NCBI RefSeq assembly: GCF_024464595.1
Contig: NZ_JANHAW010000002.1
Coordinates: forward strand, 930,001 to 994,000
Direction of reading: 5' to 3'
DNA: 64,000 nt
Source: Halobellus litoreus
Lineage (GTDB): Archaea; Halobacteriota; Halobacteria; Halobacteriales; Haloferacaceae
A program made the position numbers and the translations under genes. Each line of letters opens with the position of its first letter. The stretch's first letter is position 1. The notes below the pieces were generated by a model that was not told where the DNA came from, made no database searches, and saw only the letters and a program-made list of their open reading frames with translations. This document shows positions 1 through 64,000 of this stretch, in pieces.

Positions 1-37
1 AATCGGCGTCGAGCGTGCGGCGTCGAACCAGCCACAC

Positions 38-46
38 CTAATTATC
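38..46 (+). promoter_or_regulatory. TATA-like element of the glucosidase gene
   Basis: The sequence ctaattatc is the only AT-rich stretch in the first 65 bases. Its centre lies about 24 bases before the ATG at 66, the usual distance between an archaeal TATA box and the transcription start. The mRNA would therefore be essentially leaderless. This is inferred from spacing only. Confidence 0.45.
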
Positions 47-65
47 GCCGGCGTGTTGCGGGCGT

Positions 66-1883
66 ATGACCGACAGAGACCGCGACGACGGAGTCGGGGA
101 ATCCGGCGGGAACGCAGACGAGGCCGAGACACTTCCGAACGGCGAAACCCGGCGGTGGTGGAAGGAGGCGGTCGTCTATCAGATCTATCCCAGATCCTTC
201 AACGACAGCGACGGCGACGGCGTCGGCGACATCCCGGGCATCCTTCGAAGGGTGGACTACCTCGACGACCTCGGCGTCGACGTCGTCTGGCTCAACCCCG
301 TCTACGAATCGCCGAACGCCGACAACGGCTACGACATCGCGGACTACCGTTCGATCGCGTCTGAGTTCGGGGAGATGGCCGACTGGGAGGCCCTCCTCGC
401 TGAACTCCACGATCGGGACATCCGGCTCGTGATGGACCTCGTCGTGAATCACACGTCCGACGAGCACGCGTGGTTTCGACAGTCGAGAGAGTCGCGGGAG
501 AGCGAGTACCGGGACTGGTACTTCTGGCGCGAGGGAAGGGATGCCGAGGCCGTTCCGTGGTCGGCAGAAGCGGGTCCCGACGGGGAGGCACCGCCGAACG
601 ACTGGGAGTCGTTCTTCGGCGGCCCCGCCTGGACCTACGACGAGGCGACGGGAGAGTGGTACCTCCACCTGTTCGACGAGAAGCAACCGGACCTCGACTG
701 GACGAACGAACGAGTCCGCGAGGAGGTGTTCGACACGATGGCGTGGTGGCTCGAGAAGGGCATCGACGGGTTCCGAATGGACGTCATCAATCTCATCTCG
801 AAGCCGCCGGGGCTCCCGTCGACCGACCCCGACCGGGGGATCGAAACGATCGATCGGGTTACGAACGGTCCCCGCGTCCACGAGTACCTCCGGGAGATGC
901 GCGAGGCCGTGCTCTCTCCGGACCTCCTCACCGTCGGCGAGATGGTCGGCGAGGAACTCCCGATGAAAGACGCCCGGCAATACGTGGGACAGGGACCGGA
1001 CCGCGACGGCCTCTCGATGCTGTTTCACTTCGAGCATATGCTCCTCGACCGGGGCGAAGAGCTGTGGGAGACGAGCGAGTGGGATCTCACCGATCTGAAG
1101 GCCGTCTTCGACCGATGGCAGGACGGGCTCGCCGACGAGGGATGGAATTCGCTGTACTTCGCCAACCACGACCAGCCGCGCGCGGTGTCGCGCTTCGGCG
1201 ACGACGGGGAGTACCGTCGGGAGTCGGCGAAGCTCCTGGCGACGCTGCTCCACACGCTCCGGGGAACGCCCTACGTCTACCAGGGCGAGGAACTCGGGAT
1301 GACGAACGTCCCCTTCGAGTCGCTCTCGGAGTTCCGCGACGTCGACACGCTGAATCCGGTCCGACGGGCGATCGAGCGCGGCGAGATCGACTCCTTCGAG
1401 AGCGTGGCCGAAGGCGTCCGCGCGAACAGCCGCGACAACGCTCGAACCCCGATGCAGTGGTCTGACGGGGCTGACGCCGGCTTCACCGACGGGGAGCCGT
1501 GGATCAAGGTGAACCCGAACCACGCGGAGATCAACGTCGCCGACGAGCGCGACGATCCGGACTCGGTGTGGCACTACTACCGGCGGCTGATCGAGTTGCG
1601 GGCGGAACACGACGTGATGGTCTACGGCGACTACGACCCCTACCTGCGGGAGCACGAATCGGTCTGGGCGTACACCCGAACGCTCGGCGAGGAGCGCTGG
1701 CTGGTGACCCTCAACTTCTCCGGGACGGCGACCGAGTTCGAACTCCCGGCAGACATCGTCGCCGACGCGGACCCGAGCGTCGTGATCGCGAACTACGACT
1801 TGGACGGGACGGACCGCGTTCGGAGCGCGGCGACCGGATCCTTCGATCTTCGACCGTGGGAGGCGCGCGTCTACGACCTCTAA
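66..1883 (+). CDS. GH13 alpha-glucosidase / oligo-1,6-glucosidase
   Basis: A 605-residue cytoplasmic glycoside hydrolase of family 13, probably hydrolysing maltose or short alpha-glucans to glucose. The TIM barrel begins at WWKEAVVYQIYPRSF (about residue 31). The family motifs are present: DLVVNHTS, GFRMDV with nucleophile D239, GEMV with acid/base E292, and NHDQ with D369, followed by YQGEE. The C-terminal part, ending PWEARVYDL, fits the usual small beta domain. The roughly 28-residue acidic, disordered N-terminus is a haloarchaeal extension; there is no signal peptide. Length is normal for the oligo-1,6-glucosidase/alpha-glucosidase group. Exact specificity (alpha-1,4 or alpha-1,6) cannot be told from sequence. 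No sugar transporter or regulator lies on the downstream side. Confidence 0.9.
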   Translation: MTDRDRDDGVGESGGNADEAETLPNGETRRWWKEAVVYQIYPRSFNDSDGDGVGDIPGILRRVDYLDDLGVDVVWLNPVYESPNADNGYDIADYRSIASEFGEMADWEALLAELHDRDIRLVMDLVVNHTSDEHAWFRQSRESRESEYRDWYFWREGRDAEAVPWSAEAGPDGEAPPNDWESFFGGPAWTYDEATGEWYLHLFDEKQPDLDWTNERVREEVFDTMAWWLEKGIDGFRMDVINLISKPPGLPSTDPDRGIETIDRVTNGPRVHEYLREMREAVLSPDLLTVGEMVGEELPMKDARQYVGQGPDRDGLSMLFHFEHMLLDRGEELWETSEWDLTDLKAVFDRWQDGLADEGWNSLYFANHDQPRAVSRFGDDGEYRRESAKLLATLLHTLRGTPYVYQGEELGMTNVPFESLSEFRDVDTLNPVRRAIERGEIDSFESVAEGVRANSRDNARTPMQWSDGADAGFTDGEPWIKVNPNHAEINVADERDDPDSVWHYYRRLIELRAEHDVMVYGDYDPYLREHESVWAYTRTLGEERWLVTLNFSGTATEFELPADIVADADPSVVIANYDLDGTDRVRSAATGSFDLRPWEARVYDL

Positions 1884-2020
1884 CGCCGACTATCGGACCG
1901 ACAGAGCGTCCGCTCCGTTTGGGCGAACAGGCGACACGGGACCGTCGCGGCGCGGTGTGTCGCGCACCCGCTACTCGCGCCGCGGCCGAGGTCAACTCAC
2001 GGGGGCTCTGGCTCCGCTCG

Positions 2021-2031
2021 GATATATAAAC
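2021..2031 (+). promoter_or_regulatory. TATA box probably serving hisF
   Basis: gatatataaac is a strong archaeal TATA match in the 240-base gap after the glucosidase gene. Transcription would start near 2050, leaving a leader of about 70 bases before the hisF ATG at 2124. I see no convincing hairpin or other gene in the rest of the gap (1884-2123). Confidence 0.55.
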
Positions 2032-2123
2032 TTTCGCACGCGGGGGGACGGGATCGGACGTTTCCGAAGCGGTGTCGTAGTCGAAACCATCAAGCGGTCC
2101 ATCCGCGAAGGATCAGGCAACAA

Positions 2124-2936
2124 ATGCTCACGAAGCGGATCATCCCCTGCATCGACGTCGACCTCGACGACGACGGGAACCCCGCCGTCTACACCGGCGT
2201 CAACTTCGAGGACCTGGAGTACACCGGCGACCCCGTCGAGATGGCGAAGCGGTACAACGAGGCCGGCGCGGACGAGTTCGTCTTCCTCGACATCACCGCC
2301 TCTGCAGCGGGCCGGGAGACGATGCTCGATACGGTCTCGCGCGTCGCCGACGAGGTGTTCATTCCGCTGACGGTCGGCGGCGGGATCAGGACGAAAGAAG
2401 ACATCAAGGAGACGCTCCGGGCCGGTGCGGACAAGGTCTCGATCAACACCGCGGCGCTGGAGAATCCGGACCTGATCGACGAGGGCGCCCGCGCATTCGG
2501 GTCCCAGTGCATCGTCATCTCCGTCGACGCGCGTCGGCGTTTCGACGAGGCGGGCGAGTACTACGCCGAGGTCGACGGCGAGTCCTGCTGGTTCGAGTGC
2601 ACGGTCAAGGGCGGCCGCGAGGGCACCGGCGTCGACGTCGTCGAGTGGGCGCGCGAGGCGGAGTCCCGCGGCGCGGGCGAACTGTTCGTCAACTCTATCG
2701 ACGCCGACGGGACCAAAGACGGCTACGACATCCCGCTGACGAAGGCCGTCTGCGATACGGTCTCGACGCCCGTGATCGCCTCCTCGGGCTGTGGCGGTCC
2801 GGAGGATATGTACGAGGTGTTCACCGAGGCGGGCGCGGACGCCGGCCTCGCGGCGTCGATCTTCCACTTCGGCGACTACAGCATCCAGGAGACGAAGGAG
2901 TACCTCGACGAGCGCGGCGTCCCCGTCCGGCTGTAA
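2124..2936 (+). CDS. hisF: Imidazole glycerol phosphate synthase subunit HisF
   Basis: The cyclase subunit of IGP synthase in histidine biosynthesis. With HisH it converts PRFAR and ammonia to imidazole glycerol phosphate and AICAR. The 270-residue (beta/alpha)8 barrel begins [12 protein letters not shown] with catalytic D11, and the second catalytic Asp is D135 in ISVDARR. Phosphate-binding segments TVGGGIRT and ASSGCGG are both present. It is a little longer than the bacterial form (about 255 residues) because of an acidic loop following D135. No other his genes are adjacent, so the pathway is dispersed. The ATG start matches the conserved N-terminus exactly. Confidence 0.96.
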
Positions 2937-3033
2937 GGCTCGCGGTCGGCGTCATACCGGATCGCCTGACCGCAGAGAGCCACGGAACGGCTACTACTGC
3001 TACTACGTCGCTTCCGCGGCTACCAAGACGCGG

Positions 3034-3318
3034 CTACGCTGCGGCTTCGAACGCCGCGGAGAAGTCTTCGACCATCGTCTGGACGTTGCGGGAGGCGTCT
3101 TCGAGCGCGTCGAGGGGGTCGACGCCGGCCTCCGTCTTGATCGAGAGGATCGGTTCGGTCTGTCCGCCCGACTGTTCGGGGTTCACGTCGTAGGTCGCCG
3201 CGGCGACGCCTTCGGTCTCCAGAAGCGCGCCCTTCATCACGTTCATAAACGTGTGGTCCTCGCCCGCGACCTCGATGCGGAGTTCCTCCTCGGTCTTGTC
3301 GATGACCCGCAGTTCCAT
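3034..3318 (-). CDS. rpoL: DNA-directed RNA polymerase subunit L (Rpo11)
   Basis: A 94-residue Rpb11-like subunit that dimerises with subunit D to nucleate RNA polymerase assembly. The family features are MELRVIDK at the N-terminus, the [13 protein letters not shown] helix, and a C-terminal amphipathic helix. I chose the ATG at 3318 (MELRV) over an in-frame ATG three codons upstream because family members begin with MEL/MEV. It lies 27 bases downstream of the MBL hydrolase gene on the same strand, so the two may be cotranscribed, and it is convergent with hisF. Confidence 0.93.
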
Positions 3319-3345
3319 ACTCGTCACCTTACCGACGACGGCGTT

Positions 3346-4401
3346 TCAGTATTTCGTATTCGAGAACAGCGCCGAAACGTCGGGGTCGCGGTCGACCAAC
3401 CGATAGACGGAGCCCTCGCGGTCGACCACGCCGGCGTGTTCCAGGTGGTCCAAGTGCGCGAACGCCTCGCCCGGGCCGTGAAGGATGTGAATGTCTTCGA
3501 GTTCGCCGAAGAGGTGCGCGCTGACCGTCCACGCGTCTGCCGGACCGTGTTCGCGGAGGGCGTCGACGACTCTTCGAGTGCGCTCGACGTGGTGCGCGCG
3601 GATCACTCGCGCCCGCTCGGACGGCGCTGCGATCGGATCGCGGTGCCCCGGCCACGCGTAGTCGAGGTCGAGGCCGATGAGTCGATCGAGGCTGTCCAGA
3701 TACTGTGCGAGCGGTCGGTCGAGCCGGAGGTCCGCCCCGCCGACGTTGGGCGTGTACTCGGGGAGGATGACGTCGCCGACGAAGGCCTCGAGCCGCGGTT
3801 CGTCGGCCGATTCGTCGCCGCGGGGCTTCGAGGCGTCACCGTGTGCCGAGGCGTCGTCGCGGACCGACGTCGTCTCGAACGCGAACGCGACGTGCCCGGC
3901 CGCGTGTCCCGGGAGGTGATACACCTCGAACTCGCCGTCACCGGCGGGTATCCGGTCGCCGTCGGCGAGCGACTCGACGTCGGAGGGGCTGCCGGCCACC
4001 GAGTCGAACCCCGACTGAACCGCCTGCAGTTCCGCGCGTTTCTCGTCCGGGACGCCCCACTCCTCGAAGCGCCGCGTCCGCAGCGCTCGCAGGTCGGCAG
4101 TCGCGTCCTCGTCGCCGGCGATCAGCGGGACGTCGGCCTCGTGGGCGCGCACCGCGGCCCCCGAGCGCTCCTGCAGTTCACCTGCCAGGCCGCTGTGGTC
4201 GGGGTGCCAGTGCGTCAGGAGGATCTGATCGAGATCAGGGGGAGCGATGTCGGCCGCGGCGAGCCCGTCGAGGAGGTCATCGCGAACGTCGGGCATCGCG
4301 ATGCCGACGTCGACGAGCGTCGTCACGGCCCCGTCGACCAGGTACGCGTTGTTCTCCCCCTCGAAGACCGTGTTTCCGAGCGGAATGCGGGTGACGTCCA
4401 T
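3346..4401 (-). CDS. MBL-fold metallohydrolase
   Basis: A 351-residue metallo-beta-lactamase-fold hydrolase. The signature LLTHWHPDHSG gives metal ligands H64, H66, D68 and H69; further ligands are in YHLPGHAAGH and in YAWPGHRDPI. After the catalytic domain there is a helical segment with a winged-helix character (about residues 255-345, HHVERTRRVVDALREHG), as in the lactamase-B/BLACT-WH group. The family includes glyoxalase-II-like thioesterases, and the substrate is unknown. An acidic insertion around residues 190-215 is haloarchaeal. The ATG at 4401 (MDVTRIPLG) starts the fold; the open frame upstream is arginine-rich and not conserved in character. Confidence 0.85.
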   Translation of the reverse strand: MDVTRIPLGNTVFEGENNAYLVDGAVTTLVDVGIAMPDVRDDLLDGLAAADIAPPDLDQILLTHWHPDHSGLAGELQERSGAAVRAHEADVPLIAGDEDATADLRALRTRRFEEWGVPDEKRAELQAVQSGFDSVAGSPSDVESLADGDRIPAGDGEFEVYHLPGHAAGHVAFAFETTSVRDDASAHGDASKPRGDESADEPRLEAFVGDVILPEYTPNVGGADLRLDRPLAQYLDSLDRLIGLDLDYAWPGHRDPIAAPSERARVIRAHHVERTRRVVDALREHGPADAWTVSAHLFGELEDIHILHGPGEAFAHLDHLEHAGVVDREGSVYRLVDRDPDVSALFSNTKY

Positions 4402-4541
4402 ACGGCGAGAACCGGACGAACGACTATGAGAGTTACCATAGCGGCGGTCCGCCGACGGGGCGATGAGACGCGGGCGGGGAAACGGGCGGTACCCTCGTCG
4501 GTACATTCAATTCGCTCGATGTCGAACGGCGAATTCAGGGG

Positions 4542-5687
4542 ATGGAGGACTTCTACGACCTGCTGGAGGTGCCCGAGGACGCCTCGACCGAGGAGATCGA
4601 CCGCGCGTGGCGACGGAAGGTCCGTACGTACCACCCGGACATCAACGACGACGCCCGGGCGAACGCGCAGTTCAAAACGCTGAAGAAAGCCCACGAGGTC
4701 CTCGCCGACGAGACCGAACGTGCGGCCTACGACCGACTGGGCCACGAATCGTACGTGAATCAGCGACTCGACGGACTTCCGACGAGAGGATGGCCGCGGA
4801 CGGACGCGACGACGGGTGCGGACGCGGGGAGCGAGCGCTCAGATACGACGAAGGCGGGCGAGGACGCGACCGCGAGCGACCGCGACGCGAGTGAGGCGGG
4901 GGCGAGCGCGGGAACCGGGACGCGCTCCGAAAACCGTCGGACAGCGGGGGAACGAACGTCCGCCGGACGGACGCGGACGCAGACCGCCGGAGAGGGGAGG
5001 CGGACTTCGGAAGGGGCGAGACGGACCGCCGGAGGGACCGAACGCAACTCCGAAGAGACGAGACGGAGCGGGCGCGGATCGTCCGGGAGCGCCCGTACCG
5101 GCGCGTCGCAGACCGATCGAGGAACGCGGGCGTCGACCGGTACCAGCGGACGGGGAACGGCGGGGAACGGGGCGGCGAGCGGATCGAACGCGGGGACGGC
5201 GGGGACGACGTCGTCGACGACGCGTTCGGGAATCCGGTCCACCCCTCTTCTGTACGGGTGGCTCGGGGTGCTGCTCGCGGGCCTCGTCTACGTCGCCGGT
5301 CTCTGGCAGTACCTCCGAACGAACGCGGGGGCGGTGTCGACCGTTCGTCGAACGGCGATCACGGACCCGATGACGGCGTTGACAGCGACCCACGAACTTC
5401 TCGCCCCGGGGCGGTTCGTCCTCGAATCGGTGACGGTCGACGCGCCGCTGACGCTCCTGTTTCCGGTCGGGACGGTCGCGCTCGCGGTGGCGCTCGTGGC
5501 AGTGGTGCAGTCGTTCGGCCGCGGCGTGGCGTATCTGTACGCGCTCGGCGGCCTCGTACCGCTGTTCGCACTCGCGGCCGGACCAGTCGTGACGCTTCCG
5601 GACGGCGTCGTCCTGCTACTCCTCTTGGTGTGTCCGCTCCTCGCGACGGCGGGCTTTCTCGTCGACGTCGGCCGCGTCGTTTTGTGA
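4542..5687 (+). CDS. J-domain membrane protein with long disordered linker
   Basis: A 381-residue protein with a DnaJ J-domain at residues 1-67 (MEDFYDLLEVPEDAS, the HPD tripeptide in TYHPDIN, and YDRLGH). There follows a linker of about 165 residues made almost entirely of T, G, R, S, A and E. The C-terminal 135 residues contain about four hydrophobic helices. It lacks the G/F, zinc-finger and substrate domains of true DnaJ, so it is a membrane-anchored co-chaperone that would recruit DnaK (Hsp70) to the membrane. The topology predicts a cytosolic J domain. Client and partner are unknown. It stands alone, divergent from the MBL gene. Confidence 0.85.
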   Translation: MEDFYDLLEVPEDASTEEIDRAWRRKVRTYHPDINDDARANAQFKTLKKAHEVLADETERAAYDRLGHESYVNQRLDGLPTRGWPRTDATTGADAGSERSDTTKAGEDATASDRDASEAGASAGTGTRSENRRTAGERTSAGRTRTQTAGEGRRTSEGARRTAGGTERNSEETRRSGRGSSGSARTGASQTDRGTRASTGTSGRGTAGNGAASGSNAGTAGTTSSTTRSGIRSTPLLYGWLGVLLAGLVYVAGLWQYLRTNAGAVSTVRRTAITDPMTALTATHELLAPGRFVLESVTVDAPLTLLFPVGTVALAVALVAVVQSFGRGVAYLYALGGLVPLFALAAGPVVTLPDGVVLLLLLVCPLLATAGFLVDVGRVVL

Positions 5688-6077
5688 CACTGTCGGGAAA
5701 AGCGGCTGCCCACTACTTGGCCGCCGAAAGGAAACGGGGCCGCATCGGGCGGACCCCTGACTGACCAAGCCACTGCGAAGAGCACCAGTCTCGCAGTTCC
5801 TTACCTGACGCGCCCGGTTGATTCGACCACGCGCGTCGGATTTCTATTTATGATTTTTCGTCAAAAGTGCTGTGATAGAGCCAATATCCGCCCAGGTATC
5901 AGCGTAAAATATTATAATACGTGCTTTCTAATCGGGTTTGAATCAGAGAAAGACAAGATATAGTGAGTAATTGTCCGTGTCGGCTCATATCTCCGAACTA
6001 CGGTGATCGAACGTCGTCATTTCCGAGCGAGGAACATTCCGGTGCCGGGAGTGTCGCGTCGCTCTGACAGGCAGTCC
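5688..6077. other. Gene-free interval, AT-rich in its middle
   Basis: These 390 bases separate two genes that converge on the interval. Bases 5840-5990 are unusually AT-rich for the window (for example atttatgattttt, aatattataatac). I see no tRNA, no conserved ORF and no origin-type repeats. The composition could mark an old insertion or an untranslated terminator and promoter region. Confidence 0.5.
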
Positions 6078-6707
6078 TCAGCGGACCATATAGGGGTCGT
6101 TCCCGGCACCGAACCGGCCGAGATCGGCCTCACGCCGGTAGTCCGTCGAGCGGAGCGTCTCGATCCCGTCGACGAGACGGTCGTGGTGTGTCTCGTTCCA
6201 CTCGCCCGGCTCTCGGATCGGCACGACCAGGAACCCGCTGCCGCGCAGTTCCGTCGCGTGCAGCGCCTCCATATCGATCTCCGTCTTCCACGCCTGGGCG
6301 GTGTACGTTTCGAGCACGTGTGCGGTCGCTCGGGCACCGACCGGCAAGAGCACGTGGGCGGCGATCGCTCGGAGTTCGGCGTCGAAAAACCGCTCCAAGT
6401 CGTCGTAGGACGACTGGGAGGGCTCGCGGTCCTCGGGAGCACACATATGCAGATACGAGAGGAAGGTCTCGGCCGGCACCGGACTGTCGCCCGTCGTCCG
6501 CAGGAGTCCGGCGTCCGCGAGCGCCGCTTGCAACCGACGGCCCGATTCGTTGGTGAACGGAACCCCAGTGTCGAGGCCGCCGTGGACGCCGGGGTGGTCG
6601 CCGACGACGTGGAAGTCCGCGTTGGCGTCGCCGTATCCCGGGACGAAGCGCTCACACGACGGGCGCATATCGAACGGGTTTCGAACCCGGTCTGTGACGT
6701 TCTCCAC
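6078..6707 (-). CDS. Uracil-DNA glycosylase superfamily protein
   Basis: A 209-residue protein of the UDG-like fold, initiated at GTG. The segment FHVVGDHPGVHGG matches motif I of UDG-superfamily proteins, followed by GVPFTNESGRRLQ. A hydrophobic strand with LLPVGARAT corresponds to the second core strand, and IREPGEW occupies the position of the motif II loop. These motifs resemble the haloarchaeal UDG-like group rather than canonical family 4 enzymes, and the 4Fe-4S cysteine pattern of family 4 is missing. It probably acts on damaged bases, but catalytic activity is uncertain. It follows the gene at 6755-7231 by 47 bases on the same strand. Confidence 0.72.
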   Translation of the reverse strand: MENVTDRVRNPFDMRPSCERFVPGYGDANADFHVVGDHPGVHGGLDTGVPFTNESGRRLQAALADAGLLRTTGDSPVPAETFLSYLHMCAPEDREPSQSSYDDLERFFDAELRAIAAHVLLPVGARATAHVLETYTAQAWKTEIDMEALHATELRGSGFLVVPIREPGEWNETHHDRLVDGIETLRSTDYRREADLGRFGAGNDPYMVR

Positions 6708-6754
6708 GGGGACGACGTAATTGGGGCGCGAGTAAAACGAGATCGGTTCGGCGC

Positions 6755-7231
6755 TCAGAGCTCGACGCCCGACGGGATCAGGCTGTGTGACCGGAGGAGG
6801 TTGCCGTCGGCGTCGTACACGAGGAACGTCTGCTTCTCGTAGGTGACGAGGTCTTCGCCGTCGATGCTCACCTCGACGCGATAGCGGCCGCCGTCCGCGT
6901 CCGCCGCGTCGTGGCCGTACTCGCGCGCGGCGCGGATGAACGTGAGCACGTCGTCTGCGGACTCGTTGAGTTCGAGGACGAAATCGCCGGTGATCCGGTT
7001 CGTGACGCTCACGACGCCCGCGGCGTCCGGTTCGTCCAGGGAGTCCTGCAGTCGGAAGGCGACGTCGGTCTCGCTTGCGTCCAGATAGCCGCCTGTCGGG
7101 TCCGAGAGTCGATGCTCCAGCACCTCCTTCGGACCATGGAAGTCAATCCGTACCCGTGGCTTCTTGGGGTCGTTTTCCTCGTCGACCCACGAGACGTTCT
7201 CGACGTCTAACTCGAAGTAATCCCGCCTCAT
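6755..7231 (-). CDS. Haloarchaeal conserved protein (DUF5793-type)
   Basis: A 158-residue acidic protein beginning MRRDYFELDVENVSW, then RVRIDFHGP and a C-terminal beta-rich segment (FLVYDADGNLLRSHSLIPSG). I recognise it from memory as the haloarchaea-specific DUF5793 family; function unknown. There is no signal peptide or membrane helix. I chose the ATG at 7231 rather than 7240 because the protein starts MRRDYF in that family. That ATG overlaps the stop of the short reading frame upstream (ATGA), suggesting it once followed another gene in an operon. Confidence 0.75.
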   Translation of the reverse strand: MRRDYFELDVENVSWVDEENDPKKPRVRIDFHGPKEVLEHRLSDPTGGYLDASETDVAFRLQDSLDEPDAAGVVSVTNRITGDFVLELNESADDVLTFIRAAREYGHDAADADGGRYRVEVSIDGEDLVTYEKQTFLVYDADGNLLRSHSLIPSGVEL

Positions 7232-7437
7232 TCCGTACAACGAGGTAGAACGTCATTGCGTATGAACGTAACGCCCGCGTCAGACACGGCCGCGTCGAAA
7301 TCAGGTCGGTACTCGTCCGCTACGGGCTCGCCGAACCACGCCTCGAAGCGAGGGCCACGGCCGTCCCACGCCGCCGCAGAGCCCCGTGCGGCCGTCGGAC
7401 GGCCATACGATAAAGGAAATTGCGTGCAAGCTACCAT
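7228..7437 (-). pseudogene. Possible 3' remnant of an unidentified gene
   Basis: A 69-codon frame whose stop overlaps the next gene's start as ATGA, the arrangement typical of operons. The last 40 codons (from GPRFEAWFGEP to the end) look protein-like. The first 25 are basic, low-complexity and lie opposite the 5' part of the decayed oxidoreductase gene. I do not recognise the family. It may be the end of a truncated gene, or chance. Confidence 0.3.
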
Positions 7438-7460
7438 CGTACTGTCTGGTCGGGCGATCG

Positions 7461-7960
7461 ATCGCAGTCATCGGCGGCAGCGTGGCGGGGCTCGCCGCGG
7501 CCGACCGGCGCGCGGAGCGCGCCGAGGTGGCGCTCCTCGAACGGCAGTCCTACGAGGAGAAACGCGTCAACTGCGGCGAGGGAATAAACGACGCGACGCT
7601 GATCCCGCTCGAAAAGACGCGGGCGAACGGGTTCCTGAACGACGTCGAGGGGTTCGAGTTGCGGATATTTTCCGACCGGACCCACGCCCCGGGCGGAACC
7701 GACCGGCTCCGCGACCCTCGCGTGCGCCCCGGGTACGTAACCGACCGCGACGTCTAAAGCGCCGCTGGCCTGAGAAGTCAGCCCGCGAGTCGATGTTCGA
7801 GACGACGACGCAGTCGGACCGGATCCGTTCCGGAACTGTGTCGGGCGTTCGACTACGTGACCGACGCGGTCACGCGCTCGCCGGGGCGCGTCGAAGCAAC
7901 GTTCATACAGCATCCCGAAATCGCGTTTCGGCTGTTCCCGATCCGGGAATGCGGGACCGT
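7461..7960 (+). pseudogene. Decayed geranylgeranyl-reductase-family FAD oxidoreductase
   Basis: The reading frame from about 7461 encodes an FAD-binding Rossmann start, IAVIGGSVAGLAAA, then LLERQSYEEKRVNCGE, NDATLIPLEKT and GYVTDRDV, which is typical of the geranylgeranyl reductase/FAD oxidoreductase family. It stops at 7755. A second frame (about 7782-7840) continues with a segment like VDVRDDDAV, and a third frame (from 7847) gives FDYVTDA joined directly to VTRSPGRV, which in intact homologues lies near the C-terminus. The gene has thus suffered at least two frameshifts, a stop and an internal deletion of roughly 200 codons. Family assignment is good; the end is approximate. Confidence 0.7.
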
Positions 7961-8092
7961 CTCCGAGAGGCGTTCACGGAGACCTGAGAGCACGAAGCGA
8001 CCGACAGCTGAAGACACCGATTCGATATCGTACTATACGATTTATTAGCCGAGACGGCATCCGCTCCGCAATCGAGAGTAATCAAAAAAACG

Positions 8093-9001
8093 TTACGCGA
8101 TGTGCGCTCGAACCGTCTCGAAGTCGTTCGACGCGATGCTGTCGCCGATCGAGTCGGGATCGAGGTCGGGGACCGAACCGGGGTACTTCCGCTCGAAGTA
8201 CGAGAGTAGGTTCGCGACGTCGCGGTCGACCAACTCCCGGGCGTTCTCGTGATCCGTCGAGACGGCCTGGGGCCAGTCGAAGACCGTCACGCCCGACTCG
8301 CTGACCGCGACGTTGTACTCGCTCATATCCGCGTGGACGTAGCCCGCGTCGTAGGCGGCGGTGATCTCTCTGAGGATCAGATCGAGCACGCCGACGACCT
8401 GGTCTTCAGGGAGTTTCGCCCGGTGGAGCTCGACGCCGTCGAGTTTCGCCATCACGATGGCGTGGCGGTTGTGATCAATCGGACGAGGCACCGAGACGTC
8501 GGGATACAGTGATTCCAGCGCGTCATACTCGCGCTCGGCGGCCTTTCGAGCCGTGTAGAGCCAGGAGACGTGCCGGTTGTCGGCGGTGTAATCGCGTTCC
8601 CGCATCACCTCGCGGAAGTTCGTGTACCCCTCGCGATGGAATTTTAGCGCCAGTGGTCGGTACGATTGGACTTCGAGGACGTCGCTCTCTTTGCCGACGC
8701 CGAGCGGTGCGCCCACGCCTTCGATGGTGTCGCGTTCGGAGAAGGTCCGGAGAGCGAGCGCGTCGTAGCCCTCGGCAGTGAGGGTGTAGCCCTCGTACTG
8801 GATCGTCTTCCGCTCGATCAGTTCGCGGGTCGCACACCGGTCCAGCCGGTACTCGACCTCCTCGGGCGAGAGGTTCGACAGCTCCGGGAGTTTCCCGCGG
8901 TTGACCCACTCCGAAAAGCGCATTCCCTGCTCGACGCCGGAGAGGAGATAGAAATCCTCGGGTTCGAGCTCGGCCATCACGCCGGCGACGTTCCGCACCA
9001 T
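8093..9001 (-). CDS. rio2: RIO-type serine/threonine protein kinase Rio2
   Basis: A 302-residue archaeal Rio2 kinase/ATPase acting in late small-subunit ribosome maturation. It has an N-terminal winged helix (about residues 1-90), then the RIO kinase domain. The nucleotide-binding loop is GVGKESDV and the catalytic lysine lies in LALKFHR. The catalytic loop is HADMSEYN and the metal-binding loop is VFDWPQ. I chose the ATG at 9001 (MVRNVAGVM) because the open frame upstream is non-conserved and crosses the AT-rich divergent promoter region. It is transcribed divergently from lplA. Confidence 0.93.
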   Translation of the reverse strand: MVRNVAGVMAELEPEDFYLLSGVEQGMRFSEWVNRGKLPELSNLSPEEVEYRLDRCATRELIERKTIQYEGYTLTAEGYDALALRTFSERDTIEGVGAPLGVGKESDVLEVQSYRPLALKFHREGYTNFREVMRERDYTADNRHVSWLYTARKAAEREYDALESLYPDVSVPRPIDHNRHAIVMAKLDGVELHRAKLPEDQVVGVLDLILREITAAYDAGYVHADMSEYNVAVSESGVTVFDWPQAVSTDHENARELVDRDVANLLSYFERKYPGSVPDLDPDSIGDSIASNDFETVRAHIA

Positions 9002-9049
9002 ACCGGTACTCTGCGGGCGACGCCTAAAAGGCCCGCGAGTCAGCCGTCT

Positions 9050-9082
9050 CCACACATAAATCAAATATCGGTATATTAAACC
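9050..9082. promoter_or_regulatory. Divergent promoter region rio2/lplA
   Basis: This AT-rich stretch (acacataaatcaaatatcgg, then tatattaaacc) sits in the 133-base divergent gap. Read on the minus strand, tttatgtg suits rio2. On the plus strand, gtatattaaacc suits lplA with a leader of some 30 bases. Assignments are from position and composition only. Confidence 0.45.
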
Positions 9083-9134
9083 GTCGCTGTCCGGCGACGA
9101 AACCGCTTTCCCCGGTCGACCGTAGTCTCCGAAT

Positions 9135-9962
9135 ATGACCGACGATCCGGCGGGTCCACTCGCAGACCGGGAGTGGCGGCTCATCCGCGAGGAGGCCCGC
9201 GACGGACCGATGCAGATGGCGCTGGACGAAATCGCCGCGGAAACGGCTGCGGACGGGGGTCCTCGGACGGTTCGCGCCTACCGCTGGCGGCCAAGCACGC
9301 TCTCGCTCGGCTACGGACAGGACCCTGACACCGTCGACTGGGAGTACTGTGCGGCGGCGGGGGTCTCGGTGACCCGGAGACAGACCGGCGGCGGCGGCAT
9401 CTACCACGACGTCGACGGCGACGTCTCCTACTCCATCGTGGCCCCGAAGTCAGAACTCCCGGGAGACCTGATGGACGCGTACCACTTGCTGTGTGAACCG
9501 ATCCTGGACGCGTTCGGGCGGCTCGGAATCGACGCCGACTACGTCCCCGAATCCGTCCCCGAGATCTGGAAGCCCGCGTGCTACCTCCGGGAGTTGCACC
9601 CGGCCCACGACATCGTCGCGTCGGGGCGGAAGATCAGCGGGAACGCGCAGTATCGCCGCCGCGAATCCGTCGTGCAGCACGGCTCGCTCACCTACGCCGT
9701 TCGCGCCGCCGAACACCTCGACGTCTTCGCCGGGCACGACGTCGATCCGGCGCGGTTCCGGGAGCGCGTCGTCGGGGTCGAAGAACTCGCCGACGTGTCG
9801 CGGGCGGAGATGGTCGCTACCGTCGAGGAAGCGCTCGGTGAGTGGGCCGACGCGGAAGAAGGGTCGTGGACCGACGACGAACTCGACCGTGCGCGAGAGC
9901 GCGCCGAGGAGAAGTACGAGAGCGACGGGTGGGTCCGACGCCGACCTGACGACCGGTCCTGA
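9135..9962 (+). CDS. lplA: Lipoate-protein ligase family protein (LplA-like)
   Basis: A 275-residue member of the biotin/lipoate A/B protein ligase family, which attaches lipoate (or octanoate) to E2 subunits and glycine cleavage H protein. The signature RRQTGGGGIYHDVDGDVSYS is complete, and the lysine-containing segment GRKISGNAQYRRR carries the expected catalytic Lys. A C-terminal helical region follows (about residues 215-270). The protein alone could be a ligase, an octanoyltransferase or a large-domain partner of a split ligase. No lipoylated-enzyme genes lie nearby. Confidence 0.82.
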   Translation: MTDDPAGPLADREWRLIREEARDGPMQMALDEIAAETAADGGPRTVRAYRWRPSTLSLGYGQDPDTVDWEYCAAAGVSVTRRQTGGGGIYHDVDGDVSYSIVAPKSELPGDLMDAYHLLCEPILDAFGRLGIDADYVPESVPEIWKPACYLRELHPAHDIVASGRKISGNAQYRRRESVVQHGSLTYAVRAAEHLDVFAGHDVDPARFRERVVGVEELADVSRAEMVATVEEALGEWADAEEGSWTDDELDRARERAEEKYESDGWVRRRPDDRS

Positions 9963-10030
9963 GGCGTGTCTGATAGCGTCGACGCAGTGGACTCCGAAGT
10001 CGCTTTACTTTCGCAGCGAGAGGGTCGGGT

Positions 10031-10861
10031 ATGCGCGTAGGAGCACACGAGTCGATCGCCGGCGGCGTCGCGAACGCCGTCGATCGGCAGCTCGACGACG
10101 GCGGCAACTGCGGACAGATCTTCACCCACTCCCCGCAGGTGTGGCAGAACCCCGACATCGACGAGGAGGACGCCGCGGCGTTCCGCGAGCGCTCCCGCGA
10201 ACACGACGTCGGTCCCTGGGTGATTCACTCTTCGTATCTCGTGAACCTCTGCACGCCGAAAGACGGCCTGCGCGAGAAGTCGATCGACTCGATGCAGCGC
10301 GAAGTCGACGCCGCTGCCCTGCTCGACGTCCCGTACGTGAACGTCCACCTGGGCGCCCACACGGGGGCGGGCGAGTCCCAGGGCCTCGACAACGCAGTCT
10401 CGGCGCTCGACGAACTCGACGTCCCAGACGGCGTCACCGTCCTCGTCGAGTCCGACGCCGGGTCGGGCACGAAGATGGGCGACGACTTCGCACACCTGGG
10501 GTACGTGCTCGACGAGAGCGCCCAAGACCTCGAAGTCTGTCTCGACACCGCCCACGCCTTCGCCGCCGGGTACGACCTCTCGACGTCCGAGGGCGTCGAG
10601 GAGACGGTCGAGGAACTGGACGCCGAGGTCGGTCTCGACAACCTGGCGTGCGTTCACCTGAACGACTCGAAACACGAGTGCGGGACCAACAAAGACGAGC
10701 ACGCCCACATCGGCGAGGGGCTGATCGGCGAGGACGGGATGCACGCGTTCGTCAACCATCCGGGACTGCGCGACGTGCCGCTCGTCCTGGAGACGCCGAA
10801 CGAGGACGGAAAGGGCTTCGCCTGGAACATCGAGCGCGTCCGCGAACTCCGCGAGGAGTGA
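10031..10861 (+). CDS. nfo: Deoxyribonuclease IV (AP endonuclease Nfo)
   Basis: A 276-residue endonuclease IV, which cleaves 5' to abasic sites in base-excision repair. It is a TIM barrel with the trinuclear zinc signatures of the family: [35 protein letters not shown] and [16 protein letters not shown] closes the barrel. It begins [12 protein letters not shown], the usual N-terminus. An AT-richer stretch at about 10003 (gctttacttt) fits a leaderless start at the ATG. Confidence 0.95.
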
Positions 10862-10950
10862 GCCCATCGGGGTCTCGTCGAGGTCGCGAGAAGTGCTCGG
10901 CGACAATCGCCGAACGTTCATCAGGTGCGCCCCACAACTGACTGCTAACT

Positions 10951-12357
10951 GTGGACGAGATCCCGCGCTCCCGACGGCAACTGCTCCGAACGGGCGGCCG
11001 CGCCCTCGCCGGCGCGTCGCTTCTCAGTGCCGGCGCTGTGAGCGCCGCGGCGAGCGGCGAACCCGGCGGTGCGGCAAGCGGCGGCGAGGAGGCCACCGAC
11101 GCCGAATCGTTCGAGATCGCCGCCGACGGACTGACCGTCGCGACGCAGAACCTCGGCCTGGGCGCGGACTTCCTCTCTATCGCGCGGGCGGACACCGACG
11201 CGCCGATTCCCGAGCGCGTCGGTTCGCTGTACGCCGACGTCCGAAACGGGAGACCGCGGGCGCGGATGGCGGCCGTCGCCGACGCGCTCGCGGCGGCGCG
11301 GCCGACGGTCGTCGGCGTGCAGGAGGCCGCGCTCGTCCGCCGCGGCCCACGATCGGGCGGCGACCCCGCGGACCCCGACGCCGATGAGGTCGTCGTCGAC
11401 TTCCTCGCGGCGCTTCTGGACGCTCTCGACGCCCGGGACGCGCCGTACGCACCCGCAGCCGTCGCGACGAACGCCGATCTGGAGTTCCCGGGTCGCGTCG
11501 ACGGCGACGCGCTCGACGTCCGTCTCACGGACCGGGACGCGATCCTCGTCCGCGAGGACGGCGAGGTGGCGGTCGCCGAAACGCGGAGCGCGACCTACGA
11601 CGCGTCGCTGACGCTTCCGATCGGGGCCGAGCGAACTGTCGAGATCGAACGGGGATACGCGCTCGCGACGCTGCAGGCGGGAAGGGTATCGATCACCGTC
11701 GCGAACACGCACCTCGAAGCGGGACTCGAATCGGTCAGGGCGGCGCAGGCGAAAGAACTCGCAGACGCGCTCTCGGATGTCTCCGGATCGGTCGTCCTGC
11801 TCGGCGATCTCAACGACGGACCGAGCGGGACGGAACCCGATGGCGGGACGGTCGAGGGATCCGGTGACGGGACCGCCGAGAGATCCGATGGCGTCTACGG
11901 GATGCTGACGGAGCTGCTCTCGGACGCCACGGACGGTGAGATCGGCGGGACGTGCTGCCGCCCGAGTTCGTTCCGCCCGCCCGACGAGGACGGGCTAACG
12001 CGCCGGATCGACCACGTTCTCGCGCGGTATCTGACGGGTGCGGACTCGCGCCGTCTGGGCGTCGAGACGTTCGCGACCGACGACGGCACCCAACTGTGGC
12101 CCTCGGATCACGCCGGGGTACTCGTCGAGTTGTCGACGACGTCCGACGAGTCGACGACGGAGGCGTCACCGACGTCGGACTCGAACCGGACGGCCTCGGG
12201 CCGGTCGGACGAGCAGACGGGCGGAAGCGACGCCGCCGGCTCCGAACGACCCACGACGGCGACCGGAACGCCCGGGTTCGGCGTGGGGACCGCTGCAGCG
12301 GCACTCGTCGGCGTGGCGGGCGGGGCGAGGCTCCGACGGTGGCTGCGACGGCGCTAG
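10951..12357 (+). CDS. Tat-exported EEP-family phosphodiesterase with PGF-CTERM-like tail
   Basis: A 468-residue secreted protein of the endonuclease/exonuclease/phosphatase fold, initiated at GTG. The N-terminus has a twin-arginine signal (SRRQLLRTGG followed by a hydrophobic segment to about residue 36). Catalytic segments are present in order: TVATQNLGL, VGVQEA, ANTHLEAG, LLGDLND, IDHVLAR and PSDHAGVLVEL. A Ser/Thr/Glu-rich spacer (about 395-440) leads to PGFGVGTAAAALVG, a hydrophobic stretch and an Arg-rich end. That tail resembles the PGF-CTERM archaeosortase signal, so the protein may be processed and lipid-anchored at the cell surface. The substrate (DNA or phosphoester) is unknown. 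Confidence 0.8.
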   Translation: MDEIPRSRRQLLRTGGRALAGASLLSAGAVSAAASGEPGGAASGGEEATDAESFEIAADGLTVATQNLGLGADFLSIARADTDAPIPERVGSLYADVRNGRPRARMAAVADALAAARPTVVGVQEAALVRRGPRSGGDPADPDADEVVVDFLAALLDALDARDAPYAPAAVATNADLEFPGRVDGDALDVRLTDRDAILVREDGEVAVAETRSATYDASLTLPIGAERTVEIERGYALATLQAGRVSITVANTHLEAGLESVRAAQAKELADALSDVSGSVVLLGDLNDGPSGTEPDGGTVEGSGDGTAERSDGVYGMLTELLSDATDGEIGGTCCRPSSFRPPDEDGLTRRIDHVLARYLTGADSRRLGVETFATDDGTQLWPSDHAGVLVELSTTSDESTTEASPTSDSNRTASGRSDEQTGGSDAAGSERPTTATGTPGFGVGTAAAALVGVAGGARLRRWLRRR

Positions 12358-12417
12358 TGGCGCTGGCCACGAGAGGTAACCGACCCGCTTTTCACTGCGC
12401 CAGCGGTACGCGGCGAC

Positions 12418-13221
12418 GTGCGGAAGTTCTCGCCAGAGTATCTGCGTCGGACGCGCGAGGGGATGTGGGCGGGGTCCCGGGAGGCCCTGGAACCGCTCTC
12501 GCTGTCGGACCGCAAACGGGTCCTCGACGCGGGCGCTGGCACCGGCGAACTCGCTCGCGTCCTCGACGCGGAGTCGCCGGCCGCGGTCGTCTGTCTCGAC
12601 GCCGACCCGGAACTCCTCGGCGTCGCGCGCGCGGAGACCGGACTCGACGCCGTCGGCGGCGACGCGACCCGCCCGCCGTTCGCGGACGGCTCGTTCGACC
12701 TCGTCGTCTGTCAGGCGCTCTTGGTCAACCTCCCGGATCCCGCCGCCGCGCTCCGGGCGTTCGCGGACCTCTCGACCGACCTCGTCGCGGCGATCGAACC
12801 AGACAACGCCGACGTCGGCGTCGATTCGACCGTCGAGGAGGAGGTGGAACTGGAGCGCCGCGTCCGCGCGGCGTACATCGAGGGCGTCGAGACGGACGTC
12901 GCGATGGGTGACCGCCTGGTGTCGCTGTTCCGAGAGGCAGGGCTGACAGAGGTGCGGACCCGGCGATACTACCACCGGAAGGTGACCGAACCGCCGTACG
13001 ACGACGCGGCGCTGTCGGCGGCGGCGCGGAAGGCCAGCGGCGGTGCCCTCTCGGAGCACGAGGCGGAGCTCCGCCGGACGCTCTCGGCCGAGGAGTTCGA
13101 CGCGCTCCGGGGCGAGTGGCGCGAGATGGGACGAGACGTGATCGACGCGATGCGAGCGGGGACCTACCGCCGCGCGGAGGTCGTCCCGTTCGACGTCGTC
13201 GTCGGCCGCGGTGGCGGCTAG
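12418..13221 (+). CDS. Class I SAM-dependent methyltransferase
   Basis: A 267-residue Rossmann-fold methyltransferase starting at GTG. SAM-binding motif I is VLDAGAGTGELARVL (about residues 34-48), the acidic residue of motif II is in VCLDADPELL, and LVVCQALLVNLPDP corresponds to motif IV. It belongs to the broad UbiE/methyltransferase-11 type; substrate unknown. It follows the exported phosphodiesterase by 60 bases on the same strand and is convergent with the next gene (37-base gap). Confidence 0.82.
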   Translation: MRKFSPEYLRRTREGMWAGSREALEPLSLSDRKRVLDAGAGTGELARVLDAESPAAVVCLDADPELLGVARAETGLDAVGGDATRPPFADGSFDLVVCQALLVNLPDPAAALRAFADLSTDLVAAIEPDNADVGVDSTVEEEVELERRVRAAYIEGVETDVAMGDRLVSLFREAGLTEVRTRRYYHRKVTEPPYDDAALSAAARKASGGALSEHEAELRRTLSAEEFDALRGEWREMGRDVIDAMRAGTYRRAEVVPFDVVVGRGGG

Positions 13222-13258
13222 CGCGGGATCGACGGACGAAAGCGGCCGTCCGACGACG

Positions 13259-13903
13259 TCAGACGACGTCCCCGCGGACGCTGCGTCCCGACTGTGACGC
13301 TCGGTACTCTTCGACGGCCGCGGCGGCGGCCGCCGCGGTGTCCTCGTCCAGGCCGAGCATCGACAGTGCGTCCGGGAGCGTCGGGAAGGCGAGTTCGCCG
13401 CCGCGGAGCTTTTCGAGCGCGGACGCCGAGCGCTGGCCCTCGGCGTATAGACAGACCCCCCGCGGATCGAGGATCTCCTCGTAAGTGTCGCGGGCGAGCG
13501 CGCCCTTCAGCCGCTGTCGGACGTTGTCCTCGAAAGAGGCGTTACACACCTCCAGGTGGACCGGCTCGTCGTCCGGCAGCAGGTGCGCGGCGAGGCACTT
13601 CTCGGGGGCGGCGTACCCGCTGGCGTTCGTCCGGACTAACTCGGGGTTCGCCTCGGCCCACGCCGCGGAGACGGTCCCGCCGACGCCTTTGACGCCGTGG
13701 GTCGACTCGAAGTCGGTGTCCGTCTCGGACTCGCTCCGGAGCAGCAGGTCCTTGGTGACGTAGACGTCGAGTCGGTCGACCGGGTCCAGACCGAGGGCGA
13801 CGTCGCCGTACACCCAGACTTCCCGAACCGGAACGGGCAACCGCTCGTCCTCGACGGCGGCGAGGACGGATTCGACCCGGTCGAGTGCGCTCGAACGTTC
13901 CAT
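13259..13903 (-). CDS. Haloarchaeal conserved protein (DUF7095-like)
   Basis: A 214-residue soluble, acidic protein starting MERSSALDRVESVLAAVED. It contains VYGDVALGLDPVDRLDVYVTKDLLL and a C-terminal helical region ending in a poly-Ala stretch. I recall it as the haloarchaea-specific DUF7095 family, function unknown. The short strand-helix motif VYGDVALG with spaced Asp residues is faintly reminiscent of nucleotidyltransferase-fold proteins, but I would not assign one. I chose the ATG at 13903 because the upstream frame is not protein-like. Confidence 0.72.
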   Translation of the reverse strand: MERSSALDRVESVLAAVEDERLPVPVREVWVYGDVALGLDPVDRLDVYVTKDLLLRSESETDTDFESTHGVKGVGGTVSAAWAEANPELVRTNASGYAAPEKCLAAHLLPDDEPVHLEVCNASFEDNVRQRLKGALARDTYEEILDPRGVCLYAEGQRSASALEKLRGGELAFPTLPDALSMLGLDEDTAAAAAAAVEEYRASQSGRSVRGDVV

Positions 13904-14283
13904 ACCTCGAGTGGGTTCGGGACGGTGGAATGTGTTTCGACAGAGTCGCCACCACCACCGCAGACGGCGGCCGTGCGGTCCCGATTCGCCGGCAAGCGGT
14001 GCCAGCGGCCGCTGCGAGGCCGACGCGTCCCGGCACTGCGGTTTCGGAGGTATTTTGAGTGCGGTGTGCATACTCACGGTCGGCACCTCGGGGGTGTCGA
14101 TCGACCGGTCGCCCTGCGGCGACCACTCGGGGCAACGCAACCTCCGGGTGCCTTCCCCCCCATCCCCCTCTCCCTCGATCACGCGTTCCCCGGTTTTTCA
14201 CCGCTGGCACGGGACGAGCCCCGCGTCTCGATCGCTCGCCCGAGACGAAACCCGTATCCACGAGCGTCGCCAACGCCGGATCG
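13904..14283. other. 380-base divergent intergenic region
   Basis: This lies between the DUF7095-like gene (minus) and ncsA (plus), so it should hold two promoters. I see no strong TATA box; the best AT-rich segment is gaggtattttgagtgcgg near 14047. A pyrimidine tract (cctt followed by C and T runs, about 14149-14180) is notable. Open frames across it have no recognisable protein character. Confidence 0.5.
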
Positions 14284-15249
14284 ATGGAGTGCGACAAGTG
14301 CGGCAGCGACGCCGTGATGCACGCCGGCTACTCCGGCGCCCACCTGTGCGAGGAGCACTTCCGCGCCTCGGTCGAGAAGCGGGTCCGACGGCGGATTCGC
14401 CGCGACAGCCTCGTCCCGAGGGACGCGTCGCCGGACGATCCGGAGCGGTGGGTGCTCGGCCTCTCCGGCGGCAAGGACAGCGTCGTGCTCGCACAGATCC
14501 TCGACGAGACGTTCGGCCGAGACCCGCGGATCGAGATCCTCGCGCTCACGATTCACGAGGGCATCGAGGGCTACCGCGACGAGAGCGTCGAGGCCTGCGT
14601 CGAACTCGCGGAGACTCTCGACCTGCGCCACGAGCTCGTGTCCTACGAGGACGAGTTCGACGTCCGGATGGACGACGTCGTCGAGGACGACCCCGAGGGA
14701 ATGGCTCCCTGTGCGTACTGCGGCGTCTTCCGGCGTGACCTACTCGAAACGTACGCCGAGGAGTTCGACGCCGATATCCTCCTGACCGGGCACAACCTCG
14801 ACGACGAGGCCCAGACCGCCCTGATGAACGTCTTCGAGGGCGACGTCGAGCAGATGGCCAAGCACTTCGACGCGAGCCTCGGCCCCTTCGACGAGCGTAC
14901 CGAGTCGCCGCACTTCGTGCCGCGGGCGAAGCCCCTCCGAGACATCCCCGAGAAGGAAGTGGCGCTGTACGCGCACCTGCGCGACCTCCCGGCGCACATC
15001 ACCGAGTGCCCCCACGCTTCGGAGGCGTTCCGCGGGGAGATCCAGGAGTTGCTGTTGAAACTCGAAGAGGACCACCCCGGAACGCGACACTCGATCATCT
15101 CGGGGTACGAGGAGATCGCGTCGATGGCGGCCGACCGGTACCGCGGAGAGTCGACCGCCGAGATGCGCGAGTGCGAGCGCTGCGGCTCGAAGACGACCCG
15201 CGAGGTCTGTCGGAAGTGCCGGCTGCTGGAGTCGTTGGAAGCGGTCTGA
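14284..15249 (+). CDS. ncsA: tRNA 2-thiolation protein NcsA (Ncs6/CTU1 family)
   Basis: A 321-residue adenylating thiotransferase needed for 2-thiolation of wobble uridine in tRNA(Lys/Glu/Gln). It works with the ubiquitin-like sulfur carrier SAMP2 in haloarchaea (established for Haloferax). An N-terminal zinc knuckle (MECDKCGSD and C22), the PP-loop SGGKDS at 61-66, the CAYCGVFRR cysteine pair, GHNLDDEAQT and a C-terminal zinc ribbon (CERCGSK and CRKC) are all visible. I chose the ATG at 14284 because the zinc knuckle starts there. It is convergent with ftsZ2. Confidence 0.93.
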   Translation: MECDKCGSDAVMHAGYSGAHLCEEHFRASVEKRVRRRIRRDSLVPRDASPDDPERWVLGLSGGKDSVVLAQILDETFGRDPRIEILALTIHEGIEGYRDESVEACVELAETLDLRHELVSYEDEFDVRMDDVVEDDPEGMAPCAYCGVFRRDLLETYAEEFDADILLTGHNLDDEAQTALMNVFEGDVEQMAKHFDASLGPFDERTESPHFVPRAKPLRDIPEKEVALYAHLRDLPAHITECPHASEAFRGEIQELLLKLEEDHPGTRHSIISGYEEIASMAADRYRGESTAEMRECERCGSKTTREVCRKCRLLESLEAV

Positions 15250-15413
15250 CTGTCAGCTGCGCGGCCTCGCTGTCGGGTCGCGGCGGAAGCGACTCCCGGA
15301 AACTGGGATCGAAAGAAGAGCGAAACGGACGAAACGGATGGACTGGAGACGCCGACTGCGCCGGCGGTCAGGTCGGCGCGGGTCGATCGGTCGGTCGATC
15401 CTCTCGGTCGACG

Positions 15414-16613
15414 CTATCGGATGACGTCGAGGCCGTTCTGCTTCTCGCGCTGTTCGCGGCCGCCGTCGGACTGCCAGGAGCCGCCCGTCGCGGTCGACCC
15501 CGAAGAGCCCTGCGACAACTGAGCGTTCTCGCTGGCATCGAACTCCGTCGTCTCGATGCTCTCTCTGGATCGGTCGGCCTGCTTCTGGGTCGACGGGCCG
15601 AGCACCTGTGCGGACTGGACGCCGGTCATAATCGCCATCACGCGGACTTTCCCCTTGTACTCGTCGCGGATGCGCGCGCCCCAGATGACGTTCGCGCGCG
15701 CCTCCAGCCGTTCGGTGATGTTGTTCGCGATGCCCTCTGCCTCCTTCAGCGTGAGGTCGGGGCCGCCCGTGATGTGGACCAATCCGCCAGAAGCCCCCCG
15801 GTAGTCCACGTCCAAGAGCGGGTGGTTCATCGCGTCGTTGACGACTTCCTGGGTCTTGTTCTTGTCCTGGGTCTGGCCGACGAGCATCACCGCGACGCCG
15901 CCCTGATCCATAATCGTGGACATGTCGGCGTAGTCCAGGTTGATCAGCGACGGTTGCGTGATGGTCTCCGAGATTCCTTTCACGGTCTCGGCGATGATCT
16001 GGTCCATCACCGAGAACGCCTTGCCGATCGGGAGGTTGGGGACGTAATCAAGCAGGCGGTTGTTGTCGAGGACGATGATCGAGTCGGCCTCGTTGCGGAG
16101 CTTTTCGAGCCCCTCTTCGGCCTTTACCGTCCGCGCTCGCTCGACGTTGAACGGGGTCGAGACCATCCCGACGACGATCGCGCCCTGCTCTTTGGCGATC
16201 TTCGAGACGACCGGGGCCGCGCCGGTCCCGGTGCCGCCGCCCATCCCGGCCGTGACGAAGACGAGGTCGGCCTCGCCGAGGACTTCCTTGATCGTCCCCT
16301 GGGCCATCTCCGTCGCCCGCTCGCCCATCGAGGGGTCGCCGCCGGCACCGAGACCCTGCGTCAGCGACTTGCCGACGAGGATCTTCGTGTCGGCCTCGAT
16401 CATCTTGAGGTGCTGCTTGTCGGTGTTGATCGCCACCGTGTCAGCGCCGTCGACGCCGATGTTGTAGAGCCGGTTGACGGTGTTGTTGCCGGCACCCCCT
16501 GCACCGACGATGACGATCCGGGGACTCCCGAACTCGTCTCCCTCCGGGGCTTCGGTGTTCGCGTCCCGCTCCTCCTCGTCGCGCTGCATCGCCTCTCTGA
16601 CTATATCTTGCAT
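15414..16613 (-). CDS. ftsZ2: Cell division GTPase FtsZ2
   Basis: A 399-residue tubulin-family GTPase that constricts the haloarchaeal division ring. GTP-binding segments are [16 protein letters not shown] (about 35-50), [12 protein letters not shown] (tubulin signature, about residue 130) and NLDYADM (synergy loop). The acidic 30-residue N-terminal extension beginning MQDIVREA and the Ser/Gly/Gln-rich C-terminus are typical. I call it FtsZ2 rather than FtsZ1 because it follows cdrS by three bases and neighbours ncsA, the arrangement I recall for Haloferax ftsZ2. It is expected to be cotranscribed with cdrS. Confidence 0.93.
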
Positions 16614-16616
16614 TGG

Positions 16617-16793
16617 TTACACCTTGGCCCAGTGTTTGGTCGGCGAGTCGCGTCCGTCGGCCTGCTGTTCGTTGAGCATCTCTCGAACAGCCGAGCGGAT
16701 CGCCTCTGACCGGTTCGGGAACTCCCCGGTCTCGACCATCTGTTCGACCTCCTCAATCTGCTGCTTCGGAATTCGTAGTGTCACACGCTCCAT
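16617..16793 (-). CDS. cdrS: Ribbon-helix-helix regulator CdrS
   Basis: A 58-residue CopG/RHH protein: [20 protein letters not shown] forms the ribbon and first helix, and [14 protein letters not shown] the second. It is the haloarchaeal cell-division regulator CdrS, known in Halobacterium and Haloferax to control ftsZ2 and division. The ATG at 16793 starts the conserved ribbon; eleven in-frame codons upstream are within the leader and overlap a putative operator half-site. The stop is three bases from the ftsZ2 ATG, so the two form one operon. Confidence 0.92.
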
Positions 16794-16808
16794 AGTTGCA
16801 TTCCCCCG

Positions 16809-16962
16809 GTAAGACGGCGCGCACATCCGTGCGAATGTCTTACACCCCCGAAAACGGAGTGTAGCGGATCTCTCCCCTGCCCCGCCGGGTTCTGTAAGAC
16901 GACCGTCTTACGCGAGAGTTACCACAGAGCGATACCTTATAAATGTAACGCCGTTGTAAGAC
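16809..16962 (-). promoter_or_regulatory. Cluster of GTAAGAC/GTCTTAC operator half-sites upstream of cdrS
   Basis: Five copies of the heptamer GTAAGAC or its complement lie in this stretch: 16809-16815, 16837-16843, 16894-16900, 16905-16911 and 16956-16962. The third and fourth form a palindrome (gtaagacg, two bases, cgtcttac) that starts just downstream of the predicted transcription start. The first and second form a wider inverted pair. A sixth copy is at 17217-17223 inside cdrL. The palindromic form fits a dimeric RHH protein such as CdrL or CdrS. Binding is inferred, not shown. Confidence 0.7.
16936..16944 (-). promoter_or_regulatory. TATA box of the cdrS-ftsZ2 operon
   Basis: Read on the minus strand this is atttataag, a strong TATA match. 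Transcription would start near 16912-16916, giving a leader of about 120 bases before cdrS. One GTAAGAC half-site lies just upstream of it and the palindromic pair directly downstream. Confidence 0.6.
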
Positions 16963-17002
16963 AAACTCCGTATTATCGCGTATACGGTAGCCTTGGCCCC
17001 GT

Positions 17003-17617
17003 TTACGTGCGTTCCAGCACGTCTGCTGCCGACGTCCGACGGCCGCAGCTGGGACAGAAGGCCCAGTCCGATCTGAGCTCGTCGCCGCACTCGCAGAACA
17101 CCCGATGGGAGGCCTTCTCTCCACAGTTCGGGCAGTACACGTGATCGCCGTCGACGCGTGCACCGCACTTGTCGCACGTCTTCGCACCGGCGTCCGCGTC
17201 GACGCCATCGCCCCGTGTCTTACGTTCCGTTTCGGACGTCGTCGCTGCCGACGACTCGTCGGTAGCGACCGTCTCCTCGGCACTGACGCCGTCGAGGGTG
17301 ATGTTGACGTTGAGGTCCTGCGCTCGGCCGGCGGGGGCGGTCCTGCCGAACCGGTCGTCGAGCCGATCCGCGACGAGTTCGTCGACGCGTTCCCGAACGA
17401 GGTCGTCGATGGAGTCGCTGGATCGCTCCGACGGTGACGACTCCCCGTCGAGATCGATCGGCTGCTCGGATCCGCCCGCGTCGGACGGGCCGTCGTCACG
17501 ATCCGCGCCGTCGAGGTACGTGCGCAGCGCCTCGCGCATCGCCTCGGACTTGGAGGTGTCGAGCGCCTCCAACCGCTCGACGAGGTCGTCGTCGGCGCGG
17601 AACGTGATCTTGCTCAT
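17003..17617 (-). CDS. cdrL: Ribbon-helix-helix zinc-ribbon regulator CdrL
   Basis: A 204-residue transcription regulator. The N-terminal 40 residues (MSKITFRADDDLVERLEAL, then KSEAMREALRTYL) are an RHH DNA-binding domain. A long acidic, disordered middle follows, and the C-terminus has two zinc ribbons (CDKCG with CPNCG, then FCECGD with CPSCG). This is the architecture of CdrL, reported in Halobacterium to bind the cdrS-ftsZ2 promoter. It lies directly upstream of cdrS on the same strand, separated by 209 bases holding the operon promoter. Its own TATA element is probably ttcaaata about 27 bases before the ATG, implying a leaderless mRNA. Confidence 0.9.
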   Translation of the reverse strand: MSKITFRADDDLVERLEALDTSKSEAMREALRTYLDGADRDDGPSDAGGSEQPIDLDGESSPSERSSDSIDDLVRERVDELVADRLDDRFGRTAPAGRAQDLNVNITLDGVSAEETVATDESSAATTSETERKTRGDGVDADAGAKTCDKCGARVDGDHVYCPNCGEKASHRVFCECGDELRSDWAFCPSCGRRTSAADVLERT

Positions 17618-17765
17618 CGGTCGTATATATGCAACCGACTATTTGAATCTTCCTTCGTGTCTGACGGATGTCAGTCGAGGGGTCTCCCGATCAGGGGCGT
17701 TCGGTCGCTTCCGACCGCCGTCTCGCTCCGGCAAATTCAAGTCGACTTTCACCGTTTCAACCGTA

Positions 17766-18416
17766 GTGGCAGTAACGTTCGATCTCTTCGGGACGCTCGT
17801 CGCGGTCGACCGGCCGGACGACCCCGCCGCCGCGGTCGCGGCGGAACTCCGCGATCGCGACGTCCCAGTGCCGACCGACTGGTCGGCCGCCTACGCCGAG
17901 CGACACGTCGACGCCCCGGAAGGCGCGGAAGTGCCGCTTCCGGCACACGTCGCCGCCGCGCTCCGCGCCCGCGGCGTCGACGTCCCCAACAACGCCGCCC
18001 GGCGCGCCGTCGTCGCCGCCTTCGATCCCGACGTGCGGACCCGTCCGGGCGCGTCCGACGCCGTCGCGGCCGCCGCGGAGCGCGGCCCGGTCGGTCTCCT
18101 CTCGAACTGTTCGGTCCCCGAACTCGTCTCGCGGACGCTGATCCGGTCGACGCTCGATCGCGCCGCGTTCGACGCCACGGTGACGAGCGTCGGCTGCGGG
18201 TGGCGCAAGCCGCATCCGAAGTCGTTCGAGACGGCCGCGGGCGAACTCGGCGTCGCCCCGGCGTCGCTCGTCCACGTCGGCGACGACGACGCCACGGACG
18301 GCGGGATCACATCGCTCGGCGGGACGTTCGTCGACGTCACCGAGTCCGACCTGGACGCCGTCGCGGGTCGACTGCGCCGGGGCGAGTCGCTCGGAGGTGC
18401 CGCCCCGTGCCGGTGA
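17766..18416 (+). CDS. HAD-superfamily hydrolase heading the cobalamin operon
   Basis: A 216-residue haloacid-dehalogenase-fold phosphatase starting at GTG. Motif I is FDLFGTL with nucleophile D6, motif II is LLSNCS, the motif III lysine is in GWRKPHPK, and motif IV is VGDDDATDGG. It overlaps cbiB by ten bases and lies first in a seven-gene corrinoid operon. Inference: it may dephosphorylate alpha-ribazole phosphate or adenosylcobalamin phosphate, a step required by nucleotide-loop assembly and for which I see no CobC- or CobZ-type enzyme here. Alternatives are an unrelated sugar-phosphate or haloacid hydrolase. Residues 82-99 are encoded by a 55-bp inverted repeat shared with cbiB. Confidence 0.82.
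   Translation: MAVTFDLFGTLVAVDRPDDPAAAVAAELRDRDVPVPTDWSAAYAERHVDAPEGAEVPLPAHVAAALRARGVDVPNNAARRAVVAAFDPDVRTRPGASDAVAAAAERGPVGLLSNCSVPELVSRTLIRSTLDRAAFDATVTSVGCGWRKPHPKSFETAAGELGVAPASLVHVGDDDATDGGITSLGGTFVDVTESDLDAVAGRLRRGESLGGAAPCR
18008..18062 (+). repeat. 55-bp inverted repeat, copy in the HAD gene
   Basis: This segment matches the reverse complement of 19357-19411 at 54 of 55 positions (mismatch at 18018). It encodes FDPDVRTRPGASDA and flanking residues of the HAD protein, and ends just before the motif II strand. Since the HAD fold needs this region, this copy is probably the original. Confidence 0.9.
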
Positions 18417-19510
18417 CGGCGACCGCCGCCGTCGTCCTCGCGGCGGGCTTGGACGCCGTCGTCGGCGAACCCCCGGCGCGCGTGCACCCGGTCGCGCTGC
18501 TCGGTCGCCTCGTGGCGCGGATCGACCGGCGCGACCGGGGCGGCGCGGATTCTCGCGGCCCCGTCGGCCAGTGGTCGCACCCGCGGCTCGTCGGCGTTCT
18601 CACGGCGGGGGTCGTTCCGCTGGGATTCGCCGCGGTGGCCGCGGCAGCCGTCGCTGCCGCATCGGTCGTCTCCGTGGGGGTCGGGACACCCTGGCTCGGG
18701 GCCGCGGTGGCCGCGGGCGTCCTCTTCTCGACGACTAGTCTGCGGCTGTTGCTGGACAGCGCGCGCGCCGTCATCGACGAGAGCGACGCCGACATCGACG
18801 CTGCCCGGGGCGACCTCCGCGCGCTGGCGGGCCGCGACGCCGACGGTCTCGGTCCGGGCCACGTCCGTTCCGCGGCCGTCGAGAGCCTCGCGGAGAACCT
18901 CGCAGACGGCCTCGTCGCGCCGCTGCTCGCGTTCGCCGTCGCCGTCGCGGCGACCGGCGCGTTCGCGACGCCGGCTTCGCCGCCAGCGCAGCCGGCAGTC
19001 TCGCTCCCACTCGTCGCGGGCGCGGGGGCGGCCGCCTGGGTGAAAGGCGTCAACACGCTGGACTCGATGCTGGGCTACCGCTCGAATCCGATCGGGTGGG
19101 CCCCGGCCCGCCTCGACGACGCCGTGATGTGGCTCCCGGCCCGGCTGTCGGCGCTGCTTCTCGCCGTCGCTGCGGGGTCGCCCGCGACCCCGTTCCGGCC
19201 GTCCGTTCGAGCGCTCGCCGGGCGGCCGTCCTCGCCGAACTCGGGATGGCCGATGGCGACGATGGCGACGCTGCTGCCCGCGCGGTTGCACAAGCCGGGC
19301 ACCTACGACCTCGATCCGGCCGCCGCGGGTCGGTCGCGGGCCGCCCCGGCGGCACCGGCGTCGGACGCGCCCGGACGGGTCCGCACGTCGGGATCGAAGG
19401 TGGCGACGACGCCGCTTCCGGACGCGGCGACCGCGGGGCGCGCGGTCGGCATCACGCGGCGCGCCGGCGCGCTCGCGTTCGTCGTCGCGGGGGTGATCGC
19501 GTGGTTCTGA
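18407..19510 (+). CDS. cbiB: Adenosylcobinamide-phosphate synthase CbiB
   Basis: An integral membrane enzyme that joins aminopropanol phosphate to adenosylcobyric acid. It has about five hydrophobic helices and the family motifs DAVVGEPPARVHPVALLG, NLADGLVAPLL, WVKGVNTLDSMLGYRS and DAVMWLPARLSALL. At 367 residues it is some 45 longer than usual. The extra length lies after LHKPGTYDLDP, where the protein reads ASDAPGRVRTSGSKVATT, encoded by the antisense of part of the HAD gene (55-bp inverted repeat). After it the normal sequence LPDAATAGRAV resumes. The GTG start at 18407 has a good Shine-Dalgarno (ggaggtg, 18393-18399) seven bases away. Confidence 0.9.
   Translation: MPVTATAAVVLAAGLDAVVGEPPARVHPVALLGRLVARIDRRDRGGADSRGPVGQWSHPRLVGVLTAGVVPLGFAAVAAAAVAAASVVSVGVGTPWLGAAVAAGVLFSTTSLRLLLDSARAVIDESDADIDAARGDLRALAGRDADGLGPGHVRSAAVESLAENLADGLVAPLLAFAVAVAATGAFATPASPPAQPAVSLPLVAGAGAAAWVKGVNTLDSMLGYRSNPIGWAPARLDDAVMWLPARLSALLLAVAAGSPATPFRPSVRALAGRPSSPNSGWPMATMATLLPARLHKPGTYDLDPAAAGRSRAAPAAPASDAPGRVRTSGSKVATTPLPDAATAGRAVGITRRAGALAFVVAGVIAWF
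19357..19411 (-). repeat. 55-bp inverted repeat, copy in cbiB
   Basis: The minus strand here reproduces 18008-18062 of the HAD gene with one mismatch. It sits inside an alanine- and arginine-rich extension of CbiB not expected in the family, so it looks like an in-frame insertion or templated duplication of HAD sequence in reverse orientation. Confidence 0.9.
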
Positions 19511-20265
19511 CCGCGCTCCGCGGGGCGCTCGGCTTTCTCACGCGTCTCCCGCTCGGCGGCGACGCGGACGCCTGGGAGGCGTTCAGGCGGACCCCGGTCT
19601 CGATTCCCCTCGCCGGCTACGTAGTCGGCGCGCTCGCCGCTTTCCCCCTGCTTCTCCCGCTCCCGGTCCCGAGCGCCGCCGCGCTGTACCTCGTGACGCT
19701 CGTCCTCCTCGGCGGCGTCACCCACGCCGACGGGCTGGCAGACGTGGGCGACGCGGCGGCGGTCCACGGCGGAACCGACGCCGCGCGCCGGCGGGAAGTG
19801 CTCAAGGACTCCCAGACAGGCGTCGGCGGCGCGCTGGCCGTCGCGCTCGCGTTCGTGACGCTCGGACTCGGCGCGCTGGGTCTGGCCGGGACGCTTCCCC
19901 GCGTCGCGTTCGCGCTCGCCCTCGCCGCGGAAGTCGGGGCGAAGGCGGGAATGGCGCTGCTCGTCTGTACGCGGGAGGCGATACACGACGGCCTCGGGGC
20001 CGCGCTGACGGACCCGGTGACGCCGACGGCGCTCCTCCCCGTCACACTGGCCCTCCTGCCGATGCTCGCCCTCGCCTCGAGCTTGGGAGTCGGATACGCG
20101 GGCGCGCTCGCCGCGCTGCTCGCGCCGCTCGGCGTCGCCTGGCTCGTCGGGGTCTGGGCGCGCGGGGCGCTCGGCGGCGTCAACGGCGACGTGCTCGGCG
20201 CAGCGAACGAACTCGGGCGCGTCGCGGGCGTGCACGCGGGGGTGATCGCGTGGACGCTCTGGTGA
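19501..20265 (+). CDS. cobS: Adenosylcobinamide-GDP ribazoletransferase CobS
   Basis: A 254-residue membrane enzyme that joins adenosylcobinamide-GDP with alpha-ribazole (or its phosphate). It begins [16 protein letters not shown], and the family metal-binding segment [12 protein letters not shown] and the downstream [14 protein letters not shown] are intact. About six hydrophobic helices fill the rest. The GTG start overlaps the last ten bases of cbiB. It overlaps cobY by 16 bases at its end, so all these genes are translationally coupled. Confidence 0.92.
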
Positions 20266-20885
20266 TGTGCGGCGGGCGTGGCACGCGGCTTCGGGACGGC
20301 GCAGAGACCGAACAGGTCTGCGACGTCGAGAAGCCGCTCGTCGAAGTCGGCGACCAGCCGATGCTCGACCGGATCGTCGACGCGCTCCGCGCGAGTCGGA
20401 TCGGAGGGCCCGAAGCGTCCGACGCGGGAACGATCCACGCGGTCGTCTCGCCGCACGCACCGGAGACCGCCGAGCGGGCGCGAGCGCTGTCGCTCTCGGT
20501 CGTCGAGACGCCCGGTCAGGGCTACGTCTCGGATCTGGCCACCGCCCTCGACGAGGTCGGCCGACCGGCGCTCACGGTCCCGGCGGACCTGCCGCTGCTG
20601 GCCTCCGAGCACGTCGACGACGCGATCGAACGGGCGCGTTCGGGAGGCCGATCGAGCGAGTTGGGGGCGACGTCGCTCACCGTCTGCGTCCCCGCCGCGC
20701 TGAAACGCCGCCTCGGCGCGTCCGTCGATACGTCGTTCGAGCGCGACGGACGGGCGGTCGCACCGACGGGGCTGAACGTCGTCGCCGGCGACGACGACAC
20801 CGTGGCGTTGACGTACGACGCCCGCCTCGCGGTCAACGTGAACCGACCGGCCGACAGAGAACTGGCGGAGGCGCTGTGCGGGTGA
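20250..20885 (+). CDS. cobY: GTP:adenosylcobinamide-phosphate guanylyltransferase CobY
   Basis: The archaeal non-homologous replacement for bacterial CobU, converting adenosylcobinamide phosphate to its GDP form. The 211-residue protein has the nucleotidyltransferase signature [12 protein letters not shown] at its N-terminus, [14 protein letters not shown] after it, and the metal-binding region [16 protein letters not shown]. It begins at GTG within cobS and ends inside the start of cobT. Being between cobS and cobT matches its place in the pathway. Confidence 0.92.
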
Positions 20886-21919
20886 TCCTCGTCGCGGGGA
20901 CGACCCGCACGGCCGAGATCGACGGCATCAGCGCCGCGGGCGCGAGCCGCGACCTCCTCGTGCACACGCCGAGCGCCGACGCGGAGATCCTCGCCTACGG
21001 CGATACGGTCCGCGCGCCCGTGACCCCGGTGAGTCCGACGGGCTGTCCGACGCCCGCGGTCGTAACGCGCGCCGTCCGGGAGTTGCTCGGTTTCGACCTC
21101 ACCGTCGTCGACGGCGGCCTCGCGCGGCCGACCGGCGCGCCGACCGTCTCGGTGGGCGCGCGCCCCGGCGGCGACATCCGTGAGCCGGACCCCGTCCAGA
21201 CCGCGCCCGGAGCCTTCGTGGCCGCGCGGCGGTTCGGCCGCGCGCTGCCGGACGACCGGGTCGTCGTCGGCGAGACAGTTCCCGGCGGAACCACCACCGC
21301 GATGGCGGTGCTCCGCGCGCTCGGCGAGGACGCCCTCGGCTCGACGTCGTCGTCGCTGCCGGAGAACCCGCTCGACCTGAAAGAGCGGGTCGTCGAGGCG
21401 GCGTTCGAGTCCTCGGACGTCGCTCCCGGGCGGGCCGCGCACGCCCCGGAGACCGCCCTGCGAGCCGTCGGCGATCCAGTGCTGGCCGTCGCCGCGGGGC
21501 TCGCCGCGGGCGCGCTCGAATCTGGGACCGAGGTGGTTCTCGGCGGCGGGACGCAGCTGCTCGCCGCCGCCGCGCTCGTCCGCCACGCCGGCGTCCCCGA
21601 CCGCGCGACGCTCGCGACGACCTCGTACCTGGCCGCCGACGTGTCCGAACTCGAGGAGGCGGCCGCGGCGCTGGAGTTGGACCTCGCCGTCACCGACCCC
21701 GACTTCGACGCCGACGGCGCGGGGCCGCTGACGGCGTACGCCGACGGCGTCGCCAAGGAGGGTGCCGGGATGGGCGGCGCGCTCCGACTCGCCGACGAGG
21801 CCGGACGGCTCGGCGCGGTGACCGAGGCGACGCGCGCGGTGCTGGATCGGGTGACCGGCGACGACGCGGACGATGCCGCCCGCGACAAATCCCGGGGAGA
21901 CACCGGCGATGGACGCTGA
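20876..21919 (+). CDS. cobT: CobT-type nicotinate-nucleotide phosphoribosyltransferase
   Basis: A 347-residue archaeal member of the nicotinate-nucleotide-dimethylbenzimidazole phosphoribosyltransferase family, expected to make alpha-ribazole phosphate for the lower ligand. Glycine-rich segments [12 protein letters not shown] and [12 protein letters not shown] and the conserved [10 protein letters not shown] are visible. It begins at GTG ([10 protein letters not shown]), overlapping cobY by ten bases. The archaeal lineage is divergent from bacterial CobT, so the base used is not certain. Confidence 0.85.
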
Positions 21920-22955
21920 CAGCCTCTCGGACGTCGAGCGCGTTCCCCACGGCGGCAGCGACGACCGGGAACTCGTCGACTTCAGCGCGAACACGAACCC
22001 AGTTCGGCCCGCGGGCGTCGGAGACGTCTACGAGGCGGCACTCGCGGACGCGACGCGCTACGCCGACGACTTCGCCGACTTCCGCGCGGCGGCGGCCGCG
22101 TACGTGGGACGCGACTCCGACGCCGCGGACTGCGCCGCGGACGACGTGGTCCCGACGGCCGGCGGCCTCGCGGCGCTCCGCCTGGCCTTCGGGGTCACCG
22201 TCTCCCCGGGCGACCGCGTGCTCGTTCCCGAACCGAGTTTCGGCGAGTACGCGCGAGAGATCCGTCTACAGGGCGGCGCTCCCGTCGGCGTCGCACACGA
22301 CGAACTCCTCGATCGCGACCCGGCGGACTACGCCGCGGCCGTCGTGTGTACGCCGAACAACCCGACCGGCGAACTCGCCGATCCGAGCGCCCTCCGAGCG
22401 TTTCTGGACGCCTGTCGGTCGTCCGGAACGCGGCTCGTCGTCGACGAGGCGTTCCTCGACTTCACCGACGCGCCGAGCCTCGCCGGCGAACCGGGCGCGA
22501 TCGTCGCCCGTTCGCTCACCAAGATGTTCGGCCTGCCTGGGATCCGCGCGGGCTTCGCGGTCGCGGTCGGCGACCTCGGCGAGCGATTGCGGACCGCCCG
22601 GCCGACGTGGGGGCTGTCGACCCCCGCAGCGGCCGTGGGGACGCACTGCCTTCGGGAGACCGAGTTTGTCGAGCGAACGCGCGAGCGGGTCGCGAGCGAA
22701 CGCGCCCGGCTGCGCGAGGCGCTCTCCGAGCGGTACGCGGTCGCGCCCGCCGACGCCCCCTTCCTGCTCGTCGACGTCGGCGGCGAGCGGGCGGACCCCG
22801 ACGCGGCGGTCGAACGGGTGCTCGCCCGCGCTCGCGACGGCGGCGTGGTGGTCCGCGACGCCCGGACGTTCCCGCGATTGGATTCGCACGTGCGCGTGGC
22901 CGTGCGCCGCCCGCGAGAGAACGATCTGTTGCTCGACGCGCTCCTGGACCGATGA
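21909..22955 (+). CDS. cobD: L-threonine-O-3-phosphate decarboxylase CobD
   Basis: A 348-residue PLP enzyme of the class I/II aminotransferase fold, related to HisC. It is expected to decarboxylate threonine phosphate to aminopropanol phosphate, the substrate for CbiB. It opens with [11 protein letters not shown]; the PLP lysine is in [23 protein letters not shown] and [10 protein letters not shown] are family motifs. I chose the ATG at 21909 ([12 protein letters not shown]), overlapping cobT; an ATG 12 codons earlier is possible. Function is assigned by context, since HisC-like proteins look alike. Confidence 0.86.
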
Positions 22956-23752
22956 CCGGCGGAACCGAGCCCGACCACGCAGACGTCGGTTCGGTGTTCG
23001 AGTCGACGGTCCGCGAGGAGGTCTGCCAGCTTTCCAGACCGGGAACGCGATGGCTCTCGACGGGCTATGAAGGCGGGAGAGCCGACGCCGACGCCGCCTA
23101 TCTCCTCTCGGTCCCGGAGGGCTGGAACGACGTCGACGTCGCCGGCTACGTCCGTCGTCGACGCCGGGAGGTCGGCTTCGACGAAGCGCCGCCGGAGACG
23201 GGTGCCTCCCGTTCCGCACCGGCGCTTCTCACCGGCGTCTCGATGCGGCACGCCCGCCGCGCGCGACTCGGCCCCGTCGAGGCCGTCGTCACCGCTGGCG
23301 TGAGTAACCCGGCGGCGCTGCCGATGCCGGACGAAAGCGCCGGCGCGGGGAGACGGCGCGTCGACCGCGGCACCGACGGCGATCGTCGGCACGACGGAAC
23401 CGTCAACGTCGTCGTGGGCACGAGGCGGTCGCTCGCGCCCGGCGCGCTCGCGAACCTCGTCGCCGTCGCCGCGGAGGCGAAGGCGGCGACGCTGCTCGCG
23501 CAGTGCGGGTTCGCGGGGACGACCTCCGACGCGGTCCTCGTCGGCTGCGACCCCGAGGGCGAGGCCGCGACCTTCTCGGGGAGCGCCACCGAGGTCGGGT
23601 CGGCGGCGCGCGCCTGCGTCCGCGACGCCCTGCTCGCGGCGCTGGAATCACGTTATCGCGACGCGGTGCCGCCGGCGTCGGTCGACGATGCCGAGCACGG
23701 CGTCGTGACCGACCGACGGGCGCGAGTCGACGCCGTCGGAAGCGAGAGGTAG
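22952..23752 (+). CDS. cbiZ: Adenosylcobinamide amidohydrolase CbiZ
   Basis: A 266-residue archaeal salvage enzyme that cleaves the aminopropanol side chain from adenosylcobinamide, giving adenosylcobyric acid that re-enters at CbiB. Conserved segments are AVVTAGVSNPAALPMP, VGTRRSLAPGALANLV, and GFAGTTSDAVLVGCD near the end. The ATG overlaps the cobD stop (ATGA). It is the last gene of the operon, so the operon combines salvage and late synthesis. An acidic insertion occurs between the first two motifs. Confidence 0.92.
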   Translation: MTGGTEPDHADVGSVFESTVREEVCQLSRPGTRWLSTGYEGGRADADAAYLLSVPEGWNDVDVAGYVRRRRREVGFDEAPPETGASRSAPALLTGVSMRHARRARLGPVEAVVTAGVSNPAALPMPDESAGAGRRRVDRGTDGDRRHDGTVNVVVGTRRSLAPGALANLVAVAAEAKAATLLAQCGFAGTTSDAVLVGCDPEGEAATFSGSATEVGSAARACVRDALLAALESRYRDAVPPASVDDAEHGVVTDRRARVDAVGSER

Positions 23753-23804
23753 TCGAGTCGAAAAAGAACCGTCGGGAGCGAACCGATCCCGAACGAAGCG
23801 GCGG

Positions 23805-24500
23805 CTACGACTCTTTGTCGGGGAGTTGATCCCGGACCTGCCGTCGGATCCGGTCCGGGTGCGGCACGTTCTCGAATTCGAGGTGGGTCGGGCTCTGAGA
23901 GACGCTTCCCGTGAGGAACCCGACGCTCCCGATGCCGAGAATCGTCTCGATCCGGCTCCGTCGGAGTTCGTGACTCCGCACCTTCGACAGCGGGAGTTCG
24001 CGCGAGAACGTCTTGTACAGCAGCGAGTACTCGCGTCGGACCGCGTCGGGGGTGACGACGTACCGCGTCCGGGTCAGGACGTACAGTCGGAGCAGGAACC
24101 GTCCGGCACCGACGACCGTCAGGAGGACGACCAGGTTCGCGGCGATCTCCGTCCGCTCGGTCGTCCCGAGGAGGGTCGGGTCCGCGAACAGGTACGCGAC
24201 GATAGCGATGCCGACGACGAGGACGGTCGCGAGACTGAGGATCGTCGGCTTCAGCGTCGGTTGCGTCTCCAGGACGATTTCGGGGTCGTCCGCCGGGCCG
24301 TCGGATCCGACCGTCGTAGCGGTCGAGTCAGCCGCCGGTTCGGCCGTCCTTTTCGCCGAGTCGGTCCGTCGGTTCGCTGAACCGGTCGTACCGTCCGTCG
24401 ACGCCGCCGTCCCCGGACCGGGGTCGGTCGCGGTCGAGTCGGATGCGGCCGTGTTCGCGTCCGGTTCGCTCTGTGTGCTTGGATTGGATTCCTGAGTCAT
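23805..24500 (-). CDS. Membrane protein with bacterial PH-like domain
   Basis: A 231-residue protein. The first 75 residues are a disordered Thr/Ser/Ala/Asp-rich region. Two hydrophobic helices follow (SLATVLVVGIAIVAYLF and IAANLVVLLTVVGAGRFLL), then a bPH2-type domain (RYVVTPDAVRREYSLLYKTF, then LPLSKVRSHELRR and ILGIGSVGFLTGS). Such proteins are membrane-associated and of unknown function. Its start overlaps the stop of the Yip1-like gene (ATGA), so the two are coupled, and it is convergent with the cobalamin operon. Confidence 0.8.
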   Translation of the reverse strand: MTQESNPSTQSEPDANTAASDSTATDPGPGTAASTDGTTGSANRRTDSAKRTAEPAADSTATTVGSDGPADDPEIVLETQPTLKPTILSLATVLVVGIAIVAYLFADPTLLGTTERTEIAANLVVLLTVVGAGRFLLRLYVLTRTRYVVTPDAVRREYSLLYKTFSRELPLSKVRSHELRRSRIETILGIGSVGFLTGSVSQSPTHLEFENVPHPDRIRRQVRDQLPDKES

Positions 24501-25300
24501 AGCGTGATGCCTCCGGTGGAGTAGACGAGGAGGATCGCGACGTAGATCGCGGGCGAGAGTCCGACCGCGAGCAGGGAGAGTACCGCGCTCGTGACGCCGG
24601 CCCCGTGATTCAGCCGTGCGCCGAGGTACATCGAGTAGACGAAGTACAGAACGAGTGCGACCAACAGCGCCAGCACGGCCGTCTCCCCGGAACTCAACTG
24701 CACCATCGGGACCGTCTCGCCGACCGAGAACACCCGCCGCGATTCGGGGATGCCGAACAGGTCGTAGAACACCGAGATGAACCGCACCTGAAGGTCGATG
24801 ACGAGGGCGCGGGCCGTCTCGTAGGCGGCCGCCTGCGAGAGGAACACCAGGACGGTGAAGATGCCGGCCAGGTACGCGCTGACGCTGTAGACGACGGTGT
24901 GGACCGTCAGGAGGAACCCCTTGGAACTCCGGGTCACGACGAGTGCCGCGTGGTACGTCAAGAGCGTGACCGCCGAGAGGGCGATCAGGAACACCGAGTT
25001 CTGGGCGATGCCCGCGAACAGCCACCACGCCGTGTCGGGGTTGCCGAGCGTCCGCTGCGCGATCGGAACGAACCACGACGGGGCCTGCGTCTCGACGGCC
25101 ACGCCGTACCCCGAGAGCGTCAGGGGCGTCGCGTAGAGCACCACGTTCGTGAGAAACACGACGAGCAACGATTGGAGTCGCGAGAGGCCCCTCCGGAGCG
25201 ACGTTCGACTCGCCGCGTTCGACGCCATCACGAACCGCGACGGTCGAAACACGGCGTCGAACAACCCGACCACCGTCCGTCCCACCCTTCCAGTCGCCAT
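24497..25300 (-). CDS. Yip1-domain integral membrane protein
   Basis: A 267-residue protein with about five hydrophobic helices: an N-terminal amphipathic start (GLFDAVFRPSRFVM), then YATPLTLSGYGVAV, and long helices around LIALSAVTLLTYHAALV, YLAGIFTVLVFLSQA, AVLALLVALVLYFVYSMYL and the C-terminus. It resembles Yip1-family proteins found widely in haloarchaea. Function is unknown. Its first promoter element is probably atataaataaaaattgat near 25323-25341, the strongest AT-rich stretch upstream. Confidence 0.75.
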   Translation of the reverse strand: MATGRVGRTVVGLFDAVFRPSRFVMASNAASRTSLRRGLSRLQSLLVVFLTNVVLYATPLTLSGYGVAVETQAPSWFVPIAQRTLGNPDTAWWLFAGIAQNSVFLIALSAVTLLTYHAALVVTRSSKGFLLTVHTVVYSVSAYLAGIFTVLVFLSQAAAYETARALVIDLQVRFISVFYDLFGIPESRRVFSVGETVPMVQLSSGETAVLALLVALVLYFVYSMYLGARLNHGAGVTSAVLSLLAVGLSPAIYVAILLVYSTGGITL

Positions 25301-25501
25301 CTGCGCGTTGCTTTCAGCACCAGATATAAATAAAAATTGATATGGCTCGGCGCTGACAGGGCGGCGAGTTCGACAGCCAGCGAACGGACGTCCCGACGTC
25401 GATCGGAAGCGAACCGCCGTGACGAGAGAGCCGATGTCGGAACGCGGCCACCGCGCGGTCGCGCGGAACCGTTAACCGGGAGGGTCGACGAGACTACCCC
25501 G

Positions 25502-26833
25502 ATGACTACCGACGCGGTCCCCTCGGACCTCCCGGGCGTCGTCCTCGCCGGGACGGCGTCGAGCGTTGGCAAGACCGTCGCGACGCTCGCGGTCTGTCGC
25601 GCCTTGGAACGCGCCGGCCGGACGCCCGTCGCGGCCAAGGCCGGCCCGGACTTCATCGATCCGAGCCACCACGCCGCGGTCCTCGACCGACCCTCCCGAA
25701 CGCTCGACCCCTGGCTGGCGGGAGAGACGGGGATCCGGCGCGCCTACGCGCGGGGAGCCGACGACGGCGACGTCTGCGTCGTCGAGGGGATGATGGGGCT
25801 GTACGACGGCGACGTCAGCACCGCCGCCGTCGCCGCGGCGCTGGATCTGCCCGTCGTCCTCGTCGTCGACGCCTCCGCGGGGATGGAGAGCGTCGCGGCG
25901 ACGGCGCTGGGCTTCCAGCAGTACGCCGACCGGGCGGGTTACGACGTCGACGTGGTCGGCCTGCTCGCCGCCCGCGCCCACGGCGGGCGGCACGAGCGCG
26001 GCATCCGCGACGCCGTCGAGGGACTCCGGTACGTCGGCCGAACCCCGAAACTCGACGGGCTGGAGATACCGGACCGGCATCTCGGGCTGCACTTCGGCGA
26101 CGAGTCGCCCGTCTCCGCGGAGGCGCTGGACTCGGCGGCGCGGCAGATCCGGACCGGTGCCCTCCTGGATCTCACCCGCCGACCCCGGCTCGACACCCCG
26201 CCCTCGCTCCGCGCGGCCGACGAGACGGGCGTCCGGGTCGCGGTCGCCGCCGACGACGCGTTCCGGTTTGTCTACCCGAGCACGCGCGACCGACTCGCCG
26301 CCCGCGGCTCGGTCGAGACTTTCTCGCCCGTCGCCGGCGACTCGGTGCCCGATTGCGACGCGGTCTACCTCCCGGGCGGGTACCCGGAGCGACACGCGGC
26401 GGCGCTCTCGGAGTCGGCGACGCTGGAGGAACTCGCGGCGCTCGCGGCCGACGGTCGCCCGATTTTCGGCGAGTGCGGCGGGCTGATGGCCCTCGGCGAG
26501 TCGCTGACGACGAGCGAGGGCGCCGAACACGCGATGGCGGGCGTCCTCCCGGTGGAGACGCGAATGCGGGACGGGCCGGTCGCGCTGGACCACGTCGGCG
26601 TCCGCGCCCGGACGGACTGCCTCATCGCGCCCGCCGGCGAGACGCGCCGCGGTCACGAGTTCCACTACTCCTCGGGCACGGCCGCCCCCGACGCGCGGTA
26701 CGCCTTCGAGATGGTTCGGGGAGCCGGCATCGACGGGGCCAACGAGGGTCTCGTGGAGTACCGGACGCTCGGGACCTACGCGCACTTTCACGTGGGATCG
26801 GGCGCGTTCGACTACCTGCTCGAATCGGTCTGA
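25502..26833 (+). CDS. cbiA: Cobyrinic acid a,c-diamide synthase CbiA
   Basis: A 443-residue glutamine-dependent amidase that amidates cobyrinic acid (early anaerobic pathway). An N-terminal dethiobiotin-synthetase-like ATPase domain carries the P-loop GTASSVGKTVA and AKAGPDFIDPSHH; VEGMMGLYDG follows. The C-terminal class I glutaminase has YLPGGYPERHA, the nucleophile in GECGGLMALG, and HxH-type HFHVGS near the end. The ATG at 25502 gives the P-loop the usual distance from the N-terminus; upstream codons are arginine-rich. It is separate from the late-step operon. Confidence 0.93.
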   Translation: MTTDAVPSDLPGVVLAGTASSVGKTVATLAVCRALERAGRTPVAAKAGPDFIDPSHHAAVLDRPSRTLDPWLAGETGIRRAYARGADDGDVCVVEGMMGLYDGDVSTAAVAAALDLPVVLVVDASAGMESVAATALGFQQYADRAGYDVDVVGLLAARAHGGRHERGIRDAVEGLRYVGRTPKLDGLEIPDRHLGLHFGDESPVSAEALDSAARQIRTGALLDLTRRPRLDTPPSLRAADETGVRVAVAADDAFRFVYPSTRDRLAARGSVETFSPVAGDSVPDCDAVYLPGGYPERHAAALSESATLEELAALAADGRPIFGECGGLMALGESLTTSEGAEHAMAGVLPVETRMRDGPVALDHVGVRARTDCLIAPAGETRRGHEFHYSSGTAAPDARYAFEMVRGAGIDGANEGLVEYRTLGTYAHFHVGSGAFDYLLESV

Positions 26834-26923
26834 TCCGGGCGGTCGCGCCGGAGAACGCCGGCCGAGGCGTCACGGACCAATCTCGCAGGGTTTATGCCGC
26901 CGCCGGGGGTATCACGCGATACT

Positions 26924-27196
26924 ATGGCCGAACAGAAGGCGCGACAGACCGGCAGCGCCGGTCGCTTTGGTGCGCGATACGGGCGGGTCGCCCGTCGACG
27001 CGTAAAGGAGATCGAAGAGGCAACGCGGAACGCGACGGTCGATGAGGACAGCGTCACCCGTCTCGAACCCGGCATCTGGCAGAACGACGAGACCGGCGAG
27101 GTCTTCACCGGCGGCACCTACCGCCCGCAGACCCCCGGTGGCAAGCAGGTCCGTCGCTCGATCCGCGCCGCGCTCTCCGGCGAGAGCGACGAGTAA
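26924..27196 (+). CDS. rpl37ae: Ribosomal protein eL43 (L37Ae), zinc cysteines absent
   Basis: A 90-residue large-subunit ribosomal protein. The basic N-terminus [18 protein letters not shown] and the C-terminal [19 protein letters not shown] clearly identify eL43. The family normally has a zinc ribbon with two CxxC pairs; here that region reads [20 protein letters not shown] and QNDETGEV, without a single cysteine in the protein. The fold must be stabilised another way. It leads the cluster eL43-rpoP-pcc1-pfdB-DUF3194. The ATG at 26924 starts MAEQKARQ. Confidence 0.92.
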
Positions 27197-27277
27197 GCGA
27201 GCGGTCGCGTGACCCGGTAGTTACCCAGACGCCCGCACACGAAAGAGCCAACACCCCCACTCCCCACGTATTTATCA

Positions 27278-27412
27278 ATGAGCTACAAGTGTTCCCGGTG
27301 CAAGCGAGACGTCGAACTGGACGAGTACGGCGGCGTCCGCTGTCCGTACTGCGGCCACCGCATCCTGCTGAAGGAGCGCGCGCCGGACATCAAAGAAGTC
27401 CCGGTCGAATAG
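27278..27412 (+). CDS. rpoP: DNA-directed RNA polymerase subunit P (Rpo12)
   Basis: A 44-residue zinc-binding subunit of archaeal RNA polymerase (Rpb12 homologue) that contacts subunits B and D. It begins [14 protein letters not shown] and contains [15 protein letters not shown]; cysteines 5, 8, 22 and 25 form the zinc site. It lies between eL43 and pcc1, 14 bases before the latter, as in many archaea. A TATA-like tatttatc just upstream of the ATG may be part of an additional promoter. Confidence 0.96.
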
Positions 27413-27425
27413 CATTCTCCCGCCG

Positions 27426-27716
27426 ATGGCGAGCCGAGAAGCGTCCGCCGTCGGGGCCGCACACGCGGCCGAAATCGAATTCGAGTATCGCGACGAGCGG
27501 CGCGCTCGGATCGTCGCCGAGAGCGTCCGCGTCGAGGTCGACGAGATCGCGGACGACCGCTCCGGAGCGACGGTTGCTCGCGAGGGACGCCTCGTGCGCG
27601 TGACCGTCGAGGCGGCCGACCTGATCGCGCTTCGCGCGGGGACGAACACCTGGATCCGCCTGCTCGACGTCGCAGAGAGCGTCACAGCGCGGGGCGAACG
27701 CCCCGTGGGCGGGTAA
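27426..27716 (+). CDS. pcc1: KEOPS complex subunit Pcc1
   Basis: A 96-residue Pcc1-like protein, the dimerisation subunit of KEOPS, which makes N6-threonylcarbamoyladenosine in tRNA. The fold's features are a two-strand/helix arrangement with [36 protein letters not shown] and the closing helix [13 protein letters not shown]. It lies between rpoP and prefoldin beta, the conserved archaeal position. The first 15 residues are variable. Confidence 0.88.
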
Positions 27717-27772
27717 CAGCCGCTGATCGGAGAATACGGGCCTTTTTCAGTCAGCATCCCGTCGCCTCGGAT

Positions 27773-28165
27773 ATGCAGGGCAATCTGCCGCCGGAAGCAC
27801 AAGAGAAACTCGAGGAACTGCAGGATCTTCAGGAGACGGCACAGAAGGTGGCCGCCCAGAAGGAGCAGGCCGAGTCGACGCTGACCGAGTCGAAGACGGC
27901 GCTCGACGCCCTCGACGACATCGACGAGGACACGACGATGTACCGCGAGATCGGCGAACTGCTCGTCGAGGCCGACTACGACGAGGCACACGAGGAACTC
28001 TCCGAGAAGGTCGACAGCCTCGAGGTCCGCGTCGAACAGCTCGGGAAGCAGGAAGAGCGCGTCCAGGAGCAGTTCGAGAGCCTCCAGGAAGAGCTCCAGC
28101 AGATGCTCCAGGGCGGCGGCGCGGGCGGACCGCCGATGGGTCCCGGCGGCGCCGGCGGCGCGTAA
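27773..28165 (+). CDS. pfdB: Prefoldin subunit beta
   Basis: A 130-residue subunit of the hexameric archaeal prefoldin chaperone, which hands unfolded proteins to the thermosome. It begins [20 protein letters not shown] with a first coiled-coil helix, a central beta hairpin region ([20 protein letters not shown]) and a second long coiled coil (about 70-115). A Gly/Pro/Ala-rich tail ends it. A TATA-like tttttcag at about 27743 may give it its own promoter in addition to read-through from pcc1. Confidence 0.95.
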
Positions 28166-28171
28166 TCGCCG

Positions 28172-28420
28172 ATGCCGACCGACGAGGAGGTCGTCCAGAC
28201 GGCCGCTGAGGCCGCCGAGGGCGTGATCTTCGCCCACTACAAGCAGTCGGAACTGACCGACTTCGACGTGACCGTGACGTTCGAAGAAGGCGTCCTCGAC
28301 GTCGACGTCTACGTCAACGCGCCCGACGACGCCGAGACTGACGCCGACGAAGTCGCCGACGAGGCCGCGCGGGCGGCCGGCGAGGCCGTCGACGAACTGT
28401 TCGCGGCCGAAGACGAGTAA
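28172..28420 (+). CDS. DUF3194 family protein
   Basis: An 82-residue acidic protein six bases after prefoldin beta, recognised as the archaeal DUF3194 family by position and sequence (VVQTAAEAAEGVIFAHYKQS, then DFDVTVTFEEGVLDVDVYV). An alpha-helix/beta-strand core is followed by an acidic helix. Function is unknown, but its near-constant linkage to prefoldin and the RNA polymerase subunit P gene suggests a general role in protein or RNA metabolism. Confidence 0.88.
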   Translation: MPTDEEVVQTAAEAAEGVIFAHYKQSELTDFDVTVTFEEGVLDVDVYVNAPDDAETDADEVADEAARAAGEAVDELFAAEDE

Positions 28421-28613
28421 GCGGTCGAATCCGCGCCGACGGCGGGGCGGCCGTCGCGCCGTCCGCAGGGCGCTTCTTCTTTCACTCGACGCGAACAGCC
28501 GCGCTCGGCGGGGACGCTCACGTGACTCGGAACGCCTCGTTCGACGCGTAGCGGTCCCTCTCTCGCAAAGTGGTCTACCTGCGCGAGGCGGCACCTCTCG
28601 CGAGGAACTCTCC

Positions 28614-30722
28614 CTACGCGAAGAGGAAGATAAGGACGCTGACGGCGACGGCCGCGAGAATGATCGAGACGGCGAACGCGCCGCCCATCGCGACGACCGC
28701 GTTCGCGTGGCTGGCCAGCGTCTCCGTGCGGTCGTTGCCGAAGACTGTGACCTCCGCGCGCTCGACGGCGACCCCGGCCTCGACGGGTTCGAGGTCCGCG
28801 CGAGCCTCGTCGAGCAGGTCGCAGACGAGTGCCCGGAGTTCGTCCCAGTCGATGGCCGCGCCGACCTGGTTGTCGGCCTCGACGCTGTTGACGATGTGCG
28901 TGTCGGTCGTCATCACCTCCGCCTCGTCGACTGGGCCGTCGTCATCGGACGTAGTCCGATTGCCCGAGGCGCTCGGCGCCTCGCTGTCGCCGGACTCCGT
29001 CCGGCTGCTCGCGGGACCTCGTCCCGCCCCGTCGCCGGCTCCGCCGGCTACTCGGGACTCCTCCGGAGTCCCGCCCTCCACGAGCGCCTCGACGAGTTCG
29101 CCCCGGAGCCCGGGTTCCATATTGTTGCCGTCGATCAGCACGTACGCCGTCTCCTGGTCGTCGACGGCGGTGACGGCGACGCGGACCCCGAGGGGACCGA
29201 TCCCCTCGGCGGGCGTCCACGGCGTCTCGTCCCACGCGACTCCGAGTTCGAGACCGTGGCGGTCGGCAGTCGAGAGCCGCTGTCCCGAGACGCCGGCCGC
29301 GCCGATCATATCGAACGCGCGCTTGGATCCGGGCGTGACGTGGCCCAGGTCCGGGCCGTTCAGCCCGTCGTTGGAGTTGTGCGCGTCGACGAGGACGACG
29401 TCGTCGAGGTCGCTCGTTCGGGCCTCCGCCGTCGCCGAGAGGCCGACGCCGTACTCGACGTCGTCGGCGAAGCCGGGCGCGTACGTCGAGACCAGCAGGG
29501 CGTCGTCGCCGAACGCCTGCCCGAGCATCGACGCCTCGCCGGACTGCACGCGGACGCTCCGAGTCGCGAGGTCGTCGTATACGATGCGATCCGCCGCCGT
29601 TCGGGCCGCGTCGAGGATCGTGTCCACCTCGCTCTCGGTGACGAGGTTGAAGTCGTGACCGGCGGTCGCGTGCGGCGGGAACGCGAGCCCGGGGCAGTCG
29701 GTGGCGACCCGTTCGGGGAAGTTTCCGCCCCCGATCTCGCCCATCGGACCGGGGTGGATCATCGGGAGGACGAAGCGTGCCTTCTCCCGCCCGAGATCGG
29801 CCGCCGACTCCGTCCCGGCACCGCCGTCGGCCGCGACGTCCGCGCCGTCGCTGTCACCGTCGACCCGGCGGAACGAGAGCACCGAGACCGGCACGAGCGC
29901 CTCCTCGCCGAGTTGCTGGAAGAACTCCTCGAGCTCCCGCGAACCCTCGGCCACGTGGCCGACGAACCCGCGCAGGAAATCCAGGAGCGAGACGCCGAGG
30001 CTGCGCTTCCACGGCCGATCGACGGCGACGATGAAGGCGTACACCCCCAGCGCGTAGACGCCACAGGTGACCGCGAGCAGCGCGAAGTGCTCGGCGGTGA
30101 TCGCGGAGAGCTCCGCGGGCGCGTCGGCTGATCGGGCGAGATACGGCGTCAGGTACGCGTCGATGAGGGGGCCGCCGACCTCCAGGAAGCGGAGTGTGCC
30201 GCTGTAGACGAACAGCAGGATCGCGGCGGCGAGCGTCTGGAGACTCGCCGGGATCGACGCGACGAGCACCGACGACTCCGAGACCGCCATCACGACGAGG
30301 AGCCGGAAGGCGAACACCGACGCGAGGGCGACGACGAGGGCGTCGAAGACGAACCGCTGGCCGAGTCCCGTGAACACCGAGACGATGGCGGCTCCGGTGA
30401 CGATGGCGACGACGATGATCTCCGAGACCAGCGCGAGCAGCGACGACCGGTTGTTGGTGAGTTTGCCGCCGACGAACCGGTCGACGCCGGCCGTCCCGAA
30501 CGCGGCGACGACGGTCGGGATTCCGATGAAGAAGATCCCCTCCCAGGCGTCGCGGCCCAGGATGAAGAGCCCCTGCCAGGAGCGGTCGTACGAGCCGGAG
30601 TCGAACGCGGCGATCCCCGCGAGCGCCGCGAGCAGGAGCGCGAAGGCGAGGCTGGTGTACCAACTGGGAGCCCGGAAGATGAACCGGGAGAGACTCGCCA
30701 GGTCGCTTTGTGTCGAGGTCAT
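28614..30722 (-). CDS. DUF2070 family membrane protein
   Basis: A 702-residue archaeal protein. About six hydrophobic helices occupy the first 260 residues. A large soluble domain follows with MIHPGPMGEIGGGNFPE, GHDFNLVTE, VDAHNSND and VTPGSKRAFDMIGAA, and one hydrophobic helix ends the protein (SIILAAVAVSVLIFLFA). The His- and Asp-containing segments look like a metal-dependent hydrolase site, which is inference. A Ser/Gly/Asp-rich insert of about 60 residues interrupts the domain around 545-600. Family function is unknown. It follows guaAa by 45 bases and converges on DUF3194. Confidence 0.88.
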   Translation of the reverse strand: MTSTQSDLASLSRFIFRAPSWYTSLAFALLLAALAGIAAFDSGSYDRSWQGLFILGRDAWEGIFFIGIPTVVAAFGTAGVDRFVGGKLTNNRSSLLALVSEIIVVAIVTGAAIVSVFTGLGQRFVFDALVVALASVFAFRLLVVMAVSESSVLVASIPASLQTLAAAILLFVYSGTLRFLEVGGPLIDAYLTPYLARSADAPAELSAITAEHFALLAVTCGVYALGVYAFIVAVDRPWKRSLGVSLLDFLRGFVGHVAEGSRELEEFFQQLGEEALVPVSVLSFRRVDGDSDGADVAADGGAGTESAADLGREKARFVLPMIHPGPMGEIGGGNFPERVATDCPGLAFPPHATAGHDFNLVTESEVDTILDAARTAADRIVYDDLATRSVRVQSGEASMLGQAFGDDALLVSTYAPGFADDVEYGVGLSATAEARTSDLDDVVLVDAHNSNDGLNGPDLGHVTPGSKRAFDMIGAAGVSGQRLSTADRHGLELGVAWDETPWTPAEGIGPLGVRVAVTAVDDQETAYVLIDGNNMEPGLRGELVEALVEGGTPEESRVAGGAGDGAGRGPASSRTESGDSEAPSASGNRTTSDDDGPVDEAEVMTTDTHIVNSVEADNQVGAAIDWDELRALVCDLLDEARADLEPVEAGVAVERAEVTVFGNDRTETLASHANAVVAMGGAFAVSIILAAVAVSVLIFLFA

Positions 30723-30767
30723 AGCGGAGCGGGTGCTGAGATTGGGCGGTGCCGAGGGGCGAACGCG

Positions 30768-31316
30768 CTACTCGCAGATCGAGACGAAATTGCGGAACAC
30801 TTCCTCGCCGCGCTCGGTGTGGGCGACCTCCGGGTGCCACTGCACGCCGTAGAGGTCCCGGTCGGTGTCGCTCATCGCCTCGACGTCACAGACGTCCGAG
30901 GTCGCCGTTCGCGTGAAGCCCTCGGGGACCTCCTTCACCTCGTCGGCGTGGCTGGCCCACACGCGCGTTTCGGGGGCGAGCGAGCCGACGAGGGGGTCCT
31001 CGTCGTCGAGGATCTCGACGTCGACGTCGGCGTAGCCGCCGTAGTCGCCGGAGCCGACCGCGCCGCCGAGTTCCGCGGCGAGGATCTGCATCCCCAGGCA
31101 GATGCCGAAGACGGGGACGTCGAGGTCGAGGTAGTCCGGGGAGTTGCCGATGCGGTCCATATCCGGGCCGCCGGAGAGGACGATCCCGTCGGCGTCGACG
31201 TCCCCGGGCGGGGTGTCGTTGTCGAGGATCTCGACGTCGACGTCGAGGTCGCGGAGCGCGCGCCGTTCGAGGTGCGTGAACTGGCCATGGTTGTCGATAA
31301 CGACGATGCGGGTCAT
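30768..31316 (-). CDS. guaAa: GMP synthase glutaminase subunit A
   Basis: A 182-residue class I glutamine amidotransferase that supplies ammonia to a separate ATP-pyrophosphatase subunit B in GMP synthesis; the two are split in archaea. It begins TRIVVIDNHGQFTHL, a strong subunit A signature. The nucleophile is in FGICLGMQ, and the His/Glu of the triad are in VQWHPEVAHTERGEE. The B subunit is not in the window. A TATA-like ctttttgcc about 30 bases before the ATG suits a near-leaderless start. Confidence 0.94.
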   Translation of the reverse strand: MTRIVVIDNHGQFTHLERRALRDLDVDVEILDNDTPPGDVDADGIVLSGGPDMDRIGNSPDYLDLDVPVFGICLGMQILAAELGGAVGSGDYGGYADVDVEILDDEDPLVGSLAPETRVWASHADEVKEVPEGFTRTATSDVCDVEAMSDTDRDLYGVQWHPEVAHTERGEEVFRNFVSICE

Positions 31317-31345
31317 CAGTTGGGGAGTCTTACAGCGAAGAGAGG

Positions 31346-31368
31346 CAAAAAGCGCCCGGTCTGGGCGC
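31346..31368 (-). terminator. Hairpin and T-tract after the HNH-like gene
   Basis: On the minus strand gcgccc-agacc-gggcgc is followed by TTTTT, a compact hairpin with a T run, 69 bases after the stop of the gene at 31437-32045. The T run also resembles the guaAa TATA element, so it may serve both roles. Confidence 0.5.
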
Positions 31369-31436
31369 GCGTCGGCTCGCTGATGCTTCGAGGCCTCGAT
31401 GCGGGGACGTCGCCGTGCTGGGGGTCGAGCGCACCG

Positions 31437-32045
31437 TCACGAGCCGTCGGACTCGCGGCGCTCGCTCGCCGTCGAGAACCCGAACTCCGATTGCTCCTTC
31501 GAGCGACGTTCCTCGCGGGCGGCGAACGCCTCGGGGTCGGGTTCGACGTCGTCGTCGACGCGGGCGAACGAGCGGTGGATCTTCGCGTGACACCACCGAC
31601 AGAGGGCGACGGTGATCTCGTGGCTGGGTTCGTCGGCGCCCGACGCCGGGTCGTAGGTACCGGCAGCGTCGGACGCACCGCCCCGAGCGAGAGCGTCTCC
31701 GGAACCGCCGCCGTCGTCACCGCTCCCCCCGTACGACAGGTGGTGCTCTTCGAGCAGGGGCCGCGAGTCGTCGTGGGCGATCCGCACCGCTTCGAGGCCG
31801 CAGCGGACGCACTCGCGGCCGTCGGTGGTCGAGCGGTAGTGCGGGCAGTCGCGGAACTCCCGGTCCTCGTCGGCCGCGACGCAGTCGTAGTCCGCCGCGC
31901 GCCGGGCGGCCGAAAACTCGGGATCGTCGCCCGCGCGGGTGAGCGCGAACCGACAGCGGCCGTCGTCGGTGAGGTGGTCGCAGACGCCGGCGTGATCGTA
32001 CGGGTCGTCGACGCCGACCGGCGTGCCCGTTGGCGTCTCCTCCAT
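31437..32045 (-). CDS. HNH-like zinc protein (DUF7097-type)
   Basis: A 202-residue haloarchaeal protein with many Cys/His. The N-terminal part has DHAGVCDHLTDDGRCRF and CPHYRSTTDGRECVRCG, likely zinc sites. The C-terminal part reads LLEEHHLSYGG, then VALCRWCHAKIHRS, the pattern of an HNH nuclease core (His-His ... Cys-x-x-Cys-His ... His). I recall it as DUF7097. A Gly/Ser/Asp-rich insertion separates the two HNH halves. Nuclease activity is inferred only. I chose the ATG at 32045; the very long frame beyond it overlaps leuA and is a shadow. Confidence 0.72.
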   Translation of the reverse strand: MEETPTGTPVGVDDPYDHAGVCDHLTDDGRCRFALTRAGDDPEFSAARRAADYDCVAADEDREFRDCPHYRSTTDGRECVRCGLEAVRIAHDDSRPLLEEHHLSYGGSGDDGGGSGDALARGGASDAAGTYDPASGADEPSHEITVALCRWCHAKIHRSFARVDDDVEPDPEAFAAREERRSKEQSEFGFSTASERRESDGS

Positions 32046-32189
32046 AGGCGGAACTCGGCGGGCGCGGAGTTGAATCCGGCGGTGAGGTCGGACTGAGTAG
32101 GACCGACGTGCGACGGTGAGTCTGCAGAGGTCGAGGCCGCCGGAGCCAGCCGTCGGTCGTTTTATCCGATCGGCCGGAGACCGGCACCT

Positions 32190-32537
32190 GTGCGAGTCGA
32201 ACACGACGACAGGGAGGGGACAGAAACGCTCGCGAGCGACGTCGACGTCGCCGACACGTTCCTCTCCCGTGCGCGGGGGCTGATGTTCAGGCGGTCGATT
32301 CCGGACGACTACGCGATGGTGTTCACCTTCGACGACGCCGACGAGCGCGACCTGCATATGGTCTGCGTCCCGTTCGACCTCGACGCGCTGTGGCTCGTCG
32401 ACGGCGAGGTGCGGGAGAAAACGCGTCTCCGAGCGTGGCGCGGACTCGGTGCCGCGGTCGCCGACACGGTCGTCGAACTGCCGGCCGGGGCCGCGGACGA
32501 CGTCGAAGTCGGCGACAGCGTCCGGATCGTCGAGTGA
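32190..32537 (+). CDS. DUF192 family protein
   Basis: A 115-residue protein of the DUF192 family, a small beta-barrel of unknown function. The conserved parts are VADTFLSRARGLMFRRS, FTFDDADERDLHMVCVPFDLDAL and the final VELPAGAADDVEVGDSV. It begins at GTG and has no signal peptide, unlike many secreted bacterial relatives. It is divergent from the HNH-like gene, with 144 bases between them. Confidence 0.88.
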   Translation: MRVEHDDREGTETLASDVDVADTFLSRARGLMFRRSIPDDYAMVFTFDDADERDLHMVCVPFDLDALWLVDGEVREKTRLRAWRGLGAAVADTVVELPAGAADDVEVGDSVRIVE

Positions 32538-32606
32538 CCGACCGCTAGGTGGGTATCGAGTGACCGCTGCCGGGCGACCGCCGCCCGACCGACCGCCGGA
32601 AAAGTG

Positions 32607-32618
32607 TAATTTAAATAC
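32607..32618 (+). promoter_or_regulatory. TATA box of the leuA-family gene
   Basis: taatttaaatac lies 35 bases before the GTG start, so transcription should begin near 32638-32642. The leader would be only 10-15 bases, with no room for an upstream control element. Confidence 0.6.
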
Positions 32619-32652
32619 CTGCACGACCACAACCCGTGTGAGCACATGACTC

Positions 32653-34224
32653 GTGGTCGATTTATTCGGGGGTAACCCCAACAACCCCTTAGCATCCACC
32701 GTGGATTCTGACGACTCCGTACAGCTTCTAGATACGACACTGCGCGACGGCGAGCAAGCCCCGGGTGTGTCGCTGACGCCCGACGAGAAAGCCGACATCG
32801 CGCGCTCGCTGGATCGAGCGAACATCGAGTTCATCGAGGCCGGCAGCGCCTGCACCGGCGAGGGAGAGCGCGCGACCATCCGACAGGTGACCGCGCTCGA
32901 TCTCGACGCGACGGTGACGAGCTTCGCCCGCGGCGTCCAGAACGACATCGACCTCGCGCTCGACTGCGACGTCGACGGCGTGACGATCGTCGTCCCCGCC
33001 AGCGACAAGCACATCGAGCGGAAAGTGGGAACGACCCACGACGAGGTAGTCGAGAACACCGCCGACCTGGTCGCGTACGCGAAGGACCACGGCCTCTGGG
33101 TGGAAGTCATCGGCGAGGACGGCTCCCGCGCCGACCTCGACTTCCTCGAACGCCTGATGCGCGAGGCGCTCGACGCCGGCGCGGACCGGTCCTGCTTCGC
33201 CGATACCGTCGGGCACGCCACCCCGGAGACGGCCTACGAGTACGTCTCCAGATTGGCGGAACTCGGGCCGGTGTCGACGCACACCCACGACGACCTCGGA
33301 CTGGGAATGACGAACGTCTGGGCCAGCCTCGCGGCCGGCGCGGACCTCGTTCACGGCACGATCAACGGGATCGGCGAGCGCGCCGGCAACGTCGCGCTCG
33401 AGGAGGTCGCCATCGCGCTGGCGCACGGCTACGACGTGGAGACGGCCAAACTGGAGGACCTCTACGACCTCGCACAGCAGGTCTCCCACGCGACGGGCGT
33501 CCCGCTGCCGCCGAACAAGGCGGTCGTCGGCGAGAACGCCTTCACGCACGAGAGCGGCATCCACACCGACGGGACGCTCAAAGACGACACGATGTACGAG
33601 CCCTACCCGCCCGAGCTGGTGGGTCGCGAGCGGCGGCTCGTCCTCGGGAAGCACGCCGGCCGCGCCGGCGTCCGCGCCGCGCTCGAAGAGCACGACGTCG
33701 ACGTGAGCGAGGAGGAACTCGCCGCGATCGTCGAGCGCGTGAAGCGTCTCGGCGACCGCGACAAGCGCGTCACCGACGCCGACCTGCTGGCCATCGCCGA
33801 GGACGTCCAGGGACGCGAGCGCGAGCGGTACGTCGAACTGCTCGATCTCACCGCCGCGTCGGGCGGCGGCACGCCGACGGCTTCGGTCCGGCTCCGCGTC
33901 GGCGAACAGGAGCGCGTGGCCTCCGGCACCGGCAGCGGCCCGGTCGACGCCGCGGTCAAGGCCGTCCGCGCCGCGCTCGGCTCCGAGGCCGACGCCACAC
34001 TGGAATCGTACCACGTCGACGCGATCACCGGCGGCACCGACGCCGTCGTCACCGTCGAGGTGGAGATGTCGAAGGGCGACCGGACGGTCACCGTGGCCAC
34101 TTCCGATTCCGACATCACGCGCTGCAGCGTCGACGCGATGGTCGAGGCGCTCGATCGACTCCTCGGCAGCGCCGCCGTCGGACCCGATTCCGAGTCCGAG
34201 GGCGCGACGCTCGCCGACGACTGA
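32653..34224 (+). CDS. leuA: 2-isopropylmalate / (R)-citramalate synthase
   Basis: A 523-residue LeuA/CimA-family enzyme condensing acetyl-CoA with 2-oxoisovalerate (leucine pathway) or pyruvate (isoleucine pathway). The barrel begins LLDTTLRDGEQAPGVS; the metal-binding HxH is in STHTHDDLG, with GERAGNVALEEVAI after it. GENAFTHESGIHTDG and the LGKHAGRAGV segment are family motifs. The C-terminal domain (about 395-500) is the LeuA allosteric dimer domain. Which keto acid is used cannot be decided here; the haloarchaeal paralogues differ. The start is GTG at 32653; a GTG at 32701 is possible, giving a protein starting just before the barrel. Confidence 0.9.
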   Translation: MVDLFGGNPNNPLASTVDSDDSVQLLDTTLRDGEQAPGVSLTPDEKADIARSLDRANIEFIEAGSACTGEGERATIRQVTALDLDATVTSFARGVQNDIDLALDCDVDGVTIVVPASDKHIERKVGTTHDEVVENTADLVAYAKDHGLWVEVIGEDGSRADLDFLERLMREALDAGADRSCFADTVGHATPETAYEYVSRLAELGPVSTHTHDDLGLGMTNVWASLAAGADLVHGTINGIGERAGNVALEEVAIALAHGYDVETAKLEDLYDLAQQVSHATGVPLPPNKAVVGENAFTHESGIHTDGTLKDDTMYEPYPPELVGRERRLVLGKHAGRAGVRAALEEHDVDVSEEELAAIVERVKRLGDRDKRVTDADLLAIAEDVQGRERERYVELLDLTAASGGGTPTASVRLRVGEQERVASGTGSGPVDAAVKAVRAALGSEADATLESYHVDAITGGTDAVVTVEVEMSKGDRTVTVATSDSDITRCSVDAMVEALDRLLGSAAVGPDSESEGATLADD

Positions 34225-34266
34225 GCCGGTCGCCGTCGCGCGACGGTGGGCGGTCGCGGAATTCTT

Positions 34267-34461
34267 TCAGCGGTCTTCGACGAGATACGTCCAGCCGCCG
34301 CGCCGCTCGAAGCGAACGTCGGCCTCGCCCTCGGCGGATCGACGCGCGGCGTACTCGGCGACCTGCGCGGTCGCGACGTCGGTGACGTCGATTCGCCGGG
34401 TCGCTCGGTTGCGGTCCGCCTTCGGCTTCGCGTTCGACGTTTCGACTGCCGTTGCGTGCAT
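34267..34461 (-). CDS. Small haloarchaeal protein of unknown function
   Basis: A 64-residue protein beginning MHATAVETSNAKPKADRN, then RRIDVTDVATAQVAEYAARR, and ending VRFERRGGWTYLVEDR. The helix-then-strand layout and conserved-looking WTYLVE end suggest a real small protein, of a type common in haloarchaea, but I do not know a function. A TATA-like ttacatacc lies about 28 bases upstream of the ATG, in line with a leaderless mRNA. It converges on the leuA gene. Confidence 0.6.
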   Translation of the reverse strand: MHATAVETSNAKPKADRNRATRRIDVTDVATAQVAEYAARRSAEGEADVRFERRGGWTYLVEDR

Positions 34462-34573
34462 ACCTCCGGGTTCGGACGGAACCGGTATGTAAGCCAGCCT
34501 AGTAGAGTGAAAGTGAAAATCGAGGTACTGCGTCGGGGTGATCTGTTCGGCGGGGTAGTACAGGGATCGGCGG

Positions 34574-34758
34574 CGAGACGCGCTGCTTTGGGGTTGAGTC
34601 GGAAGGAGCGCCGAGGGTGAGATGTTGAACCACGGTCGCAGCGAAGCTGCTCCCTGATTCAAATCTCACGTTACCGCTACAGCACGATCAACGCGTGCCG
34701 CAGCGCGACGAGACGCGCTGCTTTGGGGTCGATCTAGGAGAAGCGCCGAGGGTGAGAT
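34574..34758. repeat. Partial direct duplication including the tRNA-Ser 3' end
   Basis: Bases 34574-34623 and 34709-34758 are direct copies 135 bases apart, with 43 of 50 positions identical by eye. The last 15 bases of each unit are the 3' end of the adjacent tRNA-Ser (gcgccgagggtgagat and complement). Between them, at 34658-34669, ttcaaatctcac is an inverted copy of the tRNA T-arm. The layout resembles remnant attachment sites left by integrating elements, which often use tRNA 3' ends in haloarchaea. Confidence 0.75.
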
Positions 34759-34828
34759 TTGAACTCACGTGTCCGAATGGACAGCAGATTTCGAATCTGC
34801 CGCCTTGGCCAGGCTAGGCTACCTCGGC
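34744..34828 (-). tRNA. tRNA-Ser (anticodon CGA)
   Basis: An 85-base class II tRNA on the minus strand. The acceptor stem GCCGAGG pairs with CCTCGGC, discriminator G. The anticodon stem-loop is CAGAT-TTCGAAA-ATCTG with anticodon CGA, reading UCG serine codons. The long variable arm (tgtcc-attc-ggaca) is as expected for serine. The T arm is GTGAG-TTCAAAT-CTCAC. No intron, and CCA is not encoded. Confidence 0.96.
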
Positions 34829-35083
34829 TACATCGATAGATGAACGGCGACGCGTTTAATCGGTTTCGATTTTGGCGGACTGCGGGCGAGGCTGCAATCG
34901 ACACGTCCGGCGACGGCTCAAGCCGCGCCGGTGGCTGCGTCGGGTGAGGACAGCGACGACGCGACTCGTCGGGCGGTCCCTCCGTCGCAATGCTACCGCG
35001 GACGATGGCGTCGAAAAGGCACCTGCCCAGTCGAGACCCTGACTCGCCCCCGCAACCTGCCCTCGGTCACGGTCGCAGACCGG

Positions 35084-36781
35084 TCACTCCTCCCGCGCGG
35101 GGAACGTGAGCCTCACCGTCGCAGTCTCCGATTTGGAATTCGGCGCGCCTACCTCCTCGCTTCCGTCCGCTTCGTCGCCGAACGCGAGTTCGCCGCCGTT
35201 CTCGATCACGCACCAGTACGCGAGCCACAGCCCCAGTCCTTCGGCGTGTCGCAATGGTGTCTCCGAGCCCGCAGAGAGCGCTTCGCGCTCGACGGCCGGG
35301 ATCGGGGGTCCGTCGGATTCGATCCGTATCACGACGTCGTCTCGACGCTCGACGGCGATCTGTATCGTGACACCGCCGTTTTCGCCGTCGACCTGGCCGA
35401 CGAGCAGTTCGGTCAGTTCCTCGATGGCCGTCGCGAGCGACCCGGCGTCGGTGAGTTCGGCCTCGACGTGCGGCGTGCCGACGAACGTGAACGTCGACTC
35501 CGGAAACTTTCGTCTCGACTGGTGAACGATCCCGGCGACGATGGCAGTGACGTCGTGGGTCGTCGTCGGCTGCGTGTGCGAGTCGTCGAGTTCGGAGACT
35601 TTCCGGGCCTTGTCGCTGACGGTGAGGAGGTCGTCGGTCCGGTCGAGAATCGAGCGGGCGGCCCGTTTCGTCTCCGCGTCGGAGCCGGTGGCGACGATGT
35701 CGGCGTAGCCACGGACCACGTTCATATCGTTCCGGAGGTTGTGCCGGAGCACTCGGTTGGCCACTTCCAGGCGCTGTTCGTACCGATGTCGACCGGTGAC
35801 GTCCCGGAGCGCCAGCGCGTACCCGATCTCGTCGCCCCGCTCGTCGGTGAGGTCCGAGACGCGGATGTCGTACGCTAGGTTGTTCGCGTCCGTCACGGTG
35901 GTCCCGTGGAGCTGTTCGAACTGCGTCTCGGGGAACACGTCGTCGATCCGGGACCCGACGTCCGGTGGCGGGTCGAGGATCCGACGGGCGATGTCGTCGA
36001 CTTGGATGACGACCCGATCGGAATTCAACACCACGAGACCGTCGCCCATCGCCTGGAACGCCTGGCGGCGCGCGATCGGAACCCGTTCGAGCAGGTCGAA
36101 GCGGTAGAGTCCGAGAACCAACAGCAGACCGGTGAACGTGAACATAAACGGTGTCAGATCGAGCGAGGGGACCGGACTGATTCCCAGCACAAACGCGATG
36201 TTCGAGAGGAACGGGGGTAGGGGCGCGACGAGCAGGACGAGCACCTGCTTCCAGTAGACGAGCGACCAGCGGATCCCGACGAGGAAGATCATCCACATTC
36301 CGATCGTGACGGTGACGTAAGCGACGAGCAGGTGGCCGTAGTACAGCGGGCCGAACGCGAGTTCGACGGCCGCTCCGGGCGTGGCCACAGCCTCCGAGGA
36401 GACCGTCCAGACGAGTCCGTGGGCCGAATTCGTCGCGATCGCGCCAATCATCACGAGCGGTTCGAGCGCGAACGCCGCGGCCCGTCGCCGCGTCATCCAC
36501 TGCGAGCGACTGACGTACTGGACGACGAATCCCAGCCAGAGGAACGGCGCGAGCGTCGAGATAGCGAACGTGAGTCCCCACCAGAACGACTGCGGCGCGA
36601 CGGCGTCGTAACCGAGCTGGATCGAATAGGTGAGCGCCGAGAGACCGACGACGGCCATCAGCAGGGTGACCTCGGGACCGCACCGGGACGTCCGGTTCCG
36701 CCAGCCGACGAGCGCCAACGCTGCGTAAACCGCGAGGGTTGTGAAGCCGGCGGCGGACGCCGCAGTGAGTTCCCACGGCAT
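35084..36781 (-). CDS. Sensor histidine kinase with N-terminal 7TM domain
   Basis: A 565-residue membrane kinase. Seven hydrophobic helices occupy residues 1-220 (the histidine kinase N-terminal 7TM sensor region). A PAS domain follows (about 230-340: AMGDGLVVLNSDRVVIQVD), then the H-box VANRVLRHNLRNDM with the phosphorylated His, and an HATPase domain. In the latter ELTELLVGQ, IRIESDGPPIP and the degenerate GLGLWLAYW segment correspond to the N, G1 and G2 boxes. I chose the ATG at 36781 because the hydrophobic sensor begins there. The response regulator is not adjacent and the signal is unknown. Confidence 0.88.
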   Translation of the reverse strand: MPWELTAASAAGFTTLAVYAALALVGWRNRTSRCGPEVTLLMAVVGLSALTYSIQLGYDAVAPQSFWWGLTFAISTLAPFLWLGFVVQYVSRSQWMTRRRAAAFALEPLVMIGAIATNSAHGLVWTVSSEAVATPGAAVELAFGPLYYGHLLVAYVTVTIGMWMIFLVGIRWSLVYWKQVLVLLVAPLPPFLSNIAFVLGISPVPSLDLTPFMFTFTGLLLVLGLYRFDLLERVPIARRQAFQAMGDGLVVLNSDRVVIQVDDIARRILDPPPDVGSRIDDVFPETQFEQLHGTTVTDANNLAYDIRVSDLTDERGDEIGYALALRDVTGRHRYEQRLEVANRVLRHNLRNDMNVVRGYADIVATGSDAETKRAARSILDRTDDLLTVSDKARKVSELDDSHTQPTTTHDVTAIVAGIVHQSRRKFPESTFTFVGTPHVEAELTDAGSLATAIEELTELLVGQVDGENGGVTIQIAVERRDDVVIRIESDGPPIPAVEREALSAGSETPLRHAEGLGLWLAYWCVIENGGELAFGDEADGSEEVGAPNSKSETATVRLTFPAREE

Positions 36782-36991
36782 ACGTAAGCAGGTCGTGTTG
36801 CTCCGAGGAGTCCCTGATACATCAAACCACCAGTCGGGCGACGGATCGGACAATCGGCTGACGAAGGGAGAAACGGCACCGAATACAGCCAGCACGTGAT
36901 TCTTCTATTACACTAGTGGCTCGCCGCTCCCCGCCCGGTTCAACAGGCGAACTTTTACGCTTGCAGCGGACGACCGCCGCGTACGACCCGT

Positions 36992-37687
36992 ATGAGTAAG
37001 ACACACGGCGCACCGGCTTCGGCAGGTATCGTCGGCCGATGGAACGGGCTCAGACCGGCGGATCGATGGGTGATCGGCTGGATCGGCGTGAACCTGCTCG
37101 TCTTCGGCCACGTCGTCCTCTTCGAGACGCCGCTGTGGCTGACGTACGCCTACAACGGCCTGCTCTACGCCATCGGAATCTGGGTCGCGGTCCGCTTTGC
37201 GGCCGTGCGAGACGTGTTCGTCCTCGGCAGCGTCGCGGGCGTGCTGGAAGTCGGCGTCGACGCGTTCCTCGTCTCCACCGGTTCGCTGGTCTACCCCGAC
37301 TCGCTGCCGATGCTCCTCGGCTCGCCGCTCTATATGCCGCTGTCGTGGGCGCTGATTATCACGTACTTCGGGTATCTCGGTCGCCGTCTCGACGACGCGG
37401 GCGGTCCGCTCGCGGCGACGGTCGGCCCGTCGGTCGCCGCGATGGTGCTCGTCGGCTTCTTCGAGTACGGCGCGCACTTCGCCGGGATCTGGCGGTACGA
37501 AATCGCGCCGCTCGCGATGCTCGGGACCGTTCCGGCCTTCATCGTCGCCGCTGAGGGCGTGATGTTCGCGGCGCTCTACTGGGTGGTCCGACTCCGCCGA
37601 CCGCTACTCGGCGGCGTGGTTTTCGCGACCGTCATCAGCGTCAGCTACGTCGGGGCTTACGCGCTGTTCGCCGCGGTCGGCGGGTGA
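36992..37687 (+). CDS. Multi-pass membrane protein (DUF6989-like)
   Basis: A 231-residue protein with seven or so hydrophobic helices: GWIGVNLLVFGHVVLFE, YNGLLYAIGIWVAV, LGSVAGVLEVGVDAFLV, YMPLSWALIITYFGYLG, SVAAMVLVGFFEYGAHF, TVPAFIVAAEGVMFAALYW and the C-terminal helix. Acidic residues inside helices (GVLEVGVDAFLV, FFEYGAHFAG) suggest a functional site. I recall a haloarchaeal DUF of this kind; function unknown. It is divergent from the 7TM kinase with a 210-base gap, so a shared regulatory region is possible. Confidence 0.7.
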   Translation: MSKTHGAPASAGIVGRWNGLRPADRWVIGWIGVNLLVFGHVVLFETPLWLTYAYNGLLYAIGIWVAVRFAAVRDVFVLGSVAGVLEVGVDAFLVSTGSLVYPDSLPMLLGSPLYMPLSWALIITYFGYLGRRLDDAGGPLAATVGPSVAAMVLVGFFEYGAHFAGIWRYEIAPLAMLGTVPAFIVAAEGVMFAALYWVVRLRRPLLGGVVFATVISVSYVGAYALFAAVGG

Positions 37688-37714
37688 AAGCGCCGGCGGG
37701 CGAGCGGAGCGCCG

Positions 37715-38317
37715 TTACGAGATCACGCGAACGACGACCGCAGCGGTGGTCGACTCGGCGGGCGAGACGATCCGAATCCGGAACGCGGCGGCCACGACCG
37801 TCACCTCGCCCGCGCGCTCCTGGACGACCACGCCACCGACCGATCCGCACGGGCCGAACTCCCGGCCGGAGCCGCCGGGGCAGTTCGTCTCGGCCCACGA
37901 GGTCGCAGTCGCGTCGTCGAACGTCACCGCGAGGGACCGACTCTCCTCTGCGTGAGCTGCTTCGAGTCGGTCTGCGTCCTCGGCGACGACGGCGCGGATC
38001 CGCTCGGCGACGGCGCGCTCCCGTCGGGCGGTACCGTCCGGGCCGACGCCGTCGCCCGCGTCCCTCGCCCGGTCGCGGACGGCGGCGCGGAACGACGCCG
38101 CGAGGTCCCGTTCGATCTGTTCGACCGAGGCGACCTCGACCGCGCCCGCCCCAGCGCTCGTTCGGTCGGCGTCGTACCCCAGTTGGGCGTAGGCGATCGT
38201 CATCGACAGGAACGCGACCGCGACGACCGCGGCGGCGACGAGGACGATCTGTGCGCGGTCCTCGTCGGAGTCGCCGTCGGCTCCGCTCCGCCGTAGCCGA
38301 CGCCTTCGTCGACTCAC
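37715..38317 (-). CDS. Pilin-like protein 5 of the pil operon
   Basis: A 200-residue protein starting at GTG that overlaps the previous stop (GTGA). After an Arg-rich, basic leader (VSRRRRRLRR) comes DEDRAQ, then the hydrophobic helix IVLVAAAVVAVAFLSMTIAY and a mainly helical/acidic body with one disulfide-capable pair (NCPGGSG and PCGS). The pattern charged-R-A-Q-hydrophobic helix suits an archaeal class III (PibD) signal, so it is a candidate pseudopilin. It is the last gene of the seven-gene operon. Unknown family by function. Confidence 0.75.
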   Translation of the reverse strand: MSRRRRRLRRSGADGDSDEDRAQIVLVAAAVVAVAFLSMTIAYAQLGYDADRTSAGAGAVEVASVEQIERDLAASFRAAVRDRARDAGDGVGPDGTARRERAVAERIRAVVAEDADRLEAAHAEESRSLAVTFDDATATSWAETNCPGGSGREFGPCGSVGGVVVQERAGEVTVVAAAFRIRIVSPAESTTAAVVVRVIS

Positions 38318-38784
38318 ACGTACCACACCCGGATGGTGACCGCGCAACGTCCCGTCGAGAGCGTCGCCCGTCCGCTCGGAACGCCGTTCGGCCGCGGCGC
38401 GCCGACGACGCCGTGCGGCGTCTCGATGCGGCCGAACACCGAGGTCGGAAGCACCGAATCGAGGCGTTCGTCGAGCGCGTCGCGCTCGATGTCGAAGGCA
38501 CGCTGTGATCGGCAGCCGGCCGAGAGTCGGCTCCGTCCGTCGCCGACCGGCGTCTCGGCGTCGAGAATCGCAAGCGCGTCGGCGGCGGTCCGGTCGAGCG
38601 TCGGGTCGGCCTCCGTGGCCCCCTCCTCGACGGGAACCCAGAGGAACCCCGCGACGACCGAGAGAACCAGGAGCGCCCCGACGGCCGCCTCGACCAGAGA
38701 GGTCGCGAGTTGGGCGCGGTCCCCGGGCGGTCGACGTCCGTCGCCCCCGTCCGTCGGCCGGCGTCTCACACTGTCCTCACGCAC
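38314..38784 (-). CDS. Pilin-like protein 4 of the pil operon
   Basis: A 156-residue protein with GTG start, overlapping the upstream gene by eight bases. The N-terminus is basic and disordered up to GDRAQ, then LATSLVEAAVGALLVLSVVAGF forms the only hydrophobic helix. The body contains two cysteines (GCRS, RCAV) and ends in TIRVWYV. The small helix-plus-domain layout, and an adjoining Thr/Glu in the helix, resembles a minor pilin or pseudopilin. No function can be assigned beyond membership in this operon. Confidence 0.72.
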   Translation of the reverse strand: MREDSVRRRPTDGGDGRRPPGDRAQLATSLVEAAVGALLVLSVVAGFLWVPVEEGATEADPTLDRTAADALAILDAETPVGDGRSRLSAGCRSQRAFDIERDALDERLDSVLPTSVFGRIETPHGVVGAPRPNGVPSGRATLSTGRCAVTIRVWYV

Positions 38785-39490
38785 CGACCGTCACCACCAG
38801 TCGTTCGACGGTTCCGGTTCGGGCAGTCCAGCCGACGGTTCCGGTACCGCCTCCGTACCCGACGGACTCGAAGGCGACGGGCAGCGGCCGCGTGTGGGGG
38901 ACCGAGACGTCGTATCGGCCGTCGAGCCCCGACGGGTCGTGGAGGACGACGCGGTCGCCGGCGCGGACGGTCCGCACGGTCCGTGACGGACTCGTCTCGA
39001 CGCGGATCGTCACCCGGCCGTCGTGGTCGTCGACGAGGACCTGTGCGCGGTCGTCCAAGGCGACCCGATCGGTTTCGGGCGTCCAGCGCTCGACGCGCAC
39101 CCGGCGGTCGACGACGACAGGTCGGCCGTCGTCGGGGACGTCCTCTCCCTCGCGGTCGACGAGGACCGCCTCGCCCAGCGAGACGCGTACCGAGCGACCG
39201 CGGATCGCCGGCACCGCGTCGTCGAGGTCGGCCGCGGTGAGATTCGAGACGGCGCTCGCCCGGAGCGCGTTCCGACGGCGCGTGTGCGTCGCGTCGGCGT
39301 CGACGAGGTGCGCCGCGAGCGCCTCGGCCGCGCGCGTCGCCCCGGGCTGGCGGTCCGCGTCGGCCAGCGCGTCGTTCGCGAGCGTGGCCCCGGCGACCGT
39401 CACGGTCGTCACGACGACGAGCGCGACGGCGAACCCGATCAGGTTCGCCTGCGCGCGGTCGATCCTAACCACCTCAGCGCAGTCGCTCAT
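38777..39490 (-). CDS. Pilin-like protein 3 of the pil operon
   Basis: A 237-residue protein whose ATG overlaps the previous stop (ATGA). After VVRIDRAQ comes the hydrophobic helix ANLIGFAVALVVVTTVTVAG, then a soluble domain that is largely beta-strand. The domain shows alternating Val/Thr strands and an Asp-rich central part. The DRAQ-plus-helix pattern is shared with the other four small proteins of the operon, so it is a candidate class III signal-peptide protein. Start at 39490 chosen for the overlap and the short leader. Confidence 0.75.
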   Translation of the reverse strand: MSDCAEVVRIDRAQANLIGFAVALVVVTTVTVAGATLANDALADADRQPGATRAAEALAAHLVDADATHTRRRNALRASAVSNLTAADLDDAVPAIRGRSVRVSLGEAVLVDREGEDVPDDGRPVVVDRRVRVERWTPETDRVALDDRAQVLVDDHDGRVTIRVETSPSRTVRTVRAGDRVVLHDPSGLDGRYDVSVPHTRPLPVAFESVGYGGGTGTVGWTARTGTVERLVVTVGA

Positions 39491-39969
39491 CGAGCCTCCT
39501 CCGCTGTCGCGTCGCCGTCGCCGAGCGTGACGCGGATCCCGTTCTCCCCGTCGACTCGGATCCACGACGGCGACGTGCTCGTCGCGGCGCCGCCGACCGC
39601 GACGTCGCCCGGGACCCCGAGACGGAGTCGGCCGCCCACCCGGTCGTCGGGGTGGACGAGCGTCAGCGTCGACACGTCACCGCGCCGTCCGGCGACGATC
39701 CGATAGGGATCGCCGTGGATCGTCTCGGGGAGCCGAACCGCGACGCGGCGGTCGATGTCGAGGACGTCGCTCGGCGGGACTGCGGCTTCCGTCCGCTCGG
39801 CGGCCGCGACGAGCGTCCGGTCGCCGAGTTCGGTTCCGACCGCTGCCCGGTAGTCGGGCGCGATTCCGCCGAAGAACGTCGCCGTCAGCAGGGCGACGAA
39901 GAGGACGCCGACGCCGAGTTCGAGCGTCTTCCCCACGACTGGGGAGAGACCGCGGTCGGACGCTCTCAT
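39487..39969 (-). CDS. Pilin-like protein 2 of the pil operon
   Basis: A 160-residue protein beginning MRASDRGLSPVVGKTLELG. The SPVVG segment after DRGL resembles the classical archaeal prepilin cleavage region (SPVIG). A hydrophobic helix (GVGVLFVALLTATFFGG) and a soluble beta-rich domain (DVLDIDRRVAVRLPETI, YRIVAG) follow. It is the most pilin-like of the five, so likely to be a structural or minor subunit. Start and stop both overlap neighbours by four bases. Confidence 0.78.
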   Translation of the reverse strand: MRASDRGLSPVVGKTLELGVGVLFVALLTATFFGGIAPDYRAAVGTELGDRTLVAAAERTEAAVPPSDVLDIDRRVAVRLPETIHGDPYRIVAGRRGDVSTLTLVHPDDRVGGRLRLGVPGDVAVGGAATSTSPSWIRVDGENGIRVTLGDGDATAEEAR

Positions 39970-40730
39970 CGACCCACCGCCAACTCGAGTCGGACGTCGT
40001 GAACGACGAGGTGGACCGCCCGCTCGCCCTCGAAGGACGCCACGACGCTCGGAACCCCGTCGCCGTCGAAGTCGCGACGGGTGGTCGTCGCGCCGCGGTC
40101 CCGCAGGTGTCGCTCCCACGCCGCCGGCGTCGACGTTTCGATGCCGAGTCGGTAGTCGGCGATCGGCAGACGCTGCCGGGCGGCGTCGCCGTCGGTTTCG
40201 AGCGTCACGGCGAGGCGGTGGTTCCCGGTCGAGACGCCGTCCGCGCCGCTGGCGTTCAGGACGGGCACGCCGACGTATAGTCGGTCCTCGGCGGGCGCGA
40301 TCCGACTCGGCGCGGACAGCCGACTGCGACGCGGATCGCTCCGGACGACCGCGCCGGCGAAGCCCGTCACCCGCGTGTCGCCGTCGGCGTAGACGATAGC
40401 GCCGGCGTGGGCCGCCCAGACGACGCCGTCGTCGTCGAGGAGCCACACCGTCCGGTTCACGACCTCGATCGTCCCGCTCGCCAGTTCGACGGTCGTCTCT
40501 CGATCGCCGGCGCCCGGGCCGAGCGCGGTTTCGAGGTCGTCCGCGACGCGGGTCGACGCCGCCGAGGCGGCGCCGTCCTCGACGATCGACCCCGCCGTCG
40601 CCGTCAGCCCGCCCACGGCGAGGACGGTGAGTCCGAGGAGGATGGCGACGCCGACGACGGCGGCCTGGGCGCGGTCCGGGGCGCGGGGCGGGGCCGGGAC
40701 GGTGGAATCGGGGGCTCGACGCCGACTCAT
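39966..40730 (-). CDS. Pilin-like protein 1 of the pil operon
   Basis: A 254-residue protein. A Pro/Arg-rich leader reaches APDRAQ, then AVVGVAILLGLTVLAVGGL forms one hydrophobic helix, and a long extracellular-type domain follows with many Asp/Thr/Val strands (VVNRTVWLLDDDGVVWAA; LAVTLETDGDAA). It is the largest of the five small proteins. Probably a membrane-anchored component of a pilus-like surface structure; no catalytic motif is visible. It begins four bases before the pilC stop. Confidence 0.75.
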   Translation of the reverse strand: MSRRRAPDSTVPAPPRAPDRAQAAVVGVAILLGLTVLAVGGLTATAGSIVEDGAASAASTRVADDLETALGPGAGDRETTVELASGTIEVVNRTVWLLDDDGVVWAAHAGAIVYADGDTRVTGFAGAVVRSDPRRSRLSAPSRIAPAEDRLYVGVPVLNASGADGVSTGNHRLAVTLETDGDAARQRLPIADYRLGIETSTPAAWERHLRDRGATTTRRDFDGDGVPSVVASFEGERAVHLVVHDVRLELAVGR

Positions 40731-42733
40731 ACCAACCCCGTCCCCGTGAAGACGACGTGGCAGACGGCGACGAGACATCCCGAGTGAAGCAGCGCCTCGT
40801 ACTGCCCGCGGCTGGCGACGCCGGCGAACCAGCCGGCGGCCAGCATCGTCGCCTGCGTCGTCACGTACACCCGGTACTGATCGCGCGCGAGGTCGACCGC
40901 GCCGGGATCGACCGCGACGCCGGACAGTTCCGACATCGTCGAGAGCCGATCGAAGCCCGCGAAGACGTTGGCGCTCGTCGCGACGCTGATTCCGATGACG
41001 AGCAGCGCCGTCGTCCACCCGACCGCGACGTAAACCAGCATTCCCGAGCGGAGCGCCCGTTTCTCGTGGTACAGCCGTCCCACCTCGCCCTGAAGCGTCT
41101 CGAAGACGACGCCGGTGTCGCTGCCGGCGTCGAGCGCGCCGATCACGAGGCCGACGGTCTGCTCGGCCATCGGGGTCCCGACGCGGTCGACGAAGCGGTC
41201 GAGGGCGGCGGTTCGAAGGTCCGTCTCGCCGCTCTCGACCGGCGTCGTGAGATGGAGGTTCATCGAGAGGTCCGCGACGTCGCGGTTCAGCGGTCCCAGG
41301 TCCACGTCCCGCGCGACGTGGTCGACCGCCGACGAGAACGGTCGGCCGAGGTTGACGTGCCCGGAGACGGCGTGAACGAAGTCCTTCAACTCGTGGTCCT
41401 TCGCGTCGTCGAGTCGCGCCCGGCGGACGGCGATGAGACCGACCGGGATCGAAAAACCGACGTAGCCGACGAGCAGCGAGACCACGGTGTCGACGCCCAG
41501 GCTGACCGACGCGACGAACCCGGCGATCCCGACCGGCGCGAACGCGACGGCGGCGCTCGCGGGGTTCGTCGTCGCCGTCCGGAGGATCGCGAGCGTGCTC
41601 GCCGGTCGACGGTAGACGACGTGCTGGTCTGGCGGCCGGAGTCGCGAGACGAGCGCGGCGGTCGCGACGCCGACCAGGAGGATGAAGCCGGCGCTCCCGT
41701 AGACGACGAGCGCGCGCAGCGTGATCGGTCCGATCGGGGTCCGCACGGGCGCGGAGAGCCCCGGCGCGACGATGCTCATCACGGTGAGCACGATCACGAG
41801 CAGGGCCGGCAGGACGAGCAGCACGACGAACAGTTCCGCAAGCAGTTCGAGGAAACCCTCCGCGCGCCGGCGGTCCCTGTCCTGCTGGTGTCGCAGCATC
41901 CGGCTCTCCATCGAGAGGTACTCCCTGAGGGCGTCCGACCCCTGCTCGGCGTGCTCGCGGAACTTGAGGAGAAACGGCGCGAGGCTGTCCTGCGCCGGCG
42001 TGTCCCTGGCGACCCGACGGAGTCCCTCGTCGACGTTCCCCGTCATCGCGGCGGTGTTGAGCGCCTTTCGGAGCGCCACCGCCGTCTCGCCGTAGGCGTC
42101 GGTGTCGGCGACGCGGCGGAGCATCGCCCGTCGACCGTCGCTCCCCGAGGCGAGGACGTTCAGATAGCGCACCGCGCTCGGCAGCGTCCGCCCGATGTTC
42201 GCCCGCCGCGCGGCGGTGAGCCAGCGGAGGTAGCGGCCGCCGGCGTAGACCACGCCGAGGTGGACGCCGACGGCGACGAGCGCCCCGACGCCGCCGACGA
42301 CCGCGGTCCGCTGCCAGGGGGCGAGGACGATCCGCTCGGGGAGCGAGCCGCCGAACCCGTCGCCGCTGACGCGACCGAACCGTTCGAGGACGGCCGCCGC
42401 GGCCGATTCGACGACCCCTGCGGGGAGGAGCAGTCCGACCGCGGCGACGCCGCCGGCGACGAGGGCGGCGAGCGCCCACGAGAGCGCGTAGGTGCGGGCC
42501 AGATACAGGTCGAACGCGACCGTGACGTTGGTGCCGCGGTAGGCGCGGCGGTCGCGTTCGTGTCGCCGCGCGTCAGCACGGCTGGCGAAGAGCGCGTACG
42601 CCGCGCGGTCGAGGGGGCCGAGCGATCGGTCGGCGTACGCGCGCCGGGGTCCGTCGGCCGTCGAATCCTCCGCCGCCTTCGAGCGGCCGACCGCGTCCGA
42701 CGTGTTCGACTGCGCCGTATCCGAACCGCTCAC
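40727..42733 (-). CDS. pilC: PilC-type (T2SS F family) membrane protein
   Basis: A 668-residue polytopic platform protein of archaeal type IV pilus systems. The first 60 residues are acidic and disordered. Two T2SS-F-like domains are recognisable (SAVRYLNVLASGSDGR ... EYLSMESRMLRHQQDRDRRR, and DFVHAVSGHVNLGRPFSSAV ... VIGALDAGSDTG), separated by hydrophobic helices. About nine membrane helices in all. It starts at GTG overlapping the pilB stop (GTGA), so the ATPase and platform are coupled. It anchors the assembly ATPase to the growing filament in known systems. Confidence 0.9.
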   Translation of the reverse strand: MSGSDTAQSNTSDAVGRSKAAEDSTADGPRRAYADRSLGPLDRAAYALFASRADARRHERDRRAYRGTNVTVAFDLYLARTYALSWALAALVAGGVAAVGLLLPAGVVESAAAAVLERFGRVSGDGFGGSLPERIVLAPWQRTAVVGGVGALVAVGVHLGVVYAGGRYLRWLTAARRANIGRTLPSAVRYLNVLASGSDGRRAMLRRVADTDAYGETAVALRKALNTAAMTGNVDEGLRRVARDTPAQDSLAPFLLKFREHAEQGSDALREYLSMESRMLRHQQDRDRRRAEGFLELLAELFVVLLVLPALLVIVLTVMSIVAPGLSAPVRTPIGPITLRALVVYGSAGFILLVGVATAALVSRLRPPDQHVVYRRPASTLAILRTATTNPASAAVAFAPVGIAGFVASVSLGVDTVVSLLVGYVGFSIPVGLIAVRRARLDDAKDHELKDFVHAVSGHVNLGRPFSSAVDHVARDVDLGPLNRDVADLSMNLHLTTPVESGETDLRTAALDRFVDRVGTPMAEQTVGLVIGALDAGSDTGVVFETLQGEVGRLYHEKRALRSGMLVYVAVGWTTALLVIGISVATSANVFAGFDRLSTMSELSGVAVDPGAVDLARDQYRVYVTTQATMLAAGWFAGVASRGQYEALLHSGCLVAVCHVVFTGTGLV

Positions 42734-45120
42734 CGGCGGTCGCTCCGGTGCGTCGCGTTCGTGTGGCTATCGGCGCGGGGGCTGCCGCCGTCGCGGTTGG
42801 CCTCGCCGCCGCGGCGACCGCGCTCATCGCGTCCGTCCCGCCCGCCGCCGTCCGCTCGGGTCCGGTGCGCCCGCTGCCGCCGGACGCGCTCGACCGTCGC
42901 GGCCTCGTCGGTCCGGAGGTCCGAGAGGAACCCGAACAGCCGGTCGACGTCGCGTTCGCCCTCCCGGAGGAGGTACTCGACGTAGCCGCGCTTGCGCCGG
43001 AACTCGCGTTCGATGTCCGCGACGTCGCGGTCGGTCGCGGCAGCGATTCGGTGGAAGACGCGGAGCGCGCTGTGGTGCGTCTCGCCCGCGGTCGCGGCGT
43101 TCTCGCCGCCGAGTTGCGGGTGGTCGTACGCCATCGCGAACGACCCGTCGGTTTCGCGCCACAGCAGCGTGTTGTAGTACAGCGTCGTGCCGTCCTTCTC
43201 GACGACGCCGGTGCGCGCGGAGGCCGGGAGCTCCTCGTACTCGGACTCGGTGAGGAGTTCGACCGCGGAGCCGACGTAGCGCTCGCCGTCGACTCTCCGG
43301 GGGAAGACCACCAGATCGAGTTCGCGCAGGAGGTAGACGGGCAGCCCCTGCTCGACGACCCGGTTGACGAGCGTCTCGATGTCCTCGGCGTGCGTCGTGC
43401 CCACGACCCCATGCCCAGTATTGAGCACCTCAGCGAAGGTCTCGAACGACTCGGGCGTGTTGACCTCGGCGATGACCTCGACATCGGGGTTGAGATAATT
43501 TGCCTCGGTCATCAGGTCCGCCATCGAGACGCGCTTGTAGGCGTTCTCGTGGTCGCGCGTCGTCAACGAGACGCCCGTCTCGTGGGGGAGGTACACCTCG
43601 CGGGAGCCCTCGTCGATGCTGATCGGGCGGTGGTCGTAGGGGATGAACGGCATATGGGCGTTCATCAGCGTCGTCTTGCCCGCGCCGGTCGGCCCCGAGA
43701 ACAGCACCACGCGGTGGTGTTCGTACAGCAGCCACAGGAGCGTCACCAGTTCGGTCGGGATCGAGCCGAACTCGACGAGGTCGATCGGCGTCAGCGGCGA
43801 CGACGCCTGCTTGCGGATGGAGACGTGCGGGCCGTCCTCGGAGATGACCGGCAGCGCGACGGCGCACCGGATGGTCTCGCCGTGGCCGGAGGCGTCGGGA
43901 GCGACGCCCTCGGGTCGGAGATTCACCTTCGCCGACGGCTGACTCGCGCTGAGTTCGACGCCGTCGGCGGCGGCGAGTTGGGTCACGACGTTGACGAAGC
44001 TCGTCTCGTCCGCGAAGGTGAGGTTGGTCGGAACGCGCTCGCCGGCGCGGACGACGTCGGCGCGGGGGACGACCTTGATCCGCTCGCCGACCCGGTTCGC
44101 CTCGACGTCTTCGAGGTGGGGGTCGCGGATCGGCACCGTGAGAACGCCCTCGCCGACGTAGTCGCGGAGGACGTAGTAGACCAGGTCGTCGAGCCGGTCC
44201 TGCGCGTAGCGGCGGTCCACGGGCGGGACGCCGATCCCGTACGCCGAGAGCGCGCTGCGGACGCGGTACCGCGTCGCCTCGAACCACGCGCGGGTGTTGC
44301 GGGCGGTGAGCCGGCGGGAGAGGAAGGCCCGCGCCCGCTCGCGGATGAACGCCGTCCGGTCCTCGACCACCTCGTCGACGTTGGCCTCCCAGATCCGCTC
44401 TTTGCACTCGGCGACAAGGTCCTCGTCGCCGGGGAGCAGGTCTGGTTCGAGGACCGCGTACTTGGCGTCGAAGCGGTCGTCGCCGAGGAGCCGGTCCCGA
44501 TGGACGACGACGTCGACGTCGAAGCCGGCGAACGAGACCGTGTAATCCCGCAGTCGCTCGCCGGCGACCCGCGTCGCGAAGGCGGCGTCTGCGCGGAACG
44601 CCGTCACGGCCGGGGCGTAGTTCTCGGTGTGGACGACGAGCGCGCCGTCGGTCTCGCCCTCGATGTCGACGACGTCGACGCGGTCGTCGAGCGCGATGGG
44701 CGTGACGGCCCCGAGCAGGCGCAACTCACAGAGCGCGTAGTACTCGATTCGACGGCGCGAGGCGGGAGAGACGTCGAGGAGTCGATCCAGGACGCGGCGG
44801 TACTTTGCGGGCAGTCCCGCGGCCGCACGCTCGGCCGTCCCTTGTCGGGTGAGCGGCCGCCGGACCTCGACGCCCGAGAAGTGGGACGTCACCGACGCCA
44901 GCGCCCGTTCCGCGGCCGCCCCGAGCGCCGGTTCTCGAAGGTGATACGAGAAGCCGACGCCGTCGGCGGCGTCGCGAATCGTCGCGACGACGCCGGGTGT
45001 CACCTCGTACTGTGCCCGGACGGTCCCGGCGTACCACGCGTCGGCGCTGTCGGGTGGTTCGGGCGCAGGAACGGCCGGTGTGTCGGCTCTGCTCGGCGTC
45101 CGTCTCGCCCCCGAAGTCAT
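42730..45120 (-). CDS. pilB: PilB-type secretion ATPase
   Basis: A 796-residue type II/IV secretion ATPase that powers pilus assembly. The ATPase core has Walker A FSGPTGAGKTTLMNAH (about residues 473-488), an aspartate-box segment SIDEGSREVYL, a Walker B region DLMTEANYLNPDVEVIAEVN and the His-box TGHGVVGTTHAEDIE. Typical pilB proteins read GEVRG at Walker B; here it is AEVNTPES. The C-terminal 70 residues are Arg/Gly/Asp-rich and disordered. I chose the ATG at 45120 because a TATA box (45175-45183) lies between it and an in-frame ATG at 45189. Confidence 0.9.
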   Translation of the reverse strand: MTSGARRTPSRADTPAVPAPEPPDSADAWYAGTVRAQYEVTPGVVATIRDAADGVGFSYHLREPALGAAAERALASVTSHFSGVEVRRPLTRQGTAERAAAGLPAKYRRVLDRLLDVSPASRRRIEYYALCELRLLGAVTPIALDDRVDVVDIEGETDGALVVHTENYAPAVTAFRADAAFATRVAGERLRDYTVSFAGFDVDVVVHRDRLLGDDRFDAKYAVLEPDLLPGDEDLVAECKERIWEANVDEVVEDRTAFIRERARAFLSRRLTARNTRAWFEATRYRVRSALSAYGIGVPPVDRRYAQDRLDDLVYYVLRDYVGEGVLTVPIRDPHLEDVEANRVGERIKVVPRADVVRAGERVPTNLTFADETSFVNVVTQLAAADGVELSASQPSAKVNLRPEGVAPDASGHGETIRCAVALPVISEDGPHVSIRKQASSPLTPIDLVEFGSIPTELVTLLWLLYEHHRVVLFSGPTGAGKTTLMNAHMPFIPYDHRPISIDEGSREVYLPHETGVSLTTRDHENAYKRVSMADLMTEANYLNPDVEVIAEVNTPESFETFAEVLNTGHGVVGTTHAEDIETLVNRVVEQGLPVYLLRELDLVVFPRRVDGERYVGSAVELLTESEYEELPASARTGVVEKDGTTLYYNTLLWRETDGSFAMAYDHPQLGGENAATAGETHHSALRVFHRIAAATDRDVADIEREFRRKRGYVEYLLREGERDVDRLFGFLSDLRTDEAATVERVRRQRAHRTRADGGGRDGRDERGRRGGEANRDGGSPRADSHTNATHRSDRR

Positions 45121-45174
45121 CCCCGTACTCCGGGGGTGCCTCGATCGGTCATACCGTCGCTTCTTTCGTATTCG

Positions 45175-45183
45175 TATATAAAC
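45175..45183 (-). promoter_or_regulatory. TATA box of the pil operon
   Basis: On the minus strand the sequence is gtttatata, a strong archaeal TATA element. Transcription would begin near 45150, leaving a leader of about 30 bases before the pilB ATG at 45120. It rules out the upstream in-frame ATG at 45189. Confidence 0.6.
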
Positions 45184-45308
45184 ACTCACGCCGGTTATCG
45201 AACGGGAGAATCAGGCCGGGCAGAGCCGTGTCGGTCTCGCCGCGAGGGTCGACACCGAGTGGCTGCCAGTACCATACCGCTTAGGTACGTCTGGCGTGAC
45301 GCTCGAAC

Positions 45309-46343
45309 GTGACGTGCAGCAATCCCGCTCAGACGGTCGCCCGGTCCGTCGACGGCCAGCGCGCGGCGGAGTTACTCCAGTCGGTGCGCGACCACGACCT
45401 CCCTCCGTGCCTCCGATCGCTCGTCGCCGAGTACCAGACGTTCGAGGGCGCGCGACCGCTGTTCATCTGGCAGTGGGTCCATCGGCTCGCGCCGAAGAAC
45501 GCGATGCCCGTCGTCGGCGACGACCACCGCGAGACGGTCGCGACGAACAAGACGATCCTCGTCCTCTTCGTCACGATCCTCGACGACCTAGTCGAGAAGC
45601 GGCAGGACTACGCGACGTTCGACGCGATCTCACGGCTCGTTCGCCTCCGGGCGGACGACGCCGACCCGATGCCGACCGAGACGTTCCGATCCGACGTCGA
45701 CGGGGAGTACGTGGCGTTCGCGAGAACGGTGTGGACGACGCTCCTCGACCGTCTGGAAGACGCGCCGCGGTACGACAGATACGCCTCGCTCTTTCGCTTC
45801 GACGTCAGACAGATTCTCACCGCGATCGAGTACACCACAGTCGTCATCGACAGCCCCGAACTGGCGACGAGGGCCGACCTGGACCGATACGAGACGCACA
45901 ATATGGGAATGTACAGTTACCTCGACATCGACCTGATGTACGCCGACGGCGACCACGCCGGGTCGCTCTCGCTCTTGCGCGACGCCGTCGACGCCGGACA
46001 GCGGATGGCGCGGATCGGCAACTGGCTCAGCACGTGGGAGCGGGAACTCAGGGAGGGCGACGTCAGTTCCGGCATCGTCGTCACCGCCCTCGAACGCGGT
46101 CTCGTCGACCCCGAGGAACTGCCGGATCCCGACGGGAGCGCGGACGTGTCGGTCGCGGCCGACCGATTGATCGATCGAATCGTCGAACACGACCTCGAAT
46201 CGGAACTGCTCGACGAGTGGAACGGAGAGTATCGACGGCTCTGCACGCTGAGCGAGCGGAGCGACGCGGTCGATCTCGAGCCGTTCGTCGAGGGGACGAA
46301 AGACGTCCTCCGGTATCACCTGGCCAGTCGCGGGTTCAAGTGA
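45309..46343 (+). CDS. Class I terpene-synthase-like protein
   Basis: A 344-residue, almost entirely helical protein starting at GTG. Two features match class I terpene cyclases. An Asp-rich motif, FVTILDDLVEKRQD, lies about 90 residues from the N-terminus. A distal NSE-type motif, RIGNWLSTWERELREGD (N-x3-T-x3-E), lies about 150 residues later and is followed by the typical acidic-then-glycine segment. A possible effector Arg precedes it (ADLDRYETHNMGMYS). A terminal region (NGEYRRL) could hold the RY pair. Product and substrate are unknown; a prenyl diphosphate is expected. It lies alone, convergent with the next gene. Alternative: an isoprenoid-fold protein without activity. Confidence 0.6.
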   Translation: MTCSNPAQTVARSVDGQRAAELLQSVRDHDLPPCLRSLVAEYQTFEGARPLFIWQWVHRLAPKNAMPVVGDDHRETVATNKTILVLFVTILDDLVEKRQDYATFDAISRLVRLRADDADPMPTETFRSDVDGEYVAFARTVWTTLLDRLEDAPRYDRYASLFRFDVRQILTAIEYTTVVIDSPELATRADLDRYETHNMGMYSYLDIDLMYADGDHAGSLSLLRDAVDAGQRMARIGNWLSTWERELREGDVSSGIVVTALERGLVDPEELPDPDGSADVSVAADRLIDRIVEHDLESELLDEWNGEYRRLCTLSERSDAVDLEPFVEGTKDVLRYHLASRGFK

Positions 46344-46352
46344 GAAGCACGG

Positions 46353-47090
46353 TCAGGCGCCGCCGAAGCGTTCGCGCTCGCGGCGACACACCCGCTCCCA
46401 GACCGACAGGAGCGAACTCCCGAGTCCGTAGCGCTCGTCGACCGCCCGTACCCACTCGTCGTCGGTGAAGAGCAGGTACTGAAGGCGGCGAACGGTCGGA
46501 TCGAGGTCCTCGACCGCGAGGTCGCCGACGTAGTAGCCGACCGTCTGCGAGCGCGTCTCCGCGATCAGTTCGGGCGGGACGCCGATGCCGCACTCGGTGG
46601 CGACGTAATCGAACCACTCCAGGTGGAGAATCGCGTCCGCGAACGCGAACCGGTCGGCGAACCCCGAAACTGATTCGAGGGCCGGCGCGCCGCGGGAGAC
46701 GACGTCTCCGGGACGACTGAACCGCGGGAGCGAGACGTGATCGATCGTCGCCGCGTACTGGTCGGCGACCCGTCTGAGCCGCCACTCCGCGTACGCCACG
46801 GGCGGCGTCAGCGGGAGTTCGTACCAGACCGGCGTCCACTCCAGGAACGGGAGGCCGAACGCGGCGTCGGCATACAGGTCGGCGGCGATCAGCCGGTTCA
46901 CCGCGGGCGCGACGTCCGCGCCCGTCCGGCCCGCCCGCATCGCCGTCTCGGCCTCGTCGATGAATCCCGGGAGATCCCCCGTGTGGAACCCCATCCCGTC
47001 GGCGACGCGGAGCAGGTACTCTCCGCCGGGACGGAACCAGTCGGCGAAGTCCGACGCCGTTCGGGCGCGCAGCAGCGAGAAGACGCTCAC
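46353..47090 (-). CDS. Unknown helical protein convergent with the terpene-synthase-like gene
   Basis: A 245-residue protein I do not recognise. It starts at GTG (VSVFSLLRARTASDF) and has aromatic-rich helical segments such as FADAILHLEWFDYVATECG and FLEWTPVWYELPL. No signal peptide, Cys pairs or catalytic motif are seen. A TATA box (47114-47120) is about 26 bases upstream, so the mRNA would be leaderless at this GTG. Its stop is only nine bases from that of the terpene-synthase-like gene. Whether they work together is unknown. Confidence 0.6.
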   Translation of the reverse strand: MSVFSLLRARTASDFADWFRPGGEYLLRVADGMGFHTGDLPGFIDEAETAMRAGRTGADVAPAVNRLIAADLYADAAFGLPFLEWTPVWYELPLTPPVAYAEWRLRRVADQYAATIDHVSLPRFSRPGDVVSRGAPALESVSGFADRFAFADAILHLEWFDYVATECGIGVPPELIAETRSQTVGYYVGDLAVEDLDPTVRRLQYLLFTDDEWVRAVDERYGLGSSLLSVWERVCRRERERFGGA

Positions 47091-47113
47091 GACCGGAGGT
47101 AGGCCGCCGATCG

Positions 47114-47120
47114 TATATAT
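47114..47120 (-). promoter_or_regulatory. TATA box of the 46353-47090 gene
   Basis: On the minus strand atatata lies about 26 bases before the GTG start. This spacing gives a start codon at or within a base or two of the RNA 5' end and fixes the start of the gene. Confidence 0.6.
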
Positions 47121-47158
47121 CGTCTCGTTTTCGCCCGGGGTTCGAGCGGGATCGGCAG

Positions 47159-47713
47159 TCACGTCCCGTCGTCGATCTGGTCCGACAGCCCCCACTCGGC
47201 GGCGCGCGACGCCGCCTCCGCGCGGGCCTCCTCGCGGATCGACTCGATGGACTCGGTGTCGGCGAGGAACGCCTCGACGGCGCTCGTTCCCCCGTCCTCG
47301 GAGAGCCGGCCCTCGGGCGCGGCCTCGCGCGTTCGCTCCACGAGCGCCGCGTCGTCGGCCAGTCGCCGCGCCGGTGCGAGCGCGCCGACGCGGAGGTCCT
47401 CGACCCGGTGGGCCGCCCGTAACTCGTCGGGCGGGAGTTCGTAGACGGCGGTGTGGAACAGCCGCCCCGACAGCGCGTCGAGCGCGTCGTCGCCGCCGGC
47501 GTCGCTTCCGGGATGATACGCCAGGACTGGGACGCCGTCCTCGAACGTGACGACCGCGCGCTCGTCGTCGCCGAGGAGGATCGATCCCCCCGACTCGAAG
47601 ACGACGTACCCGGTGAGTTCGCGGTCGAGCACCCCGGAGAGCGTGTCGCCCACGTCGGCGTCGGTTCGAGAGCGGCACAGTTCGCCCTCGGGGATGTGGC
47701 CGTCGACGACCAT
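47159..47713 (-). CDS. Partner protein encoded after minD
   Basis: A 184-residue acidic protein of unknown function that begins two bases after the minD stop. N-terminal beta-rich segment (GYVVFESGGSILLGDDERAVVTFEDGVPVL, in two parts) suggests a small beta domain. Central helices and a charged C-terminal helix (SIREEARAEAASRAAEWGLS) follow. No membrane helix. Close linkage to a MinD-type ATPase suggests it is cargo or effector for it. Haloarchaea-specific as far as I can tell. Confidence 0.65.
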   Translation of the reverse strand: MVVDGHIPEGELCRSRTDADVGDTLSGVLDRELTGYVVFESGGSILLGDDERAVVTFEDGVPVLAYHPGSDAGGDDALDALSGRLFHTAVYELPPDELRAAHRVEDLRVGALAPARRLADDAALVERTREAAPEGRLSEDGGTSAVEAFLADTESIESIREEARAEAASRAAEWGLSDQIDDGT

Positions 47714-47715
47714 CG

Positions 47716-48489
47716 TCAGGGTCGGTCCGGAACGACCGCGCTCCGGAAGCGGTCCGCGACGCCCGCGGCGTCGCCGGCCCGGACGTCCAGGTTCGCCGCG
47801 GCCTCGTGAAAGGCGTCGGCCGCAGGATCTCTCGGCGCGTGCGCGAGCAGCGGTTCGCCGGCGCGGCGGGCCGCCCGCACCGCGTCGCTCTCGGGGACGC
47901 TCGCCAGCGTCGTCCCGCCGAAGTAGCGCGCGGCCTGGTCGGCGATCGACTCGACGTCCTCGTCGGGGCGGACCCGGTTGAACAGCACGCCCGCGGTCTC
48001 GGTGCCGTACGAGCGGGCGTACTCCTGGACCTTCAGGCCGTCCGAGAGCGAGGGGACCGTCGGCTGAAGCACGACGACGACGCGGTCGGCGAGCACGACG
48101 GGGAGGACCGCGCTCTTCGATCCGAGCGCCGCCGGCGAGTCGAGCAGGAGAACGTCGGTGTCGGCGGCGAGTTCGGCGACGACGTCCCGAAGCCGCTCCG
48201 GATCCGCCTCCTCGAAGGCCGTGAGGCTCGTCCCGCAGGGGACCACCGACATCCCGAAGCGGTCGTAGACGGCCGCCTCGACCGGGACGTCGCGCTCGGC
48301 GACGAGCAGGTCGTGCAGCGTCACGTCCGCGTCGTCCAGTCCGGCGTGAAACAGGAGGTTCGCCATCCCGGTGTCGGCGTCGATGACCGTCACGTCGTAC
48401 CGATCGGCGAGCGCCATCCCGAGCGCCAGCGTGCTCGTCGTCTTTCCGGTGCCGCCCTTGCCGCTCGCGACGGCGAACGCCTCGACCAT
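47716..48489 (-). CDS. minD: MinD/ParA-family ATPase
   Basis: A 257-residue deviant Walker A ATPase. The P loop is VASGKGGTGKTTSTL at the very N-terminus, with signature lysines; DADTGMAN is the Walker A' region and LLLDSPAALG is Walker B. The C-terminal amphipathic membrane-targeting helix typical of bacterial MinD is not evident. Archaeal members position surface or motility structures, or regulate other processes, rather than FtsZ. Haloarchaea carry several paralogues, so the precise one cannot be named. It leads a two-gene unit with the following small protein. Confidence 0.86.
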   Translation of the reverse strand: MVEAFAVASGKGGTGKTTSTLALGMALADRYDVTVIDADTGMANLLFHAGLDDADVTLHDLLVAERDVPVEAAVYDRFGMSVVPCGTSLTAFEEADPERLRDVVAELAADTDVLLLDSPAALGSKSAVLPVVLADRVVVVLQPTVPSLSDGLKVQEYARSYGTETAGVLFNRVRPDEDVESIADQAARYFGGTTLASVPESDAVRAARRAGEPLLAHAPRDPAADAFHEAAANLDVRAGDAAGVADRFRSAVVPDRP

Positions 48490-48595
48490 ACCCGGGAGTC
48501 GCGACGGGCCGATAAAACTCTTCGACTCCGATTCTCATCGCTGATCGACGGCGAGCGGACCGCCGCGACCCGTCGAAACCGCCGGTCGGCCACCG

Positions 48596-50221
48596 CTACC
48601 CGATGTCTGCGGCGGGAACCGTCGGAATGAGCTCCCCAAGCGCGATTTCTTCGACGAGCGCCGCGGCGCGGGTGTAGGGGTCGCCGTCGCGTCCGGAATC
48701 GGCCGCCGCGGGCCGGCGCTTCCCCGCGTTCGCGAAGACGTTCTCGACGAACGCCTCGCGTGCCGCGTCGTTCGCGAAGAGGCCGTGAAGATAGGTCCCG
48801 AGGACGCGTCCCCGCGCCGCCCCGAGCGTCACCGGGTCGCGGCCGTCGCTCGCGAACGGGAACCGGACGGGCGGCGACGAGTTCGGCTGGGGTTCTCTCG
48901 GCCCGACCGCCCGCGTCTCGCCGGCGTGGATCTCGTAGCCCTCGACCGCGCCGGACGCGCCGGCGAGCGGGCCGTCCCCGTCGAGCGTCCACTCGACGGG
49001 GGCGACGCGCTTGCGACGCGAGAACGCGGTTTCGACGGGAAGCAGACCGATCCCAGAGACCGTCGTTCCGGCGTCGGCCACCGCGGTGTCGCCCGCGGCC
49101 TCGACGTCGGCAGCGATGAGGCGCTCCCCGAGGAGTTGGTAGCCGCCGCAGAGGCCGACGACGGGACCGTCGAATCTCCGAAGCCGCTCGTGGAGGCCTG
49201 CCTCTCGGATCGCGTGGAGATCGTCGGCGGTGTTCTTCGTCCCGGTCAGGACGACGGCGTCGGCGTCCGACAGCGGCGCGTCGAGCGGAACGAACGCGAC
49301 GCGGACGCCCGGAACGCCGACAAGCGGGTCCACGTCCGCGGTGTTCGACGCCCGCGGGAGGCGCGGGACGGCGACCGTGACCGATCGGTCGTCGGCGACG
49401 CCGTCGTCGGTCCCCCGGACCTCGCGCTCTCCCGCCGCCGGGAGCGAGACGCTGTCCTCGTCGGGGAGCCCGGGATCGTCGTGGGGCAGCACCGCGAGCA
49501 CCGGGACGCCGGTCCGGGATTCGATCTCGTCGATCCCCGGTTCCAGGAGGGACCGATCGCCGCGGAACTTCGTGATCGCGACGCCGACGACCCGCTCGCG
49601 GACGTCGTCTGGGAGCAGTTCCAGCGTGCCCAGGATCGAGGCGAAGACCCCGCCGCGCTCGATGTCGGCGACCAGCAGGATCCGGGCGTCGGCGAAGCGC
49701 GCGGTCTCGACGTTGGCGAGGTCGCGGTCGTGGAAGTTGATCTCCGCGATCGACCCCGCGCCCTCGGCGACCACGACGTCGTTTTCGGCCGCGAGGCGCG
49801 CGTAGGCCGCCTCGGCGGCGTCTCTGGCGTCGTCCCAGTGCTCGGCGTAGTAGTCGCCCGCGGCGTAGTGGCCGACGGCGACGCCGTCGACGACGAGTTG
49901 GGATTCGCCCTCGCCGCGAGGCTTCAGGAGCACGGGATTGTGATCGGTCGTCGGTCGGACGCCCGCGGCGCGCGCCTGGACGTACTGTGAGACGCCGATC
50001 TCGCCGAAGGCCGGGCCGTCGGAGTCCGACGCTGCGCTCGCGTCGTCGCCACGGACCGCCTCCGGCCGGACGACCGCCTGCGCCTCGTTACTCATATTCT
50101 GCGCTTTGAACGGCGCGACGTCGACGCCGGCGTCCGCGAGGCGGCGACAGAGCCCCGCGGCGACGGTGCTCTTGCCGACGTGGCTGGCCGTACCCGCGAC
50201 GAGGATCGTCTCAGCGGGCAT
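48596..50221 (-). CDS. cobQ: Cobyric acid synthase CobQ/CbiP
   Basis: A 541-residue glutamine-dependent enzyme amidating four side chains (b, d, e, g) of adenosylcobyrinic acid a,c-diamide. The N-terminal ATPase domain has [59 protein letters not shown] and [12 protein letters not shown]. The C-terminal glutaminase has the nucleophile in [11 protein letters not shown] and the His in GTYLHGLF. It is a little long through acidic insertions. It follows cobO by 37 bases on the same strand, matching the biosynthetic order (adenosylation, then amidation). Confidence 0.95.
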
Positions 50222-50257
50222 TCCTGGCGGATATCGACGGCGAGAGCCGACGACGCA

Positions 50258-50962
50258 TCAGTACTCCGTCCCCTTCCGCGCGCGAACGCCCTCGTCGAAG
50301 GGGTGTTTCACCTTCCGGACCTCGGTCACGAGGTCGGCCGCGTCGAGCAGGTACGTCGGCTCCGAGTGACTCCCTGTCAACACGAGTTCGAGGTTCGCGG
50401 GCTTCGAGTCGACCAGGTCGAGCACGGCGGACTCGTCGATCAACCCCTGATCGACGGCGTAGAGAATCTCGTCGAGGACGAGCAGGTGAACGCCGGCCTC
50501 GGGGTCGCCGTCGAGGGGCAGCGGCGCGGTCAGGTCCGTCTCGCCGGCGGCCGCGACTACGTCCTCCGCGCGGGCGAGCGCGCCGCGGGCCTTCGCCAGG
50601 TGCTCGTCCTCGTCGGAGCCGTCCAAGAGCCCGTGCCAGCCGTAGTGGCCGGTGTTCTCGTAGGAGATCCCCGGGACCGCCGCGATGGCGTTGTACTCGC
50701 CGCGGACGCTCTCGACGGAGTCCGCGCCGCCCTTCAGGAACTGGAGGACGTGCACGCGGTAGCCGTGCCCGGCCGCGCGGAACGCCATCCCGAGCGCCGC
50801 CGTGGTCTTGCCCTTTCCGCCGCCCCACCACGCCTGCACGAGGCCGAACTCCTCTGGCGCGGCCGGTTCGATGTCGTCTGCCGTCGGGCGGACGCCGCCG
50901 CCGGGCGTCGCGCGTCGCGTCTCCGACGGAGTTCGGTCCGTCGCGTCGTCGCTGTCAGTCAT
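50258..50962 (-). CDS. cobO: Cob(I)yrinic acid a,c-diamide adenosyltransferase
   Basis: A 234-residue CobA/CobO-type corrinoid adenosyltransferase. An acidic, disordered leader of about 35 residues precedes LVQAWWGGGKGKTTAALGMA, whose P loop is typical (GxGKGKTT). HVLQFLKGG and LDEILYAVDQGL are family segments, and VLTGSHSEPTYLLDAADLVTE with the final VRARKGTEY completes it. It forms an operon with cobQ. The ATG at 50962 precedes an open frame whose upstream part is the 28-bp tandem repeat. Confidence 0.95.
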   Translation of the reverse strand: MTDSDDATDRTPSETRRATPGGGVRPTADDIEPAAPEEFGLVQAWWGGGKGKTTAALGMAFRAAGHGYRVHVLQFLKGGADSVESVRGEYNAIAAVPGISYENTGHYGWHGLLDGSDEDEHLAKARGALARAEDVVAAAGETDLTAPLPLDGDPEAGVHLLVLDEILYAVDQGLIDESAVLDLVDSKPANLELVLTGSHSEPTYLLDAADLVTEVRKVKHPFDEGVRARKGTEY

Positions 50963-51009
50963 AACCGGGAGGTAGACGCGGGCGGATAAGAAGCCGGCGG
51001 GAACGGGGC

Positions 51010-51177
51010 GGAAATTCGGATCGGCAGCGACGATGGTGGAAATTCGGATCGGCAGCGACGATGGTGGAAATTCGGGTCGGCAGCGACGATGGTGGAAATT
51101 CGGATCGGCAGCGACGATGGTGGAAATTCGGGTCGGCGGCGACGATGGCGGAATGTCACACCGGCCGCGACGTAGGC
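51010..51177. repeat. 28-bp tandem repeat array upstream of cobO
   Basis: Six tandem units of 28 bases start at 51010, 51038, 51066, 51094, 51122 and 51150. The first five are near-identical (ggaaattcggatcggcagcg followed by acgatggt; A/G variation at the 11th base). The sixth is degenerate. Units abut without spacers, so it is a minisatellite, not CRISPR. It lies between cobO and the GST-like gene, 48 bases upstream of the cobO start. Confidence 0.93.
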
Positions 51178-51189
51178 GGACCCCGAGAA

Positions 51190-51281
51190 CTGAGTCGTCT
51201 GCGGGGGCAACGCTCGGTCGTTTGCGGAGGCGACGCTCAGTCGTCTGCGAGGGCAACGCTCAGTCGTCCGCGGGCGCGGCG
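51190..51281. repeat. 23-bp tandem repeat including the GST stop codon
   Basis: Four tandem 23-base units start at 51190, 51213, 51236 and 51259, about 70-85% identical. The last unit is the end of the GST-like gene, including its stop codon. The others are thus copies of that gene's 3' end placed after its stop; each carries a stop-like tcag or tcgg at the same place. Confidence 0.85.
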
Positions 51282-52255
51282 TCGGCCTGGAGCGCCGGCG
51301 GGAGGTCGGCCGACAGCCGGTCGCGGTTGTGCGGCGCGGAGAAGTCGATGTCGGGGCCGGTCGGGACGAGCCGCTTCGGGTTGATGTCGTCGTGGCTCAT
51401 GTAGTAGTGTCGCGTGATGTGGTCGAGGTTGACCGTCTCGGCGATATCACCCAACTGATACACCTCCTTCGTGTAGTTCCAGAGGTTCGGGTACTCGTGG
51501 ATCGCTCGGCGGTTACACTTGAAGTGGGTGTGGTAGACGTGGTCGAAGCGGACGAGCGTCGCGAACATCGCCACGTCGGCCTCGGTGAAGACCTCGCCGG
51601 CGAGGAACCGCTGGCTCTCGAGGACGTCCTCCCAGCGGTCCAGCGCGCCGAAGAGGTCCTCGATCGCGGCTTCGTAGGCGTCCTGAGTGTCGGCGAAGCC
51701 GGCGCGGTAGACGCCGTTGTTTATCGACTCGTAGATGTCGTCGATGAGGTCGTCGACCTCCTCGACGCGCCCGTCTGGCAGGAGGTCGACGCCGTTCGCC
51801 CCCGCGAACTCGGTGTCGAGCATCCGCATAATCTCGCGGGACTCGTTGTTGACGATGGTCTCCTGCTCTTTGTCCCAGAGCACCGGAACCGTCACCCGGC
51901 CGGTGAACTCGGAGTCCGCACGGGTGTAGATCTCCCGGAGGTAGTCCGCGCCGTAGAGCGGATCTGGGTAGTCCTCGGAGAACTCCCAGCCGTCGTCGTG
52001 GCGGACGGGTTCGACGATCGAGAGCGAGACATCGTCTTCGAGGCCCTTCAGGCGCCGCGTCATCGCCACGCGGTGCGCCCACGGGCAGGCCCGCGAGATG
52101 TAGACGTGGTACCGGCCGGACTCGGCCGGGAACCCGGCGTCGGGCTCGTCCTGAATCCAGTCGCGGAAGGACGTCTCCTGTCGGTCGAACTCGCCCTCCT
52201 CGTTCGTCGTCTGATAGGCGTCGCTCCGCCACTCCCCGTCGACGAGCATATTCAT
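51260..52255 (-). CDS. Glutathione S-transferase family protein (Xi-class / glutathionyl-hydroquinone reductase type)
   Basis: A 331-residue GST homologue with the Xi-class motif YISRACPWAHR (C57) in a thioredoxin-like N-terminal domain. The conserved VPVLWDKEQETIVNNES segment follows, and a helical C-terminal domain has ADVAMFATLVRFDHVYHTHFKCN. In bacteria the Cys reduces glutathionyl-hydroquinones. Haloarchaea use gamma-glutamylcysteine rather than glutathione, so the thiol cofactor probably differs. It is preceded by an ATG three codons into the frame as an alternative start. The last few codons belong to a 23-bp tandem repeat. Confidence 0.9.
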   Translation of the reverse strand: MNMLVDGEWRSDAYQTTNEEGEFDRQETSFRDWIQDEPDAGFPAESGRYHVYISRACPWAHRVAMTRRLKGLEDDVSLSIVEPVRHDDGWEFSEDYPDPLYGADYLREIYTRADSEFTGRVTVPVLWDKEQETIVNNESREIMRMLDTEFAGANGVDLLPDGRVEEVDDLIDDIYESINNGVYRAGFADTQDAYEAAIEDLFGALDRWEDVLESQRFLAGEVFTEADVAMFATLVRFDHVYHTHFKCNRRAIHEYPNLWNYTKEVYQLGDIAETVNLDHITRHYYMSHDDINPKRLVPTGPDIDFSAPHNRDRLSADLPPALQADAAPADD

Positions 52256-52390
52256 CGGTACGACTCGTTGTCGCCGGGGAGGCCTAAGTGATTCGCCACG
52301 TGTCGCCGCCCGCGCACGACCGATTACCGAGCGGACGTACCCCGGTTCCCGAACTCGATACGCGGCATCCGCCGCCGGAACCGACGTGAC

Positions 52391-53305
52391 TCAGCGTTCG
52401 AGCAGCGTCTTGACCGCCGTGACGACCGCGTCGGCGTCGGGGCCGAGCACGTAGGTGATCGGTTCGATTCCGTAGCCGCCCGTCTGGTAGCAGACGAACG
52501 TCGCAGAGAGCGATTCGGGACCGCGCTCGGCGATCGACTCGCGGATCGGGTCGGTCGGCGCGTCTGGGTCGAACTCGACGGCGTCGTAGCCGGCGGCTTC
52601 GAGGTCGGCCACGATCCCCGAGTCGTAGCGGACGTTGAGCGCGGCGCGGGCGTCGCTGCCGGCCTCGCGCGCCGACAGGAGCACGCCCGCGACGTGCTCG
52701 CTGACGCCGAACTCGGGATCGGCGGGGACCGTCGCGCGACCCTTCACGTCGAAGATCCGTCCGGGAACGCCCGCGACGTCGTCGACGCCGGCCGCCTCGG
52801 GGAGACACTCCACGAGGTTCGAGCCGACGTTCGGGATGAGCCCGGCGAACCCGCTGGCGTTCGTGAGTCGTCGGAGCGCCCGCCTGAGCGACGAGCGCAC
52901 CTGTTCGCTCGTCCGGAGCCCGCTCTCGGGGTCGTGGATCCGGACGTAGCCGTCGTAGTCGGCGAGTTCGGGCATCGCTTCCTCGTGGAGCCGCGCGAGC
53001 AGGTCGCCCTCCTCTAACCGCCGGACGAGCACTTCGGCCTCGACGAGCGCCTGCACGCGACTCATATCGCCCGTCGCGAGGCCGTCGGCGACGCGCTCGA
53101 CGAGGTCTCCGACGCGCTCGTCGTCGAGGACCTCCTCCCTCCGACTCACGTCGCCGTGGGCGTACTTCGAGACGGCGCTCTGGCTGATCCCCAACGCCTC
53201 GGCCACCTCGTGCTGCGTCAGTCCCCGCTCGCGAAGCGCCTCCGCCAGCATCGAGCGGAAGGTCGGGAGGAACTCCTCGACGACGACTTCCTCGACGAAC
53301 TTCAT
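52391..53305 (-). CDS. thiR: HTH-ThiN regulator (ThiR-type)
   Basis: A 304-residue protein. An N-terminal helix-turn-helix ([20 protein letters not shown], then [11 protein letters not shown]; about residues 22-52) precedes a linker with helices. A C-terminal ThiN domain (about 140-300) starts at [12 protein letters not shown] and contains [13 protein letters not shown] and [19 protein letters not shown]. This matches archaeal ThiR, a repressor that senses thiamine phosphate through its ThiN domain. The same fold can be thiamine-phosphate synthase when fused to ThiD, which is not the case here. Its start overlaps the dcd stop by four bases, so dcd is first in the operon. Confidence 0.85.
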
Positions 53306-53919
53306 TCGTCTGCGTGCCCGGCGTCGGGTTCAGGCGACTCCGACGCGAACTCGGGGTCGGCACCGATGCGCGACGCCTGCGGCCCCTCCTGATCCTGGTA
53401 CTTCGAGCCGCGCTCGACGCCGTAGGGTCGCCCGGCGGCCTGGGTGAGTTCGGTGAATACCAGCTGGGAGACGCGCATTCCCGGCGTGAGCGCGACGGGT
53501 GCGGTGCCGAGATTCGACAGTTCGAGCGTGATCTGGCCGTGGTACCCCGGATCGACGATACCCGCGGTCGCGTGGATCACGACCGCGAGGCGGCCGAGCG
53601 AGGAGCGCCCCTCGACGGTCGCCAGCAGGTCGGGCGGGATCTCGACGCGCTCTTTGGTCGTCCCGAGGACGAAGTCGCCGGGGTGGAGGATGAACTCCTC
53701 GCCCTCCGGCACCGTCGTCTCGGTCACGTACTCGGAGACCTCCGACTCGCGGTTCGGGTGGATACAGGAGATGTTCGTCCGCTGGAACTCCAAGAACTCC
53801 TCGCCGAGTCGGAGGTCGATGCTCGCCGGCTGGATCTGCATATCGAGGTCGTCGATGGGATCGACGACGAGGTCGCCGGCCTCCAGTCGAGCGAGGATGT
53901 CGTCGTCAGAGAGTATCAT
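53302..53919 (-). CDS. dcd: dCTP deaminase
   Basis: A 205-residue trimeric enzyme converting dCTP to dUTP (or dUMP in the bifunctional archaeal form) for thymidylate synthesis. It opens [45 protein letters not shown] and [12 protein letters not shown] hold the catalytic and substrate-binding residues. The C-terminus is acidic and disordered. The ATG at 53919 matches the family start, whereas codons upstream do not. Its stop overlaps the thiR start (ATGA). Confidence 0.94.
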
Positions 53920-54060
53920 CGTCCGAGAGAGTGTGAGCGAACGACGTAAAGTCACCCGCTTCCGACCGGGGCGGTCCGGGGGGTCGAAGGAACCGACGCG
54001 TCGCGGCCGGACCGTTCCGGCGATCAGCCTCCCGCGGAATCGTCCGACTGGGAGACCATC

Positions 54061-54537
54061 CTAGCTGTTCAGCGACGATCGGACGCGAGACCCGAGCGTG
54101 ACGAGTACGATCAGGGCCCCGATCCCCGCGAGCTTCAACGAATACGTCGACCGTCGCTTCTCGAGGAACGCGTCGCCGGGCGCCGCCGGATCGACGTACG
54201 CGGTGACCGTTTCCCCGGATTCGTACTCCTGGGCGATCGACTGCGCCTTCGAGTGCGTCTCGTACTTCGGGCTCACGTCCGACGGGAAGATCCGGTCGCC
54301 GGTGTACGCCGTGCCGTCGTACCGGTACTCGAAGGACACGGTCGGCTTGTGGGACTGGTCTCCCTTGCTGGTGACCGTCTCGACGTCGGTCTCGACGATC
54401 GTCGCGTCCACGGCCACCGCGTCTTCGATCGCATCCGACTGCTGGGTGTAATCGTACGCGCCGTACCCGGCGAGGCCGGTTCCGACGAGGAGCAATACTG
54501 CCGCGAAGAACGAACTGGGACCGATTGTGGAGGGCAC
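54061..54537 (-). CDS. DUF3592 domain membrane protein
   Basis: A 158-residue protein starting at GTG. One N-terminal hydrophobic helix (FFAAVLLLVGTGLAGYGA), a DUF3592-type extracellular beta domain (DATIVETDVETVTSKG, HKPTVSFEYRYDGTAYTG, TVTAYVDPAAPGDAFLE) and one C-terminal helix (LAGIGALIVLVTLG). The family is widespread and of unknown function. A TATA box about 24 bases upstream indicates a leaderless start at this GTG. It is divergent from pth2. Confidence 0.8.
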   Translation of the reverse strand: MPSTIGPSSFFAAVLLLVGTGLAGYGAYDYTQQSDAIEDAVAVDATIVETDVETVTSKGDQSHKPTVSFEYRYDGTAYTGDRIFPSDVSPKYETHSKAQSIAQEYESGETVTAYVDPAAPGDAFLEKRRSTYSLKLAGIGALIVLVTLGSRVRSSLNS

Positions 54538-54559
54538 AGATTTCGGTGAGTGAGACTCC

Positions 54560-54568
54560 TTATAATTA
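54560..54568 (-). promoter_or_regulatory. TATA box of the DUF3592 gene
   Basis: taattataa on the minus strand, about 26 bases before the GTG at 54537. It shares the short divergent region with the pth2 promoter (acatatacg, 54597-54605). Confidence 0.6.
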
Positions 54569-54628
54569 TGACGCTTCCACCCCGCGGCAAAGCGAGGACA
54601 TATACGACATCGCGCGCCAGAGTCGCGT

Positions 54629-54967
54629 ATGAAGCAGGCCATCGTCGCCCGGACGGACCTCGGGATGGGACGCGGAAAGCTCGCCGCGCAGGTCGCACAC
54701 GCGTCGCTGTCGGCGTACGAGGACACCGACGAGCGAACCAGAAAGGAGTGGAAAGGTGGCGGACAGAAGAAGGTCGTGCTGAAGGCCGACGGCGAGGAGA
54801 CGCTGTTTCGACTGGCCGACGAGGCCGAGCGGCTCGGGTTGCCGAGCGCGATCATCCGAGACGCGGGACACACGCAACTCGATCCCGGCACGGTGACCTG
54901 TCTCGCGGTCGGCCCCGGCCGCGAGGAGGACGTCGACCGGGTGACCGGCGACCTCACGCTGTACTGA
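54629..54967 (+). CDS. pth2: Peptidyl-tRNA hydrolase Pth2
   Basis: A 112-residue archaeal/eukaryotic-type peptidyl-tRNA hydrolase, releasing peptides from prematurely dissociated peptidyl-tRNA. It begins [20 protein letters not shown] with the conserved Lys/Asp, then [44 protein letters not shown] hold the conserved C-terminal active-site Asp/Gly-rich segment. A TATA-like acatatacg some 27 bases upstream indicates a leaderless mRNA. Confidence 0.96.
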
Positions 54968-55044
54968 TCCGGACTCGAAGCCACGGAAACCGGACGGGTG
55001 AGCGGCCAAACGACTTACCACGGGTCCGAACGGAGAGAGAGGAA

Positions 55045-56106
55045 ATGAGGAACTTCGCGGGAGAGGGAGTCGGCGGCGCGCTCGCGCAGGTCGTCGACGG
55101 GATGGACGACGCCGTCATCGTCCGCGAGACCGCGAGCGGCGAGGTCGTCGCAGCCAACGCGGCGGCGGCGGAGACGTTCGGCGACGAGTCCGGAACCCGT
55201 CGCGAACTCGATGCCGAGGCGTGTGCGGCCAACCCGGAGCGAGCGGCCGAGGCCCGCAGGGAGGCGGAGCGAGCGGCGCGACAGGGCGGCGCGGGGAGAT
55301 TCCGCTGGGAGGCCCGGCGGCGCGACGGCACGACGTTCTGGGCCGAATCGAGCGTGTCGGCGACGACCGTCGGCGACCGGGAGTACCTCGTGAGCGTCGT
55401 GCGGGACGTGACAGAGCGGACCGAGCGCGAGCGGGACCTCGAGCGGTTCGCCGAGATCCTGACGCACGACCTCACGAGCCCGTTGAACGCCGCACAGGCG
55501 CAGGTGAACATCCTGCGCGAGGAGGTCAGCGGCGGCGAGGAGTTCCTGGACCGCCTGGAGCGGGTGCACGATCGGATGGAAGCCATCGTCGGCGACGTGC
55601 GGGCGCTCGTCGGCGACAAGCGGCACGAGCCGGACCTCGGACCCGTCGATCTGAACCGCGTCGTCGTCGGCGCGTGGGAGGCCGTCGGCGGGTGCGGTGA
55701 CGACGACGAACCGGTGTGTGCCGAGGACGCCGGGGGGAGCCTGATCGTCGACGGCGACCTGGGAACGGTCACCGCTGACGAGGGACGGCTGTGTCGGCTG
55801 TTCGAGAACCTCTTTCAGAACGCGATCCGGCACGCCGGCGAGGCGGGCGACTGCGTCACCGTGACGGTGTCGTCGATCCCGGGCGGGGTCGCCGTCGACG
55901 ACGACGGGTCCGGCGTCCCCGAGGCGGACCGCGAGCGCGTCTTCGAGTACGGGTACACCACCGCCGACGCCGGGACGGGATTCGGGCTCAACATCGTCGC
56001 CGCGACGGCCGAGGCCCACGGCTGGGACGTCGCCGTCGGCGACTCCGAGGCGGGCGGGGCCCGATTCGAGATCACCGGAATGCGAGGGTCGAGCGACGGA
56101 GGCTGA
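55045..56106 (+). CDS. PAS-domain sensor histidine kinase, soluble
   Basis: A 353-residue cytoplasmic kinase. A PAS domain spans about residues 10-130 (VVDGMDDAVIVRETASGEVV ... VVRDVTERTERERD). The H-box is FAEILTHDLTSPLNAA with the phosphorylated His. The HATPase domain has LFENLFQNAIRHA (N box), VDDDGSGVPEADRERVFEYG (G1) and GTGFGLNIVAATAEAHGW (G2). No membrane helices. It starts at the ATG 55045, preceded by gagagagga, a purine-rich ribosome binding site. Ligand and response regulator are not visible here. Confidence 0.88.
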   Translation: MRNFAGEGVGGALAQVVDGMDDAVIVRETASGEVVAANAAAAETFGDESGTRRELDAEACAANPERAAEARREAERAARQGGAGRFRWEARRRDGTTFWAESSVSATTVGDREYLVSVVRDVTERTERERDLERFAEILTHDLTSPLNAAQAQVNILREEVSGGEEFLDRLERVHDRMEAIVGDVRALVGDKRHEPDLGPVDLNRVVVGAWEAVGGCGDDDEPVCAEDAGGSLIVDGDLGTVTADEGRLCRLFENLFQNAIRHAGEAGDCVTVTVSSIPGGVAVDDDGSGVPEADRERVFEYGYTTADAGTGFGLNIVAATAEAHGWDVAVGDSEAGGARFEITGMRGSSDGG

Positions 56107-56193
56107 GCCGGCGGGCGGATCGATCCCGTCGCGTCGACCGGGGCGCGAACCGGAGCGGCCTTACTCCCGGAGAGGGAAGGCGAAACCGACCAG

Positions 56194-57588
56194 ATGCGCG
56201 AGGCACACCCCCTGGAACGGCGCGTCGGCATCGAGCACTACTACAGCGACGCCGAGGGGACCGGCGGTCGACTGCGGACGGCCCCCGACGACTTCCGGGT
56301 CCGGGAACTGGAGGCGATGGAGCCCGAACCGCTCGACGTCGACGCCGGCGACTACCCGCACCTGCTCGTCCGGGCGACGCTCCGGGGGTGGGACACCAAC
56401 GACTTCGCGCGACGGCTCTCGAACGCGCTGGGGATCAGCCGCGAGCGGGTCTCCTGGGCCGGCACGAAGGACAAGTACGCGGTCACGACGCAGTTGTTCT
56501 CGCTGCGCGGCGTCGACACCGAAGAATTGCCAGATATCGACGACGCCGACGTCGAGGTGCTCGGGAGAATCGGCCGACGGCTTCACTTCGGCGACCTGGC
56601 CGGCAACGCCTTCGAGATCCGCGTCCGCGACGCCGACGTCGCCCCGGTCGAGGAGATCACGGCCGAGTTGCACGCGCGAGTCAGTGAAGCGGCGGACGGG
56701 CCGGCGCGCACAGGCGATGGAGACGACGAACCCGGCGTCGACGTCGCCGTTCCGAACTACTTCGGCCACCAGCGCTTCGGCAGCCGCCGGCCGGTCACGC
56801 ACGAGGTCGGCCTGTGCGTCGCCCGCGGCGAGTGGCGCGAAGCGGTCCTGACGTACGTCGGCAACCCCTTCGACGCCGAACCCGAGGCGACCCAGGAGGC
56901 GCGGCGGTTCGTCGACGAGCAGGCCGAGACGGACGATCCCGACTGGGGGGCGGCGCTGGATCGGATGCCCGGCGCGCTCCGCTTCGAGCGGTCGATGCTG
57001 CACCGCCTGCACGAGGACGGCGACCGGAGTGCGGAAGACTGGCGGCACGCCCTGGAGGCCGTCCCGGAGAACCTCCAGCGGCTGTTCGTCAACGCCGCGC
57101 AGTCGTACGCGTTCAACCGGATCGTCAGCGAGCGGCTCTCCCGCGGGGTCCCGCTCGCGCACCCGGTCGAGGGCGACGTCGTCTGCTTCGCCGACGCCGA
57201 CGCACCCGAGGGGCTCTCCCGACCGGACACCGACCGGACGCAGGTCGCGACCGACCGCCGGATCGACGTGATGCGCCGCCACTGCGAGCGCGGCCGGGCG
57301 TTCGTGACCGCCCCGCTCGTCGGCGTCGAGACCGAACTGGCAGACGGCGAGCCCGGCGAGATCGAACGCGCCGTCCTCGACGATCTCGGACTCGGCCCGG
57401 GCGACTTCAACCGTCCCGGCCAGTTCCACTCGACCGGGACGCGGCGCGCGGTTCTGCTCCGGACGCGCGTCGACACCGGCGTCGACGCCGCCGAGCGCGC
57501 GTACGACCTCTCGTTCTCGCTTCCCTCGGGGTCGTACGCGACGGTCCTGCTCCGGGAGTACCTGAAGACGAGTCCGGAGGCGCTGTGA
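56194..57588 (+). CDS. truD: tRNA pseudouridine(13) synthase TruD
   Basis: A 464-residue pseudouridine synthase of the TruD family, modifying U13 of tRNA (and, in archaea, possibly other sites). It begins [18 protein letters not shown]. The catalytic Asp is D93 in [30 protein letters not shown], then [14 protein letters not shown] and the final [17 protein letters not shown] are family segments. The region between is the TruD-specific insertion. The gene overlaps nothing; 87 bases separate it from the upstream kinase. Confidence 0.95.
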
Positions 57589-57703
57589 GCAGTTGCTGTC
57601 CGCCGCCGGCGGTGACGCGCCGCTATGGACTGCCGTCGGTCCCGTCGCGAGCGGGCGGACGGCCACAGGCGGACAGCCGCGGTCGCACCGACCGATAGCC
57701 GCG

Positions 57704-57713
57704 CTTTTATTTT
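57704..57713 (+). promoter_or_regulatory. TATA box of the DUF2103 gene
   Basis: cttttatttt lies about 25 bases before the ATG at 57733, so the start codon should be near the RNA 5' end. It sits downstream of a similar-looking ATG at 57625 (atggactgccg), ruling that one out as the start. Confidence 0.6.
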
Positions 57714-57732
57714 CCCGTCGCCTTCGCTCGCT

Positions 57733-58458
57733 ATGGACTGTCGGCGGTGCGGAACGCCGCTCGAACGACCGGGCGATTACTGCCTGGTCTGCGACACCGC
57801 CAACTGCGACGCGGTCGTGGTCGAATTCGAGCGCGACCGCGCGGAGTTGACGATGCTCGACGGCGACGAGGTCGTGGGACGCACGACGCTGACGACGGTA
57901 CCCGAGGACGACCCCGAGTCGGAGACCGTCGAACTCAGGAACTTCGCGGGGCGCGTCGCCGACGACGTTCGCCGCAAGCGACCCGAGACGGTGTTCGCGG
58001 CGGGGAACCGCGAGGTGCTTCGGGAGACGAGAGCGCAACTCCACCACGAGTTCTATCGCGTCGCGGCCGACGATCCCGTCGGGCGCGTGCTGGAGCGCCG
58101 CGGCGAGCGCTCGTTGGAAGTCGTCGAGACGCCGCCGCGAGAGAAACTCGGCGGGTCGCACTCGACCCTGATCGGCGGGCGGAACGGTCGGCAGGCCATC
58201 GGCGTCGTCGCCGACCACCCGCACGTCAAGAAGATCGTTCCCGGCCCGATCGACGCCGGCGGGATGGGCTCGCGAACGGGGCTCAGAGCGAAGGTGACCC
58301 GCGCCGACGACAACGGCAACGTCCGGCTGTTGCTCCGAGACGGCTCCAGCGTCCAGGAGAACCGGATCGTGACGACCGCGATGGACAGAGAGACCGGCGA
58401 GTTCGTCCGCGACGACCTCAACCAGGCGCTCACCGAGGCCGAACTGCGGGACGAGTGA
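57733..58458 (+). CDS. DUF2103 zinc-ribbon protein
   Basis: A 241-residue archaeal protein. The N-terminal zinc ribbon is MDCRRCGTPLERPGDYCLVC with DTANCD after it. The C-terminal part has the DUF2103 segment SHSTLIGGRNGRQAIGVVADHP, GPIDAGGMGSRTGLRAK and RLLLRDGSSVQENRIVT. Function is unknown; the basic, strongly conserved Gly/Arg segments hint at nucleic-acid or nucleotide binding. It is convergent with the phosphopantothenate synthetase gene. Confidence 0.86.
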   Translation: MDCRRCGTPLERPGDYCLVCDTANCDAVVVEFERDRAELTMLDGDEVVGRTTLTTVPEDDPESETVELRNFAGRVADDVRRKRPETVFAAGNREVLRETRAQLHHEFYRVAADDPVGRVLERRGERSLEVVETPPREKLGGSHSTLIGGRNGRQAIGVVADHPHVKKIVPGPIDAGGMGSRTGLRAKVTRADDNGNVRLLLRDGSSVQENRIVTTAMDRETGEFVRDDLNQALTEAELRDE

Positions 58459-58532
58459 GCGCGTCGGGGTCGGCCGACCGAGGGCCAGAGCCGGGCGAGC
58501 GGCCGGGTGTCGGGCGGCCGAACGAGAGGACG

Positions 58533-59294
58533 CTACTCGAGGTCGCCCGAGCGGATCGCGTCCTCGGCTGCGGACAGCGCGGCCTCGCGGTCGAAGTCGG
58601 CGACGATCCCCTCCAGTTCCTCGCGGGACGCCTCGCGCAGCGCCTCGGCGTGCTCGGTGACGTTGGGGACCGCTCGGATGATGTTGTCGACGATCGGAAT
58701 CGCCGCGACCTGCGCGGACCGCGACAGCGGGTTCAGGTCGATCACGATCTCGGATTTGCCCATCGCCGCGAGCGCCTCGGCTCGGTCGCCGTCTTCGAGG
58801 GGAACGAGCACGACGTCGGCCGCGCCGATACCGTCGGCGTCGACTTTCGAGCGCTCGTGTTCCAGTCCGGGGATGCGCGCGTCGGCGGTCAACCCCTTGA
58901 TCTCGACGCCCGCTTCCGCCGCGCCGTGCTCGCGGAGGTGCCCGGCGATCGCCGCCATCCGCTCGTCGGTTCGGTTGAAGAGGTTCACCTCCACGTCGGC
59001 GTCGACCGCCGCGGCGAGTTCGACGATCTCCCCGGGGACGAGCGCCGCGACGTTGCCGTTGACCGAGAGGACGGGACGGTCCGCGAGGAGCAGGAGGGCG
59101 GCCGCCGCGCGCTCGGCGGCGTCGGCCGAGTCGGTGGTCCGCTCGCCGAGGAGGTAGTCGAACGCCTCGCCGCGACCCTCGGCGATGAGCCCCTGTTTGC
59201 TCGTGATCCCCTTTTCGACCCCCGCTTCGATGCGGTGTCGCGTCAGGAGCGACTGATAACGGGGGTGGCTCTCCGGCACGTCGATCTCGCTCAT
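58533..59294 (-). CDS. 4-phosphopantoate-beta-alanine ligase (phosphopantothenate synthetase)
   Basis: A 253-residue archaeal enzyme that joins phosphopantoate with beta-alanine, replacing bacterial PanC in CoA synthesis. It begins MSEIDVPESHPRYQSLLTRH, then EGVEKGITS-type segments (EAGVEKGITSKQGLIAEGRG), AALLLLADRPVLSVNGNVAAL, VDADVEVNLFNRTDER and KSEIVIDLNPLSRSAQ. It follows the pantoate kinase gene by 82 bases on the same strand, and the two act consecutively. Confidence 0.93.
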   Translation of the reverse strand: MSEIDVPESHPRYQSLLTRHRIEAGVEKGITSKQGLIAEGRGEAFDYLLGERTTDSADAAERAAAALLLLADRPVLSVNGNVAALVPGEIVELAAAVDADVEVNLFNRTDERMAAIAGHLREHGAAEAGVEIKGLTADARIPGLEHERSKVDADGIGAADVVLVPLEDGDRAEALAAMGKSEIVIDLNPLSRSAQVAAIPIVDNIIRAVPNVTEHAEALREASREELEGIVADFDREAALSAAEDAIRSGDLE

Positions 59295-59376
59295 ACCGCG
59301 AAATCGACCGGCCGGAGGAAAAGCGGGCCGGTTCGGCCGCGTCGTCCCCGCCCTTTCGGGCGCTTCTCCGACCGCC

Positions 59377-60267
59377 TCAGCGCTCGAAGCGGCTGACATC
59401 GGGCGGTCGGAGCGTCGCTCCCGTCGGGTGAACCGAGCAGACCTCGGGATCGTAGCCGGCCGCCGAGAGGTCGTCGCCGAACGCGAAGACGGTGTCGCCG
59501 AGCATCGCCATCGCGGCGTCGCCGCCCTCGGCGCGGACCGTCTCGACGGCGTCGGCGACGCGGTCGGTGAGGAGGTCCGCCTCGCGGGCGAACCGCCGAG
59601 AGAGTTCGACGAGCCGATCGGTCGTGGGCTCCGCTCGGAGGTCGGACAGCGCGCGCTCGCCCGCGGCGGTCAGCGCGCGGGTGTCCCCCGAGAGCACCTC
59701 CTCGGTCGAGACCGAGCCGAAGGAGACGTACTCGACGCGGGGGCTGGCCGGGATGCCGTCGAGACGGCCGTGCCCCGGCGCGCCGGGTTCGAGGCGGATC
59801 GGAAGCCCGCCCCGGGCCTGTGCCACCACGTCGCCGAGCCCGGTTCCCGCCTCGACCTCGGCGGCGTGGGCGAGTTCGACGAGTTCGTTCTCGCTCCGGT
59901 GACGGTCGTAGGCGGCGTTGGCGGCGTAAGCGGCCCCGAGCGCCATCGCGCCCGAGACGCCGAATCCGGCGCCCAGCGGCAACGGCGTCTCGGCGACGAC
60001 GCGAGCGTCCGCGGCGTCGAGGTCGTCGAGAACGGCGGCGACGGGCGCGACGTCTATCGGCTCACCGTTCAGCGTCACGTCGGGGCCGCCGGTGTCCGTG
60101 TCGGTGTCGTTCCGGACGTCGTCGCCGCGGCCGACTCGCACGTTGACGCCGTGCGAGAGCGCGATTCCGGCTCCGCGGGAGCCCGCCACCGACGGGTCCT
60201 CGTCGGGGTGAGCGCTGAAGAATCCGGTGACGTGTCCGGGCACGAACGCCGCCGCCTCGTCGCTCAT
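59377..60267 (-). CDS. Pantoate kinase
   Basis: A 296-residue GHMP-superfamily kinase that phosphorylates pantoate, the archaeal alternative to PanK chemistry. It opens AAFVPGHVTGFFSAHPDEDP, and the GHMP glycine-rich loop is ETPLPLGAGFGVSGAMALG. The C-terminal GHMP motif reads AMAMLGDTVFAFGD. The adjacent phosphopantothenate synthetase uses its product. It is divergent from the antitoxin gene with 113 bases between. Confidence 0.92.
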   Translation of the reverse strand: MSDEAAAFVPGHVTGFFSAHPDEDPSVAGSRGAGIALSHGVNVRVGRGDDVRNDTDTDTGGPDVTLNGEPIDVAPVAAVLDDLDAADARVVAETPLPLGAGFGVSGAMALGAAYAANAAYDRHRSENELVELAHAAEVEAGTGLGDVVAQARGGLPIRLEPGAPGHGRLDGIPASPRVEYVSFGSVSTEEVLSGDTRALTAAGERALSDLRAEPTTDRLVELSRRFAREADLLTDRVADAVETVRAEGGDAAMAMLGDTVFAFGDDLSAAGYDPEVCSVHPTGATLRPPDVSRFER

Positions 60268-60380
60268 TGCCGTCGATTGCGCGGCCGCCGTTAAATCGGG
60301 CGCGGTTTCGGTGGCAGGGGACCATCGAATCCTGACCGCCCACAGGTTCAAATACGATTACGTTATAATACAATGTATAC

Positions 60381-60683
60381 GTGCCGTCGATAAGCGCCCG
60401 CATTCCCGACGACGAACGGGACGAACTGGAGGAGGTCGCCGCACTGCTGGGAGAAGACAAGAGCACGACGATCCGGAAGGCCCTGGACGAGGGACTCAAA
60501 GAACTGCGAATTCGCGTCGCCGTCGAACGGTACCAGACCGGCGAAATCTCTGTAACGGAGGCAGCGCGGGTCGCCGGCGTTCCGCTCGCGGAGTGGCTGG
60601 AGATCTGTCGGGAGCGGAATCTGACGACGCAACTTTCGACGGCCGATCTCGAAGACGATGCCGAAGCCGCGCTGGATCTGTAG
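60381..60683 (+). CDS. UPF0175-type antitoxin-like protein
   Basis: A 100-residue protein that begins at GTG. The N-terminal RHH-like segment is SISARIPDDERDELEEVAALLG, then DKSTTIRKALDEGLKELR. The UPF0175 core follows (RYQTGEISVTEAARVAGVPLAEWLEIC). Its last codon is directly followed by the ATG of the PIN gene (TAGATG). That pairing is a classic VapBC-like module: RHH antitoxin binding its own promoter, with PIN toxin. An imperfect inverted repeat (acgttata and tatacgt, 60360-60382) just upstream and over the start may be the operator. Confidence 0.8.
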   Translation: MPSISARIPDDERDELEEVAALLGEDKSTTIRKALDEGLKELRIRVAVERYQTGEISVTEAARVAGVPLAEWLEICRERNLTTQLSTADLEDDAEAALDL

Positions 60684-61211
60684 ATGGAGATCTACGTGGA
60701 CGCGACGACGCTCATCGCCCTGGAGAGCGTCGGCGAACTGGAACTACTGACGAACTTCGAGGGCGACCTCGTGATCCCGCAGGCGGTCGCCGACGAAATA
60801 CGCGAGGAGCGCGCGGAACGGAACGTGCAGCGGCTTCTTCGAAGTGATTCGGCATCGATGAAGACCGAGGCGAACGCGGCCGGCGAGCACCAACAGAGCG
60901 CGATTGACGTGCTCGGCGATGCGGAGTGGAACGGCGACGTCGCGATCGTTGCGGCCGTCCTTCGAGCACGCGAACGGGACGAGCCGATCGCCGTCGTCTC
61001 CGACGACCGACGCGTCAGGACCGTCGCCGAAGGATTCGACGCCACCGTCACCGGTACGATCGGCGTCGTCGTCCGCGCTGTCGACGAAGGAAGAGCGCCC
61101 GGCGAGGCGAAGTCGCTCGTGCGACGTCTCGATTCGAACGGACTGCATCTGACCGGCGAGCTCCGCGAGACGGCCGATCGATTGATAGACGAAGCCACCG
61201 AGGAGAACTGA
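60684..61211 (+). CDS. PIN-domain nuclease, probable toxin
   Basis: A 175-residue PIN-fold protein (DUF3368-like). The first conserved Asp is in YVDATTLIALESVGE, a glutamate/Asp pair is in EWNGDVAIVAAVLRARE, and VVSDDRRVRTVAEGF holds the last acidic residues. It is translated directly after the antitoxin (no intergenic base). In the VapC manner it should cleave RNA; target unknown. The composition is slightly lower in GC than its neighbours, in line with a mobile module. Confidence 0.82.
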   Translation: MEIYVDATTLIALESVGELELLTNFEGDLVIPQAVADEIREERAERNVQRLLRSDSASMKTEANAAGEHQQSAIDVLGDAEWNGDVAIVAAVLRARERDEPIAVVSDDRRVRTVAEGFDATVTGTIGVVVRAVDEGRAPGEAKSLVRRLDSNGLHLTGELRETADRLIDEATEEN

Positions 61212-61395
61212 ACTCGGAGTGGTATGCCGTCGCCTACGACCTCAGACGCCGGCGGTCTGACGAGACTCGCTTCGCTCGCCTCGCTGGTTCCCAGAGACCT
61301 CGCCTATGGGCTCAGTCTCTGGCGATCCGGCGGGAACACCGTCGGACTCACCTCGTTCGTCCGACGAGCTCCCGCTCGACAGATACGCCTTCGCC

Positions 61396-62700
61396 CTACG
61401 GACTCAGGCGTTGCCTGTCTCGCGGGAACAGAACGGCCTCGCGGATGTTGTCGAGGCCGAGCATCGTCATCACGAGCCGCTCGCCGCCGAGCCCCCAGCC
61501 GGCGTGCGGCGGCATCCCGTATTTGAACATCTTCGTGTAGTAGTCGAACTGCGCGGGATCGAGCCCCTGCTGTTCGAAGCCCTCGACGAGGTGATCGTAG
61601 CGGTGTTCACGCTGCCCGCCCGAGACCAGTTCCATCCGCGGGTGCATCATATCGAACCCGGTCGAGAGCTGCGCGTCGTCGTCGTGGTCCTTGATGTAGA
61701 ACGGCTTGATCTCCGACGGCCAGTCGGTGATGAAGTAGTGCTGCCCGACGTCGTCGCCGAGGGCGCGCTCGCCCTCGGTCGGGAGGTCGTCGCCCCAGAC
61801 GAGCTGCTCGTCGAGTTCGCCCGTCGCGTTGATCCGCTCGATGGCCTCCTCGTAGGTGAGTCGCGGGAAGTCGCCTTCCGGGACCTCGAACTCCTCGTCG
61901 AGGCCGAGGAGTTCGAGCTGGCGCTCGCAGTTCTCGGCGACGCCCTCGTAGGCGCTCTTGACGACGTGTTCGCAGGCGTCCATCGCTTCGGTGTGGTCGA
62001 CGAACGCCGACTCGAAGTCGATCGACGTCGCCTCGTTGAGGTGCCGGGGCGTGTTGTGCTCCTCGGCGCGGAAGATCGGCCCGATCTCGAAGACCCGCTC
62101 GAGGCCGGAGCCGACCATCAGCTGCTTGAACAGCTGCGGCGATTGGTTCATGAAGGCCTCTTCCCCGAAGTACGTGATCGGGAAGAGCTCCGTGCCGCCC
62201 TCGGTCCCGGTGGCGACGATCTTCGGCGTGTTGATCTCCGTACAGCCCAGGTCGCGGAAGGCGTCGCGGGCGGATCGAAGGACCTCCGAGCGGATCTCGA
62301 AGATGGCCTTGACCTCCTCCTTCCGGAGGTCGAGCGTCCGGTTGTCGAGCCGGGTCGAGAGTTCGGCGTCGACCTTCCCGGAGGGATCGAGCGGCAGCTC
62401 GGTGTCGGACGCCGCGAGCACCTCGATCGACTCGGGGACGATTTCGACGTCCGTCGGCGCGCGCGGCTCCTCCTTCACGTCGCCGGAGACGGTGATGACG
62501 CTCTCTCGGGAGACGTTGAGGCCGGTCTCGACGAGCTCCTCGTCCATCGAGTCCTCCTCGAGTTTGATCTGGATCTTCCCCGACTTGTCTCGGAGGATCA
62601 GGAAGGCGATCCCGCCGAGGTCCCGTACCTCGTGGACCCAGCCGGCGACGGTGACCTCGTCGCCCGGCTCGGCGTCTGCCGTGTAGGTTCTGCCCTGCAT
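61396..62700 (-). CDS. aspS: Aspartate-tRNA(Asp/Asn) ligase
   Basis: A 434-residue archaeal-type AspRS. The N-terminal OB domain binds the anticodon ([21 protein letters not shown]). Class II motifs follow: [20 protein letters not shown] (motif 1 region), [14 protein letters not shown] (motif 2) and [16 protein letters not shown] (motif 3). Archaeal AspRS enzymes are often non-discriminating, also charging tRNA-Asn for later amidation; which applies here depends on whether an AsnRS exists elsewhere. A TATA box (62725-62733) lies about 28 bases before the ATG. Confidence 0.95.
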
Positions 62701-62724
62701 ACCCCGTCTTTCCGCCCGCCCGGT

Positions 62725-62733
62725 CTTAAAAAC
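62725..62733 (-). promoter_or_regulatory. TATA box of aspS
   Basis: gtttttaag on the minus strand, about 28 bases before the aspS ATG. It implies a near-leaderless mRNA. Confidence 0.6.
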
Positions 62734-62847
62734 GGTCGGTTCGAGCCCGGAATGTGTCGTTCCCGCACGCCGGGCACACGGTCACCCGGCTGCTGACGCC
62801 CGATCGACTGCCACCCACACGGGAGTCTGCGGCCGACGCACACAAGA

Positions 62848-62855
62848 GATATATC
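62848..62855 (+). promoter_or_regulatory. TATA box of the lipoprotein gene
   Basis: The palindromic gatatatc lies about 30 bases before the ATG at 62882. It could work either way, but only the plus-strand gene begins at the right distance. Confidence 0.55.
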
Positions 62856-62881
62856 TGACACTGTTTCATTCCCGATTCGTG

Positions 62882-63787
62882 ATGCCGCCCTCGCGACGAT
62901 CGTTCGTCTCCGCCCTCGCGTTCCCCGCTGTCGCCGGATTGGCCGGGTGTCTCTCTGACACCGACGCGCGGGCGACCGACGCCGCGGATTCCACGGGTTC
63001 CAGTACCACCCCGGGATCGACCGCGTCCGCGACGGCAGACAGTGCGTTCACGCTCAGACTGGCCGCCCTCGAATCGATCCCGACCGACGCCCCGGTCCGC
63101 GTGCATCCGCGGGCGCTGGCGCGGTTCCTCGCACGCGGCGTCGACGCCGAGGAGGCGGTCCGGACGCACGACGGGATCCTGTTGGAGGGGAGTCGGCCGA
63201 TCCTCCCGCGGATCGACGCCGCCCGCCTGTCCGGCGAGCGCGTCGACGACGGGCCGTACACGCTCGATCTGACCGGCGGACTGCGCTATCGGTGGTTGTT
63301 CGGCGCGACGCCGGTCGAATCGACGCCGGAGAACGCGACGGTGATCGACGTCGACGAGCTCCCGACGGCGCGGCGCGACCTCGCGCTCGCGGCGATCGGC
63401 GACGGTCGCCCGCAGGCGTACCCCGAAACGCCGCTGGGGACGTGGGCGCGGAGAACCTTCGTCGGCGGCTGCCTCCGGCACGAAGGCACGGTGTATCGGG
63501 GTCGAGAGGTGCAACAAACCGACGCCGCGTTCTTCGCCGACGAGGTGTGGTACGTCGGGCGGGCGACGCCGAGAACCGACGCGCCCGCGGACGCGCCGCA
63601 TCTCCTGCTCGATCCTCTGCCCGACGGCGCGCGACGCGCCGTCGACGGCCTCCTCTCGACGTGGGCCGACAGCCGCGACCCGGTCGAGACGGACGTCTCC
63701 GACCTCGATCAGTCGGCGCGGACGGCGTTGCGGGACGCGGAGGCGCTCCTCACGCACGTCGCCGCCTTCGAGGTCATCGTCGAGTGA
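62882..63787 (+). CDS. Tat-type lipoprotein of unknown function
   Basis: A 301-residue protein. The N-terminus MPPSRRSFVSALAFPAVAGLAGCLSD has a twin-arginine motif (RRSFV), a hydrophobic stretch and a lipobox (LAGC), the usual haloarchaeal lipoprotein signal. A Thr/Ser/Asp-rich linker (about 28-60) follows and then a globular domain of about 240 residues that I do not recognise (LARFLARGVDAEEAVRTHDG; RWLFGATPVESTPENATVI; VGRATPRTDAPADAP). No catalytic motif stands out. It probably sits on the outer face of the membrane. The GTG one codon earlier is a possible but less likely start. Confidence 0.75.
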   Translation: MPPSRRSFVSALAFPAVAGLAGCLSDTDARATDAADSTGSSTTPGSTASATADSAFTLRLAALESIPTDAPVRVHPRALARFLARGVDAEEAVRTHDGILLEGSRPILPRIDAARLSGERVDDGPYTLDLTGGLRYRWLFGATPVESTPENATVIDVDELPTARRDLALAAIGDGRPQAYPETPLGTWARRTFVGGCLRHEGTVYRGREVQQTDAAFFADEVWYVGRATPRTDAPADAPHLLLDPLPDGARRAVDGLLSTWADSRDPVETDVSDLDQSARTALRDAEALLTHVAAFEVIVE

Positions 63788-64000
63788 GGGCCGCTCGAGT
63801 GCGGGCGTGCGGGTCAGGCCGCTGAAGAATCGGATCGCTGCAGGGTCGAGGCGGCGCGGGGCCGGACGACAGAAGCGCCGGACCGCGGTAGGGCCGGGCG
63901 ACAGAAGCACCGGGCCAAAGAAGCTGTGGAAACGGACCGAGCGGACGGTTCAGACCTCCGGACGGCGCAGACGGGCGGACAGTTCAAGCGGGGGGAGACT
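63788..64000. other. Gene-free window end with a small direct repeat
   Basis: No gene is recognised in the last 213 bases. Two direct 24-base copies, 63858-63881 and 63891-63914 (gggccggacgacagaagcgc and near-identical gggccgggcgacagaagcac), lie 33 bases apart. The window ends before a neighbour is reached. Confidence 0.6.

Follow-up and report, generated by a model that had tools for sequence, protein, structure and literature searches.

The window, i.e., the whole stretch of 64,000 nucleotides that was analysed, carries on its minus strand the genes cdrL, cdrS and ftsZ2, in this order of transcription. The cdrL gene (17003..17617) encodes 204 amino acids with an N-terminal ribbon-helix-helix (RHH) domain (PF01402), a CdrL_M middle part (PF24252) and a C-terminal double zinc ribbon (PF12773), cdrS (16617..16793) encodes an RHH protein of 58 amino acids, and ftsZ2 (15414..16613), co-oriented directly behind cdrS, encodes a division tubulin (PF00091, PF12327). 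Both regulators score above the gathering cut-off of RHH_1, PF01402 (20.5), CdrS with 34.5 bits and CdrL with 24.1 bits, and the residues of their strands (R3/T5/R7 in CdrS, K3/T5/R7 in CdrL) presumably face the DNA, by analogy with Arc and NikR. The start of cdrS was set at 16793 by alignment, the mechanical open reading frame start at 16826 being too long. Among named cdrS genes, those closest to the one here come from Halobellus species, and the window belongs to a genome of this genus.

Six copies of the heptamer GTAAGAC/GTCTTAC surround the cdrS promoter, all at the positions claimed in an earlier note on this DNA, and in order of transcription they form the sites D, A, B, C1 and C2. Site D (17217..17223, minus strand) lies within cdrL, where it is read as CGT-AAG-AC(R), i.e., Arg-Lys-Thr. 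Site A (16956..16962, plus strand) is a single heptamer directly upstream of the TATA-like box ATTTATAA (16937..16944, minus strand; TTTATAA at 16937-16943), just as the note had placed it. Site B (16894..16911, minus strand) is the palindrome GTAAGAC-N4-GTCTTAC with heptamers at 16894-16900 and 16905-16911; as had been described, the sequence GTAAGACG-AC-CGTCTTAC is an inverted repeat with perfect 8-bp arms around a centre of 2 bp, and it begins approx. 32 nt downstream of the TATA-like box, which is the predicted start site (start sites in this study are predictions from TATA-like boxes). The 5' leader holds C1 (16837..16843, minus strand) and C2 (16809..16815, plus strand), the latter adjoining the ribosome-binding region GGGGGAAT.

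The window contains eight copies of the heptamer, compared with 2.99 expected from dinucleotide shuffles, i.e., about one per 21 kb and not one per approx. 8 kb as in the earlier note. At this rate the Poisson probability of five copies in 155 bp is approx. 1.6e-13, and the clustering is thus far beyond chance, as had been argued; chance clustering is ruled out by the shuffles, by the uniqueness of the palindrome in the genome and by the class-wide array (see below). Two further lone copies (31327-31333 and 36996-37002) are consistent with chance. In addition, GTAAAC/GTATAC-like words are found at 16970-17003 (CGTAAACG at the cdrL stop, and CGTATACG) and recur between cdrL and site A across many genera, with GTTTAC adjoining A in Halobacterium-like loci; they are possibly a site for another factor.

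Conservation of the array in the class Halobacteria

In genome-wide pattern searches of class and phylum samples, which were drawn and are not complete, the exact palindrome GTAAGAC-N4-GTCTTAC was present in 233 of 292 class genomes, once in 232 of them and twice in one (G239, the only genome with two), while a reversed-pattern control gave 0 matches in the same 292 genomes. The genome of the window holds a single exact copy, site B. The upstream regions of 111 cdrS genes (80 loci, 30 from deeper families, and the window) contain on average 4.25 copies of GTAAGAC (0.034 in shuffles), with at least two in every one of them; since the loci are kin and the counts are not independent, the breadth of 30 named genera and at least ten families is the safer measure. 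The conservation upstream of cdrS in related species, which the earlier note had proposed to look for, is class-wide.

The spacer of the palindrome is 4 bp in 89 of the 111 regions, 5 bp in 13 and 3 or 2 bp in four, and in five regions the palindrome was not found. In a search which allowed any middle base, both heptamers of B were letter-perfect in all 106 palindrome loci. B is present in 29 of the 30 named genera, the exception being Haloquadratum; in three loci of this genus (L048, L050 and L103) B is not intact, the second heptamer being degenerate or reversed. Haloferax loci carry the full array, and so do loci where CdrS has 55 amino acids, the published length in Halobacterium (this genus assignment being inferred). 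A TATA-like hexamer precedes B by 30-34 nt in 83 loci. Site A (87/106 loci) is mostly found 52 bp before B and elsewhere farther out and in the opposite orientation, with differences between clades, while C1 and C2 are present in 85 and 94 of the 106 loci, respectively. The base that follows the heptamer is recurrently a purine in A, B, C1 and D, and the base before it is usually a pyrimidine.

The 11- and 28-bp spacings, in which the earlier note saw possible room for cooperative binding, are both correct for the window, but only the first is kept in relatives: the C1-C2 spacing varies, mostly between 26 and 38 bp with 31 as the commonest value, and a fixed cooperative distance of 28 bp is not supported. 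The array has the layout of RHH operators, with short half-sites, repeated or inverted, in the promoter of the gene that they control and with adjacent half-sites about one helical turn apart (11 bp for B in 89/111 regions, mostly 12 bp in the others); A, C and D are outside the 11-bp register. The array very probably serves cdrS-ftsZ2 as its operator, and GTAAGAC is very probably a docking code of small division-controlling proteins. The motif is not reported in the open papers that were searched, and a report in a subscription journal is possible.

CdrS relatives were found with strong E-values in 291 of the 292 class genomes, and in the remaining one (G229, 98% complete) the best CdrS match had an E-value of 1.8e-4; its cdrS may be missing, divergent or lost in an assembly gap. 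Viral carriers of the palindrome were also considered and rejected, as the 56 contigs with the palindrome are no more than would be expected by chance, given the size of the collection, and inspection of three of them revealed nothing related.

As RNA stems of 7 bp are possible at both B and C, and as the folding of the C1-C2 stretch is better than that of shuffled versions (63 variants, mean z of -1.2, 57% below -1), the inverted repeats could be RNA hairpins of the cdrS leader and not DNA operator sites, which we regard as highly improbable: as the main explanation it is disfavoured by B, which is invariant in sequence and not merely in pairing, and by the placement of A upstream of the TATA-like box in either orientation, and moreover D is located in another gene and the 11-bp phasing outside the class (see below) lacks an RNA rationale. 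The leader itself looks structured, with a C1-C2 stem (16816-16836) whose sequence differs between genera and, in several loci, another inverted repeat between B and C1 (16844-16893), and there is possibly a hairpin near the ribosome-binding region.

The heptamer within cdrL

Since Arg-Lys-Thr recurs in CdrL proteins, a coding coincidence was first expected for site D. Among 105 cdrL genes, 66 copies of GTAAGAC were found, every one in the same orientation and 64 sharing a codon phase. Almost all of them lie 284-351 bp upstream of B, and they read CGT-AAG-ACR nearly always, within a linker that is otherwise divergent. The Arg codon of this tripeptide is CGT in 71 of 72 cases, compared with 16.6% of 1834 other Arg codons of the same genes, and for Thr either ACA or ACG is used in 71 of 72 (ACA 56%, compared with 11% elsewhere). 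This codon usage rules out the coincidence, and because synonymous positions are constrained, the cdrL copy is under selection at the DNA level; the sixth site of the earlier note is thus real. In two loci (L113 and L114), D occurs twice, 15 bp apart.

CdrS boxes and the reader of the array

ChIP-seq of CdrS in H. volcanii gave 18 sites with a symmetric motif presented as a figure, most of them 41-110 nt upstream of the transcription start site (TSS), and sites upstream of promoters were associated with activation (PMC8406309). From ftsZ1 promoters we rebuilt the CdrS box as GTCnGAC-N4-GTCnGAC; 13 of 14 of these promoters have it in perfect form and at almost the same position. In Haloferax relatives, the distances measured from the tenth base of the box to the start codon are in agreement with those published for the ChIP sites relative to the TSS (PMC8406309): 48 and 47 for dacZ, 43 and 42 for HVO_2987-type genes, 78 and 76 for hisB, 75 and 72 for psmB, and 57-58 (to the ATG) and 50 for ftsZ1. 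The dacZ and psmB boxes have one perfect heptamer only. Exact boxes occur four times in the genome of the window, including ftsZ1 and sepF, and five times in a Haloferax genome, including ftsZ1 and the divergent promoter of the hisB/HVO_2987 type, while the control gave 0. In 7 of 14 sepF promoters, all from Halobellus and close relatives (L002/L286; in the genome of the window contig C1:1136893-1136910), the box is perfect and lies 45 nt ahead of the start; the published CdrS sites of H. volcanii (PMC8406309) do not include sepF. The dacZ promoters of some Halobellus carry three heptamers in 11-bp phase.

The RHH-operator architecture which the earlier note had seen in the array is shared with the CdrS box. 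The CdrS motif of Liao et al. 2021 (PMC8406309), compared here in the form rebuilt from ftsZ1, dacZ, hisB and psmB promoters, likewise consists of two inverted heptamers with a 4-bp gap, read by an RHH protein at division promoters; it differs in its outer triplets (GTC, where B and the array have GTA), in its free middle base, and in the position of most sites upstream of the TSS, whereas B coincides with the predicted start and C falls in the leader. The middle base of B, A4, is fixed and is not required by the CdrS code. Because GTA and not GTC occupies both outer triplets in 106/106 loci, B was not classed as a CdrS box, although it would function in a similar way. The contrast of GTC at the targets of CdrS with GTA at cdrS itself is sharp throughout the class. 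Counted in mismatches, B deviates from the CdrS box by two, which is no worse than the Haloferax psmB site, a published target.

Outside Halobacteria, in other classes of the phylum, each of 40 cdrS-type promoters contains at least one GTCnGAC (mean 2.15, compared with 0.034 in shuffles), the spacing is a multiple of 11 bp in 60 of 63 pairs, and, when up to one mismatch is allowed, 219 of 247 heptamers share the 11-bp register; FtsZ-like motifs follow cdrS in 20 of 20 inspected loci. The CdrL profile (see below), run against 20 non-Halobacteria genomes, returned nothing but hits that lacked the RHH part and were mostly zinc ribbons, which fits the published restriction of CdrL to Halobacteria (PMC7439475). 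From the sequences, an autoregulatory CdrS array would seem to be ancestral, having been retuned to GTAAGAC in Halobacteria; autoregulation by CdrS, to which the earlier note had alluded, is suggested in this sense, as the ancestral state.

The cdrS-ftsZ2 promoter was the only reproducible CdrL ChIP-seq site in Hbt. salinarum (Darnell et al. 2020, PMC7439475), and the array sits at this same promoter, as a match at the level of the region and between different species; no recognition sequence was given in that study, the cdrL deletion carried second-site mutations, and no effect of a clean deletion was published. The cdrS promoter is absent from the 18 CdrS sites in H. volcanii (PMC8406309), though B deviates no more than the psmB site, and this absence from the published peak list is the sole ground for excluding CdrS from B. 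Because the only reproducible ChIP site of CdrL is here, the paired site is unique and cdrS is missing among the CdrS targets, CdrL is the likeliest principal reader of the GTAAGAC array, to which we would assign a probability of about 0.55.

As a test for the presence of CdrL, PF24252 was too insensitive (4/30 genomes) and was replaced by a profile of 11 sequences, in which true CdrLs score 180-255 bits. By this profile no CdrL was found in five genomes (G001, G007, G093, G136 and G260), yet B is intact in all of them, and the cdrS neighbourhoods of four of the five were likewise without CdrL. C2 is also kept in those of these genomes whose promoters were read, while A and D were not seen there; D goes with the gene, and the missing A is suggestive of a tie to CdrL. 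As the five genomes retain the start-site palindrome, the idea that CdrL alone reads the array is not supported, and there must be at least one other reader; B may also serve CdrS.

It seems rather unlikely that CdrS is the principal reader, with the array as an autoregulatory operator that is weaker than the CdrS boxes (GTA for GTC), so that feedback begins only at high CdrS, and with CdrL as a later co-binder. The GTCnGAC arrays at cdrS-ftsZ promoters outside Halobacteria, found without CdrL and including in-phase GTCATAC units, speak for it together with the retention of B in CdrL-less genomes and the psmB-like number of mismatches, but the published CdrS sites omit the cdrS promoter, the GTC/GTA split is sharp with A4 fixed in B, and D and A appear tied to CdrL-bearing genomes. 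A third halobacterial DNA-binding protein, neither CdrS nor CdrL, would account for heptamers that are letter-perfect including the middle base, i.e., stricter than the CdrS box, and that occur also in CdrL-less genomes; it is nevertheless improbable, as the order of heptamer, 4-bp gap, inverted heptamer and flanking Y/R matches the CdrS box, and as CdrL is already known at the cdrS-ftsZ2 promoter. A CdrS-CdrL heterodimer that reads the GTC and GTA triplets separately was considered as well.

Proposed circuit and related systems

With CdrL as the principal reader, the array would be a multi-site operator bound by RHH dimers of CdrS/CdrL type, one per heptamer, and palindrome B would hold two dimers side by side. 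The ancestor would have had GTCnGAC heptamers in 11-bp phase, and CdrS presumably regulated its own operon through them; in Halobacteria the change of outer triplets from GTC to GTA would have separated the array from the CdrS boxes of ftsZ1, sepF and dacZ, and CdrL would then have become the principal reader. Given that B spans the predicted start and C is part of the leader, bound protein would most likely prevent initiation, i.e., repress, and A (by the TATA-like box) and D (approx. 300 bp upstream) would be auxiliary sites that may act via cooperative binding or looping.

A predicted CdrS box with one mismatch (GTCTGACGGATGTCAGTC) lies in the cdrL promoter of the window (17659..17676, plus strand), and 62 of 101 cdrL promoters have such a box with at most two mismatches, compared with 24 of 1010 shuffles. 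These boxes would close a loop from CdrS to cdrL and from CdrL to cdrS-ftsZ2, in which CdrS is predicted to activate cdrL, by the published argument on upstream sites, and CdrL to repress cdrS-ftsZ2, its site being over the start. The first arm is weakened by the CdrS ChIP list of H. volcanii, which, judged by gene names, omits cdrL (PMC8406309), and it may be weak or absent in that species. Recognition of the heptamer by CdrL, repression, looping and the feedback loop are what we infer from these arrangements. The complete scheme is tentative, and we would not yet bet on it: side-by-side RHH regulators in a reciprocal loop with two codes, GTCnGAC for CdrS (ftsZ1, sepF, dacZ, cdrL) and GTAAGAC for CdrL (cdrS-ftsZ2), the second code having been retuned from an 11-bp CdrS array at the origin of Halobacteria, and one of its sites in cdrL dictating Arg-Lys-Thr.

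Other RHH systems offer partial parallels. The NikR operator GTATGA-N16-TCATAC (PMC7055735) is also read by an RHH protein, its GTATGA is nearly identical to GTAAGA here, and CdrS weakly matches NikR chains (E-value 0.003); however, NikR half-sites are two helical turns apart and bound by a nickel-dependent tetramer, the spacing of B is 11 bp, and no nickel-binding domain was found in CdrS or CdrL by Pfam, so B does not correspond to a NikR operator. One RHH dimer per 7-bp non-palindromic heptad is known for Omega (ParB) of pSM19035, with heptads WATCACW (PMC9499535) which, like the array, overlap promoters in mixed orientations; unlike the heptamers here, which are 4 bp apart or dispersed, the heptads directly adjoin one another and have a second role as a centromere. 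As cited in PMC12284271, aCcr1 of Sulfolobales is an RHH cell-cycle repressor and thus, as here, an archaeal RHH protein that controls division-linked genes, in a different lineage with ESCRT-based division; the likeness noted here is one of protein type.

New in this analysis are the array, site D and the exceptional genomes without CdrL, and the question which they address is how archaea time the production of the FtsZ ring. Two ChIP studies left unexplained how CdrL recognises the cdrS-ftsZ2 promoter and why CdrS apparently avoids it; with a letter-perfect class-wide operator and a sharply different CdrS box, both questions become testable by single-base changes. Site D is a clear case of regulatory DNA that constrains the protein sequence of the regulator itself, and the 11-bp arrays outside Halobacteria predict autoregulation of division genes by CdrS well beyond haloarchaea.
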